Below are positions 1 to 38,815 of a stretch of DNA of 38,815 nucleotides, piece by piece (the stretch's first letter is position 1; every line of letters begins with the position of its first letter). Source of the stretch: Aridibacter famidurans. Its GTDB lineage: Bacteria > Acidobacteriota > Blastocatellia > Pyrinomonadales > Pyrinomonadaceae. The notes below the pieces were generated by a model that was not told the origin of the DNA, did no database searches, and saw only the letters and a program-made list of their open reading frames with translations. Location: contig JAGFIQ010000037.1 in NCBI GenBank assembly GCA_024103495.1, forward strand, positions 1 to 38,815. The letters are read 5' to 3'. The position numbers and the translations under genes were made by a program.

Positions 1-345
1 CTTACCCACGGCTTAACTCAAATCACCGCTACGCGGTCGGCTATGCCCGTCGCTTGCGCTCCGGGTTCTGACTGGCTCGGCGGTTTCCGATCATGTCGCC
101 GCTACGCGGCTGAGGAATTCGGGGCGCCTCTTTACCGTCGGTGGCGCCCTTCGGGCTTACCCACGGCTAAATGCATATGACCGCTACGCGGTCGGCTATG
201 CCCGTCGCTTGCGCTCCGGGTTCTGATTGGCCCGTCGCTGGCTCGGCGATTTCCGATTCCTGCCTCCTGGCAGAAGTCCCGCGGTTTGCCGTTCGGCGGC
301 CTCGTTGTATCATCGTCGCACTTCGTTAGTTATCCCTTAGTCCTT
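1..345. repeat. Tandem copies of a multi-hairpin intergenic repeat upstream of kinase 1
   Basis: No gene is seen here. Two copies of one repeat lie head to tail: a partial copy at about 1-90 and a fuller copy at about 95-230. The parts shared with the copy at 24228-24365 are a GCCGC/GCGGC hairpin (about 96-110), a GAATTCGGGG box (about 115-125), a hairpin closing over GCCCTTCGGGC (about 138-165), the hairpin GACCGC-TAC-GCGGTC (about 179-193) and a CCCGTCGC...CTCCGGG hairpin (about 200-220). The last ~80 bases before the kinase start show no Shine-Dalgarno sequence. Confidence 0.8.
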
Positions 346-3084
346 ATGAACAAATGCCCGCGGTGCGACGCCGCGATCAGGGACAATCAGGAATTCTGCT
401 TATCCTGCGGCTGGAACTCCGCTGACGATACCGCCGAGACAAGGCGCCGGCCCGCGTCTCCCTCGTCCGAGGACACGCCGACGAGGATCAGGAGCGGAGA
501 GACAGATCCCCCGCCAGTCACCGACGGTTCCGGAGCCTTCATTTCCGGGACGGTCATCGCTGACCGCTACCGCATAGTCGGTCTCCTCGGGAAAGGGGGA
601 ATGGGCGAAGTCTACCGCGCCGACGATCTGAAACTCGAACAGACAGTGGCCCTCAAGTTCCTGCCCAGGCACGTCGAGAACAATGCCGAGGCTCTCCGCA
701 GGTTCATTGGCGAGGTAAAGGCTGCACGGAAGGTCTCGCACCAGAATGTCTGCCGCGTGTTCGACATAGGCGAGGTCGATGCGAAGCACTTCATCTCGAT
801 GGAATTCATCGACGGCGACGATCTTTCGGTGCTTCTGAAACGGATCGGGCGCTTCCCTTCCGAACGTGCCGTGGAGATCTCACGCCAGATCTGCTTCGGA
901 CTCCACGCGATCCACGCCGAAGGATTGATCCACCGCGACCTCAAACCGGCGAACGTGATCATCGATTCGTCCGGAAGACCCAGAATAACCGACTTCGGCA
1001 TCGCGGGATTCGAGGACGAGTTGAGCGGCGCCGAGCTTCGGGTCGGCACTCCCGCGTACATGGCGCCGGAGCAAGTCGCAGGAAAGGAAGTCACGAAGCG
1101 AAGCGACGTCTTTTCCCTCGGCCTGCTCCTTTACGAGATCTTCACGGGAATTCAGGCCTTCGACGCAGATTCACCGCAAGAACTGCTGGAAAAACGCAAG
1201 GCCAGTAGGCCCACGAATCCCTCCCAATTGATCGACAATCTCGATCCGCTCGTCGAGAAGACGATCCAACGTTGTTTGGAGGAAGACCCGCTCGAACGCC
1301 CGGAGTCTGCCGCCCAGGTTGCGCTTGCGTTGCCCGGCGGAGATCCCCTTGAGGCCGCAATGGTCGCACGCGAGACCCCTTCACCGGAGATGGTTGCTGC
1401 CTCGTCGGGCAGGGGAACCCTGAAGCCTCCGGCGGCGATCGGACTTCTTGCCATATTTGTCGGACTCTTTCTGGGGGTCTTGCTGCTCGACGGTGACTAC
1501 AAGGGCGCGAATCTCGAGCCCCTGGACGTCGAGCCGGACGCATTGGCGGAAAAAGCTCGTCAGATTCTCGAGATATCGGGCTTCGATACAGCATCCGGCT
1601 ATGACTCAAGGCTCTTTGATGTCGATACTTCTTATCTCCAGTACACTGCCTTTGGTACCCCTGAGAAAGGTCTTCCGCCTAGGCTCGAGCTGCTTCGAAC
1701 GGGATTCACCTCGACGATTCATTTTGTTTACCGCCATTCCGCGGAGCCGATCGCCCCTAAGGGAAGCACACTTGTCACGGAGACAGACCCGCCGATCGGC
1801 CCTTCTACCGCTGCTGATCTGATCCTGGATTCCAAGGGCCGGCTGCACTCGCTTACCATTGTTCCCAACAGTGACCGGACCGCCCTAGACGGAGCTGAAT
1901 TCGACTGGACGCCTTTGATCGAAAGGGCGGGACTCGATGCTGCAGAGCTCACAGAAACCCAGCCCCAATGGACCCCGCCAGTGTTTGCCGACCGGCGGAT
2001 CGCGTGGACAGGTACCCTCCCCCGCTATCCGGAGATCGACGTTCGGGTTGAGGCGGCAATTGCTTCCGGTGTCCCGGTGTACTTCAAAGTGGTCTATCCC
2101 TGGACGACGCAGGCCGGCAAAGCGGATTCGACTGAGGACAGGTTTACAAGGACCGGGGTGATCTTCGCGATCGTCATTATAGTCGCGGCAGTTCTTGTTT
2201 CAGTGTTTCTCGCGGGAAGAAACCTGAGCTACGGCCGAGGAGATCTGCGGGGCGCGTTTCGGCTGAGCCTCTTCATGTTCCTCGCCGGGCTGACCTCCGA
2301 ACTGTTGTTCGCGGACCACGTGCTCGCTACATTCGGCGAGCTTAAGGTCCTCTACTTTGCTGTCAGCTATTCTCTAATTATCGCCGTGATCGTCGGCCTT
2401 TTGTATGTCGCGCTCGAACCTTTGGTCAGACGATCCTGGCCAGAAACGCTGATCTCTTGGAGCCGACTGATCTCAGGGGATCTTCGGAACCCGATGGTAG
2501 GGCGAGACATAGTCTGCGGCGGAGTGTTCGGACTCTTGCACGCCTTTGGGATCCACTTTGGTTTGCTTCTCGTCCGGCTTGATTCGGATAAGTATCAAGC
2601 AGTTGGTCTTAACTCGAACATGTTGATGCTCGACGGGACAAAGAACCTGATCGCCGGGATACTGGAATCGCTCACCATTTCGGTCTGGCCGAGTCTTCTC
2701 CTGCTGTTTATCGCGCTCCTCTTTTTCTTGGTCACTCGAAAACGATCGCTCGGCCTGGCAGTTGTCTGGTCACTGGTGTTCGCACTTCAGGTAGTCTTCT
2801 TCATCCTGTCGGCGCACTGGCTCCTGCTGGTTTCGGCCCTTATCAATTCAACCTGTCTTGTACTGGCTTTGAGGATAAATGGTCTCCTCGGCCTGATCTC
2901 GTATTTCCTGTTCTTCCGGATCATCTGGACCTTTCCGCTTACTCTACAGAGCGAGAAGATCCAGTTCTCGAATTCCCTGGTCGCCATGGCGCTGACGTTC
3001 GGGATCGTCGCCGCGGCCGCCTACTTTTCGATCGGAAGGCAGGCGAGCGCCGGATCGGTATTGTTGGAAGGAAAGAAGATCTGA
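346..3084 (+). CDS. Membrane serine/threonine protein kinase with N-terminal zinc ribbon (paralogue 1)
   Basis: 912-residue Hanks-type kinase. Cys4, Cys7, Cys18 and Cys21 form a small zinc ribbon, followed by a polar linker holding the sequence TPTR. The kinase domain (about 74-330) is complete: glycine loop GKGGMG at 82-87, Lys104, helix-C Glu123, HRD at 196-198, DFG at 216-218 and APE at 240-242. A membrane segment near 362-381 leads to a roughly 230-residue, probably extracytoplasmic, region and then several more hydrophobic segments. The membrane part carries a motif shared with the two other kinases, EPLVRRSWPETLISW followed by RNPMVGRDI. I start at 346 because the zinc ribbon begins there; the in-frame upstream start at 286 falls in repeat DNA. 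No Shine-Dalgarno is visible. The protein should phosphorylate Ser/Thr in the cytoplasm in response to a membrane or external signal; substrate unknown. Confidence 0.93.
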   Translation: MNKCPRCDAAIRDNQEFCLSCGWNSADDTAETRRRPASPSSEDTPTRIRSGETDPPPVTDGSGAFISGTVIADRYRIVGLLGKGGMGEVYRADDLKLEQTVALKFLPRHVENNAEALRRFIGEVKAARKVSHQNVCRVFDIGEVDAKHFISMEFIDGDDLSVLLKRIGRFPSERAVEISRQICFGLHAIHAEGLIHRDLKPANVIIDSSGRPRITDFGIAGFEDELSGAELRVGTPAYMAPEQVAGKEVTKRSDVFSLGLLLYEIFTGIQAFDADSPQELLEKRKASRPTNPSQLIDNLDPLVEKTIQRCLEEDPLERPESAAQVALALPGGDPLEAAMVARETPSPEMVAASSGRGTLKPPAAIGLLAIFVGLFLGVLLLDGDYKGANLEPLDVEPDALAEKARQILEISGFDTASGYDSRLFDVDTSYLQYTAFGTPEKGLPPRLELLRTGFTSTIHFVYRHSAEPIAPKGSTLVTETDPPIGPSTAADLILDSKGRLHSLTIVPNSDRTALDGAEFDWTPLIERAGLDAAELTETQPQWTPPVFADRRIAWTGTLPRYPEIDVRVEAAIASGVPVYFKVVYPWTTQAGKADSTEDRFTRTGVIFAIVIIVAAVLVSVFLAGRNLSYGRGDLRGAFRLSLFMFLAGLTSELLFADHVLATFGELKVLYFAVSYSLIIAVIVGLLYVALEPLVRRSWPETLISWSRLISGDLRNPMVGRDIVCGGVFGLLHAFGIHFGLLLVRLDSDKYQAVGLNSNMLMLDGTKNLIAGILESLTISVWPSLLLLFIALLFFLVTRKRSLGLAVVWSLVFALQVVFFILSAHWLLLVSALINSTCLVLALRINGLLGLISYFLFFRIIWTFPLTLQSEKIQFSNSLVAMALTFGIVAAAAYFSIGRQASAGSVLLEGKKI

Positions 3085-3121
3085 GTCGACGGGGAGTTCA
3101 CATTTCCGTCGGTTCACAGGC

Positions 3122-3571
3122 TCAAGCGTCCAGCCGTTTCGCGTACTCGACGACCGTTCCGTCTTCGACATACTTCTTCATCAATCTCAGGTACATCGCC
3201 CAGCAGAAAGAGGAAATCCGGTAGTGGTCGTTGTCGTCGGGCCAGCCGGTGTGGCTGAAAAACACCGAGGTCTCAGCCGCGGATGACGCGGAAGGATCCG
3301 CCTCAGTCAGCTCGAACCGCACTCGTGTGTTCTCCCAGTCGGGCATCGAGTCGTAGATCTCCAGCTCGAACACCTCATTCGGGACGCATTCGGTCACGTG
3401 GCCGCGCCAGTCGTATCCTTTGCCGAAGAACAGCTCGTACACATTCCCCTCCGCAGGCTCGCCCTTCGACGAAAGCGTCCACCAGGCGTCGAGGCCTTTT
3501 GGCGTTGCGACCGCTTCGAATACCTCGTTCGCGGGAGCAAATACGGGGAACTGGTGATAGATGTCGGGCAT
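3122..3571 (-). CDS. SRPBCC / AHSA1-family protein
   Basis: 149 residues starting MPDIYHQF. The pattern of an N-terminal beta strand, then FAPANEVFEAVATPKGLDAWW and a WRGHVTECVPNEVFELEI stretch, is that of the START-like SRPBCC fold in the AHSA1/Aha1-C branch, which binds hydrophobic ligands or partner proteins in the cytoplasm. A start 63 bases further upstream is possible, but it reads through a 9-bp repeat array and breaks the family pattern. TATACT lies a few bases before the chosen ATG on this strand and could be a -10 element. The gene converges on kinase 1 across 37 bases. Specific ligand not predictable. Confidence 0.8.
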   Translation of the reverse strand: MPDIYHQFPVFAPANEVFEAVATPKGLDAWWTLSSKGEPAEGNVYELFFGKGYDWRGHVTECVPNEVFELEIYDSMPDWENTRVRFELTEADPSASSAAETSVFFSHTGWPDDNDHYRISSFCWAMYLRLMKKYVEDGTVVEYAKRLDA

Positions 3572-3586
3572 AGCGTATGAGTATAT

Positions 3587-3622
3587 AACAGGGATGAAGG
3601 GGGTAAAGGGGATGGGAAAAGG
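3587..3622. repeat. 9-bp tandem array (AACAGG/AAAGG type)
   Basis: Four consecutive 9-base units: AACAGGGAT, GAAGGGGGT, AAAGGGGAT, GGGAAAAGG. They sit 15 bases outside the start of the SRPBCC gene, in the spacer between two divergent genes. The same unit family recurs at 6053, 25405, 25562, 33277 and 33398. Confidence 0.75.
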
Positions 3623-3728
3623 CCGTACGTGCATTGCGATGATCAGGTAATTGTCGGGATTGCGGGCACGACGGTGTTAACCTTATGTGAAACCGAACCG
3701 GCATGAACCAGCGAATTGGACAGAGATT

Positions 3729-4718
3729 ATGAAACGATTCTCAGCACTGATCGCGATCCTCGTTCTCAGCATCGCCGCAGCGGCGCAGGACCTCGGGGCG
3801 CTGAAGGCGAACATCATTTACCTCTCCTCTGACGAACTTGGCGGCCGGGGACCCGGCAGCGAGGGCGCGCGGAAGGCCGCCGGGCACATCGCCGGTCAGT
3901 TCAAAAAGGTGGGACTAAAGCCCTTCAAGGGCGACAGCTACTTTCAGCCGTTCGAAATGCCGAACCAGAAGACGCCCGAGCTGAACGTGATCGGCTACAT
4001 TCCCGCAAAGGAGAAGACCGGGCGATCGATCGTTTTCACCGCGCATTACGACGGCTACGGGATCGTTGAATCGGTTGAAGGTGATGACAAGATCCACAAC
4101 GCCGCGCAGGACAACGCCGCCGGCACTGCGGCGCTGATCGAGATGGCTCGGATCTACGTGAAGAAGGGCAGTCAGTCGCAGAACCTTGTTTTCATCGCGA
4201 CCGCGGCCGAAGAAGGCGGAGCGCGGACTCCCCGCGCGGATATGACCGGAGCGGATTTTTACGCGCTCAACCCGTTGTTCCCTCTGGACGAGATAACGAT
4301 CAACCTGAACATAGACGGCTTCAACAATCTTGGGCCAACTGCGGATTACTGGATAATGCCGAGACAGGGGATAGACATTATCGATGAGCTCTTGCTGGCT
4401 TTGAAGCCGTTCCCGATGAAGTACAACCCTCCGGACTGGATCGACGGAATGAACACAAGCTTCGACACACAGGCTTTTCTAAGCCGCGGCGTACCTGCCG
4501 TCACCATATGGACCGGATTCTCATTGAGGGGAGGTGCAGGGGGAAAGGTCCCCACATTCGGCCGCATACACGCTCCCGATGACGAATACAACGACACGTG
4601 GCGGTTCGACGGAGCGGAAGAGAATCTCCGTATGTACGAGGCCGTCGCGGACCGCTTTCTCAAGAGCGGCAAACGCGGGAAGGTTTCGGACGTGAGCTTG
4701 TTCAGTGAGGAGAATTAG
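3729..4718 (+). CDS. Secreted M28-family zinc aminopeptidase
   Basis: 329 residues with a signal peptide (MKRFSALIAILVLSIAAAAQ). The M28 co-catalytic zinc site is complete: His106 and Asp108 in FTAHYDG, bridging Asp128 in AAQDNAAG, Glu161-Glu162 in ATAAEEGG (general base and ligand), Asp196 in NLNIDG and His281 in RIHAPDDEY. Family members cleave N-terminal residues from peptides; secretion suggests scavenging of extracellular or periplasmic peptides. The start is placed at the signal peptide; the upstream in-frame start at 3687 would add 14 residues without signal-peptide character. A 9-bp repeat array begins on the base after the TAG stop. It is codirectional with two further secreted hydrolases. 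Confidence 0.92.
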   Translation: MKRFSALIAILVLSIAAAAQDLGALKANIIYLSSDELGGRGPGSEGARKAAGHIAGQFKKVGLKPFKGDSYFQPFEMPNQKTPELNVIGYIPAKEKTGRSIVFTAHYDGYGIVESVEGDDKIHNAAQDNAAGTAALIEMARIYVKKGSQSQNLVFIATAAEEGGARTPRADMTGADFYALNPLFPLDEITINLNIDGFNNLGPTADYWIMPRQGIDIIDELLLALKPFPMKYNPPDWIDGMNTSFDTQAFLSRGVPAVTIWTGFSLRGGAGGKVPTFGRIHAPDDEYNDTWRFDGAEENLRMYEAVADRFLKSGKRGKVSDVSLFSEEN

Positions 4719-4916
4719 CCACGGATTAAGGGGATGGACACTGATCAGGAAGGGCACTGCGTCGGCATTCGGACAAGGTGCCTTTTATTTTTCCCCGCCG
4801 ATCAGCTTCGTTTGCCGGTCCCAGGATCCGTGTTGATCTCCTTCATCAGTGGCTCGACTCCCTGATATTCGTGGCCTTCCGCCGATCTGTGGTAAATTCT
4901 TGCATCGCTTCTCTAC

Positions 4917-4939
4917 GCCCACGCTGACGCTCGGGCTAC
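4917..4939 (-). repeat. REP-like hairpin, GTAGCCC class
   Basis: Read on the minus strand it is GTAGCCC, a 12-base middle (GAGCGTCAGCGT), then GGGC. The middle contains its own small stem (AGCG/CAGCGT). The same layout with the same 12-base spacing recurs at 23226-23248 and 24400-24422. Confidence 0.7.
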
Positions 4940-4961
4940 GGACACAAGATCCTGACCCAAA

Positions 4962-4986
4962 GGGCGGGGACGAGCCCCGCCCCTAC
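4962..4986 (-). repeat. REP-like hairpin, GTAG + 8-bp stem class
   Basis: On the minus strand: GTAG foot, stem GGGCGGGG, five-base loop CTCGT, stem CCCCGCCC (8 perfect pairs). Copies with the same foot, stem length and loop (CTTGT) lie at 27010, 27687 and 28861. Confidence 0.85.
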
Positions 4987-4993
4987 TAATGAC

Positions 4994-6052
4994 ATGAAAA
5001 ACATCTCACGAAGGCGGTTCTTCAAAGGCGGACTCGGCATTAGCGCGGCCGCCTTTCTGTTTGGCAACGCAAGGGCGTCGGCGCCCCGTCAGGCAGGCGC
5101 CGTTCCCGTAATCGTCACCGATCACGCCAACCAAACAGGACAGAACGCGGTCAAGGAAGCCTTCAGCATCCTTGCCAAGGGAGGCCGGGCTCTCGACGCC
5201 GTCGAAAAGGGCACGAATATCATCGAGGTCGATCCCGAGGACACCTCCGTAGGCTACGGAGGCTTGCCCAATGCGGATGGGTTAGTCCAGCTTGACGCCT
5301 CGATAATGGACGGCCGCACTTACAGCGCCGGAGCCGTGGCCTCGCTGGAGGGGATCAAAACCCCTTCTTCTGTCGCGAGGCTTGTGATGGAAAAGACGGA
5401 TCACGTCTTGCTGGTCGGACCGGGAGCCCTCAGGTTCGCCAAGTCTTACGGCTTCAAGGAAGAGGACCTGATGACCGAGAAGTCCAGGAACTTCTACCTT
5501 CGTTGGCGCGAAAACCTGAACAAGGACGACGACTGGGGCCCGCCGGACCATTTGAGGAAGCCCGACGAGAAGGTGGCAGGGCTCTATGACGGCATCGAGC
5601 ATTACACCGGCACCACGAACGTGCTCGCCGTAGATTCGCACGGCGACATCGCCGGCATCACGAGCACAAGCGGGCTTGCGTGGAAGATCCCGGGCCGGGT
5701 CGGCGACTCGCCGATCATCGGCGCGGGACTGTATGTCGATAACGAGGTCGGCGCAGCGGGCGCCACGGGAAGAGGCGAGGACGTTATCAAGTCGTGCGCT
5801 TCGTATTTCATCGTCGCGCAGATGCGCGCCGGGCGATCGCCTCAGCAGGCGTGCGAGGACGCTCTGCAGATGATCCTCGACAAGTACAAGAAGGTGAACG
5901 CCGAATTCGTCCCGGGCGAGAAGTTCGTGGCGCTCAACAAGAAGGGCGAATACGGATGCGCGTCGATGCCGGGGAACCGGAAGCCGCAGATGGCCGTTAT
6001 GAACGCGAACGGGCTGAAGATCCACGAGGGCACCGCCTTTCAAAGAGGTTAG
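4994..6052 (+). CDS. Tat-exported glycosylasparaginase / isoaspartyl peptidase-like Ntn-hydrolase
   Basis: 352 residues. The N-terminus carries a twin-arginine signal (SRRRFFKGGLGISAAAF), so it is probably exported folded. The body matches the N4-(beta-N-acetylglucosaminyl)-L-asparaginase family: DAVEKGTNIIEVDP, the autocleavage region HYTGTTNVLAVD, and STSGLAWKIPGRVGDSPI followed by GAGLYVD. By spacing to STSG, Thr207 should be the residue that becomes the N-terminal nucleophile after self-cleavage between Gly206 and Thr207. Such enzymes release aspartate from GlcNAc-Asn or isoaspartyl bonds. It lies between two other exported hydrolases, consistent with breakdown of external polymers. The stop codon is followed without gap by a 9-bp array. 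Confidence 0.9.
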   Translation: MKNISRRRFFKGGLGISAAAFLFGNARASAPRQAGAVPVIVTDHANQTGQNAVKEAFSILAKGGRALDAVEKGTNIIEVDPEDTSVGYGGLPNADGLVQLDASIMDGRTYSAGAVASLEGIKTPSSVARLVMEKTDHVLLVGPGALRFAKSYGFKEEDLMTEKSRNFYLRWRENLNKDDDWGPPDHLRKPDEKVAGLYDGIEHYTGTTNVLAVDSHGDIAGITSTSGLAWKIPGRVGDSPIIGAGLYVDNEVGAAGATGRGEDVIKSCASYFIVAQMRAGRSPQQACEDALQMILDKYKKVNAEFVPGEKFVALNKKGEYGCASMPGNRKPQMAVMNANGLKIHEGTAFQRG

Positions 6053-6088
6053 AGAAACAGGGATAAACAGGATGAAAAGGATGGGAAA
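6053..6088. repeat. 9-bp tandem array running from a stop codon into the next gene's start
   Basis: Four units of nine bases (AGAAACAGG, GATAAACAG, GATGAAAAG, GATGGGAAA) start on the base after the TAG of the asparaginase gene. The ATG of the next gene (6072) lies inside the third unit, so its first codons are repeat-derived. Confidence 0.8.
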
Positions 6089-7808
6089 AACGAAAGTCAG
6101 CAGCCATAGTCGTAAACGCCTTGCCGTCGATGCGAAATGGGGTCTTGTCACGTTCTTCGTGATGAGCCTGTTGGTTCAGAGCTCAGTTTCTCAGGATGCT
6201 TCGAAGGAGAAAGTCATAGCCGCGGCGGAGAAGGTGATTGCCGCCGAGATCGCTGCTGCTCCCGAGGACGCGCCCGGCTGTGCTGTCGGGGTTTCCTTCG
6301 AAGGCAATACCGTGCTGCGCAAGGCGTTCGGAATGGCCGAGCTCGAGCACAAGGTCCCGATCACCATCGATTCGATATTCGAGTCCGGCTCCGTCGCCAA
6401 GCAGTTCACCGCCGCGGCGCTCGTGCTCCTTGAGATCGACGGCAAGCTCGACATCGACGATCCGGTCCGTAAATACATTCCCGAGCTCCCCGATTACGGA
6501 GCTCCCCTGACGATCCGCCACCTTTTGAACCACACCGCGGGCTTGCGCGACTGGGGCGCGGTGATGGGCATCTCCGGCGTCGGCCGCGGCGAAAGGATAG
6601 TGCGGCAGGATTACGCGATCCACGTCATCACGAAGCAGAAGCACCTGGATTTCGTGCCCGGCGCGGAGTACTCCTATTCGAACAGCGGATACCAGCTCGC
6701 GTCGGAGATAGTCGAACGCGTCTCAGGGATGAGCCTTCCGGAGTTCACGAAGAAGCGGCTCTTCGATCCCATCGGGATGAAGGACACAAGCTGGAGGGAC
6801 GATTACGAGCGGCTTGTTCCGCGTCGGGTCCAGGCGTACGACGGCCCGCCCAAAGGCCCTTGGAAGCTCTCGATGCCTTTTATGAACGTCTACGGAAACG
6901 GGGGGATCCTGACAACAGTTGAAGATTTCCTGAGGTGGAATGCCGCGCTCGATTCCGGCGAATGGCAGGCGATGGCCGATATGCTCGAGACGCAGGGCGT
7001 GCTGAACGACGGAAAGAAGATCGATTACGCGCTCGGGCTCTCCGTGTACAGCTACAACGGCATCCGCGAGGTTTCGCACGGAGGAAGAACGGCGGGTTAC
7101 GTGACGTTCCTCGCCCGGTATCCCGAAAAGTCGCTATCGATCGCAACATTGTGCAACGGTCCTTTCAGGAATCCTGTCCGGATCACGCACGGGATCGTGA
7201 ATGAGGCTTACGGGCCGTTTGCGGCTCCCCCTGCCCTGCCTTCGAAGGACCTGTCCGCGGACGAGTTGAAGAAATACGCCGGACTCTGGCGCGAGGACAA
7301 AACGCATATGCCGACGATGACGGTCTTCGACGAGAAATCGGGAAAACTGATGGCCGGGAACATCCCGCTCAGGCCGCTCGGCGACAATGCGTTTGAAAGC
7401 AGCGGCAGTTCGACCCGCTTTAGATTCGAGTTCGGGCCGAACGGCGAGAGGATCTCGGCGACCCGCATCTCCGGCGACGGCGATGAGACGAAGTTCTTCG
7501 CGGAGGAAAAGTGGTCTCCTTCGAAAGAAGTTCTTCAGTCCATCGAGGGCACCTGGTACAGCGAAGAGGCCGAGACGATGATCACTATCGTGATCGACGG
7601 CGAGAAGATAAAGGTGCGACTCGAATCGCTTCTCGAGCTCCCGATGATGCCGGTTTACAAGGACCACTTCTCAGTACCGGGCGGATCGATCGTCTGGATC
7701 GAACGGGACGACAAAGGCGGGATCGGATCCTTGCATGTCGGCACCGGACGAATGAGGGACCTTCGGTTCGAACGAGCAAAGGTCGTTTACGGGAAAGATC
7801 AGGAATGA
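6072..7808 (+). CDS. Beta-lactamase-family (class C-like) serine hydrolase, exported
   Basis: 578 residues. A charged n-region and hydrophobic segment WGLVTFFVMSLLVQSSVS form a signal peptide ending near residue 41. The three active-site motifs of the class C / DD-peptidase / esterase family are present: Ser107-x-x-Lys110 (SVAK), Tyr202-Ser-Asn204 and His336-Gly-Gly338. The ~200 residues after the catalytic domain form an additional beta-rich C-terminal region, as in many non-resistance members of this family. A D-aminopeptidase, esterase or DD-peptidase-like role is more likely than antibiotic resistance. The start at 6072 lies in a 9-bp repeat; starts at 6081 (MGKTKV) or 6162 (MSLLVQ) cannot be excluded. 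Confidence 0.9.
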   Translation: MKRMGKTKVSSHSRKRLAVDAKWGLVTFFVMSLLVQSSVSQDASKEKVIAAAEKVIAAEIAAAPEDAPGCAVGVSFEGNTVLRKAFGMAELEHKVPITIDSIFESGSVAKQFTAAALVLLEIDGKLDIDDPVRKYIPELPDYGAPLTIRHLLNHTAGLRDWGAVMGISGVGRGERIVRQDYAIHVITKQKHLDFVPGAEYSYSNSGYQLASEIVERVSGMSLPEFTKKRLFDPIGMKDTSWRDDYERLVPRRVQAYDGPPKGPWKLSMPFMNVYGNGGILTTVEDFLRWNAALDSGEWQAMADMLETQGVLNDGKKIDYALGLSVYSYNGIREVSHGGRTAGYVTFLARYPEKSLSIATLCNGPFRNPVRITHGIVNEAYGPFAAPPALPSKDLSADELKKYAGLWREDKTHMPTMTVFDEKSGKLMAGNIPLRPLGDNAFESSGSSTRFRFEFGPNGERISATRISGDGDETKFFAEEKWSPSKEVLQSIEGTWYSEEAETMITIVIDGEKIKVRLESLLELPMMPVYKDHFSVPGGSIVWIERDDKGGIGSLHVGTGRMRDLRFERAKVVYGKDQE

Positions 7809-7833
7809 GCCCCTTTTGGACCGCGGGCGCATT

Positions 7834-7856
7834 GGACCGCGGGCGTCCCCGCCCGC
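7834..7856 (+). repeat. GGACC-footed hairpin repeat
   Basis: Foot GGACC, stem GCGGGCG, loop TCCC, stem CGCCCGC, seven perfect pairs. The same element is found at 38022-38044 and, inverted, at 35881-35903 and 35971-35993. A truncated copy (GGACCGCGGGCGC) lies just upstream at about 7818. Confidence 0.85.
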
Positions 7857-7943
7857 TCCGGGAGGACTGAGATCGCGATCGGACTGAAGGCCGCGACCTT
7901 CGCGCTTGTCCACGGCTCAAAGCAGGCCGTCGCTACCCGACTC

Positions 7944-8034
7944 ATCCGGTCTCCGGTCTCCGGTCTCCTGTCTCCTGTCTCCTGTCTCCGGTATTCGGTC
8001 TTCAGTCTCCGCTTTTCTGTCTTCCGTTTTGCCC
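7944..8034. repeat. 7-bp tandem array, 13 units (TCTCCGG/TCTCCTG type)
   Basis: Thirteen in-phase heptamers without a single indel: ATCCGGT, CTCCGGT (twice), CTCCTGT (three times), CTCCGGT, ATTCGGT, CTTCAGT, CTCCGCT, TTTCTGT, CTTCCGT, TTTGCCC. Units diverge towards the right end while the 7-base phase is kept. Confidence 0.9.
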
Positions 8035-8081
8035 CTCGCTTGCATTAGGGGTTCCGATTGCTCCTGTCTCCCCAAAACAAA

Positions 8082-8117
8082 GAGGCCCGCCGGAATGTGA
8101 TCCGGCGGGTCTTTTCT
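8082..8117. terminator. Bidirectional intrinsic terminator between convergent genes
   Basis: Nine-pair stem CCCGCCGGA / TCCGGCGGG (8086-8094 and 8101-8109) with loop ATGTGA. It is followed on the plus strand by TCTTTTCT and on the minus strand by CCTCTTTGTTTT. It can end the minus-strand VCBS gene 50 bases downstream of its stop, and any plus-strand transcript arriving from the serine hydrolase. Confidence 0.85.
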
Positions 8118-8162
8118 GTCACGTCCGCGAGATGCACTCGCGGAGCTTGGGTCGACACTGAA

Positions 8163-10157
8163 CTACGGCGACGCGACAAAGTTCAGGTCCGAGATCGGCC
8201 CGTTCACAGGAACGACTTGTTGTGTGAACTGAAGCCCTTTCGCTTGAACGTCGAATGTGTAGGTCTGGCCCGTGGTCACTCCATCGAACTGGTAATAGCC
8301 GAACGGATTAACTCGCGCCAGGCGGATGTTCAGACCGGAATCTGTCATCGTCACGATAGATCCAAACGCGGGTCTTCCGTCACTCGTCGTGACTCTGCCT
8401 CCAACCGTAACCTGCTCTGCAACAGCACCGATCGTGAGCGGGATGACCCTGTACGTGGTAACCCCCGCTACCGGTCCCAATGCTCTTCCGAAACCGGACA
8501 ACGTCGAACTGTCAGTTGCGGTGAAGATCGGGAAGAACGAACCGTTGACCGAAGGCGTTCCCGTGATAGTTCCGCCGGCACCAACCGAAAGATCGGCTGG
8601 CAGGCCTGTTCCGCCGAATGTGTACGGAGGAGTACCGCCGCTGGCGAGAATCGAGGAGTTATACGGTTGTCCCTGCGTGCCGTCGGGCAGGCTGTCAGTC
8701 GTAATGTCCACAGCACAAGCACCAAGCCGCGTTTGGACGGCAGCGCCGGAACGGTCAACTATGACGACGTCCTGACGCCCGTCATTATTAAGGTCCGCAA
8801 CATTGACACCTCTTGGGCCGGTGAATCCCGTAAGGGTCCCCACAGATGAAAACGCACCCGTTCCGTCCCCTCTGAAAACAGTGACGGTTGTCGCCGTAAG
8901 ATTCGAGACCAGAAGGTCCAGATCGCCGTCTCCATCCAGATCACCTGTTGCGTTTCCGAATACACCCGTCCCGACAACCGTAAACGGAGATCCCGGTGCG
9001 TCAGCAAACCCTCCGGCCCCGTTGCCGAGAAGTATGTTCATGTTGTTCGTGCCGGAGATGTTGTCGATCGCGACATCGAGGTTTCCGTCACCGTTGAAGT
9101 CGCCCGTCGACGCCCATTCCGTATTGCTTGCAAACGTACCGACAGTGGTGATCGTAAATCCTCCCAAGCCGTCACCCGTCAACAGTCGTCCGCTTGTCGT
9201 GACGCCCGTAAAGAGATCGAGGTTGGTATCGCCTGTGAACTCGCCGACGACCAGTGCGAATGCCGTTCCTCCAATTCCAATTGTCGAAACGGCCGCGAAA
9301 GTGCCGTCGCCGTTCCCGAGGTGGATACCGACGCCGTTTACGGTCGCGGAGCTTGAAACAGAGGCGAGGTCCAGCTTGCCGTCGTTGTTGAAGTCTGCCG
9401 CGACGAGGCTTCGTGGAGTGGCATTGGTAGCAATATCGACCCTTGTTCCGAAGGTCCCGTCTCCGTTCCCCGGCCAGACGCTAAGCGAAGAAGCATTGAC
9501 ATTACTGGCCGCGATGTCCGTGTTCCCATCCCCGTTAAAGTCGCCGACCGCCGTGAACTGGGTGCTAGCCGAAGCCGGTGCCGGAAGATCAACCGCCGCA
9601 CCGAACGTACCGTCTCCGATACCTGCAAAGACCGAAACCTTGTTTCCCGTGAACACGCCGACGGCGTAGTCCTGTATGCCGTCATTATTGAAATCCGCGA
9701 CCGAGCCGAACTGCGGCGTTGTTCCGCCGCCGGTCGATCCTGAAAACGAGCCGGTCAGATTGGTGTTTGCAAAAGGGCTGCAGCCTTTCTCAGATATCAC
9801 CGTAAGCGGGAAAGAGGCCGTGGAAGTCAATCCCCCGCTGGCCGTCGCTGTCAAATCCACGGTGTAAACACCCGCTGGCCGCGCATTTGTCACGCGGACA
9901 ACTCCCGTTGCGGGATCGACCGAGATAACGCCTTGGAACTCTGCCGATGTGCGAGCGGTAAATCTCAGCGCACCGGTGGGAGCGCTCGAGGGCGTGACTT
10001 CAACATTTGCTCCTTCAAAAGCGGTTGAATCCGGATATGTTCCGAGCGTCGGAGCAGGGTCGCCGGTGACCTGTGATTTCTGAGCGTATACACCGGCGGT
10101 CAGAAGACTGAAAAGAATGGCGGCCGCGACTGTTTTTGTCAGGTAAGATCTTCTCAA
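8163..10157 (-). CDS. Secreted FG-GAP/VCBS-repeat protein with Ig-like and carboxypeptidase-regulatory-like domains
   Basis: 664 residues. The start is TTG at 10157, supported by AAGGAGG about eight bases upstream and by the signal peptide that follows (TVAAAILFSLLTAGVYA). After an Ig-like region (about 30-125) there are seven FG-GAP/VCBS repeats, each with a DxNxDGxxD calcium-binding loop (for example DFNNDGIQD, DFNGDGNTD, DLDGDGDLD). Then follow a putative-Ig (He-PIG-type, GGTPPYTF...LPADLS) domain and a C-terminal carboxypeptidase-regulatory-like beta sandwich (VTTSDGRPAFGSIVTMTDSG...). The beta propeller suggests an extracellular adhesion or binding protein, with no catalytic domain visible. 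It has its own terminator. Confidence 0.9.
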   Translation of the reverse strand: MRRSYLTKTVAAAILFSLLTAGVYAQKSQVTGDPAPTLGTYPDSTAFEGANVEVTPSSAPTGALRFTARTSAEFQGVISVDPATGVVRVTNARPAGVYTVDLTATASGGLTSTASFPLTVISEKGCSPFANTNLTGSFSGSTGGGTTPQFGSVADFNNDGIQDYAVGVFTGNKVSVFAGIGDGTFGAAVDLPAPASASTQFTAVGDFNGDGNTDIAASNVNASSLSVWPGNGDGTFGTRVDIATNATPRSLVAADFNNDGKLDLASVSSSATVNGVGIHLGNGDGTFAAVSTIGIGGTAFALVVGEFTGDTNLDLFTGVTTSGRLLTGDGLGGFTITTVGTFASNTEWASTGDFNGDGNLDVAIDNISGTNNMNILLGNGAGGFADAPGSPFTVVGTGVFGNATGDLDGDGDLDLLVSNLTATTVTVFRGDGTGAFSSVGTLTGFTGPRGVNVADLNNDGRQDVVIVDRSGAAVQTRLGACAVDITTDSLPDGTQGQPYNSSILASGGTPPYTFGGTGLPADLSVGAGGTITGTPSVNGSFFPIFTATDSSTLSGFGRALGPVAGVTTYRVIPLTIGAVAEQVTVGGRVTTSDGRPAFGSIVTMTDSGLNIRLARVNPFGYYQFDGVTTGQTYTFDVQAKGLQFTQQVVPVNGPISDLNFVASP

Positions 10158-10793
10158 CGTTTTCCTCCTTGAAAAGGCTCAACAACTGATCTAAGCGATC
10201 CTTCCCCAAATAAACTTCACAAGGGATGGGAACCGCCGGAACAGGTGTCTGGAACCTCGTAGTATGCTCCGGATCGAGTAGAACATCGCAAACTGATCCA
10301 GTCCGGCCCGTGAATCCCTCGATCGGCCGGAAGACACGAGATCAGTTCGAAAACCCGGCTGGACCTCGTAGACCAACCGGAAGTTAACTCATTGATTTTT
10401 TTTTTCGCGCAGTATACTCATATTTGTCTTTCGTTGCTAAGTTTTTTTTGAGTCTTGAGGAGATAGGTATTCCGGGGATTCCTACGCCTTTCATCCCCGA
10501 ACAAGGTTTTCGGGGCCCTTGTCTCTTGTCTTCTATCAGACATCGCCGCCAAGGCAGAGGGTCGATACGGCCCTTCGACCGTGGGCTGCGCCCTTTGGGC
10601 ATGTCCACGGCTAGATGCAGGCCGTCGCTACGCGACTCGGTGTCGTGGGGGCGCGCGAACCGTGAACTGCGCGCTCTCGCGATTGTCCACGGCTAGATGC
10701 AGGCCGTCGCTACGCGACGCATCCGGTCTCCGGTCTCCTGTCTCCCGTCATCTCCTATTCACAATTCACGATTTACGATCTACTATTCTCCGC
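10158..10793. repeat. Long divergent spacer: upstream region of the VCBS gene plus two hairpin/7-bp composite repeats
   Basis: The left half (10158-10450) should hold the promoter of the minus-strand VCBS gene; a run of ten T residues sits at about 10395-10405 and another of eight at about 10441. No gene seen. The right half has two consecutive copies of the large hairpin element (about 10578-10640 and 10658-10720), the second fused directly to a 7-bp array (10721-10790) that runs up to the STAS start codon. Confidence 0.75.
10721..10790. repeat. 7-bp tandem array, 10 units, ending at a start codon
   Basis: Ten in-phase heptamers: ATCCGGT, CTCCGGT, CTCCTGT, CTCCCGT, CATCTCC, TATTCAC, AATTCAC, GATTTAC, GATCTAC, TATTCTC, then three bases and the ATG of the STAS gene. 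The unit family switches from TCTCC-type to ATTCAC-type in mid-array while the 7-base phase is kept. Confidence 0.88.
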
Positions 10794-11120
10794 ATGTCTC
10801 ATCTGACCATCTCCGAACGTGAGGACGCCGACGGTATCGTCCTCGATCTGAGCGGTGACATCATCTTCGGCGAGGCGAACACCGTGCTTCGCCACGGAAT
10901 AAGGAACCGACTCAAGGAAGGCAAGACCCACATCACGCTGAACCTGCAAGATGTGGGGTATCTGGATTCGAGCGGCATCGGCGAATTGATCTCCGCGCTT
11001 ACGGCAGTAAACCGAGAGAGGGGAAATCTCGTATTACTCAACCCCGGGGCTAGAATCCTTCGATTACTCGAGATCTCGAAGCTGACGGAGATATTTGAGA
11101 TAGAGAATTCAGAAGTCTGA
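10794..11120 (+). CDS. STAS-domain protein (anti-sigma-factor-antagonist type)
   Basis: 108 residues, a single STAS domain: strand LDLSGDIIFGEAN, then the conserved NLQDVGYLDSSGIGELISAL. Ser59/Ser60 after Asp58 is the position phosphorylated in SpoIIAA/RsbV-type anti-anti-sigma factors. Such proteins bind an anti-sigma kinase when unphosphorylated. No RsbW-like anti-sigma factor is present in the window; the downstream neighbour instead is a Hanks-type membrane kinase (155 bases away, same strand). A link between the two is an inference from position. The start fits the domain exactly; no Shine-Dalgarno is visible because a repeat array occupies the upstream bases. Confidence 0.9.
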   Translation: MSHLTISEREDADGIVLDLSGDIIFGEANTVLRHGIRNRLKEGKTHITLNLQDVGYLDSSGIGELISALTAVNRERGNLVLLNPGARILRLLEISKLTEIFEIENSEV

Positions 11121-11200
11121 AAACGGGAGCGCCGGCAGGGCCTGTTCTTGCCTTTACAAGTAGCTACGAACAGCAGCCGGCGAGCGCTCCGGCACAGATC
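11121..11200. other. Long imperfect stem-loop after the STAS gene
   Basis: GGGAGCG-CCGGCAG near 11126-11140 can pair with CAGCCGGCGAGCGCTCC near 11175-11192, with a four-base bulge. There is no T tract, so it may be a processing stem, a weak attenuator before kinase 2, or another repeat remnant. Confidence 0.4.
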
Positions 11201-11275
11201 TCTGATACTCAAGTCTCGATCCTAAGTTCCTCGTTTCCTTTTTCGGTCAAGCACTTCGCCGATTGACTAGAGTCT

Positions 11276-13999
11276 ATGCCGCTTTGCCCAGAATGTTCCG
11301 GACCGCTCGAGGTCGCTCAGAAGAAGTGTCCTTCGTGCGGCGTGGACCTCTCCGGCCAATCCCCCGAAACCGGTGCTCCGGACCAGGATCGGACTCCGAC
11401 GAAGATCCAGGAAACAACGGCGAGAGACAAGGGACAGAAAACGACTTTCGGTGACCGAAGGTTTGTCGCCGGACAGGTGCTCGCGGGCCGCTACCGAATA
11501 ATCAGCCTTGTCGGCAAAGGTGGGATGGGCGAGGTTTACAAGGCGGAAGACCTCGAACTGGACCAGACGGTCGCCCTTAAGTTCCTGCCGGAGGAGTTTT
11601 CTTCGAATGAAAACCTCCTCAAACGCTTCCGCGGAGAGGTCCGGACCGCACGCCAGGTATCCCATCCGAACGTGTGCCGTGTTTTCGACATCGGCGAGGT
11701 GGAAGGCGTCTACTACATCTCGATGGAGTTCATCGAGGGTGACGATCTCTCGATGCTGCTCAAACGGATCGGGCGGCTGCCTTCCGACAAGGCCGTCGAG
11801 ATCTCGCGACAGATATGCCTCGGACTCAACGCCATTCACAGGGCCGGGATCCTTCACCGCGATCTGAAGCCTTCAAATATCATTATCGACTCGAACGGCG
11901 AAGCGAGGATTACGGACTTCGGAATCGCTGGAGTCGAAGCCGATGTACAAGGCGCCGAAGCACGCGTCGGAACTCCTGCGTACATGTCGCCCGAGCAGAT
12001 ACGAGGAGAGGAGGTCACAAAGCGAAGCGATATCTATTCGCTGGGGCTTCTCCTTTACGAGATCTTCACTGGGAAAGCGGCATTCGAAGGCGGTTCCGTC
12101 AAGGAGGTGGCGGACAAACAGACAAAGCTTACGCCCACGACGCCCTCCGACATTGTCACGGGGATCGACCCGCTTGCCGAGGACGTCATAGAACAGTGCC
12201 TCCGCAAAGACCCGGAAGAGCGACCGGAATCGGCGCTCGCGGTCGCGATGTCGCTGCCTGGAGGAGACCCGCTTCGCGTCGCACTCGAGGCGGGCGAAAC
12301 ACCGACGCCCGAAATGGTCGCGGCCGCTCCATCGAAAGGCGCACTCAAGCCTATCGCGGCGATCGCGCTTTTCACAGGCTTCCTCGCCTTATTGCTCATT
12401 TCGCTTTATTTTCGCGCCGAGTACTCGGTCAACGGTTATACGGCGCTTGAAAAGCCTCCCGCCGTGCTGACTGACAGGGCGAGGACGCTTGTTAACGAAC
12501 TCGGATATACCGACCCCCCGGTCGATTCCAATGCCAAGTTCGACGCCGACCACGCCTACCTTGAGTATGTAAGGAGCCGGAACAACGCCGAAGAATGGCT
12601 GGAGAAGCTCGATCCCGGACAGCCGGCATTCTACATTTTCCGCTACCGTCAGTCTCCGGACTATCTGCTTCCATTCGGTTTCGTCGGCGAGATCACAGCC
12701 ACGAACCCGCCGATGGTCCGGCCCGGAATGGTGACCGTCGAGCTCGATGTCGCGGGCCGCCTGATCCGTTTCAACGCCGTGCCGCCTGAGACGCTGGCTA
12801 GCGGCGGGTCGGACTCCGTTGATTGGGAAAGATTGTTCGAAGCGGCGGGCCTCAAACTGAGCGAATTTGAGGAGATCGAGCCCGCAAGGACGCCTCCGGT
12901 CCTTGCCGATGAGATCCGCGCCTGGAAGGGCGATATGGCGGGGCCTGCCGAGATACCTGTAACTGTTGAAGCTGCAGGATTCCGCGGAAGGCCCGTGCAT
13001 TTCAAGGTCGTGCCGCCGTGGCGGGATCCGCAAAGCGACGCCCAGCAAAGGCTGGAGCAAAACCGTTCTGTTCCGGCCTTTTTGATCTTTATCTTTGGGC
13101 TCTTGATCGCCAGCCTTGCGGGAGCACTGCTTCTTGTCCGGTACAACATCAAGAATGGAAGGGTCGACCTGCGCGGGGCGCTGAAGATCGCCGCCTTCTG
13201 TTTCTGCATCTATGTCGCCTCCGGGCTGCTGGGCTCGGACAGCCCGCCCACCTTCCTTGGCAAGTCGGGAATGCTGACCAGAACTGCGGCATTCGGCCTC
13301 CTGAACACCTCGTTCATCTTTCTCTTCTACCTTGCCGTCGAGCCGCTTGTCCGCCGGCGCTGGCCGGAACTGCTTGTAACTTGGAACCGCCTGATAATGG
13401 GCAACTTCAGGAACCCGATCATCGGCCGGGACATTCTCGTGGGCCTGACCGTACTCTTCACCGCGATCCTTCTGGAAACGGGATTCACGTTCCTCGAGTC
13501 AAGGTCGAACCCCACTGCTTTGTTGGGTCTCGTCAGGGTTCCGGAGGCTACCAACCTTACCTCGATCGCCTATCCCGTTTCCGGGATGTTCTTTGAGCTT
13601 TTCAACGCGATCATTCTTGGATTCTGGTTGATGTTCCTTCTGCTCATAATGTCCCTGATGATTCGGATCAAATGGCTGAGCGTGCTTGCCGCGGCACTGA
13701 CTCTCGCCATTCCGACGGGCCTTGCCGCTCTTTCGGCGAGCGCGTGGACGATCCCGATAGCGCAGTTCCTGACCTGGTTCCTTATTTATTACCTGCTGAT
13801 CCGCTTCGGATTCGTCGCGCTGCTGACCTACATTTTCTCTTCTGTCGGGATGGCAGTGACATTCGACACTTCGAGCTTCTATTTTTCGAACACGGTGCTG
13901 GCCTTTGGTGTTCCGTTCGCCCTTGCGGCGTACGCTCTCTATATCTCGTTGACAGGAAGGCGGATCGTGAAAAGGAGTTTTCTGGAAAGGGCGGGATGA
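11276..13999 (+). CDS. Membrane serine/threonine protein kinase with N-terminal zinc ribbon (paralogue 2)
   Basis: 907 residues with the same plan as paralogues 1 and 3. Zinc ribbon Cys4, Cys7, Cys18, Cys21; linker with DRTPTK near residue 38-43; complete kinase domain with glycine loop GKGGMG (80-85), Lys102, Glu121, HRD 194-196, DFG 214-216 and SPE 238-240 in place of APE. A membrane segment near 358-377 is followed by an extracytoplasmic region ending in the shared VHFKVVPPW, then a multi-pass membrane domain with EPLVRRRWPELLVTW and RNPIIGRDILVG. It lies directly after the STAS gene and 242 bases before paralogue 3. No Shine-Dalgarno is visible. It should be a signal-sensing cytoplasmic Ser/Thr kinase; signal and substrates unknown. 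Confidence 0.93.
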   Translation: MPLCPECSGPLEVAQKKCPSCGVDLSGQSPETGAPDQDRTPTKIQETTARDKGQKTTFGDRRFVAGQVLAGRYRIISLVGKGGMGEVYKAEDLELDQTVALKFLPEEFSSNENLLKRFRGEVRTARQVSHPNVCRVFDIGEVEGVYYISMEFIEGDDLSMLLKRIGRLPSDKAVEISRQICLGLNAIHRAGILHRDLKPSNIIIDSNGEARITDFGIAGVEADVQGAEARVGTPAYMSPEQIRGEEVTKRSDIYSLGLLLYEIFTGKAAFEGGSVKEVADKQTKLTPTTPSDIVTGIDPLAEDVIEQCLRKDPEERPESALAVAMSLPGGDPLRVALEAGETPTPEMVAAAPSKGALKPIAAIALFTGFLALLLISLYFRAEYSVNGYTALEKPPAVLTDRARTLVNELGYTDPPVDSNAKFDADHAYLEYVRSRNNAEEWLEKLDPGQPAFYIFRYRQSPDYLLPFGFVGEITATNPPMVRPGMVTVELDVAGRLIRFNAVPPETLASGGSDSVDWERLFEAAGLKLSEFEEIEPARTPPVLADEIRAWKGDMAGPAEIPVTVEAAGFRGRPVHFKVVPPWRDPQSDAQQRLEQNRSVPAFLIFIFGLLIASLAGALLLVRYNIKNGRVDLRGALKIAAFCFCIYVASGLLGSDSPPTFLGKSGMLTRTAAFGLLNTSFIFLFYLAVEPLVRRRWPELLVTWNRLIMGNFRNPIIGRDILVGLTVLFTAILLETGFTFLESRSNPTALLGLVRVPEATNLTSIAYPVSGMFFELFNAIILGFWLMFLLLIMSLMIRIKWLSVLAAALTLAIPTGLAALSASAWTIPIAQFLTWFLIYYLLIRFGFVALLTYIFSSVGMAVTFDTSSFYFSNTVLAFGVPFALAAYALYISLTGRRIVKRSFLERAG

Positions 14000-14150
14000 C
14001 GATGCGGGCGCATCTGTGACATCCCTCGATATGCCGCACCCCAGGGATCATCCACATCCTTCTCGCGGCCTGACGATCGCCACCGGCAAACGATCTTTGG
14101 TTAAAGTATGCCCTTCGGCCGCGCCCGGAGTTCCGATCGATGTCTCCTTA

Positions 14151-14234
14151 CGATTTCCGATTCACGATCCCCGATCCGCGATCCGCGATTTCCGATCCGC
14201 GATTTACGAATCACGATTTACCATTTACTATCTA
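14151..14234. repeat. 7-bp tandem array, 12 units, ending seven bases before a start codon
   Basis: Twelve in-phase heptamers of the CGATTCA/CGATCCG type (for example CGATTTC, CGATTCA, CGATCCC, CGATCCG, CGATTTA, CGAATCA, CCATTTA, CTATCTA). The array plus seven more bases runs up to the ATG of kinase 3, so it forms the immediate 5' region of that gene. Confidence 0.9.
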
Positions 14235-14241
14235 GCCACCA

Positions 14242-16965
14242 ATGCCACTCTGCCCCCGATGCTCGGCTGAGGTTAAGCCTGATCAAACAAACTGTCCTGC
14301 TTGCGGTTTGAGCATATCGGACACCTCCGCTCCAACATCCATCCGGGACGAGGATCACACCCCCACAAAACTCAAGGAAACAAAGGCCCAGGGCGGCATC
14401 CACACGACATCCTCGGATGGTGCCCGGTTCGTGGCCGGCCACGTTCTCGCTGAGCGGTACCGGATCGTAGGGCTGATCGGCAGAGGCGGGATGGGCGAGG
14501 TTTACAAGGCCGAGGACCTTAAGCTCGAGCAGACCGTCGCACTGAAGTTCCTTCCGGAAGATCTCTCGCGTGACGAGGAAGCGCTGAAGCGATTCGTGGG
14601 CGAAGTTCGCAGCGCCCGCCAGGTTTCGCACCCGAACGTCTGCCGTGTGTTCGACATGGGCGACACGGACGGGCTCTATTACATTTCGATGGAGTTCATC
14701 GAGGGCGACGACCTCTCGATGCTGCTCAACCGGATCGGCCGACTTCCCTCCGACAAGGCCGTGGAGGTCTCGAGGCAGATCTGCCTCGGGCTCGCCGCGA
14801 TCCACAAGGCGGGAATTCTCCACCGCGATCTGAAACCCGCGAACATAATCATCGATTCAAAGGGCGAGGCAAGGATCACGGATTTCGGCATCGCCGGGAT
14901 CGAGGCCGATGTTCAGGGACCGGAGTCGCGCGTCGGGACTCCGGCCTACATGTCGCCCGAGCAGATCACCGGCAAGGAAGTGACCCAGCAGAGCGACATC
15001 TACTCGCTCGGCCTTCTGCTCTACGAGATATTCACCGGCAAGCAGGCGTTCGAGGGAAAGTCTTTCGAAGAGCTGATCCGCAAGCACCAGACGACGAATC
15101 CGACGACCCCGTCTCAGATCGTCACGGGTATCGACCCCCTTGTCGAAAATGTAATAGAAGCGTGCATCAGGAAAGATCCCCTCGAACGTCCCTCGTCAGC
15201 TTTGAAGGTCGCGATGTCGCTGCCCGGCGGCGATCCGCTTCAAGTAGCGCTCGAAGCGGGCGAGACTCCCACTCCCGAGATGGTCGCGGCCGCTCCGGAA
15301 AAGGGGCTTCTAAAACCTCGAACGGCAGTCCTGCTCCTTGCCGGGTTCTTTTCCGCTCTCTTCGTCACGGCGTATCTCGTGGCGAATTACACCGACGCGA
15401 GCTGGTCGCCGCTCTACAAGTCCGCCGAGGTGCTGAGAGAAGAAGCGCGGTCGAAGCTTGATCAACTCAGCTACGGGCCTTCCGGCAAGAGCAACGCCTG
15501 GAGCTTCGAAACCGACCGCGGCAGCTACGATTTCTACATCACGTCCACAGGCAAAGCAGATTCTCTGGAAAGGTACCGCACGGGACAGCCGCACGCGGTC
15601 TATTTCTGGTACCGCCAAAGCATCGAGCCTCTGATTCCCGACGGGAGAGATCAGGTGCTGGAAGACAATCCGCCGAGAACGATTCCCGGTTCGGAGTACG
15701 TGAAGCTGGATCCGAAGGGCAGGCTCGTGGAACTGCTGGCGGCACCAATGAAAGTGACGCCCGATGAACCCGCATCCGACGAAGCGGACTGGCCGGAGGT
15801 TTTCCGGCTTGCGGGATTGGACATTTCAAAGTTCCGGGAATCGGAATCGCAATGGACACCGCCCGTGTTCGCCGACAACAGGAAGGCGTGGGAAGGCTTC
15901 TATGCCGAACATTCCGACTTTCCCATCCGGGTCGAAGCGGCGTCTTTCGAAGGCAGGCCGGTCTATTTCAAGATAGTTCCGCCGTGGGAGGAAGTGGAAA
16001 CCACAATTGCTGTTGCGGAAGCATATGATGCGGCCAATTTGTACCTGATCATGGCGTTCGTTGTTCTTATAGCGATCGGAGCCGGTTACCTTTCGATCAG
16101 GAACGTGAGGGCAGGACGCATCGACCTGAAGGGTGCCACGCGGGTCGGCATCTTCGTCTTCGCGGCTACGGGACTGGTTCGATTCTTAAGGGCGGATCAT
16201 ATGGTTTCTCTGGTAGGAGAGTTCCTGATCCTGGCATGGATGGTAACCGAGTCGATTCTTACTACCGCCACCATCCTCTTGCTTTCGGTAGCAGTTGAGC
16301 CGCTTGTCCGCAGGTGGTGGCCGGAGCTTCTGATCTCCTGGAACAGGCTGATCGCGGGCGAATTTCGCGATCCGATAATCGGCCGCGACCTTCTGATCGG
16401 GATGACGGTCGGTCTTTCGAGCGTAACGGCTTTCTATCTCGCCGGGCTTGTCAGAGACTACTTGTATGGTAAAGACCTGACGCGACAGGGCACCATGGGC
16501 ATCGACGCGCTCAACAGTGTTCCGGACTTTATTTCGTACTTCATTGGAGCTTCCTCGCTTTCGATCTTCGCCTCTTTCGGCATCCTGACACTCCTGCTTG
16601 TCTCCTACCTGATCTTTCGGAAGAAGTTGATAGGAGTATCGGTTCTAGCCCTTTTCTGGGCGTTGTTCGTCACGCTGCCCTTCCTGTTCAACCGCGGCTT
16701 TGTGGCTTTTCTGATACAAGCCGGCGTAGTCGCAGTCTTCGTTTTCGTCTTTGCGCGATTCGGTCTGCTGACTATCCTTGCCAGCACATTCGTGGGCTTG
16801 CTCGCCAACTCGCTGCCTTTCACGTTCGATCCGGCGCGGCCGTATTTCGGACAGAGCCTTGTGACGATCGGGATCATCGCCGCGCTCGGATGTTATGCGT
16901 TCTATATTTCGCTCGGGAAGCAGAAGCTGTTCGAAGGGAGGGGGATCGAGGAGTTGACGGGGTAA
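14242..16965 (+). CDS. Membrane serine/threonine protein kinase with N-terminal zinc ribbon (paralogue 3)
   Basis: 907 residues, collinear with paralogue 2. Cys4, Cys7, Cys18 and Cys21 make the zinc ribbon; DHTPTK follows in the linker. The kinase core is intact: GRGGMG (80-85), Lys102, Glu121, HRD 194-196, DFG 214-216, SPE 238-240. After one membrane segment (about 356-376) come a conserved extracytoplasmic region (PPVFADNRKAWEG, VYFKIVPPW) and the multi-pass domain with EPLVRRWWPELLISW and RDPIIGRDLLIG. Paralogues 2 and 3 look closer to each other than to paralogue 1, as expected of a local tandem duplication. The start codon is preceded by a 7-bp array rather than a Shine-Dalgarno sequence. 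Confidence 0.93.
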   Translation: MPLCPRCSAEVKPDQTNCPACGLSISDTSAPTSIRDEDHTPTKLKETKAQGGIHTTSSDGARFVAGHVLAERYRIVGLIGRGGMGEVYKAEDLKLEQTVALKFLPEDLSRDEEALKRFVGEVRSARQVSHPNVCRVFDMGDTDGLYYISMEFIEGDDLSMLLNRIGRLPSDKAVEVSRQICLGLAAIHKAGILHRDLKPANIIIDSKGEARITDFGIAGIEADVQGPESRVGTPAYMSPEQITGKEVTQQSDIYSLGLLLYEIFTGKQAFEGKSFEELIRKHQTTNPTTPSQIVTGIDPLVENVIEACIRKDPLERPSSALKVAMSLPGGDPLQVALEAGETPTPEMVAAAPEKGLLKPRTAVLLLAGFFSALFVTAYLVANYTDASWSPLYKSAEVLREEARSKLDQLSYGPSGKSNAWSFETDRGSYDFYITSTGKADSLERYRTGQPHAVYFWYRQSIEPLIPDGRDQVLEDNPPRTIPGSEYVKLDPKGRLVELLAAPMKVTPDEPASDEADWPEVFRLAGLDISKFRESESQWTPPVFADNRKAWEGFYAEHSDFPIRVEAASFEGRPVYFKIVPPWEEVETTIAVAEAYDAANLYLIMAFVVLIAIGAGYLSIRNVRAGRIDLKGATRVGIFVFAATGLVRFLRADHMVSLVGEFLILAWMVTESILTTATILLLSVAVEPLVRRWWPELLISWNRLIAGEFRDPIIGRDLLIGMTVGLSSVTAFYLAGLVRDYLYGKDLTRQGTMGIDALNSVPDFISYFIGASSLSIFASFGILTLLLVSYLIFRKKLIGVSVLALFWALFVTLPFLFNRGFVAFLIQAGVVAVFVFVFARFGLLTILASTFVGLLANSLPFTFDPARPYFGQSLVTIGIIAALGCYAFYISLGKQKLFEGRGIEELTG

Positions 16966-16971
16966 CCTCTT

Positions 16972-17027
16972 AGTTCCAGGTTCAAAGTTCCAGGTTCCAA
17001 GTTCCAGGTTCAAGGTTTAAGGTTCCA
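16972..17027. repeat. 7-bp tandem array, 8 units (GTTCCAG/GTTCAAG type)
   Basis: Eight in-phase heptamers starting six bases after the kinase 3 stop: AGTTCCA, GGTTCAA, AGTTCCA, GGTTCCA, AGTTCCA, GGTTCAA, GGTTTAA, GGTTCCA. Same family as the arrays on both sides of the four-helix-bundle gene (34769 and 35369). Confidence 0.9.
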
Positions 17028-17320
17028 TGCACCGCGAAGCGCTGCTCGAAACGGATGTACGATAAGCTTTAGCTTGTCGCGGGCCGCAAGGATATCGTAC
17101 TCAGGAATCTCTTGCGGCTCCGCCGCCGTGATGTGCGGAAAGGCTTGCCTTTCCGGAGCGCGACCTCCTTGATCTTTCCATGCGCGGAGGCTCAGCCTCC
17201 GCGCAGGAATGCCGAGAACAACTCCCGGTAAGCCAAAGGCTTACCGCACATCACTGCGGCGAAGCCGCGAGGTTACCGGGCTACAGATATTACATCCGCC
17301 TCAACGGCTGACGAGACACC

Positions 17321-17365
17321 CCAAACTCACCAAACCCGACAAACTCAGCCAACTCGGTAAACTAT
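17321..17365. repeat. 9-bp tandem array, 5 units (CAAACTCAC type)
   Basis: Five in-phase units: CCAAACTCA, CCAAACCCG, ACAAACTCA, GCCAACTCG, GTAAACTAT. It ends two bases before the stop codon of the minus-strand amidohydrolase. It is the reverse complement of the GAGTCTGGC-type array at 32442-32522, and a short copy lies near 35998-36015. Confidence 0.8.
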
Positions 17366-17367
17366 CT

Positions 17368-20300
17368 CTAATGCACCCACCGGTGCTCGAACGCCTTCTG
17401 CTCCATCTGCTCCATCGTCTCGCCGGGCAAATATCCGCCGCCGGAACCCTCCCAGAAGAAGGGCTTCCTCGCCGGACCGCCAAGCTCGTTCATCGTCGCC
17501 GATTCATAGACTCGTCCGTTGAGGACCGTGTGTGTCACGAATTCGCTGCGCCTGATGTCCGAAAGGACATCGCCGTCGATGATCACAAGATCGGCGAGCT
17601 TGCCCGGTTCGATCGAACCGATCTGCTTGTCCATCCCAAGGTGCCTCGCACCGTCGATCGTGCCTCCGCGGAGTGCTTCCCAGGGTGAAAATCCCCCCTG
17701 CGCCATTATCCAGAGCTCCCAGTGCGAGCCGAGTCCTTCCCTCTGGCCGTGCGCGCCGATGTGCACGCCGACGCCCTTGTCACGCAATGTCTTCGCGTAT
17801 TTCGCAACGTCGAAGTGGTTGTACTGTTCGTCGGGTGCGGTCGGCCTTCGGATCGAGCGCGGATCGATGATGAACGCCGGCGTGTACCGCAGAAGCCTTT
17901 CGTTCTGCCATACGTTCGTGCGGTCGTACCAGTATTCCTCGCCCATCAATCCTCCGTAGGAAACGATGAACGTCGGCGTGTAGCCGAACCGCGTCGCCGA
18001 CCAAAGCTGGGTCAGGTCGTCGTATCCGTGCGCGACCGGAAGCGAATGCTCGAGGCCCGTATGGCCGTCGACCAGCATCGTCAGGTTTTGATGGAACTTG
18101 CCTCCGCCTTCTGGGACCACCATCATCCCGAGCTCGCGCGCGGCCTGCAGGATCTGCTGGCGCTGGGCGCGGCCCGGCTGGTTGTAGCTCTTTACCGATA
18201 TCGCACCGGAATCCTTCATCCTCTGCACGTGGTAAAGCGCGTCCTCGTAGCTGTTGACGATCGACTTCGCGCCGACCGCTTCCGCGCCATAGAGGATCCG
18301 CCCGGTCGAGAATATCCTCGGCGCGACGATCATTCCCGCCCTCTGCATCTCCGCCGCGGAGAAGATCTCCTGCGTGTCGTTCGAAGGATCGTGGATCGTC
18401 GTCACTCCGAACGAGACGTTCGAGTACATCGCCCAGTTCTGCCGCGGGATGATCTGATTCTGTCCCTGCGAGCCGTGCGCGTGCGCGTCGATCAGGCCCG
18501 GGATGACCGTCTTGCCCTTCGCGTCGATGACGGTCGCGCCTTGCGGAACCTTGATGTCGCGGCGTCGGCCGACTGCCTCGATACGGTTATCGCGGATCAG
18601 CACCGTGCCGTCCCGGATCACCTCTTGTGTGTTGTTCGCATCGCGCATCGTGACAACGGTTCCGCCGACGATCGCCTTGTAGCCGCTCGGCTTGTCCGCG
18701 GCTCTCGAGAACGAGAGATTGGTGCCTTCGGCAACTGGCTCCGGAAGCTTCTCCGGCGCGCCTTCGATAAAGTCAAACGCATCCTTCAGCTCGCGCTCAT
18801 AAAACACGGGACCGTGCGTCCATCCGACCGACTTGCTGTCGGCGCTCCAGACCAGGTTCTCCCCGGCGCGGCTCGAGAGCTTCTTGACCGGCATCGCCTT
18901 CGAATCGGGACCGACGCGAAGCACCTTTCCGGTCGGCGGGATCGCGGCAACATAGGCATTGAACTGCGAAGTGAAGGCGACCCACTTACCGTCGGGCGAA
19001 AGCCTAAACTCCTCGACTTGGTCCGCGCCGTAGACGTGTTCCTTTCGGTCCTCGCCGTTCAGATCGACGCTGACCACCTGCTGTTCGGGATAATCCTTTC
19101 CGGGTACTCCGGTCGTGAAATAGACACGAGTGTTGTCGCCGGAGAAATGCGGATCCGATCCCGAGTTTGCGACGCGTTCGTGGCCGCTACCGTCTGCTTT
19201 CGCCACGTAGATGCCAGGATCGATCGAATTTTTGGGACTCACGAGGAAGCCTCCGGAAAACTTCCGGTACGTGATCATCTTTCCGTCGGTCGAGAAAGCC
19301 GGTTCGACGTAGTGGCCCGGAGCCTTCGAAACGACCCTTCCTTCACCGCCCGAAGCGGGCGCGATGCGGACCGCACCCAGGTCCTGATCGTTCCAGGTCG
19401 TGTAGATCACCGACTCTCCGTCGAGCGAGAATCGCGGATAGTACTCGTCGTGATCTTCCTGCTTCGTAAGCCTCCTGGTCGTGTTGTTCGAGAGGTCGCG
19501 GACGTGAATCTTACCCAGCGCCTGGAAGATCACCGATCGCCCGTCCGGGGATCTCTGCGCCCACCGGACCATCTTTACGTCGACATTTTCGGGAGCGACG
19601 TCGACGTCGAACCTCAATGCGTCGGCGAATTTCTTCTCGGCCTCGATCGAAACAGGTATGCGCTCGACCTTCTTGTCCGCGAGTCCGATCTTGTAATAGT
19701 AACCGCCGGTCCAGAACACGATCGATCTCGAATCGGGCGTCCAGTCGAAATACGGATAGTAGCCTTCGGAACCGAACCCTTCCTGCAGGTCGCGCTCCAT
19801 GTCGAGATAAAGAGGACTCTCGATGTCGGTCGCGAGGTCCTTTAAAAACAGCGCGGTCTTGTTCCTTACCCTGCGGATGAACGCCACGTACTTCCCGTCC
19901 GGCGAGGGCGTCGGGACTATCGCGCCGCCCGTGCCGCTGATGAACCTTCGCTCTTCACCTTTCTCTATGTCGTAGCGGGTGATCGCGAAGATCGACTTAA
20001 GAGGATCGCGGTTGTAGCTGAAGGTGAAGCCCGGAGTGATGTCGTGGGTGTAATAGATGTATTTGCCGTCGGGCGAAAACGCGGGATCGGCGATGTTCTT
20101 CTGGTCACGCCGGCCGTTCTCGCGCGTCTTGACCGGGAGGCCGTCTCCGCCTGAGCGATGGTACAGCCAGATCTCGCCGGCCGGAATGCTGCGGCTCGAC
20201 ATAAAACCCTTGTTGACGACGATGTACTCGCCGTCGGGGCTCCACTTCGGGCTGTGGACGATGTTCTTCTTTTCCTTGCTGATCTGTTTCAGCCCGGTGC

Positions 20301-20694
20301 CGTCGATGTTCATCACCCACAGGTTCGACAATCCGTCGCGGTCGGAGATGAACGCGATCCGCTTTCCGTCGGGGCTGACCGCCGGGTGGATGTTCCAGGC
20401 GAAATCCTGAAGAACCGGGCGCGCGTCTCCGCCATCGATGTCCGCGACGTAGATGTCGCCGAGCATATCGAAAACAAAACTCTCACCGTCAGGTGTGACG
20501 TCCAGGCTGGACCACGTTGTCTTATCGGTCTTGATAGTGACGGTCTTCAGATCGAACGGCGGGTTCAGGACGTCCCACTTTTTCTTCTTGTCGTCATTTC
20601 CATCGCCGGTCTGCTGGGCGAAGGTGAGAGGCGTGATCAGGAGCAGTCCGCACAGGACCGCGGACACGAATCGGCCGAGGGCTAGGTTCTTCAT
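17368..20694 (-). CDS. Exported PD40/TolB-like propeller fused to an amidohydrolase
   Basis: 1108 residues with a signal peptide (FVSAVLCGLLLITPLTFAQQ). Residues about 50-640 are PD40/WD40-like propeller repeats (recurring SPDGKYI and WSPDGE-type motifs, as in TolB and DPP-type proteins). The C-terminal ~440 residues form a metal-dependent amidohydrolase: H738-A-H740 in IDAHAHG, Lys835 in VKSYN (candidate carboxylated or substrate lysine), a GLEHSLP histidine, HIGAHG, and the closing IGSIEPGKLADLVI. This architecture is common in Acidobacteria and Bacteroidetes and is usually called imidazolonepropionase-like; the true substrate is not known. It diverges from the S9 peptidase gene across a repeat-rich spacer, and both are exported with PD40 propellers, so joint peptide or cyclic amide turnover is plausible. 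Confidence 0.92.
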   Translation of the reverse strand: MKNLALGRFVSAVLCGLLLITPLTFAQQTGDGNDDKKKKWDVLNPPFDLKTVTIKTDKTTWSSLDVTPDGESFVFDMLGDIYVADIDGGDARPVLQDFAWNIHPAVSPDGKRIAFISDRDGLSNLWVMNIDGTGLKQISKEKKNIVHSPKWSPDGEYIVVNKGFMSSRSIPAGEIWLYHRSGGDGLPVKTRENGRRDQKNIADPAFSPDGKYIYYTHDITPGFTFSYNRDPLKSIFAITRYDIEKGEERRFISGTGGAIVPTPSPDGKYVAFIRRVRNKTALFLKDLATDIESPLYLDMERDLQEGFGSEGYYPYFDWTPDSRSIVFWTGGYYYKIGLADKKVERIPVSIEAEKKFADALRFDVDVAPENVDVKMVRWAQRSPDGRSVIFQALGKIHVRDLSNNTTRRLTKQEDHDEYYPRFSLDGESVIYTTWNDQDLGAVRIAPASGGEGRVVSKAPGHYVEPAFSTDGKMITYRKFSGGFLVSPKNSIDPGIYVAKADGSGHERVANSGSDPHFSGDNTRVYFTTGVPGKDYPEQQVVSVDLNGEDRKEHVYGADQVEEFRLSPDGKWVAFTSQFNAYVAAIPPTGKVLRVGPDSKAMPVKKLSSRAGENLVWSADSKSVGWTHGPVFYERELKDAFDFIEGAPEKLPEPVAEGTNLSFSRAADKPSGYKAIVGGTVVTMRDANNTQEVIRDGTVLIRDNRIEAVGRRRDIKVPQGATVIDAKGKTVIPGLIDAHAHGSQGQNQIIPRQNWAMYSNVSFGVTTIHDPSNDTQEIFSAAEMQRAGMIVAPRIFSTGRILYGAEAVGAKSIVNSYEDALYHVQRMKDSGAISVKSYNQPGRAQRQQILQAARELGMMVVPEGGGKFHQNLTMLVDGHTGLEHSLPVAHGYDDLTQLWSATRFGYTPTFIVSYGGLMGEEYWYDRTNVWQNERLLRYTPAFIIDPRSIRRPTAPDEQYNHFDVAKYAKTLRDKGVGVHIGAHGQREGLGSHWELWIMAQGGFSPWEALRGGTIDGARHLGMDKQIGSIEPGKLADLVIIDGDVLSDIRRSEFVTHTVLNGRVYESATMNELGGPARKPFFWEGSGGGYLPGETMEQMEQKAFEHRWVH

Positions 20695-20779
20695 ATTGTC
20701 GTTTTTCCGAAAAGGATGGGTTTGAATTCCACATACTATACGGCAATTCGCGTGAAAAGGTTAAGCTCCGCTTAGCTGC

Positions 20780-20851
20780 GAGCCGTTTAGCCTGCGCACT
20801 TGTGCGCGGGACCGTGAGCCGTTTAGCCTGCGCACTTGTGCGCGGGACCGT
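20780..20851. repeat. Perfect 36-bp tandem duplication
   Basis: Two identical 36-base units (20780-20815 and 20816-20851) beginning GAGCCGTTTAGCCTGCGC. Each contains the palindrome TGCGCACTTGTGCGCG. The CCGTTTAG start is shared with hairpin repeats at 27040 and 35920. Confidence 0.9.
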
Positions 20852-20898
20852 GAGCGTTGAGCGGGTTTACATGAACACGCTGTGAGCTCAAGCTCTTT

Positions 20899-20934
20899 CT
20901 TGGCGGCTCTTTGCGCCTTTGCGGCTTTGCGGGA
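20899..20934. repeat. 9-bp tandem array, 4 units (CTTTGCGGC type)
   Basis: Four in-phase units: CTTGGCGGC, TCTTTGCGC, CTTTGCGGC, TTTGCGGGA. This is a separate sequence family with the same 9-base period seen elsewhere in the window. Confidence 0.7.
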
Positions 20935-21146
20935 GCAGTCTTACTTGCGACGACGATCGACGGCAGCGCGAAAACACTCTCGCTATGTTCCGCAAACAGC
21001 GAAACGAAATAGCCGCTCCTCCGTATAACCCCCGAAGCTGCGCACCCGGCGCTTCGGTGATCAGCGGATTTCATTTTGAATGCGATCTGGTCTAAAGTAT
21101 CGGAAATCCCTACCCCCGTATACCAATGTCGAGGAAGAATCCGCTT

Positions 21147-23216
21147 ATGAAAACGAAGCTTGCCTCTCTTATCGCTCTCTTGCTGCTCACTGCCGTTTCG
21201 TTCTCCCAAGACTCGAAACGTCCGATCGAGATCGACGACTTCTTCTCGATGAAGAATGTCGGCAATCCGCAGGTCAGCCCCGACGGCAAGTGGATCGCTT
21301 ACACGCTGTCCACGACCGACCTCAAGAAGGACAAGTCTGAGACCCGGATCTGGATGGTACCGGCGGCCGGCGGAGACGCGATCCCTATGACAGCAAAGGG
21401 TTACTCCGCTTCGAGCCCGCGCTGGAGCCCGGACGGAAAGTACCTTTCGTTCCTCGCGAAGCGCAGCGAATCCGGAGAGGACAAGACCGACGGCGAGGAC
21501 AAGACACAAGTCTGGACCCTGAACCGCCTCGGCGGCGAGGCTCAGCAAGTCACGAAAGTCAAGCAGGGCGTTTCGGGATACGAATGGTCGCCGGACGGCA
21601 AACGTCTCGTACTCCTGATCCGCGATCCGAAACCGCACGAACTGACGGAAGATCCGAAGGACGATAAGAAACCGAAGCCGTACGTCATCGACCGGCTTCA
21701 GTTCAAGCGCGACTACGCCGGATATCTCGACCGTTTTCGCACGCACCTCTATATCTTCGATATCGGCTCTAAGGACGAACCGAGGCAGATCACATCGGGC
21801 GATTTCGACGATTCGGACCCTGCGTGGAGCCCGGACGGAAAGCTGATCGCGTTCGAAAGCAACAGGACCGAGGAACCCGATTCGAATCCGAATACCGACA
21901 TATGGATCGTCTCCGCGGACAACAACGACAAGGGAGCGACGATGCTCCAGCTGACGAAGAACCCCCGGGAGGACAACAACCCGTCGTGGAGCCCGGACGG
22001 AAAGACGATCACATACACGACGGTCACCGCTCCTTTGAAGACGATGTGGTATGCGGTGCAGTATCTCGCGACGATCCCGGCGACGGGCGGCGAGCCGAGG
22101 CTTTTGACCTCGAACCTGGACAGGAACGTGCTTCGTCCGGATTATTCGGAGGATGGGTCCTCGATCTGGTTTGTTGTCGAGGACAGCGGCGAACAGCACC
22201 TCGCCTCGATACCCGCGAACGGAGGCCAGGTTACGAGACACGTCCGCGGCGAGAACGTCGTGCAGAGTTTCGTCGTCGGAGGCGGAACGGTAGCGATGAT
22301 GGTCGCAAAACCCGACGTGCCGGGCGACGTGTTCACTTTCTCCGGCGGAAACCTCAAGCAGATAACGTTCGCGAACAAGGAACTGCTCGACAAGATCGAG
22401 CTTTCGAAGCCGGAGGAGATCAGGTTCCGCAGCAAGGACGGAACGGAGATCGAGGCGTTCCTTTTCAAGCCGATCGGATTCGATCCTTCGATGAAGTACC
22501 CGCTCATTCTCAACCCTCACGGCGGGCCTGTTTCGCAATACGATTACAGCTTCGACTTCGACGCACAGCTTTGGGCGGCGAACGGCTACCTGGTCCTTTT
22601 GCCGAACCCTCGAGGTTCGTCCGGATACGGCGAGGCGTTTTCGTACGCTCTTTTCGCTCAGTGGGGCGTGCCGGACGTTGAAGATGTGTTGGCGGGCGTC
22701 GACTATGTAATCGCGCGCGGTTACGCCGATCCGGAGAAACTAGGCGTCGGAGGTTGGTCATACGGTGGCATTCTAAACAACTACGTAATCACGAAATCGA
22801 CGCGCTTCAAGGCGGCCGTCTCCGGTGCGAGCGAGGCATTGTACCGCGCGAATTACGGGCACGATCATTACCAGATGTGGTGGGTGGTGGAGCTCGGCCT
22901 GCCCTGGGAGAACGCGGAAGCGTGGGAAAGGATCTCTCCGTTCAACGACGTGGCGAAGATTACGACCCCGACGCTGTGGATCGGCGGCCAGGAAGACTGG
23001 AACGTCCCGATCCTGAACTCGGAACAGATGTACCAGGCGATGAAGAAGCTCGGCCGCGAGACGAAACTGGTCGTCTATCCGGGCGAGCATCACGGCATTC
23101 GACGCCCGACTTTCCAGAAGGACCGCTTCCAGCGGTTCCTGGGCTGGTTCGACAAGTATATCAAGGGAGTCGAGCGTAACTGGGAAGAGGAAGATAAGAA
23201 GGAAGAGAAGAAGTGA
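21147..23216 (+). CDS. Exported S9-family (prolyl oligopeptidase-like) serine peptidase
   Basis: 689 residues: signal peptide (KLASLIALLLLTAVSFSQD), N-terminal PD40 propeller (repeated WSPDGK at about 90, 150, 230, 290), then an alpha/beta-hydrolase peptidase domain. The catalytic triad is visible: Ser538 in GGWSYGG, Asp617 in GGQEDWNVP, His649 in GEHHGI. Family members release di- or oligopeptides N-terminal to or after proline and related residues. I choose ATG 21147 because GAGGAAG lies nine bases upstream; the in-frame ATG at 21126 has no ribosome-binding site and adds seven residues before the signal peptide. It is likely to work with the neighbouring exported amidohydrolase and the M28 peptidase on peptides in the periplasm. 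Confidence 0.93.
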   Translation: MKTKLASLIALLLLTAVSFSQDSKRPIEIDDFFSMKNVGNPQVSPDGKWIAYTLSTTDLKKDKSETRIWMVPAAGGDAIPMTAKGYSASSPRWSPDGKYLSFLAKRSESGEDKTDGEDKTQVWTLNRLGGEAQQVTKVKQGVSGYEWSPDGKRLVLLIRDPKPHELTEDPKDDKKPKPYVIDRLQFKRDYAGYLDRFRTHLYIFDIGSKDEPRQITSGDFDDSDPAWSPDGKLIAFESNRTEEPDSNPNTDIWIVSADNNDKGATMLQLTKNPREDNNPSWSPDGKTITYTTVTAPLKTMWYAVQYLATIPATGGEPRLLTSNLDRNVLRPDYSEDGSSIWFVVEDSGEQHLASIPANGGQVTRHVRGENVVQSFVVGGGTVAMMVAKPDVPGDVFTFSGGNLKQITFANKELLDKIELSKPEEIRFRSKDGTEIEAFLFKPIGFDPSMKYPLILNPHGGPVSQYDYSFDFDAQLWAANGYLVLLPNPRGSSGYGEAFSYALFAQWGVPDVEDVLAGVDYVIARGYADPEKLGVGGWSYGGILNNYVITKSTRFKAAVSGASEALYRANYGHDHYQMWWVVELGLPWENAEAWERISPFNDVAKITTPTLWIGGQEDWNVPILNSEQMYQAMKKLGRETKLVVYPGEHHGIRRPTFQKDRFQRFLGWFDKYIKGVERNWEEEDKKEEKK

Positions 23217-23225
23217 GCTGTGTCA

Positions 23226-23248
23226 GTAGCCCAAGCGTCAGCGCGGGC
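23226..23248 (+). repeat. REP-like hairpin, GTAGCCC class
   Basis: GTAGCCC, 12-base middle AAGCGTCAGCGC, then GGGC. It begins nine bases after the S9 peptidase stop and touches the first unit of the 7-bp array. Same layout as 4917-4939 and 24400-24422. Confidence 0.75.
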
Positions 23249-23432
23249 GTGAATCGTGATTCGTGAATGGTGAATCGTGAGTCGTGAAGGGACGGACCAC
23301 GGAGAGCACAGGGAACACAGAGAAATTTAGGGGCGTTGCAAGAGTCCCAAAAAATCTCCGTGCTCTCTGTGTCCTCGGTGGTTCATCCTCTTCACGATTC
23401 ACGAATTACGATTCACGATTCACGGTTCACTT
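23226..23432. repeat. Nested inverted-repeat element between convergent genes
   Basis: From outside in: a GTAGCCC hairpin (23226-23248), six 7-bp units of CGTGAAT type (23248-23289), 9-bp units with CACGGAG/GCACAGG (about 23293-23325), a loop of about 20 bases with no repeat, then the inverse 9-bp units (about 23352-23384) and inverse 7-bp units TTCACGA (23391-23430). The right end overlaps the stop codon of the minus-strand gene. The arms can pair over about 80 bases with mismatches, giving a very long hairpin in either transcript. Confidence 0.85.
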
Positions 23433-23972
23433 CAGCTTCCAGACATATGTCCGGCGCTCGATCCACTCGCCTTCCCGGAAATCGAACGAAACCGTCTTGT
23501 GCTCGCCCTTCCCGGATTCGTGGATCCGGTGTAGGTCCATCACGTCGGAACCGTCGGGCATCACCATTTCCATTTCGAAGAACCTCTGCGGCGGATCGTT
23601 CAGCCCTGAATCCTTGACCTCGCCGATCCCGAACGCGCCGCCTGCGCCGAGTTGAACTATATAAGCGACCCGGTCTTTCGGATGCCAGTAGACATGATAC
23701 TCCCAGAAATCGCCGGTCGGTTTGCCGTCGCGGATGCCGTACAGCCGGCCGTTCATTCCCATCTTGCCAACACTGTATTTCCATTCGGTCACGTACTGAT
23801 CGAACGGCTCGGCGTCTGACTTGAACTTGTCGTTGCTGGTGACCCAGACGCCGGAGCCTTGTGTCATGTAGTCCATATGAGCGCGGAGCCAGGACGGGAC
23901 TTGCGAGGATTGGGCAAGGGCGGACTGAAAAAGGACGAAGGTCAAAGCTAAGATCTGAATTGCGTATTTCAT
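23427..23972 (-). CDS. Small exported protein of unknown function (DUF1579-like)
   Basis: 181 residues with a clear signal peptide (MKYAIQILALTFVLFQSALA). The mature part is beta-rich, with WKYSVGKMGMNGRLYGI, WEYHVYWHPKDRVAYI and a final FREGEWIERRTYVW. This resembles lipocalin-like DUF1579-type proteins that measure a sample's retention of small hydrophobic ligands, but I cannot assign a family firmly. The stop codon lies within the inverted 7-bp array, so the last few bases of the gene and the repeat are shared. It converges with the S9 peptidase. Confidence 0.75.
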   Translation of the reverse strand: MKYAIQILALTFVLFQSALAQSSQVPSWLRAHMDYMTQGSGVWVTSNDKFKSDAEPFDQYVTEWKYSVGKMGMNGRLYGIRDGKPTGDFWEYHVYWHPKDRVAYIVQLGAGGAFGIGEVKDSGLNDPPQRFFEMEMVMPDGSDVMDLHRIHESGKGEHKTVSFDFREGEWIERRTYVWKLK

Positions 23973-24227
23973 AGTCTGTAATCATCGGCTCTCAGAGATC
24001 CGCGCGTCACTGACGCGCCGCACAAAATGTCCGATAAGCTTAAGCTTGTCGCCCACCGAAAGGTGGGACCGGATCGCAATGGCTCGGGACGCGCCATGAG
24101 CCTACCAGCGGTTTAGCCGCCGTCGCCCGTGAGATCGTTTCCCGGACCGAGGGAAGCCCGCTAAGTCCTCCGCGCCTTCGCGCGGCGCAAACTGAAGTTC
24201 GCGGTACCTCGACGACCTGTCGACATC

Positions 24228-24365
24228 GGTGCCGCCGCTAAATCGGCTCTAGAATTCGGGGGCTGCGTTACCGTGGACTGCGCCCTTCGGGCTTGTCCAC
24301 GGCTAAATGCATATGACCGCCAAGCGGTCAGCTAAGCCCGTCGCTTGCGCTCCGGGTTCCGATTC
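24228..24365 (+). repeat. Multi-hairpin intergenic element (best-preserved copy)
   Basis: Components: GCCGC...CGGC hairpin, GAATTCGGGG box, an eight-pair stem CCGTGGAC/GTCCACGG (24271-24278 and 24295-24302) enclosing GCCCTTCGGGC, the spacer GGCTAAATGCATAT, stem GACCGC-CAA-GCGGTC, and a final CCCGTCGC...CTCCGGG hairpin. Related copies: about 1-90, 95-230, 7885-7940, 10578-10640, 10658-10720, 32652-32712 and 38181-38238. Confidence 0.85.
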
Positions 24366-24399
24366 CCGTCTCCCGTCTCATTTCTGCTGACTTTTTACA

Positions 24400-24422
24400 G
24401 TAGCCCTCCCTGACGGTCGGGC
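24400..24422 (+). repeat. REP-like hairpin, GTAGCCC class
   Basis: GTAGCCC, 12-base middle TCCCTGACGGTC (itself partly self-complementary), then GGGC. It is preceded by a short T run at 24391-24397. Confidence 0.7.
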
Positions 24423-24440
24423 TTCGGACACGCCCGCAAT

Positions 24441-24489
24441 TGATCACTGACCCCCTGATCACTGATCGTTGACCCCCTGATCATCGACC
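24441..24489. repeat. 7/8-bp tandem array (TGATCAC/TGACCCC type) overlapping a gene's 3' end
   Basis: Units TGATCAC, TGACCCCC, TGATCAC, TGATCGT, TGACCCCC, TGATCAT, CGACC. The right half lies inside the minus-strand VOC gene and encodes its last residues (about DDQGVNDQ). Related to the GGTCCCTGATCA array at 32738. Confidence 0.75.
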
Positions 24490-24881
24490 GGGTACATATC
24501 CACCTGCTGAGTCGCGATGTACCAGTGGTTCCCGCACGGATCGATCACTCCGCCGGAGCGCTCGCCATACGGCATGTCAGTAACTTCGAAGATCGAGGTA
24601 CCGCCCGCCGCCAGAGCTTTCTCATAGACCGCGTCGCAGTCTTCTACATATAGGTGTACCGCCATAGTGCGGTCCGGGTAATCTCCGCCGCCCTCGCTTC
24701 CCTCGACCATAGATCCGAAGACACGGAACGCACCATGGCGCAATGTGCCGTCCTCATAATGCTCATCAACGACCTCCGCATCGAACGCGTCCTTTAGAAA
24801 CGCGACCCACTTTCCGCCGTCGTCGACAATAAAGTAGGGAGTGACGCTCGTAAATCCCCTGGGAATGTGGCTGACACTCAT
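24459..24881 (-). CDS. VOC-family (PhnB/glyoxalase-like) protein
   Basis: 140 residues. The pattern VTPYFIVDDGGKWVAFLKDAF...TMAVHLYVEDCDAVYEKAL...ERSGGVIDPCGNHWYIAT is the single-domain VOC fold of the PhnB-like branch, used by metal-dependent isomerases, dioxygenases and resistance-type binding proteins. No specific substrate can be named. The start ATG overlaps the stop of the upstream SRPBCC gene by four bases (ATGA), indicating translational coupling. The C-terminal tail of about eight residues is read from a 7-bp repeat array and is unlikely to be part of the fold. Confidence 0.87.
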   Translation of the reverse strand: MSVSHIPRGFTSVTPYFIVDDGGKWVAFLKDAFDAEVVDEHYEDGTLRHGAFRVFGSMVEGSEGGGDYPDRTMAVHLYVEDCDAVYEKALAAGGTSIFEVTDMPYGERSGGVIDPCGNHWYIATQQVDMYPVDDQGVNDQ

Positions 24882-25336
24882 TCTTCTTCCTCCTCGCCGG
24901 CGCTTTGGCTCTCGGCGAAATCTTTGAATGCCTTCAAATGCTTCATCGTCTCTTTCTTGAAAGCACCCGGCATAAAGAACGCCATCAGCTTCATAGCCAG
25001 AGAAGTGAACCGGAACTCGTTGTCCGCAACCCAGTTCGTGCCGCCGTCGATCTCTTCGAACCTGTTCCGGACAAGGTTAAAAACGCCTTCGGTCTCGTAG
25101 GTCCCGCTGAACTCGTCGGGCAGGTTCCGCGAAGTTATGGTCTCGATCATCTCGATCTTGCGGCCGTTCATGTCGAACTTCAGTCTCGAGGTGGCGCCGA
25201 CAAGGCCGGGCTCGCCGCTGACCGGCTCGAAACTCTCGAGTCCGGGCATCCATTTCTTCATATTATCCGGATCGTCAAACAGCCGGACGACCTCATCGAC
25301 CGGCCGCTCGATCTCTATCTCGCATCGGTATTTCAT
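24878..25336 (-). CDS. SRPBCC-family (START-like) protein
   Basis: 152 residues, starting MKYRCEIEIERPVDEVVRLFDDP with the conserved KKWMPGLESFEPVSGEPG, a typical polyketide-cyclase/dehydrase-type SRPBCC domain that encloses a hydrophobic ligand cavity. The acidic tail (AGEEEEE) is outside the domain. I place the start at 25336 because CGGAGGACTT precedes it; longer versions would read through the inverted repeat element upstream. It is coupled to the VOC gene downstream by an ATGA overlap. Function beyond ligand binding unknown. Confidence 0.87.
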   Translation of the reverse strand: MKYRCEIEIERPVDEVVRLFDDPDNMKKWMPGLESFEPVSGEPGLVGATSRLKFDMNGRKIEMIETITSRNLPDEFSGTYETEGVFNLVRNRFEEIDGGTNWVADNEFRFTSLAMKLMAFFMPGAFKKETMKHLKAFKDFAESQSAGEEEEE

Positions 25337-25404
25337 AAGTCCTCCGTAGGAATATCTTTGGAAATACGCGGGATTGTAGCACAATGGTTCGGCGCGGATT
25401 CGGG

Positions 25405-25606
25405 CAGGAAAGGAATACAAAGAAGAAACAGGATGAAAAGGATATAAGGGATCGGTGGCAACTGCCGGATCGAAGTTTTCTGCGCAATTGCAGCTGCCCG
25501 ATCTCTCTTCTTCTTGATCGATCTTCTGCCGGAACAAGGCCCTTAAGCGAACAAGGAGCCTTCATCATTGCTATCCTGTCCATCCTGTTTTTATTCTTCA
25601 CTATGT
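25405..25606. repeat. Inverted-repeat element with 9-bp arms in a divergent spacer
   Basis: Left arm 25405-25449: CAGGAAAGG, AATACAAAG, AAGAAACAG, GATGAAAAG, GATATAAGG. Right arm 25562-25606, inverted: TCATCATTG, CTATCCTGT, CCATCCTGT, TTTTATTCT, TCACTATGT. A non-repetitive core of about 110 bases lies between. The right arm ends 12 bases before the next gene's ATG, so the element forms its 5' region. Confidence 0.8.
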
Positions 25607-25618
25607 ACGCAGCCTTCT

Positions 25619-26074
25619 ATGAGCGGAGAAACAAGGAGCCACATTTATCAGATCGACCTTGAAGCGGACCCCGAGACGGTGTTTGAAGCTTTGATAACGC
25701 CTTCCGCGATCTGCGGCTGGTGGGGCGCGAGCACCGCCATCGTGCTCCCCGAAAAAGGCGGTTTCTGGAACGCGGCGTGGGGAGACGCGGACGATCCCGA
25801 CTACATCACCTTTCACAGGATCACCGAGTACGATTACCCGAACGTGATAGAGCTCGATGAGACCCGTTACTACACAAAGTTCGAGCCGCCGCCTTTCGAC
25901 CTGAACGTAAAGGCTCGCTTCGAGGTCGATCCCATCTCCGACCGCCTGACCTCGATCCGCGTTATCCAGAGCGGCTTCCCGCAGGACGAGATCGCCGACG
26001 AGTTCTACGCCGCGTGTGAAAAGGGCTGGCACGACACGTTCGAGGGCCTGCGGAAATACATAGGGTCCGCCTGA
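25619..26074 (+). CDS. SRPBCC / AHSA1-family protein
   Basis: 151 residues starting MSGETRSHIYQIDLEADPETVFEAL, with the AHSA1 signature of an early WWG motif (ICGWWGAST) and the terminal GWHDTFEGLRKYI helix. It is a START-like ligand- or partner-binding domain. The start at 25619 fits the domain; an in-frame start at 25568 would add 17 residues from the repeat arm. It heads a plus-strand run: GNAT follows after four bases, VOC two bases after that. Specific function not predictable. Confidence 0.85.
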   Translation: MSGETRSHIYQIDLEADPETVFEALITPSAICGWWGASTAIVLPEKGGFWNAAWGDADDPDYITFHRITEYDYPNVIELDETRYYTKFEPPPFDLNVKARFEVDPISDRLTSIRVIQSGFPQDEIADEFYAACEKGWHDTFEGLRKYIGSA

Positions 26075-26078
26075 ATCG

Positions 26079-26642
26079 ATGGAACTGAGATTTGAGCCTC
26101 TGACTCCCGCTTCGTGGGACCGGTTCGAACTGTTGTTCGGCGAGAAGGGAGGATGCGCCGGGTGCTGGTGTATGTACTGGCGGCTGACCAGAAAGGAATT
26201 CGAGGCCGGTTCGGGCGAAGCGAACAGAAAGGCGATGAAGGCGATCGTCGATGGAGGGTCGGTTCCGGGCATCATCGCCTTCGACGGCAAAACGCCTGCC
26301 GGATGGTGCGCGGTGGCTCCCCGGAGCGAGTATTCGGCGCTCGAAAGATCGAGGATCCTGAAACCGGTCGATGAAAAGGAAGTCTGGTCGGTCTCGTGTT
26401 TCTTCATCGACCGGAAATACCGCGGCAGAGGCGTCGCCTCCGCGCTTCTGAGAGCGGCGGTCGAACACGCTTCGGATCGAGGAGCGAAGATCGTCGAGGG
26501 CTATCCGGTCGAGCCGAAGGACGGCAAGCGTTATCCGCCTGCGTTCGCCTGGCACGGCGTGTCCGAGATCTTCCTGAGTGCGGGATTTCGCGAGGTCGCG
26601 AGGCGCTCCGAAACAAGGCCTATAATGCGGATCGAAGTCTAG
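26079..26642 (+). CDS. GNAT-family N-acetyltransferase
   Basis: 187 residues. The acetyl-CoA pyrophosphate-binding motif A is clear (SVSCFFIDRKYRGRGVASAL), followed by the acceptor-side YPPAFAWHGVSEIFLSAGF. The N-terminal region has an unusual Cys-rich CAGCWCMYW stretch near residue 28, as in a known GNAT subgroup. The acceptor cannot be predicted. Its 3' end contains TATAAT (26622-26627), which may be chance, 17 bases before the next ATG. Likely cotranscribed with the SRPBCC and VOC genes on either side. Confidence 0.88.
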   Translation: MELRFEPLTPASWDRFELLFGEKGGCAGCWCMYWRLTRKEFEAGSGEANRKAMKAIVDGGSVPGIIAFDGKTPAGWCAVAPRSEYSALERSRILKPVDEKEVWSVSCFFIDRKYRGRGVASALLRAAVEHASDRGAKIVEGYPVEPKDGKRYPPAFAWHGVSEIFLSAGFREVARRSETRPIMRIEV

Positions 26643-26644
26643 TT

Positions 26645-27013
26645 ATGAGTTTGAAAGTAAAGGATCTGCGGGTCTTTGTGCCCGCCAGGGATTTTGAAGA
26701 GAGTCTGAGATTCTACGAGGCGATCGGCTTCAAGAAGAAGTGGCAGCACGAGGACGCTCTCGCCGAACTGCAGATCGGACGGCACAGGATCTGGCTGCAG
26801 AACTACTACGTGAAGGAGTGGGCGGAGAATTTCATGATCTCGATCGAGGTTGACGACACGGCTGAATGGTGGCGGATGATCAACGACCTGATCGTGCGCG
26901 ACAAGTTCGATTCGATTCGCGTTAAGCCTCCGAAAGAGGAGCCCTGGGGCGCTACGATCACGTACTGCTGGGACCCGAGCGGGGTGCTGATCCATTTTAC
27001 GCAGGATACGTAG
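26645..27013 (+). CDS. VOC-family (bleomycin-resistance-like) protein
   Basis: 122 residues: LRVFVPARDFEESLRFYEAIGFKKKW, an EL...IWLQNYYVKEW core, and the closing WGATITYCWDPSGVLIHF, i.e. one VOC domain of the bleomycin-resistance/dioxygenase type. Two bases separate it from the GNAT stop. The TAG stop codon is also part of the GTAG foot of a REP-like hairpin (27010-27034), so the repeat either inserted at the stop or supplied it. Substrate unknown. Confidence 0.85.
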   Translation: MSLKVKDLRVFVPARDFEESLRFYEAIGFKKKWQHEDALAELQIGRHRIWLQNYYVKEWAENFMISIEVDDTAEWWRMINDLIVRDKFDSIRVKPPKEEPWGATITYCWDPSGVLIHFTQDT

Positions 27014-27034
27014 GGGCAGGGCTTGTCCCTGCCC
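27010..27034 (+). repeat. REP-like hairpin, GTAG + 8-bp stem class, overlapping a stop codon
   Basis: GTAG foot (27010-27013), stem GGGCAGGG, loop CTTGT, stem CCCTGCCC, eight perfect pairs. The TAG of the foot is the stop codon of the VOC gene. Confidence 0.88.
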
Positions 27035-27041
27035 TCCAACC

Positions 27042-27093
27042 GTTTAGAGCAGGGCTTCGCCCTGCCTTGGCAGCGCAGAGCGCTGCTCTAAAC
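27042..27093. repeat. GTTTAGAGCAG inverted repeat enclosing two hairpins
   Basis: Eleven-base perfect arms GTTTAGAGCAG (27042-27052) and CTGCTCTAAAC (27083-27093). Inside are AGGGC-TTC-GCCCT (27051-27063) and CAGCGC-AGA-GCGCTG (27071-27085). A degenerate relative follows at about 27112-27162, ending CGCTCTAAAC. Related GTTTAGAGCAG copies lie at 35832 and 35922. Confidence 0.8.
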
Positions 27094-27200
27094 GGGTTCA
27101 TTTTTTCGGTTTTGCGCTGGGCTTCGCGCTGCCTTAGAAGCGCGAAGTGGCGCTCTAAACAGTTGATTGTGCAATACTTATACCCTTGGAGGATATGTTG

Positions 27201-27677
27201 ATGAACCGAGCGTTTTTTCTCTTTGCACTTCTGCTTTCCTTTTCGATCTCCGCTTTCGCACAGGACAAGGCCGAGAAGCCCAAGGTCGCCGACCTTGCCT
27301 GGTTCTCCGGCTGCTGGCAGATGGAGCGCGCGCCCGGAAGGGTCACCTACGAGCAATGGACCTCTCCCGCGGGGATAATGATCGGGATGGGGTATTCGAA
27401 GCGCGACGACAAGATCGTCAGCCACGAATTCCTTAGGATCATCGAGAAGGAGGGCGATGTTTACTACGTCGCGATCCCGTCCGGCCAGAAGGAAACCGCC
27501 TTTAAGCTCACCTCGCACAAGGACGGAGTTGCGATCTTCGAAAATCCCGAGCACGACTTTCCGCAGAAGATCACTTACACTCGCGGCTCGACTGGCATCA
27601 CCGCCCGAGTCGAGGGTATGAGCAACGGCCAGATGCGGGGCTTCGATCTGGTTTTCAAGCCTTCTGAGTGCGGGTAG
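27201..27677 (+). CDS. Exported DUF6265-like protein
   Basis: 158 residues: signal peptide MNRAFFLFALLLSFSISAFA, then LAWFSGCWQMERAPGRVTYEQW and FENPEHDFPQKITYTR, the pattern of the DUF6265 family of small beta-rich secreted proteins of unknown role. I start at 27201 because GGAGGA lies seven bases upstream; the ATG at 27195 is too close to it. The gene is followed after nine bases by a GTAG hairpin. Confidence 0.83.
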   Translation: MNRAFFLFALLLSFSISAFAQDKAEKPKVADLAWFSGCWQMERAPGRVTYEQWTSPAGIMIGMGYSKRDDKIVSHEFLRIIEKEGDVYYVAIPSGQKETAFKLTSHKDGVAIFENPEHDFPQKITYTRGSTGITARVEGMSNGQMRGFDLVFKPSECG

Positions 27678-27686
27678 AGTTGGAAC

Positions 27687-27711
27687 GTAGGGGCAGCCCT
27701 TGTGGCTGCCT
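27687..27711 (+). repeat. REP-like hairpin, GTAG + 8-bp stem class, upstream of the RAYT gene
   Basis: GTAG foot (27687-27690), stem GGGCAGCC, loop CTTGT, stem GGCTGCCT (seven pairs plus a terminal G-T). It faces the RAYT gene and is mirrored by the inverted copy at 28837-28861. Confidence 0.85.
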
Positions 27712-27795
27712 GTGAGCGAAGCGAAAAAATTCTCCTATACCGTTGAAATGTAGGATCACCAAGAAAAATTAGGTCTTAAGGAGCCTCACCCTCCG

Positions 27796-28269
27796 ATGAA
27801 ACACCTCACTTTCACACGAAAGGAGTCGATCCGCCTGCGCGGGTTCGATTACTCCGCCAATAGCATTTACTTCGTCACGATCGTTGTTCGCGATAGAAGA
27901 GTAGTGTTTGAGAACAAACAACTTGCATCGAAAACCGTAGAGTGTTTGCTGGAACTCCGGGAAAAGTACTGCTTTCGACTCTATTGCTATTGCTTAATGC
28001 CGGACCATTTTCACGCGCTTATTTCCCCGGGGGAATCCGGCAAGACGCTTGGGCAAATCTGCGGAGCGTTCAAGAGTTTGTCCACGCGAATCTCCTGGGA
28101 TTGGTATGAAGGGAAACTGTGGCAACGTCAGTACCATGACCACATAGTCAGGAACTCGGAAGACTTCTGCCATTGTGTAGAGTATGTACTGGATAATCCA
28201 GTCGAAGCCGGTCTCGTATTAGAACGTGACCAATGGTCTTATTCGGGTAGGGTTGACTACCTGGAATAA
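27796..28269 (+). mobile_element. REP-associated tyrosine transposase (RAYT, Y1/HUH family), intact gene
   Basis: 157-residue Y1 (HUH) single-strand DNA transposase. The metal-binding HUH is His71-Phe-His73 in LMPDHFHALI, and the nucleophilic tyrosine is most likely Tyr113 in WQRQYHDHIVRN, with the conserved YVLDNPVEAGLV helix after it. Size and motifs match the REP-associated tyrosine transposases, which in other bacteria cut and join REP hairpins at a GTAG or GGAG foot. Four hairpins with exactly such a foot lie in this window, two of them bracketing this gene in opposite orientation. Base composition is lower in GC than its neighbours (about 45% over 27901-27960). AAGGAG lies 12 bases upstream of the ATG. 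The reading frame appears complete. Confidence 0.93.
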
Positions 28270-28310
28270 GTTTCTGACTAGCATTGCTCCAATACGTGTG
28301 TTTCGACATT

Positions 28311-28895
28311 ATGGGTATTTTGACCAGAGTTCTTACTCTAGTCGGTGGTTGGGTTGGCACCGTTCCGATCTTTTCGATTCCCACCATCATCGCCGCTCTC
28401 TTTCTGTCAGTTTCGGTCTTAGGTCAGAGTACTGCTGTCGAAAAATGCAAGGTAGAGGGGAAAACGGGAAAGTACAAGTTGATCTCGGAAGCGTGGTCAG
28501 GGACCGTATCGAAGGATGACCCGACCGATGATGTGCTCATGGTATTTATTCAGCTAGAGCCGGAAAGGTTCAATACTGAAGAGTTGCGGCGTGTCGCGGC
28601 ACGGATAAATCGAGTCTATTGCAAGACTATCAGAGTTCAGGCAGTTTTCTTTGAAGACATAGATTCGTTCTCCAAGTACTTTAGCCCGGACTATCTGTTG
28701 CGCCCTAACGAATGCGTCAGAGGCTTCTATTCTTTCGACAGAGAAGAGCGATCGGCCAAATTGGAGTTCTCCACAAAGCTTGGGAATCCGACGACCGAGA
28801 CACAGATGGATATCGAGATCGCGCCTTTCGGCGCACGGACAGGGACAAGCCCTGTCCCTACAAATCTTTTTTTGCTAGAATTGCGCCGCCCATGA
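28311..28895 (+). CDS. Hypothetical exported protein with REP-derived C-terminus
   Basis: About 194 residues if started at 28311; an alternative in-frame start is 28284. A hydrophobic segment (FSIPTIIAALFLSVSVLG) may be a late signal peptide or anchor. The central part (VEKCKVEGKTGKYKLISEAW, LRRVAARINRVYCKTIRV) matches no family I recognise. The last ~20 residues (RTGTSPVPTNLF...) are encoded by the inverted REP hairpin at 28837-28861 and flanking bases, so the original stop has probably been lost. The stop overlaps the AraC start (ATGA). Lower GC and position inside the RAYT/REP bracket suggest a foreign or decaying gene. Confidence 0.55.
   Translation: MGILTRVLTLVGGWVGTVPIFSIPTIIAALFLSVSVLGQSTAVEKCKVEGKTGKYKLISEAWSGTVSKDDPTDDVLMVFIQLEPERFNTEELRRVAARINRVYCKTIRVQAVFFEDIDSFSKYFSPDYLLRPNECVRGFYSFDREERSAKLEFSTKLGNPTTETQMDIEIAPFGARTGTSPVPTNLFLLELRRP
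28837..28861 (-). repeat. REP-like hairpin, GTAG + 8-bp stem class, inverted, inside a reading frame
   Basis: On the minus strand: GTAG, stem GGACAGGG, loop CTTGT, stem CCCTGTCC, eight perfect pairs. On the plus strand the hairpin is followed by AAATCTTTTTTT, so it could also act as a terminator before the AraC-type gene. Confidence 0.87.
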
Positions 28896-29710
28896 TCTTC
28901 GAGATGCACATTCCCGGGCCTCCCCTTTGCGAGTTCGTCCAGAACTTCTTCTTCTTCGACGACTTCGTCACATCCAGTCTCATCGAGCGGTTCCTGCCTG
29001 ACGGGAACACCGAGATCATAATCAGTCTGAGGGACGATGCGGAGCACGTTTACGATAACGAATCCTTGAAAGAGATCCAGACTTGCCGGAATGGATGGGC
29101 CTCGGGCCTGAGGACCCGTCCGATATCGATCCCCGCAGGAAACGGGACTTCAAAGCTGGTGATCGTCTTCCGGAAAGGAATGGCGCATCCGTTCTTCCCA
29201 ATCCCAATGAGCGAGCTCGCGAACACGGTTGTCGATGCCGACCGGATATGGGGAAGCGAGTTCGGAATCCTGCGCGAAAGGCTTCTGGCGGAAGCGACCC
29301 CTTCCGGAAAGTTCCGGCTCGTCGAAGGATTTCTCGCGAAACACCTGAACTCCGACACCGAGCTGAATCCTTGCGTCGAGTATGCGGTAAACGGCATCGG
29401 CGCGGATCCTTCACGCACCAACCTCGCAAAACTCAGCGACAAGATCGGCTACTCGCAGAAACACCTGATCACGATGTTCAAGAACAACGTCGGCACGACC
29501 CCTAAGTCGTATCTGCGGGTGATCAGATTCCAGAGGGTCATCGAGCAGATCGAAGAAACGGACATCCCCGACTGGTCGGCGATCGCTCTCGACGCGGGCT
29601 TCTACGACCAGGCGCACTTCAACAACGATTTCAGGTCGCTCTCCGGATTCACGCCTAACGAGTACGTCGCGAAGAAGACCGACGCACTGAATTACGTCCC
29701 CGTCCTTTAG
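28892..29710 (+). CDS. AraC-family transcriptional regulator (DUF6597-type sensor domain)
   Basis: 272 residues. The N-terminal half (FFFFDDFVTSSLIERFLPDG, TEIIISLRDD) is of the DUF6597 type found before AraC DNA-binding domains. The C-terminal ~100 residues contain two helix-turn-helix units: NLAKLSDKIGYSQKHLITMF and WSAIALDAGFYDQAHFNNDF, followed by the conserved SGFTPNEYV. It is a DNA-binding regulator, probably of nearby small genes, but its targets are unknown. I choose 28892 as start because the sensor domain begins there. TAGAAT lies ten bases upstream and may be a -10 element. Confidence 0.88.
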   Translation: MIFEMHIPGPPLCEFVQNFFFFDDFVTSSLIERFLPDGNTEIIISLRDDAEHVYDNESLKEIQTCRNGWASGLRTRPISIPAGNGTSKLVIVFRKGMAHPFFPIPMSELANTVVDADRIWGSEFGILRERLLAEATPSGKFRLVEGFLAKHLNSDTELNPCVEYAVNGIGADPSRTNLAKLSDKIGYSQKHLITMFKNNVGTTPKSYLRVIRFQRVIEQIEETDIPDWSAIALDAGFYDQAHFNNDFRSLSGFTPNEYVAKKTDALNYVPVL

Positions 29711-29747
29711 GTAAATATTTTCCAATACCGGGGTTTTCCGGCGGAGC

Positions 29748-29753
29748 TAGAAT
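29748..29753 (+). promoter_or_regulatory. Possible -10 element TAGAAT
   Basis: TAGAAT nine bases before the DUF1761 ATG. The same hexamer occurs at 28876, 30176 and 36029, each shortly upstream of a start codon. No consistent -35 box was found, so this is tentative. Confidence 0.3.
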
Positions 29754-29762
29754 GCCCGCACT

Positions 29763-30170
29763 ATGGAAAACTTCTACATCAATCATCTTGCCGTTTTTGT
29801 CTGCGCGCTGATGAGCCTTGTTATCGGCGCGTTCTGGTGGTCGCCGATCCTCTTCGCCAAAGCGTGGCAGAAGGAGGTCGGGCTGACCGACGAACAGCTG
29901 AAGAACGCCAGCCCTTTGAAGACGTTCGGAGGCTCGTTCGTCCTGGCTTACATTATCTCGTACAACCTGGCGTTCTTCCTCGCCGCGCCCGGGACCACCT
30001 GGCAGTGGGGCGTCGTCGCGGGGCTTCTTGCAGGAGTCGGATGGGTCGTTACGACGTTCATCATCATCGGCCTGTTCGAACAGCGTTCGTTCAAGTACCT
30101 GGCGATCAATTGCGGCTATGTCACGGTCTATTTCGCGGTGATCGGGTTTATCTTGGGTATCTGGCGGTAA
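29763..30170 (+). CDS. DUF1761 membrane protein
   Basis: 135 residues, four predicted membrane segments: INHLAVFVCALMSLVIGAFWW, LAYIISYNLAFFLAAP, WGVVAGLLAGVGWVVTTFII and YLAINCGYVTVYFAVIGFIL. The opening FWWSPILFAKAWQKEVGLT and the overall length match the DUF1761 family of small integral membrane proteins, function unknown. It stands between the AraC regulator and a VOC gene on the same strand, with 35 bases to the latter. Confidence 0.87.
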   Translation: MENFYINHLAVFVCALMSLVIGAFWWSPILFAKAWQKEVGLTDEQLKNASPLKTFGGSFVLAYIISYNLAFFLAAPGTTWQWGVVAGLLAGVGWVVTTFIIIGLFEQRSFKYLAINCGYVTVYFAVIGFILGIWR

Positions 30171-30205
30171 AGCGTTAGAATCTGCGGCTACGAAGGAGAA
30201 AGATT

Positions 30206-30589
30206 ATGGACAAGAATTCACATACCGTCAGCTGGTTCGAGATCCCGGTTTCGGACATGGACCGTGCCCGGAAGTTCTACGAGACGATATTCGACATCGA
30301 GATGCAGGAGCTTCCGATGCCCGAATTCAAGATGGTCGCTTTCCCGATGGATATGGGGAGCGGTCACGTGCACGGGGCTCTCTGCCAGCACGAGATGTAC
30401 ACTCCCTCTCAGGACGGGGTGGTCGTTTATCTGAACGCGAACCCGGAGATCCAGAAGGTGATCGACCGGATCGAAGACGCCGGAGGAACGATCGTCATTC
30501 CGAAAACACAGATCAGCGAGGAGATCGGGTATATGGCGTTCTTCACGGACAGCGAGGGAAACCGCGTCGCCCTGCACGCGGAGGGGTGA
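30206..30589 (+). CDS. VOC-family protein
   Basis: 127 residues: VSWFEIPVSDMDRARKFYETIF, a central VVVYLNANPEIQKVIDRIEDAGG and the closing GYMAFFTDSEGNRVALH make one full VOC domain of the glyoxalase/dioxygenase superfamily, close to the YdcJ/27-kDa antigen-like group often found beside AraC and ECF genes. AAGGAG lies seven bases before the ATG. Substrate unknown. Confidence 0.88.
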   Translation: MDKNSHTVSWFEIPVSDMDRARKFYETIFDIEMQELPMPEFKMVAFPMDMGSGHVHGALCQHEMYTPSQDGVVVYLNANPEIQKVIDRIEDAGGTIVIPKTQISEEIGYMAFFTDSEGNRVALHAEG

Positions 30590-30598
30590 ACAACGTTT

Positions 30599-30630
30599 CA
30601 GTTGCCCCCCGCTGAAGCGGGGGGCAATTG
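30599..30630. terminator. Strong hairpin between convergent genes, probable terminator
   Basis: Stem TTGCCCCCCGC (30602-30612) and GCGGGGGGCAA (30617-30627), loop TGAA, eleven perfect pairs extendable by three. It lies ten bases after the VOC stop and 59 bases before the sigma-factor stop. There is no long T tract on either side, so a rho-independent role is less certain than at 8082. Confidence 0.6.
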
Positions 30631-30688
30631 ATGCGCTCTGCCTTTGAAGAGGCACCAGTTGGAGCCACATCCCCGGGGATCTTCCCGG

Positions 30689-31972
30689 TCAAACTCCTTC
30701 CGATCCCTTCGCCCCGATCTCTTCACGTCTTTTCCGCAGAAACCGCTTCACTGCCTCGTTCTCGACAAGCCCCGCGGCGAATTCGTAAGATCGCAGCGCG
30801 TCTTCGCCGAGTCCCGTCCGCCGCTGAAGCTCGGCGAGCGTAACGTGGTACGGGTAGTAGGCCTCAAGTTTCTCGTCTGCCAGCGTTTGAAGTTCCTCAA
30901 GTGCCTTGTCCGGTCCCTCGACCTCCGCGAGAGCGATGATCCTGTTGAGCGCCGCGATCTGAGAGTACCGCCGTTCGAGGAGCCTGTCGTACGCTTCCAG
31001 AAGCGCGCGCCAGTCGGTCGACCCGTAGTCTTCCGAAACGGCGTGGTACGAGGCGATCTCGGCCTCGAGGTGATAATCGCTGATCTCGCTGCCGCTCGCC
31101 GAGGACCGGAAGTGCCGCAGACCTTCCGCGATCATCTTCCTGTCCCACAGAGACCTGTCCTGGTCGGGGAGAATGGTCAGCGTTCCGCCCTCGCCGCTTC
31201 TCGCCGGAAGCCTCGAGGCCTGAAAAAGGAACAACGCCGCAAGCGCGTGGACCTTTGGCTGAGAAGTGAGCGGATGGTCGGCGAGGAGCCTTGCAAGCCG
31301 GATCGCTTCGTGACAAAGGTCCGTCCGAACCGCACTCTCGCCTCCGGATGCCGAATAGCCCTCGTTGAACATCAGATAGAGCACCTTCAGCACCGATTCA
31401 AGCCTGGGCCCAAGTTCCGAAGGAGCCGGGATCTCCATCCTCGCGCCCTCATCCCGCAGTTTCTTCTTTGCGCGGACGAGCATTTTCGCGACCGCGTCCT
31501 TGTTTGAAAGGAACGCGACGGCAATCTCGCCGACGCTGAAACCGCCGACCGTCTTAAGTGTCAGCGCGATGCGGCTGTCGGGGGTCAGCGCAGGATGGCA
31601 GCAGGCGAAGATCATCTGGAGCTGGTCTTCGCGTATCTCTTTCTCGAAAGCCGTGTCGACGCTGGAACCGGCTGACCGCGCCCAGGCGTCGAGCAGTCTC
31701 GACCCTTCTTCCAGATCCGCGTCGCGCGAGCTCTTTCTGAGGCGGTCGAGGATGTTGTTCTTGGCGACCTGGATCAGCCAGGCCCTAGGGTTGTCGGGAA
31801 GTCCCTTGTAACTCCAGTGGCTGAGCGCGCGGAGCATCGATTCCTGGATCGCGTCCTCGATCAGATCGATCTTTCCGAAGCCGAAAATGCGGGTCAAAAC
31901 GGCCGTCATCTGCCCGGCGTGACGCCGGAACAGATGATCGACCGATTCAGTAATCTGATCATAGCCGGGCAT
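30689..31972 (-). CDS. ECF sigma factor of the ECF42 type with C-terminal extension
   Basis: 427 residues. Region 2 (about 13-85, with LIEDAIQESMLRALSHW) and region 4 (about 115-175, with LTLKTVGGFSVGEIAVAFL and MLVRAKKKLRD) are followed by a ~240-residue helical extension with the hallmarks FACCHPALTPDSRIALTL and VLYLMFNEGYSASGG. This is the ECF42-type layout (DUF6596-containing), in which the C-terminal extension is needed for activity and no classical anti-sigma factor is used. Partner genes encode DGPF/YCII-related proteins, as here: the DGPF gene ends three bases upstream. Typical regulons are the DGPF genes themselves; a wider regulon cannot be seen. Confidence 0.92.
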   Translation of the reverse strand: MPGYDQITESVDHLFRRHAGQMTAVLTRIFGFGKIDLIEDAIQESMLRALSHWSYKGLPDNPRAWLIQVAKNNILDRLRKSSRDADLEEGSRLLDAWARSAGSSVDTAFEKEIREDQLQMIFACCHPALTPDSRIALTLKTVGGFSVGEIAVAFLSNKDAVAKMLVRAKKKLRDEGARMEIPAPSELGPRLESVLKVLYLMFNEGYSASGGESAVRTDLCHEAIRLARLLADHPLTSQPKVHALAALFLFQASRLPARSGEGGTLTILPDQDRSLWDRKMIAEGLRHFRSSASGSEISDYHLEAEIASYHAVSEDYGSTDWRALLEAYDRLLERRYSQIAALNRIIALAEVEGPDKALEELQTLADEKLEAYYPYHVTLAELQRRTGLGEDALRSYEFAAGLVENEAVKRFLRKRREEIGAKGSEGV

Positions 31973-31975
31973 CGG

Positions 31976-32329
31976 TCAACGGTGGTTATCGATCTTACGG
32001 AGCTCGATCCGGCCGCCGTATTTCAGGTGAGGGCAGTCCTTCGAGATCTCGACCGCCTCGTCGTAATCGGCGGCTTTGATGGCGAAGTAGCCTCCGAGCA
32101 CCTCCTTGGCCTCCGTGTACGGCCCGTCGGTCACCCTGATCGCTCCATCGTCGAGTACGAGATGGCGGCCGTCGTCGTCCGCGAGCTTCTCGCCTCCTAG
32201 CAGCCGTCCCTGTTCCGCGATCTTGTCGCGCCAGGCGACGTACTCGGCGATAATTCCCTGGATCTCTTCCGGGGAAAGGTCCCCTTGTTGAGTGGTCCTG
32301 TCGTGAAGCAGAAGCATGAATCCTTCCAT
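31976..32329 (-). CDS. DGPF/YCII-related protein, ECF42 partner
   Basis: 117 residues. The motif DGPYTEAKEVLGGYFAIKA is the DGPF signature of the YCII-related family, and it stands directly before the ECF42-type sigma gene, the usual arrangement for this pair. AGGAG lies about ten bases before the ATG. Genes of this type are the commonest targets of ECF42 sigma factors, so this operon is probably autoregulated; its molecular function is not known. Confidence 0.92.
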   Translation of the reverse strand: MEGFMLLLHDRTTQQGDLSPEEIQGIIAEYVAWRDKIAEQGRLLGGEKLADDDGRHLVLDDGAIRVTDGPYTEAKEVLGGYFAIKAADYDEAVEISKDCPHLKYGGRIELRKIDNHR

Positions 32330-32441
32330 CGTTTTTGTCTCCTTTCGTCTGTTGAATGTTATACGAAACTCTCGGTTTCAGGGACTAGACGAACGGGGGC
32401 GGGGGAAATGGACGTGATGGAATAGATCGTGAATCGTGAAT

Positions 32442-32522
32442 AGAGTCTGGCGAGTCTGGCGGGTCTGGCGGGTCAGATGAGTCTGTAGAGTCTGTCGGGT
32501 TTGGCGAGTCTGTCGGGTCCGG
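32442..32522. repeat. 9-bp tandem array, 9 units (CGAGTCTGG type)
   Basis: Nine in-phase units with no indel: AGAGTCTGG, CGAGTCTGG, CGGGTCTGG, CGGGTCAGA, TGAGTCTGT, AGAGTCTGT, CGGGTTTGG, CGAGTCTGT, CGGGTCCGG. Confidence 0.92.
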
Positions 32523-32737
32523 AGGCCACGAAGCGGCAGTATATCAGTAGCGTTATATCGGGCCGTAGCGGCTCTGGTGATCCGAATGAATCGATCGATG
32601 TGTCGATATATCACGCAATTGCTGCGCTAAGCGCGATTCGTCGCCGACGCTATCCGTGGGCGAAGCCCTGCGGGCTTGTCCGCGGCTAAAGCCAGATCGT
32701 CGCTTCGCGAATCCGCATCGGACAACGGCTGGGCGAT

Positions 32738-32793
32738 CGGTCCGTGATCCTCGGTCCCTGATCAATGGTCCCTGGTTCCTGGTCAATGGTCCT
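32738..32793. repeat. 7-bp tandem array, 8 units (GGTCCCT/GATCAAT type)
   Basis: CGGTCCG, TGATCCT, CGGTCCC, TGATCAA, TGGTCCC, TGGTTCC, TGGTCAA, TGGTCCT in one phase. Units alternate between GGTCC and GATC forms, as in the array at 24441. Confidence 0.88.
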
Positions 32794-32856
32794 CGCTCAG
32801 TTCTTCGTGGTATTTTTGTCCGGAATTTTTATGAATTTTCGGAGGCAGGACTACTA

Positions 32857-33276
32857 ATGGGAAACCACAGAATTTGGATCAAGATCACGGCGGTGCTGCA
32901 GCTTCTAACTGCCGCCGCGCATTCTCTAAGCTTTCTTATGCCGTTAGTAGCGGAGAATGAAACCGAGAAACAGTTGATAGATCTGATAACCGGGTACAAG
33001 AAGGACATGGGACTCGGGTTCGATCCCACATTTCAGGAGCTGTTCACGGCGCTGAGCGCTTGCTTCCCGCTTCTCTATTTGTTCGGAGCCGTGCTGCTTT
33101 TCTACCTTCTGAAGAAGAACATCGACGCCGGGGTATTGAAGGGCGTGCTGAACATCAGCCTGATCGTGTTCGGGATCTGCTTTGTTGTGATGCTGGTGTT
33201 CACTTTCCCGCCGCCGATCCTGATGACGGGTCTCGTGTTCCTCGGGCTAGTCGTATCAAGACTGGCAGTACGGTGA
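32857..33276 (+). CDS. Small four-helix membrane protein (LIC_13387-like)
   Basis: 139 residues with four hydrophobic segments: ITAVLQLLTAAAHSLSFL, FPLLYLFGAVLLFYLL, VLNISLIVFGICFVVMLVF and PPILMTGLVFLGLVVS. It resembles the LIC_13387 family of uncharacterised membrane proteins. I start at 32857 (GGAGG lies 11 bases upstream); the open frame continues upstream into repeat DNA. A 9-bp array begins on the base after its TGA stop. No function can be assigned. Confidence 0.8.
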   Translation: MGNHRIWIKITAVLQLLTAAAHSLSFLMPLVAENETEKQLIDLITGYKKDMGLGFDPTFQELFTALSACFPLLYLFGAVLLFYLLKKNIDAGVLKGVLNISLIVFGICFVVMLVFTFPPPILMTGLVFLGLVVSRLAVR

Positions 33277-33440
33277 AACAAGGGGGAGAAACAAGATAGA
33301 CAGGAAATAAATGAAAGGAGCGAGCGGCCGGCGTTGCGGGTTACAGAGCAAAACCGTAACCAGGCAAGCCGGCAAGACGCCGATCCGCAATCCTTTATAT
33401 CCTGTCTATCTTGTTTGTTCTCTTGTTCCTGTTTGTTCTC
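33277..33440. repeat. Inverted-repeat element filling a convergent spacer from stop codon to stop codon
   Basis: Left arm 33277-33312: AACAAGGGG, GAGAAACAA, GATAGACAG, GAAATAAAT, starting on the base after the TGA. Right arm about 33398-33440, inverted: TATCCTGTC, TATCTTGTT, TGTTCTCTT, GTTCCTGTT, ending at the stop codon of the minus-strand gene. The core between contains GCGTTGCGGGT...ACGCCGATCCGC. Same unit family as 25405-25606. Confidence 0.85.
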
Positions 33441-33896
33441 TTATTCCTTTTTCGAGTACACAGCCTCGACCGCGAGTTCCTCCGTGCCGTCCGGGTGGAT
33501 GTTGTACATCCTCATACGGAACGATCCGTCAGGAGCGTCGAGGATCGTCCGCCAGTACCAGGCAGGCCCGACCGGCGCCGTGTACGACCCGAGGACATTC
33601 ACCGCGCCGTCCTTTGAGAAACCCTCACAGTCCATAAAATCGTTCGCCATATGGAATGAGTCGAACCACGCCGCCCGCACGAGTTCACGATTCGGATTGA
33701 AGGCCAGTACGATCAGGCCTTCCTGTTTCTTCTCCTCGTAGACCCAGTCGTAGGCGATCTTCGCGCAGGTGAAGTTCACTCCGCGCTTGATGCCGGCTGA
33801 CGTTTCGGATTCCAGATGCGGTTCTGCGGGAGAGAACCAGAGCTTGTAGGTTCCCTCCCACTGTCCTTCCAGTTCGAAGATCGATTCAAGGCTCAT
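33441..33896 (-). CDS. DUF1579-like lipocalin-fold protein
   Basis: 151 residues, cytoplasmic: opens with FELEGQWEGTYKLWFSPAEP and continues KIAYDWVYEEKKQEGLIVLA, RAAWFDSFHMANDFMDCEG, WYWRTILDAPDGSFRMRMYNI, the pattern of DUF1579-type proteins. Ligand unknown. TAGGAGCG precedes the ATG. It is nine bases downstream of another minus-strand gene and probably shares its transcript. Its stop codon abuts a 9-bp repeat arm. Confidence 0.83.
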   Translation of the reverse strand: MSLESIFELEGQWEGTYKLWFSPAEPHLESETSAGIKRGVNFTCAKIAYDWVYEEKKQEGLIVLAFNPNRELVRAAWFDSFHMANDFMDCEGFSKDGAVNVLGSYTAPVGPAWYWRTILDAPDGSFRMRMYNIHPDGTEELAVEAVYSKKE

Positions 33897-33905
33897 ACTT
33901 CGCTC

Positions 33906-34352
33906 CTACCCCGCCTGGCCCGAAGCCTGCTCGGTCATTTGCGCTTCAAAGTCCTTCATCCACGATTCCATCTTTTCGATCCTTTCGGCAGATCCGGGCA
34001 TTTCGTTGACGACCTTCTCGAAGTGGGCCATCCATTCGGGGCTGTCGAACATTTCCCGGATCTCGGGAATGAACGGCTTGATCTTGCAATAGACGAACAG
34101 GAACTCGCCGCTCACGTCGTTGAACATTTCGCGGTCGATCGCTCCGTGATTTACGAATGAGCACGCCATGTCCCAGTACGAGATGACCATCCGCAGATAG
34201 CCGCCGACGTCCGGGTCCATCATAGTGTTCGACAGTTCCTCGGCGCTCTTCGGAAAGAAAGTGCCTATCCAGTTGCGCGCTTCCCTCATCGTGGTTTCCC
34301 GGCGCAGATCGTACAACTGTATCAAGAGTTCGGCAGATTTTGCTTTATCCAT
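33906..34352 (-). CDS. Hypothetical helical protein
   Basis: 148 residues, all-helical in appearance (LLIQLYDLRRETTMREARNW, MFDSPEWMAHFEKVVNEMPG). It resembles DUF4760-type proteins in its opening but I am not certain of a family. I start at 34352 because AAGGAG lies nine bases upstream; the longer frame to 34388 adds basic residues without family support. Forms a probable operon with the DUF1579-like gene nine bases downstream. Confidence 0.75.
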   Translation of the reverse strand: MDKAKSAELLIQLYDLRRETTMREARNWIGTFFPKSAEELSNTMMDPDVGGYLRMVISYWDMACSFVNHGAIDREMFNDVSGEFLFVYCKIKPFIPEIREMFDSPEWMAHFEKVVNEMPGSAERIEKMESWMKDFEAQMTEQASGQAG

Positions 34353-34557
34353 ATTACTTCTCCTTTTTGAATGCTTTAGGGACCTCAAATGCTATTTGGA
34401 AACCGCGCGGCGGTCAAGGAGATCTCCTGCAGCTTCCTGAAAAATTATTGAATCGCTATCCCCGATGATGTATGGTCTCGTAGTCGGCGCACACGCGCCG
34501 TGCACTTCCACCAACAGACCTTCCCGGCATTTTGTGGGCGGCAGAAGAGGATGCTCT

Positions 34558-34764
34558 ATGAGATATGAGATCGTCACGGCCGATTCACCGGAAAAGCTCT
34601 CGGACCTTGTCAACGAGCGCCTCGCCTCCGGCTGGGAGCTTCACGGAAGCCTCACCGTCATATCGCCCAACGGCCGGGAATCGATGCGTCTCCTGCAGCC
34701 CATGATCTTCAAAGAGGTCGACAGAGGCTTTCCGCTGAAGAAGAGAAATCTGAGGATCGCTTGA
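34558..34764 (+). CDS. DUF1737 small protein
   Basis: 68 residues: MRYEIVTADSPEKLSDLVNE followed by LASGWELHGSL, the DUF1737 pattern of a short cytoplasmic alpha/beta protein of unknown role. AGAAGAGG lies about eight bases upstream of the ATG. The longer open frame upstream (to 34465) has no family match. A GTTCAAG 7-bp array begins four bases after the stop. Confidence 0.82.
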   Translation: MRYEIVTADSPEKLSDLVNERLASGWELHGSLTVISPNGRESMRLLQPMIFKEVDRGFPLKKRNLRIA

Positions 34765-34768
34765 ACCG

Positions 34769-34803
34769 AAGTTCAACGTTCAAGGTTCAAAGTTCAAGGT
34801 TCA
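34769..34803. repeat. 7-bp tandem array, left flank of the four-helix-bundle gene
   Basis: Five heptamers in phase: AAGTTCA, ACGTTCA, AGGTTCA, AAGTTCA, AGGTTCA. Its inverted counterpart is at 35369-35396. Confidence 0.9.
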
Positions 34804-34856
34804 AAGATAGGAACGGTCCCTGTGCGAGCTTCCGTATGGTTCCCGTAACTGACGCG

Positions 34857-35246
34857 TCAGCGGTACTTCGGTCCCTTGTGATCGGAATTTCTAAGGTATC
34901 GGATCAGACCAAACATCATCCTGCTCGTCTCCTTTAGCTTTGAAAGTATCGTGCGAAACTCGTACTCGGTTACGTAATCGCGATCCAACGCAATGTAGAG
35001 CTGCGCCCTGGCTTCGCCGCATGACCCCTTGGCAATGTAAAGGAAATTCGTGAACTCTTTGTTGCCATTTCTTTCGAATCCCTCCGCGATGTTGGATACA
35101 ACCGAGATCGCTGAGCGTCGAATCTGGTCGCGAAGGGCAAAATCCCTCGAAAACCTGTCTCCTTCGGTCGCGTCGTAGATGAGATTCGCAACTTCCCGTG
35201 CAGATTTCCACACTTTCAAATCTTCGAAACTCTGGGTCCTTACCAT
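34857..35246 (-). CDS. Four-helix-bundle protein (23S rRNA intervening-sequence type, Avd-like)
   Basis: 129 residues of the S23/four-helix-bundle family: FEDLKVWKSAREVANLIYDA, FALRDQIRRSAISVVSNIAE, then GFERNGNKEFTNFLYIAKGS and TEYEFRTILSKLKETSRMMF. The family occurs inside 23S rRNA intervening sequences in some bacteria and, as Avd, with diversity-generating retroelements; no reverse transcriptase or template repeat is in this window. AGGAGG lies nine bases before the ATG. The gene sits inside a pair of inverted 7-bp arrays (34769-34803 and 35369-35396), which makes a small mobile or insertable unit of about 630 bases plausible. Confidence 0.9.
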   Translation of the reverse strand: MVRTQSFEDLKVWKSAREVANLIYDATEGDRFSRDFALRDQIRRSAISVVSNIAEGFERNGNKEFTNFLYIAKGSCGEARAQLYIALDRDYVTEYEFRTILSKLKETSRMMFGLIRYLRNSDHKGPKYR

Positions 35247-35368
35247 GATTGTGGGCCTCCTGGCCGGACCTTTTTAGAAAGAACTAGTTGATATCCAGGC
35301 TTGGCGTCCCTGAGCACCCTGCGGAAGCCGTACAAACCTTGATCCCGCGCTTAGGATCTTTACCTAAA

Positions 35369-35396
35369 ACTTTGAACCTTGAACTTTGAACCTTGA
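35369..35396. repeat. 7-bp tandem array, right flank of the four-helix-bundle gene
   Basis: Four heptamers ACTTTGA, ACCTTGA, ACTTTGA, ACCTTGA, the reverse complement of the AAGTTCA/AGGTTCA units at 34769. Confidence 0.9.
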
Positions 35397-35417
35397 ACTG
35401 CCGCGGGCTCGCCCGCG

Positions 35418-35606
35418 CTAAGCCGCTCCCATCCCCGTCGTCTTCCGCTCGTTCTCGAAAAGATCCCAGATCAGCTCCGCCTCCTGGCCTTCGAAAGTGA
35501 AGTTCTGGCCGCTCTTCAGATGGACCTTTATCTTGCGCTTGTCGAGTTTCCGTATGGCCGCGATCTGGTCGATATCCAGTTTGAGTTTGTCGAGCTCGAG
35601 GATCAT
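35418..35606 (-). CDS. Small hypothetical protein
   Basis: 62 residues from MILELDKLKLDIDQIAAIRK, with HLKSGQNFTFEGQEAELIW in the middle; basic then acidic, no signal peptide and no family recognised. A short LytTR-like or PilZ-like beta unit is imaginable but unsupported. The frame stays open up to an ATG at 35753 (111 residues) across a stretch containing TGTGGAAAA boxes; neither start has a clear ribosome-binding site. GC pattern looks coding in the 62-residue part. Confidence 0.5.
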   Translation of the reverse strand: MILELDKLKLDIDQIAAIRKLDKRKIKVHLKSGQNFTFEGQEAELIWDLFENERKTTGMGAA

Positions 35607-36064
35607 TGTTTTAGAAATGAAACGATGATACATTAATGCAACGGCCGATTTCAAGGATCGAGATTTCCACAAATCACTGTGGAAAAGCTTGTGGAAAAGG
35701 GCCATTTCGTCGCGGTAATCGATTAGCCTCAAACGATTTCTAGCATTCTGCACACGCGAAAGGCATAAGAGATCGTTATCGGAATGTTACGTATGTAACG
35801 CGATCGGAATTGGCGGTACGTTCCGCGATCAGTTTAGAGCAGCCCTTCGGGCTGCAGTCCCGCGCAAGCGCGCGGAAAGGGCGGGCGGGGACGCCCGCGG
35901 TCCAGCGACGTACTGTGAACCGTTTAGAGCAGCCCGTTGGGCTGCAGTCCCGCGCGAAAGCGCGGATGGTGCGGGCGGGGACGCCCGCGGTCCAACGAAC
36001 TCAGCCAACCGTATGAACTCACTTGTGTTAGAATCCCCCCAAAATTCTATTCAGAGGTGAAAAG
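35607..36064. repeat. Spacer with TGTGGAAAA boxes and a 90-bp tandem repeat
   Basis: TTTCCACAA (35664-35672) and two TGTGGAAAA boxes (35678-35686, 35690-35698) lie at the left. Two 90-base imperfect repeats occupy 35832-36011. Three CGAACTCAG-type 9-bp units (about 35997-36015) and a TAGAAT hexamer (36029) precede the membrane-protein gene, whose ATG has AGAGGTGA upstream. Confidence 0.7.
35832..36000. repeat. 90-bp imperfect tandem repeat containing three hairpins per unit
   Basis: Unit 1 starts at 35832, unit 2 at 35922. Each holds GTTTAGAGCAGCCC...GGGCTGC, a CCCGCGC...GCGCGG hairpin and the inverted GGACC hairpin (35881-35903 and 35971-35993). Differences fall mainly in loops and in the junction before the GGACC hairpin. 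Confidence 0.88.
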
Positions 36065-36604
36065 ATGGTCCGAAACATTCTTGCCGCCATTTTAGGTCTC
36101 ATAGTTGGCTGGGTCGTGTTCACGGCGATCCAGACGATCGGCACACTCGTTTTCCCGCCGCCCGTCGCCCTCGATACGAACAACCTTGATTCCATCAAGG
36201 CGTATATGGAAAGCCTTTCGCCGGCGATGTACGGCGTGGTCCTTGCCGGATACGCGATCGGTTCGTTCGCCGCCGGGCTTCTGATCGGCAAGATCGCGGA
36301 AAGCAAAGGAAATCTGATCCCGATAATCGTCGGGGGACTATTCACGATCGGCTGGATCCTCAACTTGATCATGCTTCCGCATCCGATCTGGGTAGCCGTG
36401 CTCGGTTTCTTTATGTACATTCCGTTCACGATCCTCGGCAAGAACCTGACCGCCGGATCGGGCACCGTCGCGGCCGATGCAGGGCTTTCTTCTGATGTCG
36501 CGGCGGCGGAGGCCGGCATCGGCGGCGACCTGGAAGAGGCAGGCAGCGGTCTGTCGATGGACGCCTCCGATGTTTCAGACTCAGAGGGCGGAAGCAACAG
36601 CTAG
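36065..36604 (+). CDS. Hypothetical membrane protein with acidic tail
   Basis: 179 residues with four hydrophobic segments: ILAAILGLIVGWVVFTAI, MYGVVLAGYAIGSFAAGLLI, LIPIIVGGLFTIGWILNLIM and VAVLGFFMYIPFTILG. A 40-residue tail rich in Ala, Gly, Asp and Ser follows the last one and is probably soluble. No family recognised. AGAGGTGA is a good ribosome-binding site seven bases upstream. It starts a three-gene run (14 bases, then an overlap). Confidence 0.82.
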   Translation: MVRNILAAILGLIVGWVVFTAIQTIGTLVFPPPVALDTNNLDSIKAYMESLSPAMYGVVLAGYAIGSFAAGLLIGKIAESKGNLIPIIVGGLFTIGWILNLIMLPHPIWVAVLGFFMYIPFTILGKNLTAGSGTVAADAGLSSDVAAAEAGIGGDLEEAGSGLSMDASDVSDSEGGSNS

Positions 36605-36618
36605 GAAGGAAGTCCGAA

Positions 36619-37440
36619 ATGTTCTTGATTCGTTCGGGAGGAGGGGCAGCAGCAGCGTTCTTGCTGATGCTTTCAACGGGATTGCTGGCGCAGTCGGGTG
36701 AGGAGATAATCAAACGCGAGCGTTATTTCTACGATCAGCTGAAAGCGAAGAACCTTGAAGCGCTTCCTGCAATATTCGAAGAGAACTTCAACGGAGTGTT
36801 CTCCGGCGGAATCCTGACGAAGGCGGACGAGGTCAAAGGGTTTCGGCAGGCCGTTCTCGACGACTACCGGTTTTCGAACATCGTCGTTCGTTTCCCGTCC
36901 CGGGACGTCGCGATCATCATCTACCGCGCGTACATCAAGGGCTCCTATGAAGGAAAGGACGTCACCGGGGATTCCTATCACACTTCAACCTACATTAAGA
37001 AGGACGGCGCGTGGCTAATGACGCTTCACACGGAGGCCGCGGTCCCCGCCGCTTCCGGGTCCGAAAAGAAAATGAGCGAAGAATTCAGAGGCATCGCGAC
37101 GGCGGCGTATTTCGTGCCGGACGTGGAAAAAGCAAAGGCCTGGTATGCGAAGGCATTCGGGACCGAACCGTATTTTGACGAACCTTTTTATGTCGGGTTC
37201 AATATCAACGGATACGAGCTCGGGATCCAGCCGGCGGAGGGGACGCGGGTGGCCGGCAACTCGCAGATCGCATACTGGGCGGTCCCCGACTGCGGAGCGG
37301 CCTACAAACGGTTCATCGAGAACGGCGCTTCAAAGCACGAAGAGCCGAACGACGTCGGCGGTGGAGTGGTGGTCGCCTCGGTCAAGGATCCCTGGGACAA
37401 TATCATAGGCCTTATCTACAACCCGGTTTTCAAGAAGTGA
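36619..37440 (+). CDS. Exported DUF4440 (SnoaL-like) and VOC fusion protein
   Basis: 273 residues. After a signal peptide (GGGAAAAFLLMLSTGLLAQS), residues about 27-140 form a DUF4440/SnoaL-like NTF2 fold (EIIKRERYFYDQLKAKNLEA, HTSTYIKKDGAWLMTLHTEA). A linker (AAVPAASGSEKKMSEEF) leads to a VOC domain (about 158-273: IATAAYFVPDVEKAKAWYAK, then VVVASVKDPWDNIIGLIYN). The linker contains MSEEF, an ordinary start of a free-standing VOC protein, so the fusion may have arisen by joining two neighbouring genes. GAAGGAAG precedes the start. Its TGA overlaps the GTG of the next gene. Confidence 0.85.
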   Translation: MFLIRSGGGAAAAFLLMLSTGLLAQSGEEIIKRERYFYDQLKAKNLEALPAIFEENFNGVFSGGILTKADEVKGFRQAVLDDYRFSNIVVRFPSRDVAIIIYRAYIKGSYEGKDVTGDSYHTSTYIKKDGAWLMTLHTEAAVPAASGSEKKMSEEFRGIATAAYFVPDVEKAKAWYAKAFGTEPYFDEPFYVGFNINGYELGIQPAEGTRVAGNSQIAYWAVPDCGAAYKRFIENGASKHEEPNDVGGGVVVASVKDPWDNIIGLIYNPVFKK

Positions 37441-37994
37441 AGCCGAAGTTCTTCGCGACACAGGAAGAGTTCCGAAAGTGGCTCAGAGAGAATCACGACA
37501 AGCGTGACGAGCTGATCGTGGGATACTACAAAGTGTCGAGTGAAAAGCCTTCGATGACGTGGCCTGAGTCCGTGGACCAGGCCCTTTGTTTCGGGTGGAT
37601 CGACGGGATCCGTAGGAAGATCGACGAAGAAAGCTACTCGATCAGGTTCACGCCTCGCCGTCCGGAGAGCAACTGGAGCAAGGTCAACATCGAGAAGGTC
37701 GAGAAGCTAAAGAAGGCGGGACTGATGCGCGCGGCAGGGCGGGCGGCCTTCGAGAAACGGACGGAAGAACGGTCGGGAACCTACTCCTACGAAGGCGGAT
37801 CGCCGACATTCAGCAAGGAATACAAGGACGCATTCAAGAAGAACAAGAAAGCGTGGGAGCATTTCAAAGCTCAGCCTCCGTATGCGCGCAAGCTGTCCCA
37901 GAAATGGGTGATGAGCGCGAAGATGGAAAAGACCCGCGAGCGAAGGCTTGCGAAGGTGATCGAGGCGTGCGAAAAGGGTGAGAAGCTTGTCTGA
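37437..37994 (+). CDS. YdeI/OmpD-associated family protein
   Basis: 185 residues from a GTG start that overlaps the preceding stop (GTGA). The family signature is clear: WPESVDQALCFGWIDGIRRK, YSIRFTPRRPESNWSKVN, and a basic C-terminal YARKLSQKWVMSAKMEKTRE region. YdeI-like proteins have been linked to stress tolerance and to OmpD in enterobacteria, but their biochemical action is not established. Coupled to the DUF4440-VOC gene. Confidence 0.9.
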   Translation: MKPKFFATQEEFRKWLRENHDKRDELIVGYYKVSSEKPSMTWPESVDQALCFGWIDGIRRKIDEESYSIRFTPRRPESNWSKVNIEKVEKLKKAGLMRAAGRAAFEKRTEERSGTYSYEGGSPTFSKEYKDAFKKNKKAWEHFKAQPPYARKLSQKWVMSAKMEKTRERRLAKVIEACEKGEKLV

Positions 37995-38288
37995 GGTACG
38001 ATTCGCTTCAGCCTGTCGTACGGACCGCGGGCGTCCCCGCCCGCAAGCCGGAGCGCACGCGGGACGCGTGCATTGCGGCGCAAGCCGCGAGTTTCCCCAT
38101 TCGCCTAAGGACTGCCCCCGGGCTCTTGGTCCGCGTGAAGCGTCGCCGCTCCGCGGCGAATATCATTTTTGCGCCCTGTACCCCGGGCTGCGCCTTCGGC
38201 TTGCCCGGGGCTATCATCCGTTGCCGCTCCGCGGCAGTTCGACCGCACTACTTCGGCGATCTCAGACCAATGTTATTATCCTTACCCT
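37995..38288. repeat. Repeat-filled spacer: GGACC hairpin and multi-hairpin element variants
   Basis: No gene seen. It holds the GGACC hairpin (38022-38044), the palindrome TCGCCGC-TCC-GCGGCGA (about 38144-38160), and a variant of the multi-hairpin element: stem CCCCGGGC (38181-38188) with GCCCGGGG (38203-38210), then TGCCGC-TCC-GCGGCA (about 38222-38236). Confidence 0.8.
38022..38044 (+). repeat. GGACC-footed hairpin repeat
   Basis: GGACC, GCGGGCG, loop TCCC, CGCCCGC; identical to the copy at 7834-7856. Confidence 0.88.
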
Positions 38289-38558
38289 ATGTGCAGGAAC
38301 ATAAAGACGCTTCACAATTTTGAACCGCCAGCGACCGAGGACGAGGTCCGTGCCGCGGCCCTGCAGTACGTCCGGAAGATCAGCGGATGCACGAGACCTT
38401 CGGCGGCGAACGCCGAAGTCTTCGATCTCGCCGTGGAAGAAGTGAGCGCGGCGACCTTGAAGCTCGTCGGTTCGCTGACAACGAACGCGCCTCCCAAGAA
38501 CCGTGAAGAAGAGGCGGCCAAAGCAAAGGCTCGGGCGGAAGCGAGGTTTGGGGCGTGA
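38289..38558 (+). CDS. DUF2277 protein
   Basis: 89 residues, MCRNIKTLHNFEPPATEDEV with LQYVRKISGCTRPSAANAEV: the full DUF2277 pattern, including the invariant MCRNI opening that fixes the start. The C-terminal half is the usual Lys/Arg/Glu-rich helix. Function unknown. The gene overlaps the next by four bases (GTGA). Confidence 0.92.
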   Translation: MCRNIKTLHNFEPPATEDEVRAAALQYVRKISGCTRPSAANAEVFDLAVEEVSAATLKLVGSLTTNAPPKNREEEAAKAKARAEARFGA

Positions 38559-38815
38559 GTGTGAAAACGAGGATCGCGTTGCTGCGCGGCATCAACATCA
38601 CCGGGAACCGGACCTTGCAGATGGCCGATCTGCGCTCGCTTTGCGAGGACATAGGCCTTGTCGATCCCGTAACGTACATCGCAAGCGGGAACGTGCTCTT
38701 CGGCTCGGACGATCCGGCCGAGGAGATAGAAAAGGCGATCCACGCAGCGATCAACAAGGCGTTCGGATATGACGTAAAAGTAATGGTCCGGGCGCCTTCG
38801 AAATTCGAAGAGATC
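38555..38815 (+). CDS. DUF1697 protein, 3' end beyond the window
   Basis: The first 87 codons are present, from a GTG start overlapping the DUF2277 stop. RIALLRGINITGNRTLQMAD followed by GLVDPVTYIASGNVLFGS is the DUF1697 signature (LLRGINVGG...TYIQSGNVVF in relatives). Small cytoplasmic family, function unknown. The frame is open to the window edge. DUF2277 and DUF1697 are coupled by the overlap, so they probably share a transcript. Confidence 0.9.
   Translation, partial: MSVKTRIALLRGINITGNRTLQMADLRSLCEDIGLVDPVTYIASGNVLFGSDDPAEEIEKAIHAAINKAFGYDVKVMVRAPSKFEEI

Follow-up and report, generated by a model that had tools for sequence, protein, structure and literature searches.

The window analysed here, a 38,815-nt contig of Aridibacter famidurans (JAGFIQ010000037.1), encodes a REP-associated tyrosine transposase (RAYT) that lies between two facing hairpins with a GTAG foot, and further hairpins of this plan are scattered through the genome. 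We read this arrangement as a REPtron, with a probability of about 0.88, in which the RAYT is predicted to cut the dispersed GTAG hairpins and thereby likely copies or moves them. The hairpins have the features of a GTAG REP family: a GTAG foot, a palindrome and tens of dispersed copies, located mostly behind predicted gene ends. Recognition of the folded single strand is predicted to rely on foot and loop, and the RAYT would cut beside the hairpin with its own tyrosine, the cutting likely being what lets it copy or move hairpins. In this genome the copies settle singly, almost without exception right after a stop codon and with the GTAG end facing the gene, the TAG of the foot serving as the stop where the hairpin is placed at the gene end. 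This RAYT, rather than another, would be the maker of the copies, binding, cutting and transferring them.

Table 1. Features of the window discussed in the text, in window coordinates.
Feature	Position	Strand	Stem pairs	Remarks
GTAG hairpin GGGCGGGG-CTCGT-CCCCGCCC	4962..4986	-	8/8	dispersed copy
Glyoxalase-family gene (PF00903)	26645..27013	+		stop codon is the TAG of the 27010 hairpin foot
GTAG hairpin GGGCAGGG-CTTGT-CCCTGCCC	27010..27034	+	8/8	
Inverted pair of CCGTTTAGAGCAG... / CCGTTTAGAGC repeat	27040-27056, 27079-27095	+, -		107 genome copies, control 0
GTAG hairpin GGGCAGCC-CTTGT-GGCTGCCT	27687..27711	+	7/8	upstream bracket of the RAYT
RAYT / TnpA-REP gene, 157 aa	27796..28269	+		NF047646, PF01797, PDB 4er8
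ORF, 194 aa	28311..28895	+		between RAYT and downstream hairpin; reads through that hairpin
GTAG hairpin GGACAGGG-CTTGT-CCCTGTCC	28837..28861	-	8/8	downstream bracket, faces the 27687 copy

The RAYT gene and the hairpins around it

The encoded protein scores 108.6 bits against NF047646, the NCBI model of REP-associated tyrosine transposases (cut-off 80), which bears out the RAYT identity proposed in the earlier note. It also matches PF01797 (38.8 bits) and E. coli TnpA-REP (PDB 4er8, E 8.4e-10), with the W, Q, H and R residues and the tyrosine motif aligning. The HUH motif is H71-F-H73 and the tyrosine motif Y130-V-L-D-N134-P135; H71, H73, Y130, N134 and P135 are invariant in all 10 aligned rows of RAYT homologues, and we take the tyrosine aligned at Y130 to be the catalytic one. 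In the alignment, W109, Q110, D115, H116 and R119 are the counterparts of the residues with which E. coli TnpA-REP contacts the GTAG, given as W94, Q95, E/D100, H101 and R104 in the available part of PMC6006769. The contact Q is replaced by H in 2 of the 10 homologues, and the RAYT of G005 departs at the contact positions D, H and R, yet this genome has 47 hairpin copies. An IS200/IS605-type element, which would have several near-identical gene copies, was rejected: NF033573 yields only 22 bits against a cut-off of 55, and the RAYT protein matches the genome once at E≤1e-15.

All four GTAG hairpins that had been claimed for the window are present (Table 1); the expectation for perfect hairpins of this kind (GTAG, 8-bp stem, 5-base loop) is 0.005 per window, as judged by 200 first-order Markov shuffles. 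The strict 8-bp stem ascribed to them holds for three, but not for the copy at 27687-27711, in which the outermost pair, G-T, is the one mismatch of the eight. This copy starts 9 nt past the TAG stop of a DUF6265 gene (27186-27677). As described earlier, the RAYT lies between the third and fourth copies, and these face each other. The fourth is located 568 nt beyond the RAYT stop and encodes the final residues of the intervening ORF, which matches nothing in Pfam and has a single distant relative among those found; with this extra ORF, the bracket is looser than in relatives. Bracketing by facing hairpins recurs in 7 of 9 relatives; here the bracket is not a tight one. The dispersed hairpin at 4962-4986 has no gene end on its own strand within 100 nt, and the window contains no match to Rfam RNA families at gathering scores.

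The hairpin at 27010 is an insertion. The orthologues of the glyoxalase-family gene in G002 (89% identical) and G005 (84%), both from the same genus, end one or two residues later, and there is no GTAG hairpin in the 200 nt beyond either of them; the empty site that the earlier note suggested looking for is thus seen behind the same gene in two related genomes. Glyoxalase, DUF6265 and AraC-type genes follow one another in G002 as they do here, with a 23S_rRNA_IVP gene taking the RAYT's place between the DUF6265 and AraC-type genes (L201:2563-3205). The difference in the RAYT between the two genomes may be a gain here or a loss there. The 23S_rRNA_IVP gene of G002 is preceded by a run of GAAGTCA repeats.

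Dispersed copies and their placement behind stop codons

The genome (G000; 4.38 Mb in 188 contigs) contains 32 matches to the pattern GTAGGGN6CTNGTN6CC as compared to none for the reversed control, 35 as compared to 4 for a CTTGT pattern, and 39 as compared to 3 for the reversed control when five of the eight pairs are left free. The genome-wide excess over control sequence on which the earlier proposal hinged is therefore there. The commonest stem is GGGCGGGG, and the stems beside the RAYT differ from it (GGGCAGGG, GGGCAGCC, GGACAGGG). The flanks of the dispersed copies are mostly unrelated, with weak base preferences that were computed without a null. The copies are singletons, with one pair 300 nt apart on contig C52; a reading of them as decayed REPINs, remnants of a two-step process, gained no support, with one inverted pair only among the matches listed. 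Covariation of the stems, also claimed earlier, is real but modest: among 14 distinct copies, four of the eight pairs are changed on both sides, which none of 500 shuffles reaches, and across all loci (38 distinct 25-mers) Watson-Crick pairing holds for 85% of the free pairs, only just exceeding arm shuffles (mean 77%, maximum 84%).

The placement of the copies is strongly one-sided. For 31 of the 39 distinct copies, a gene predicted on the same strand ends -4 to 86 nt ahead of the foot, in seven cases at -4, where the foot itself supplies the stop codon, and none of the 39 lies within 100 nt behind an opposite-strand gene end (p 9e-10, assuming that copies are independent and that either strand is equally probable). 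Gene calls rest on an ad-hoc codon score, applied to loci of ~3 kb with a threshold of 25 (all 31 pass 28); one opposite-strand candidate 3 nt away, at L005, fell below the threshold with a score of 18, and the copy C88:58024 was left out of the strand test. The gene's own stop before the hairpin is TAG in 12 of 24 cases as compared to 29 of 105 other gene ends, a marginal difference (p 0.02). The part of Di Nocera 2013 (PMC3733652) drawn on here reports REPs a short way past gene ends as well as TAG stops provided by GTAG termini, and makes no mention of strand.

This placement would also fit hairpins that selection maintains as elements of host mRNA 3' ends (terminators, stabilisers or brakes on translation), with their adjacency to the RAYT being secondary. 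E. coli REPs no more than 15 nt from a stop codon are reported, in the excerpt of PMC12306157, to stall ribosomes. Transcription terminators can be set aside, as no T-run follows the copies. Furthermore, the hairpins of G027 do not share the bias, with 11 same-strand and 12 opposite-strand gene ends (18 of 44 copies sampled), which argues against mRNA-end elements. We rejected the strand bias as a family-wide trait: besides G027, same- and opposite-strand counts are 9/2 in G005 (29 of 47 matches sampled) and 7/2 in G042 (15 of 35 matches sampled), and the 9/0 of G035 (15 of 49 sampled) is yielded by its paired geometry alone. The CCGTTTAGAGC repeat family of the A. famidurans genome has 13/4 of 45.

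The strand bias may originate in insertion, for example into an exposed coding strand, or in selection on mRNA ends. As a tentative extension of the REPtron reading, which we consider somewhat unlikely in this full form, the exposed coding strand at the ends of transcribed genes would be where the RAYT inserts its hairpins in single-stranded form, the GTAG foot becoming the new stop, and the clade would have switched between plain and bulged hairpins at least twice with foot and loop kept. One-strand placement leaves a countable footprint for weighing entry at the lagging-strand template, entry at the coding strand of active genes and later sorting by selection against one another.

Homologous RAYTs and hairpin shape in the family

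We surveyed 119 genomes of the same family, this one included. RAYT matches at E≤1e-15 are found in 11 of them, A. famidurans again included, the weakest (G061, 36% identity) being without a hairpin. The remaining nine relatives have a close homologue, and in seven the RAYT is enclosed by two GTAG hairpins of this plan that face each other (L064, L066, L067, L068, L070, L071 and L072; L068 and L047 are one locus and were counted once). L069 also has a hairpin on either side, but its upstream copy is turned round, and at L065 only an upstream hairpin was found. The RAYT gene at L071 is interrupted by two stops. The RAYT of G004, a genome of the same genus, matches an entry (P0119) that is named Pyrinomonadaceae, which supports the acidobacterial origin indirectly. 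In G115 the RAYT frame continues into the downstream hairpin (L066:1501-2013), which therefore encodes its last residues. Of six more distant RAYTs, five (L048, L049, L050, L052 and L053) are near GTAG hairpins with other stems; at the sixth, L051, no GTAG hairpin of that kind was found beside the gene. Inverted pairs, like REPINs, are the main form of these hairpins in G035 and G042, spaced by about 111-117 nt in the former and mostly by 48-53 nt in the latter.

The bracketing hairpins come in two shapes: those in G004, G006 and G032 carry one extra base in the 5' arm, and those in G000, G005, G035 and G010 are plain. The shape of the dispersed hairpins follows that of the hairpins bracketing the RAYT. 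A bulge-specific pattern has 31, 8 and 4 copies in G004, G006 and G032 (controls 3, 1 and 0; three of the four in G032 sit at the RAYT) as compared to 0, 1, 1 and 1 in G000, G005, G035 and G010 (controls 5, 7, 7 and 1), and plain copies number 1, 0 and 0 in the first group and 39, 47, 49 and 14 in the second. The G004 copies show compensated changes at the inner pairs (GG/CC to CC/GG) and a constant foot and loop. The tree of homologues needs two changes of the bulge label, of which well-supported branches force only one. Both this co-segregation of the bulge with the RAYT and the bracketing of homologues in 7 of 9 relatives speak against host mRNA-end elements with a merely adjacent RAYT, and we regard that explanation as improbable. 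Spread by the RAYT and retention as an RNA element can, however, hold together.

Returning to the REPtron, equal abundance of its hairpins in genomes without the enzyme, which the earlier note would have taken as refuting it, is on average not seen. Of the 10 genomes that have a close homologue, 6 contain at least 10 hairpins, as compared to 5 of 109 without (Fisher p 2.4e-5, kinship ignored), and at least 4 plain hairpins in 7 of 10 as compared to 10 of 109 (Fisher p 3e-5, kinship ignored). The rule is not strict, as five genomes without a close homologue are hairpin-rich: G026 (55), G027 (44), G042 (35), G038 (34, control 6) and G033 (14). All five are drafts with listed completeness of 74-94%, so that loss of the homologue and an assembly gap are indistinguishable in them. 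A profile search with the homologues (E≤1e-8) gave nothing in G026, G027, G038 and G020 and detected divergent relatives in G002, G033 and G042; those divergent RAYT loci that were scanned have no adjacent GTAG hairpin of the window's plan. The link between RAYT and hairpin is therefore statistical, and copies can outlast the enzyme or be foreign to it.

Other Y1 transposases and known REPtrons

As stated earlier, the window has no second RAYT; genome-wide there are 16 Y1_Tnp matches (L031-L046). As read by motif against the table in the available part of PMC6006769, seven are subclass 1.2-like (Y---Q--HH), four class 3-like and five class 2-like. Inverted repeats are found on both sides of 13 of the 16 genes (E≤0.01), a test for which the hairpin pair of the window's RAYT is too short and too far apart. 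Six of the seven subclass 1.2-like genes are among these 13, each with its own inverted repeats; for subclass 1.2, the table (Quentin 2018, PMC6006769, in the part available) lists no REPs. One of the subclass 1.2-like genes, L033 (G000:C67:34554-35863), has three repeats per side in opposite orientation, and a genome search for a 20-mer of this repeat, tolerating one mismatch, gives 18 occurrences (control 0). The repeat at 27040-27095, the CCGTTTAGAGC inverted pair that adjoins a hairpin of the other family (27010), also brackets a Y1 gene on contig C109 (L038), which is likely its partner.

That another of these transposases moves the GTAG hairpins, with the window's RAYT a bystander, we consider highly improbable: the number of Y1 genes, the lone GTAG hairpins 0.5 kb from the L043 gene and 0.2 kb from that of L035, and a dominant stem unlike those beside the RAYT would fit such a scenario, but non-GTAG inverted repeats surround 13 of the other 15 Y1 genes, three GTAG copies within 2 kb are found at the window's gene only among the 16, and its homologues are bracketed in 7 of 9 relatives.

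The REPtron interpretation accords with known systems, for which the RAYT and REP literature was drawn on in excerpt (including PMC2817692 and PMC3686654). Like the REPtrons of Nunvar 2010 and Di Nocera 2013, as excerpted, the locus combines a HUH-Y1 protein with a Y---NP motif, inverted GTAG hairpins around its gene, dispersed extragenic copies, and hairpin termini that provide TAG stop codons. It differs from the REPtrons of Di Nocera 2013 in its host lineage, the Acidobacteria, which in the available part of that paper (PMC3733652) have tyrosine transposases with long inverted repeats on either side and are absent from the list of GTAG phyla. Among the matches listed in our search for RAYTs in Acidobacteria, Pyrinomonadaceae or Blastocatellia, no literature beyond PMC3733652 and PMC6006769, both in excerpt, came up; within those matches this is a GTAG-type REPtron in a lineage without an earlier example, and the REPtron kind itself is known.

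By the motif table of Quentin 2018 in the part available, the protein resembles TnpA-Y1 subclass 2.5 (Bertels group 3) in DH[LF]H, WQ and a D at the E100 position, in its length near 150 aa and in short perfect-stem REPs, and departs from it in the tyrosine motif (YVLDNP as compared to YI[VI]ANP). The accessible part of PMC6006769 describes subclass 2.5 mostly from xanthomonads and pseudomonads. With E. coli TnpA-REP (subclass 2.2, group 2) it shares the GTAG guide and the sequence match to 4er8. The bulged stems in G004, G006 and G032 recall E. coli REPs, in which, according to the excerpt of PMC8266576, the bulge is a two-base mismatch required for activity; here it consists of one added base, and no copy in the window is bulged.

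Two oddities set this example apart from the REPtrons of Nunvar 2010 and Di Nocera 2013, as far as the excerpts go: copies that in A. famidurans are singletons with a strict strand bias, and homologues that switch between plain and bulged stems. How TnpA-REP picks its own hairpin and whether it needs the bulge has been studied in few gammaproteobacterial systems (PMC8266576, in excerpt). The enzymes described here, 48-60% identical to the window's and with hairpins differing by one bulged base, form a natural recognition swap set.
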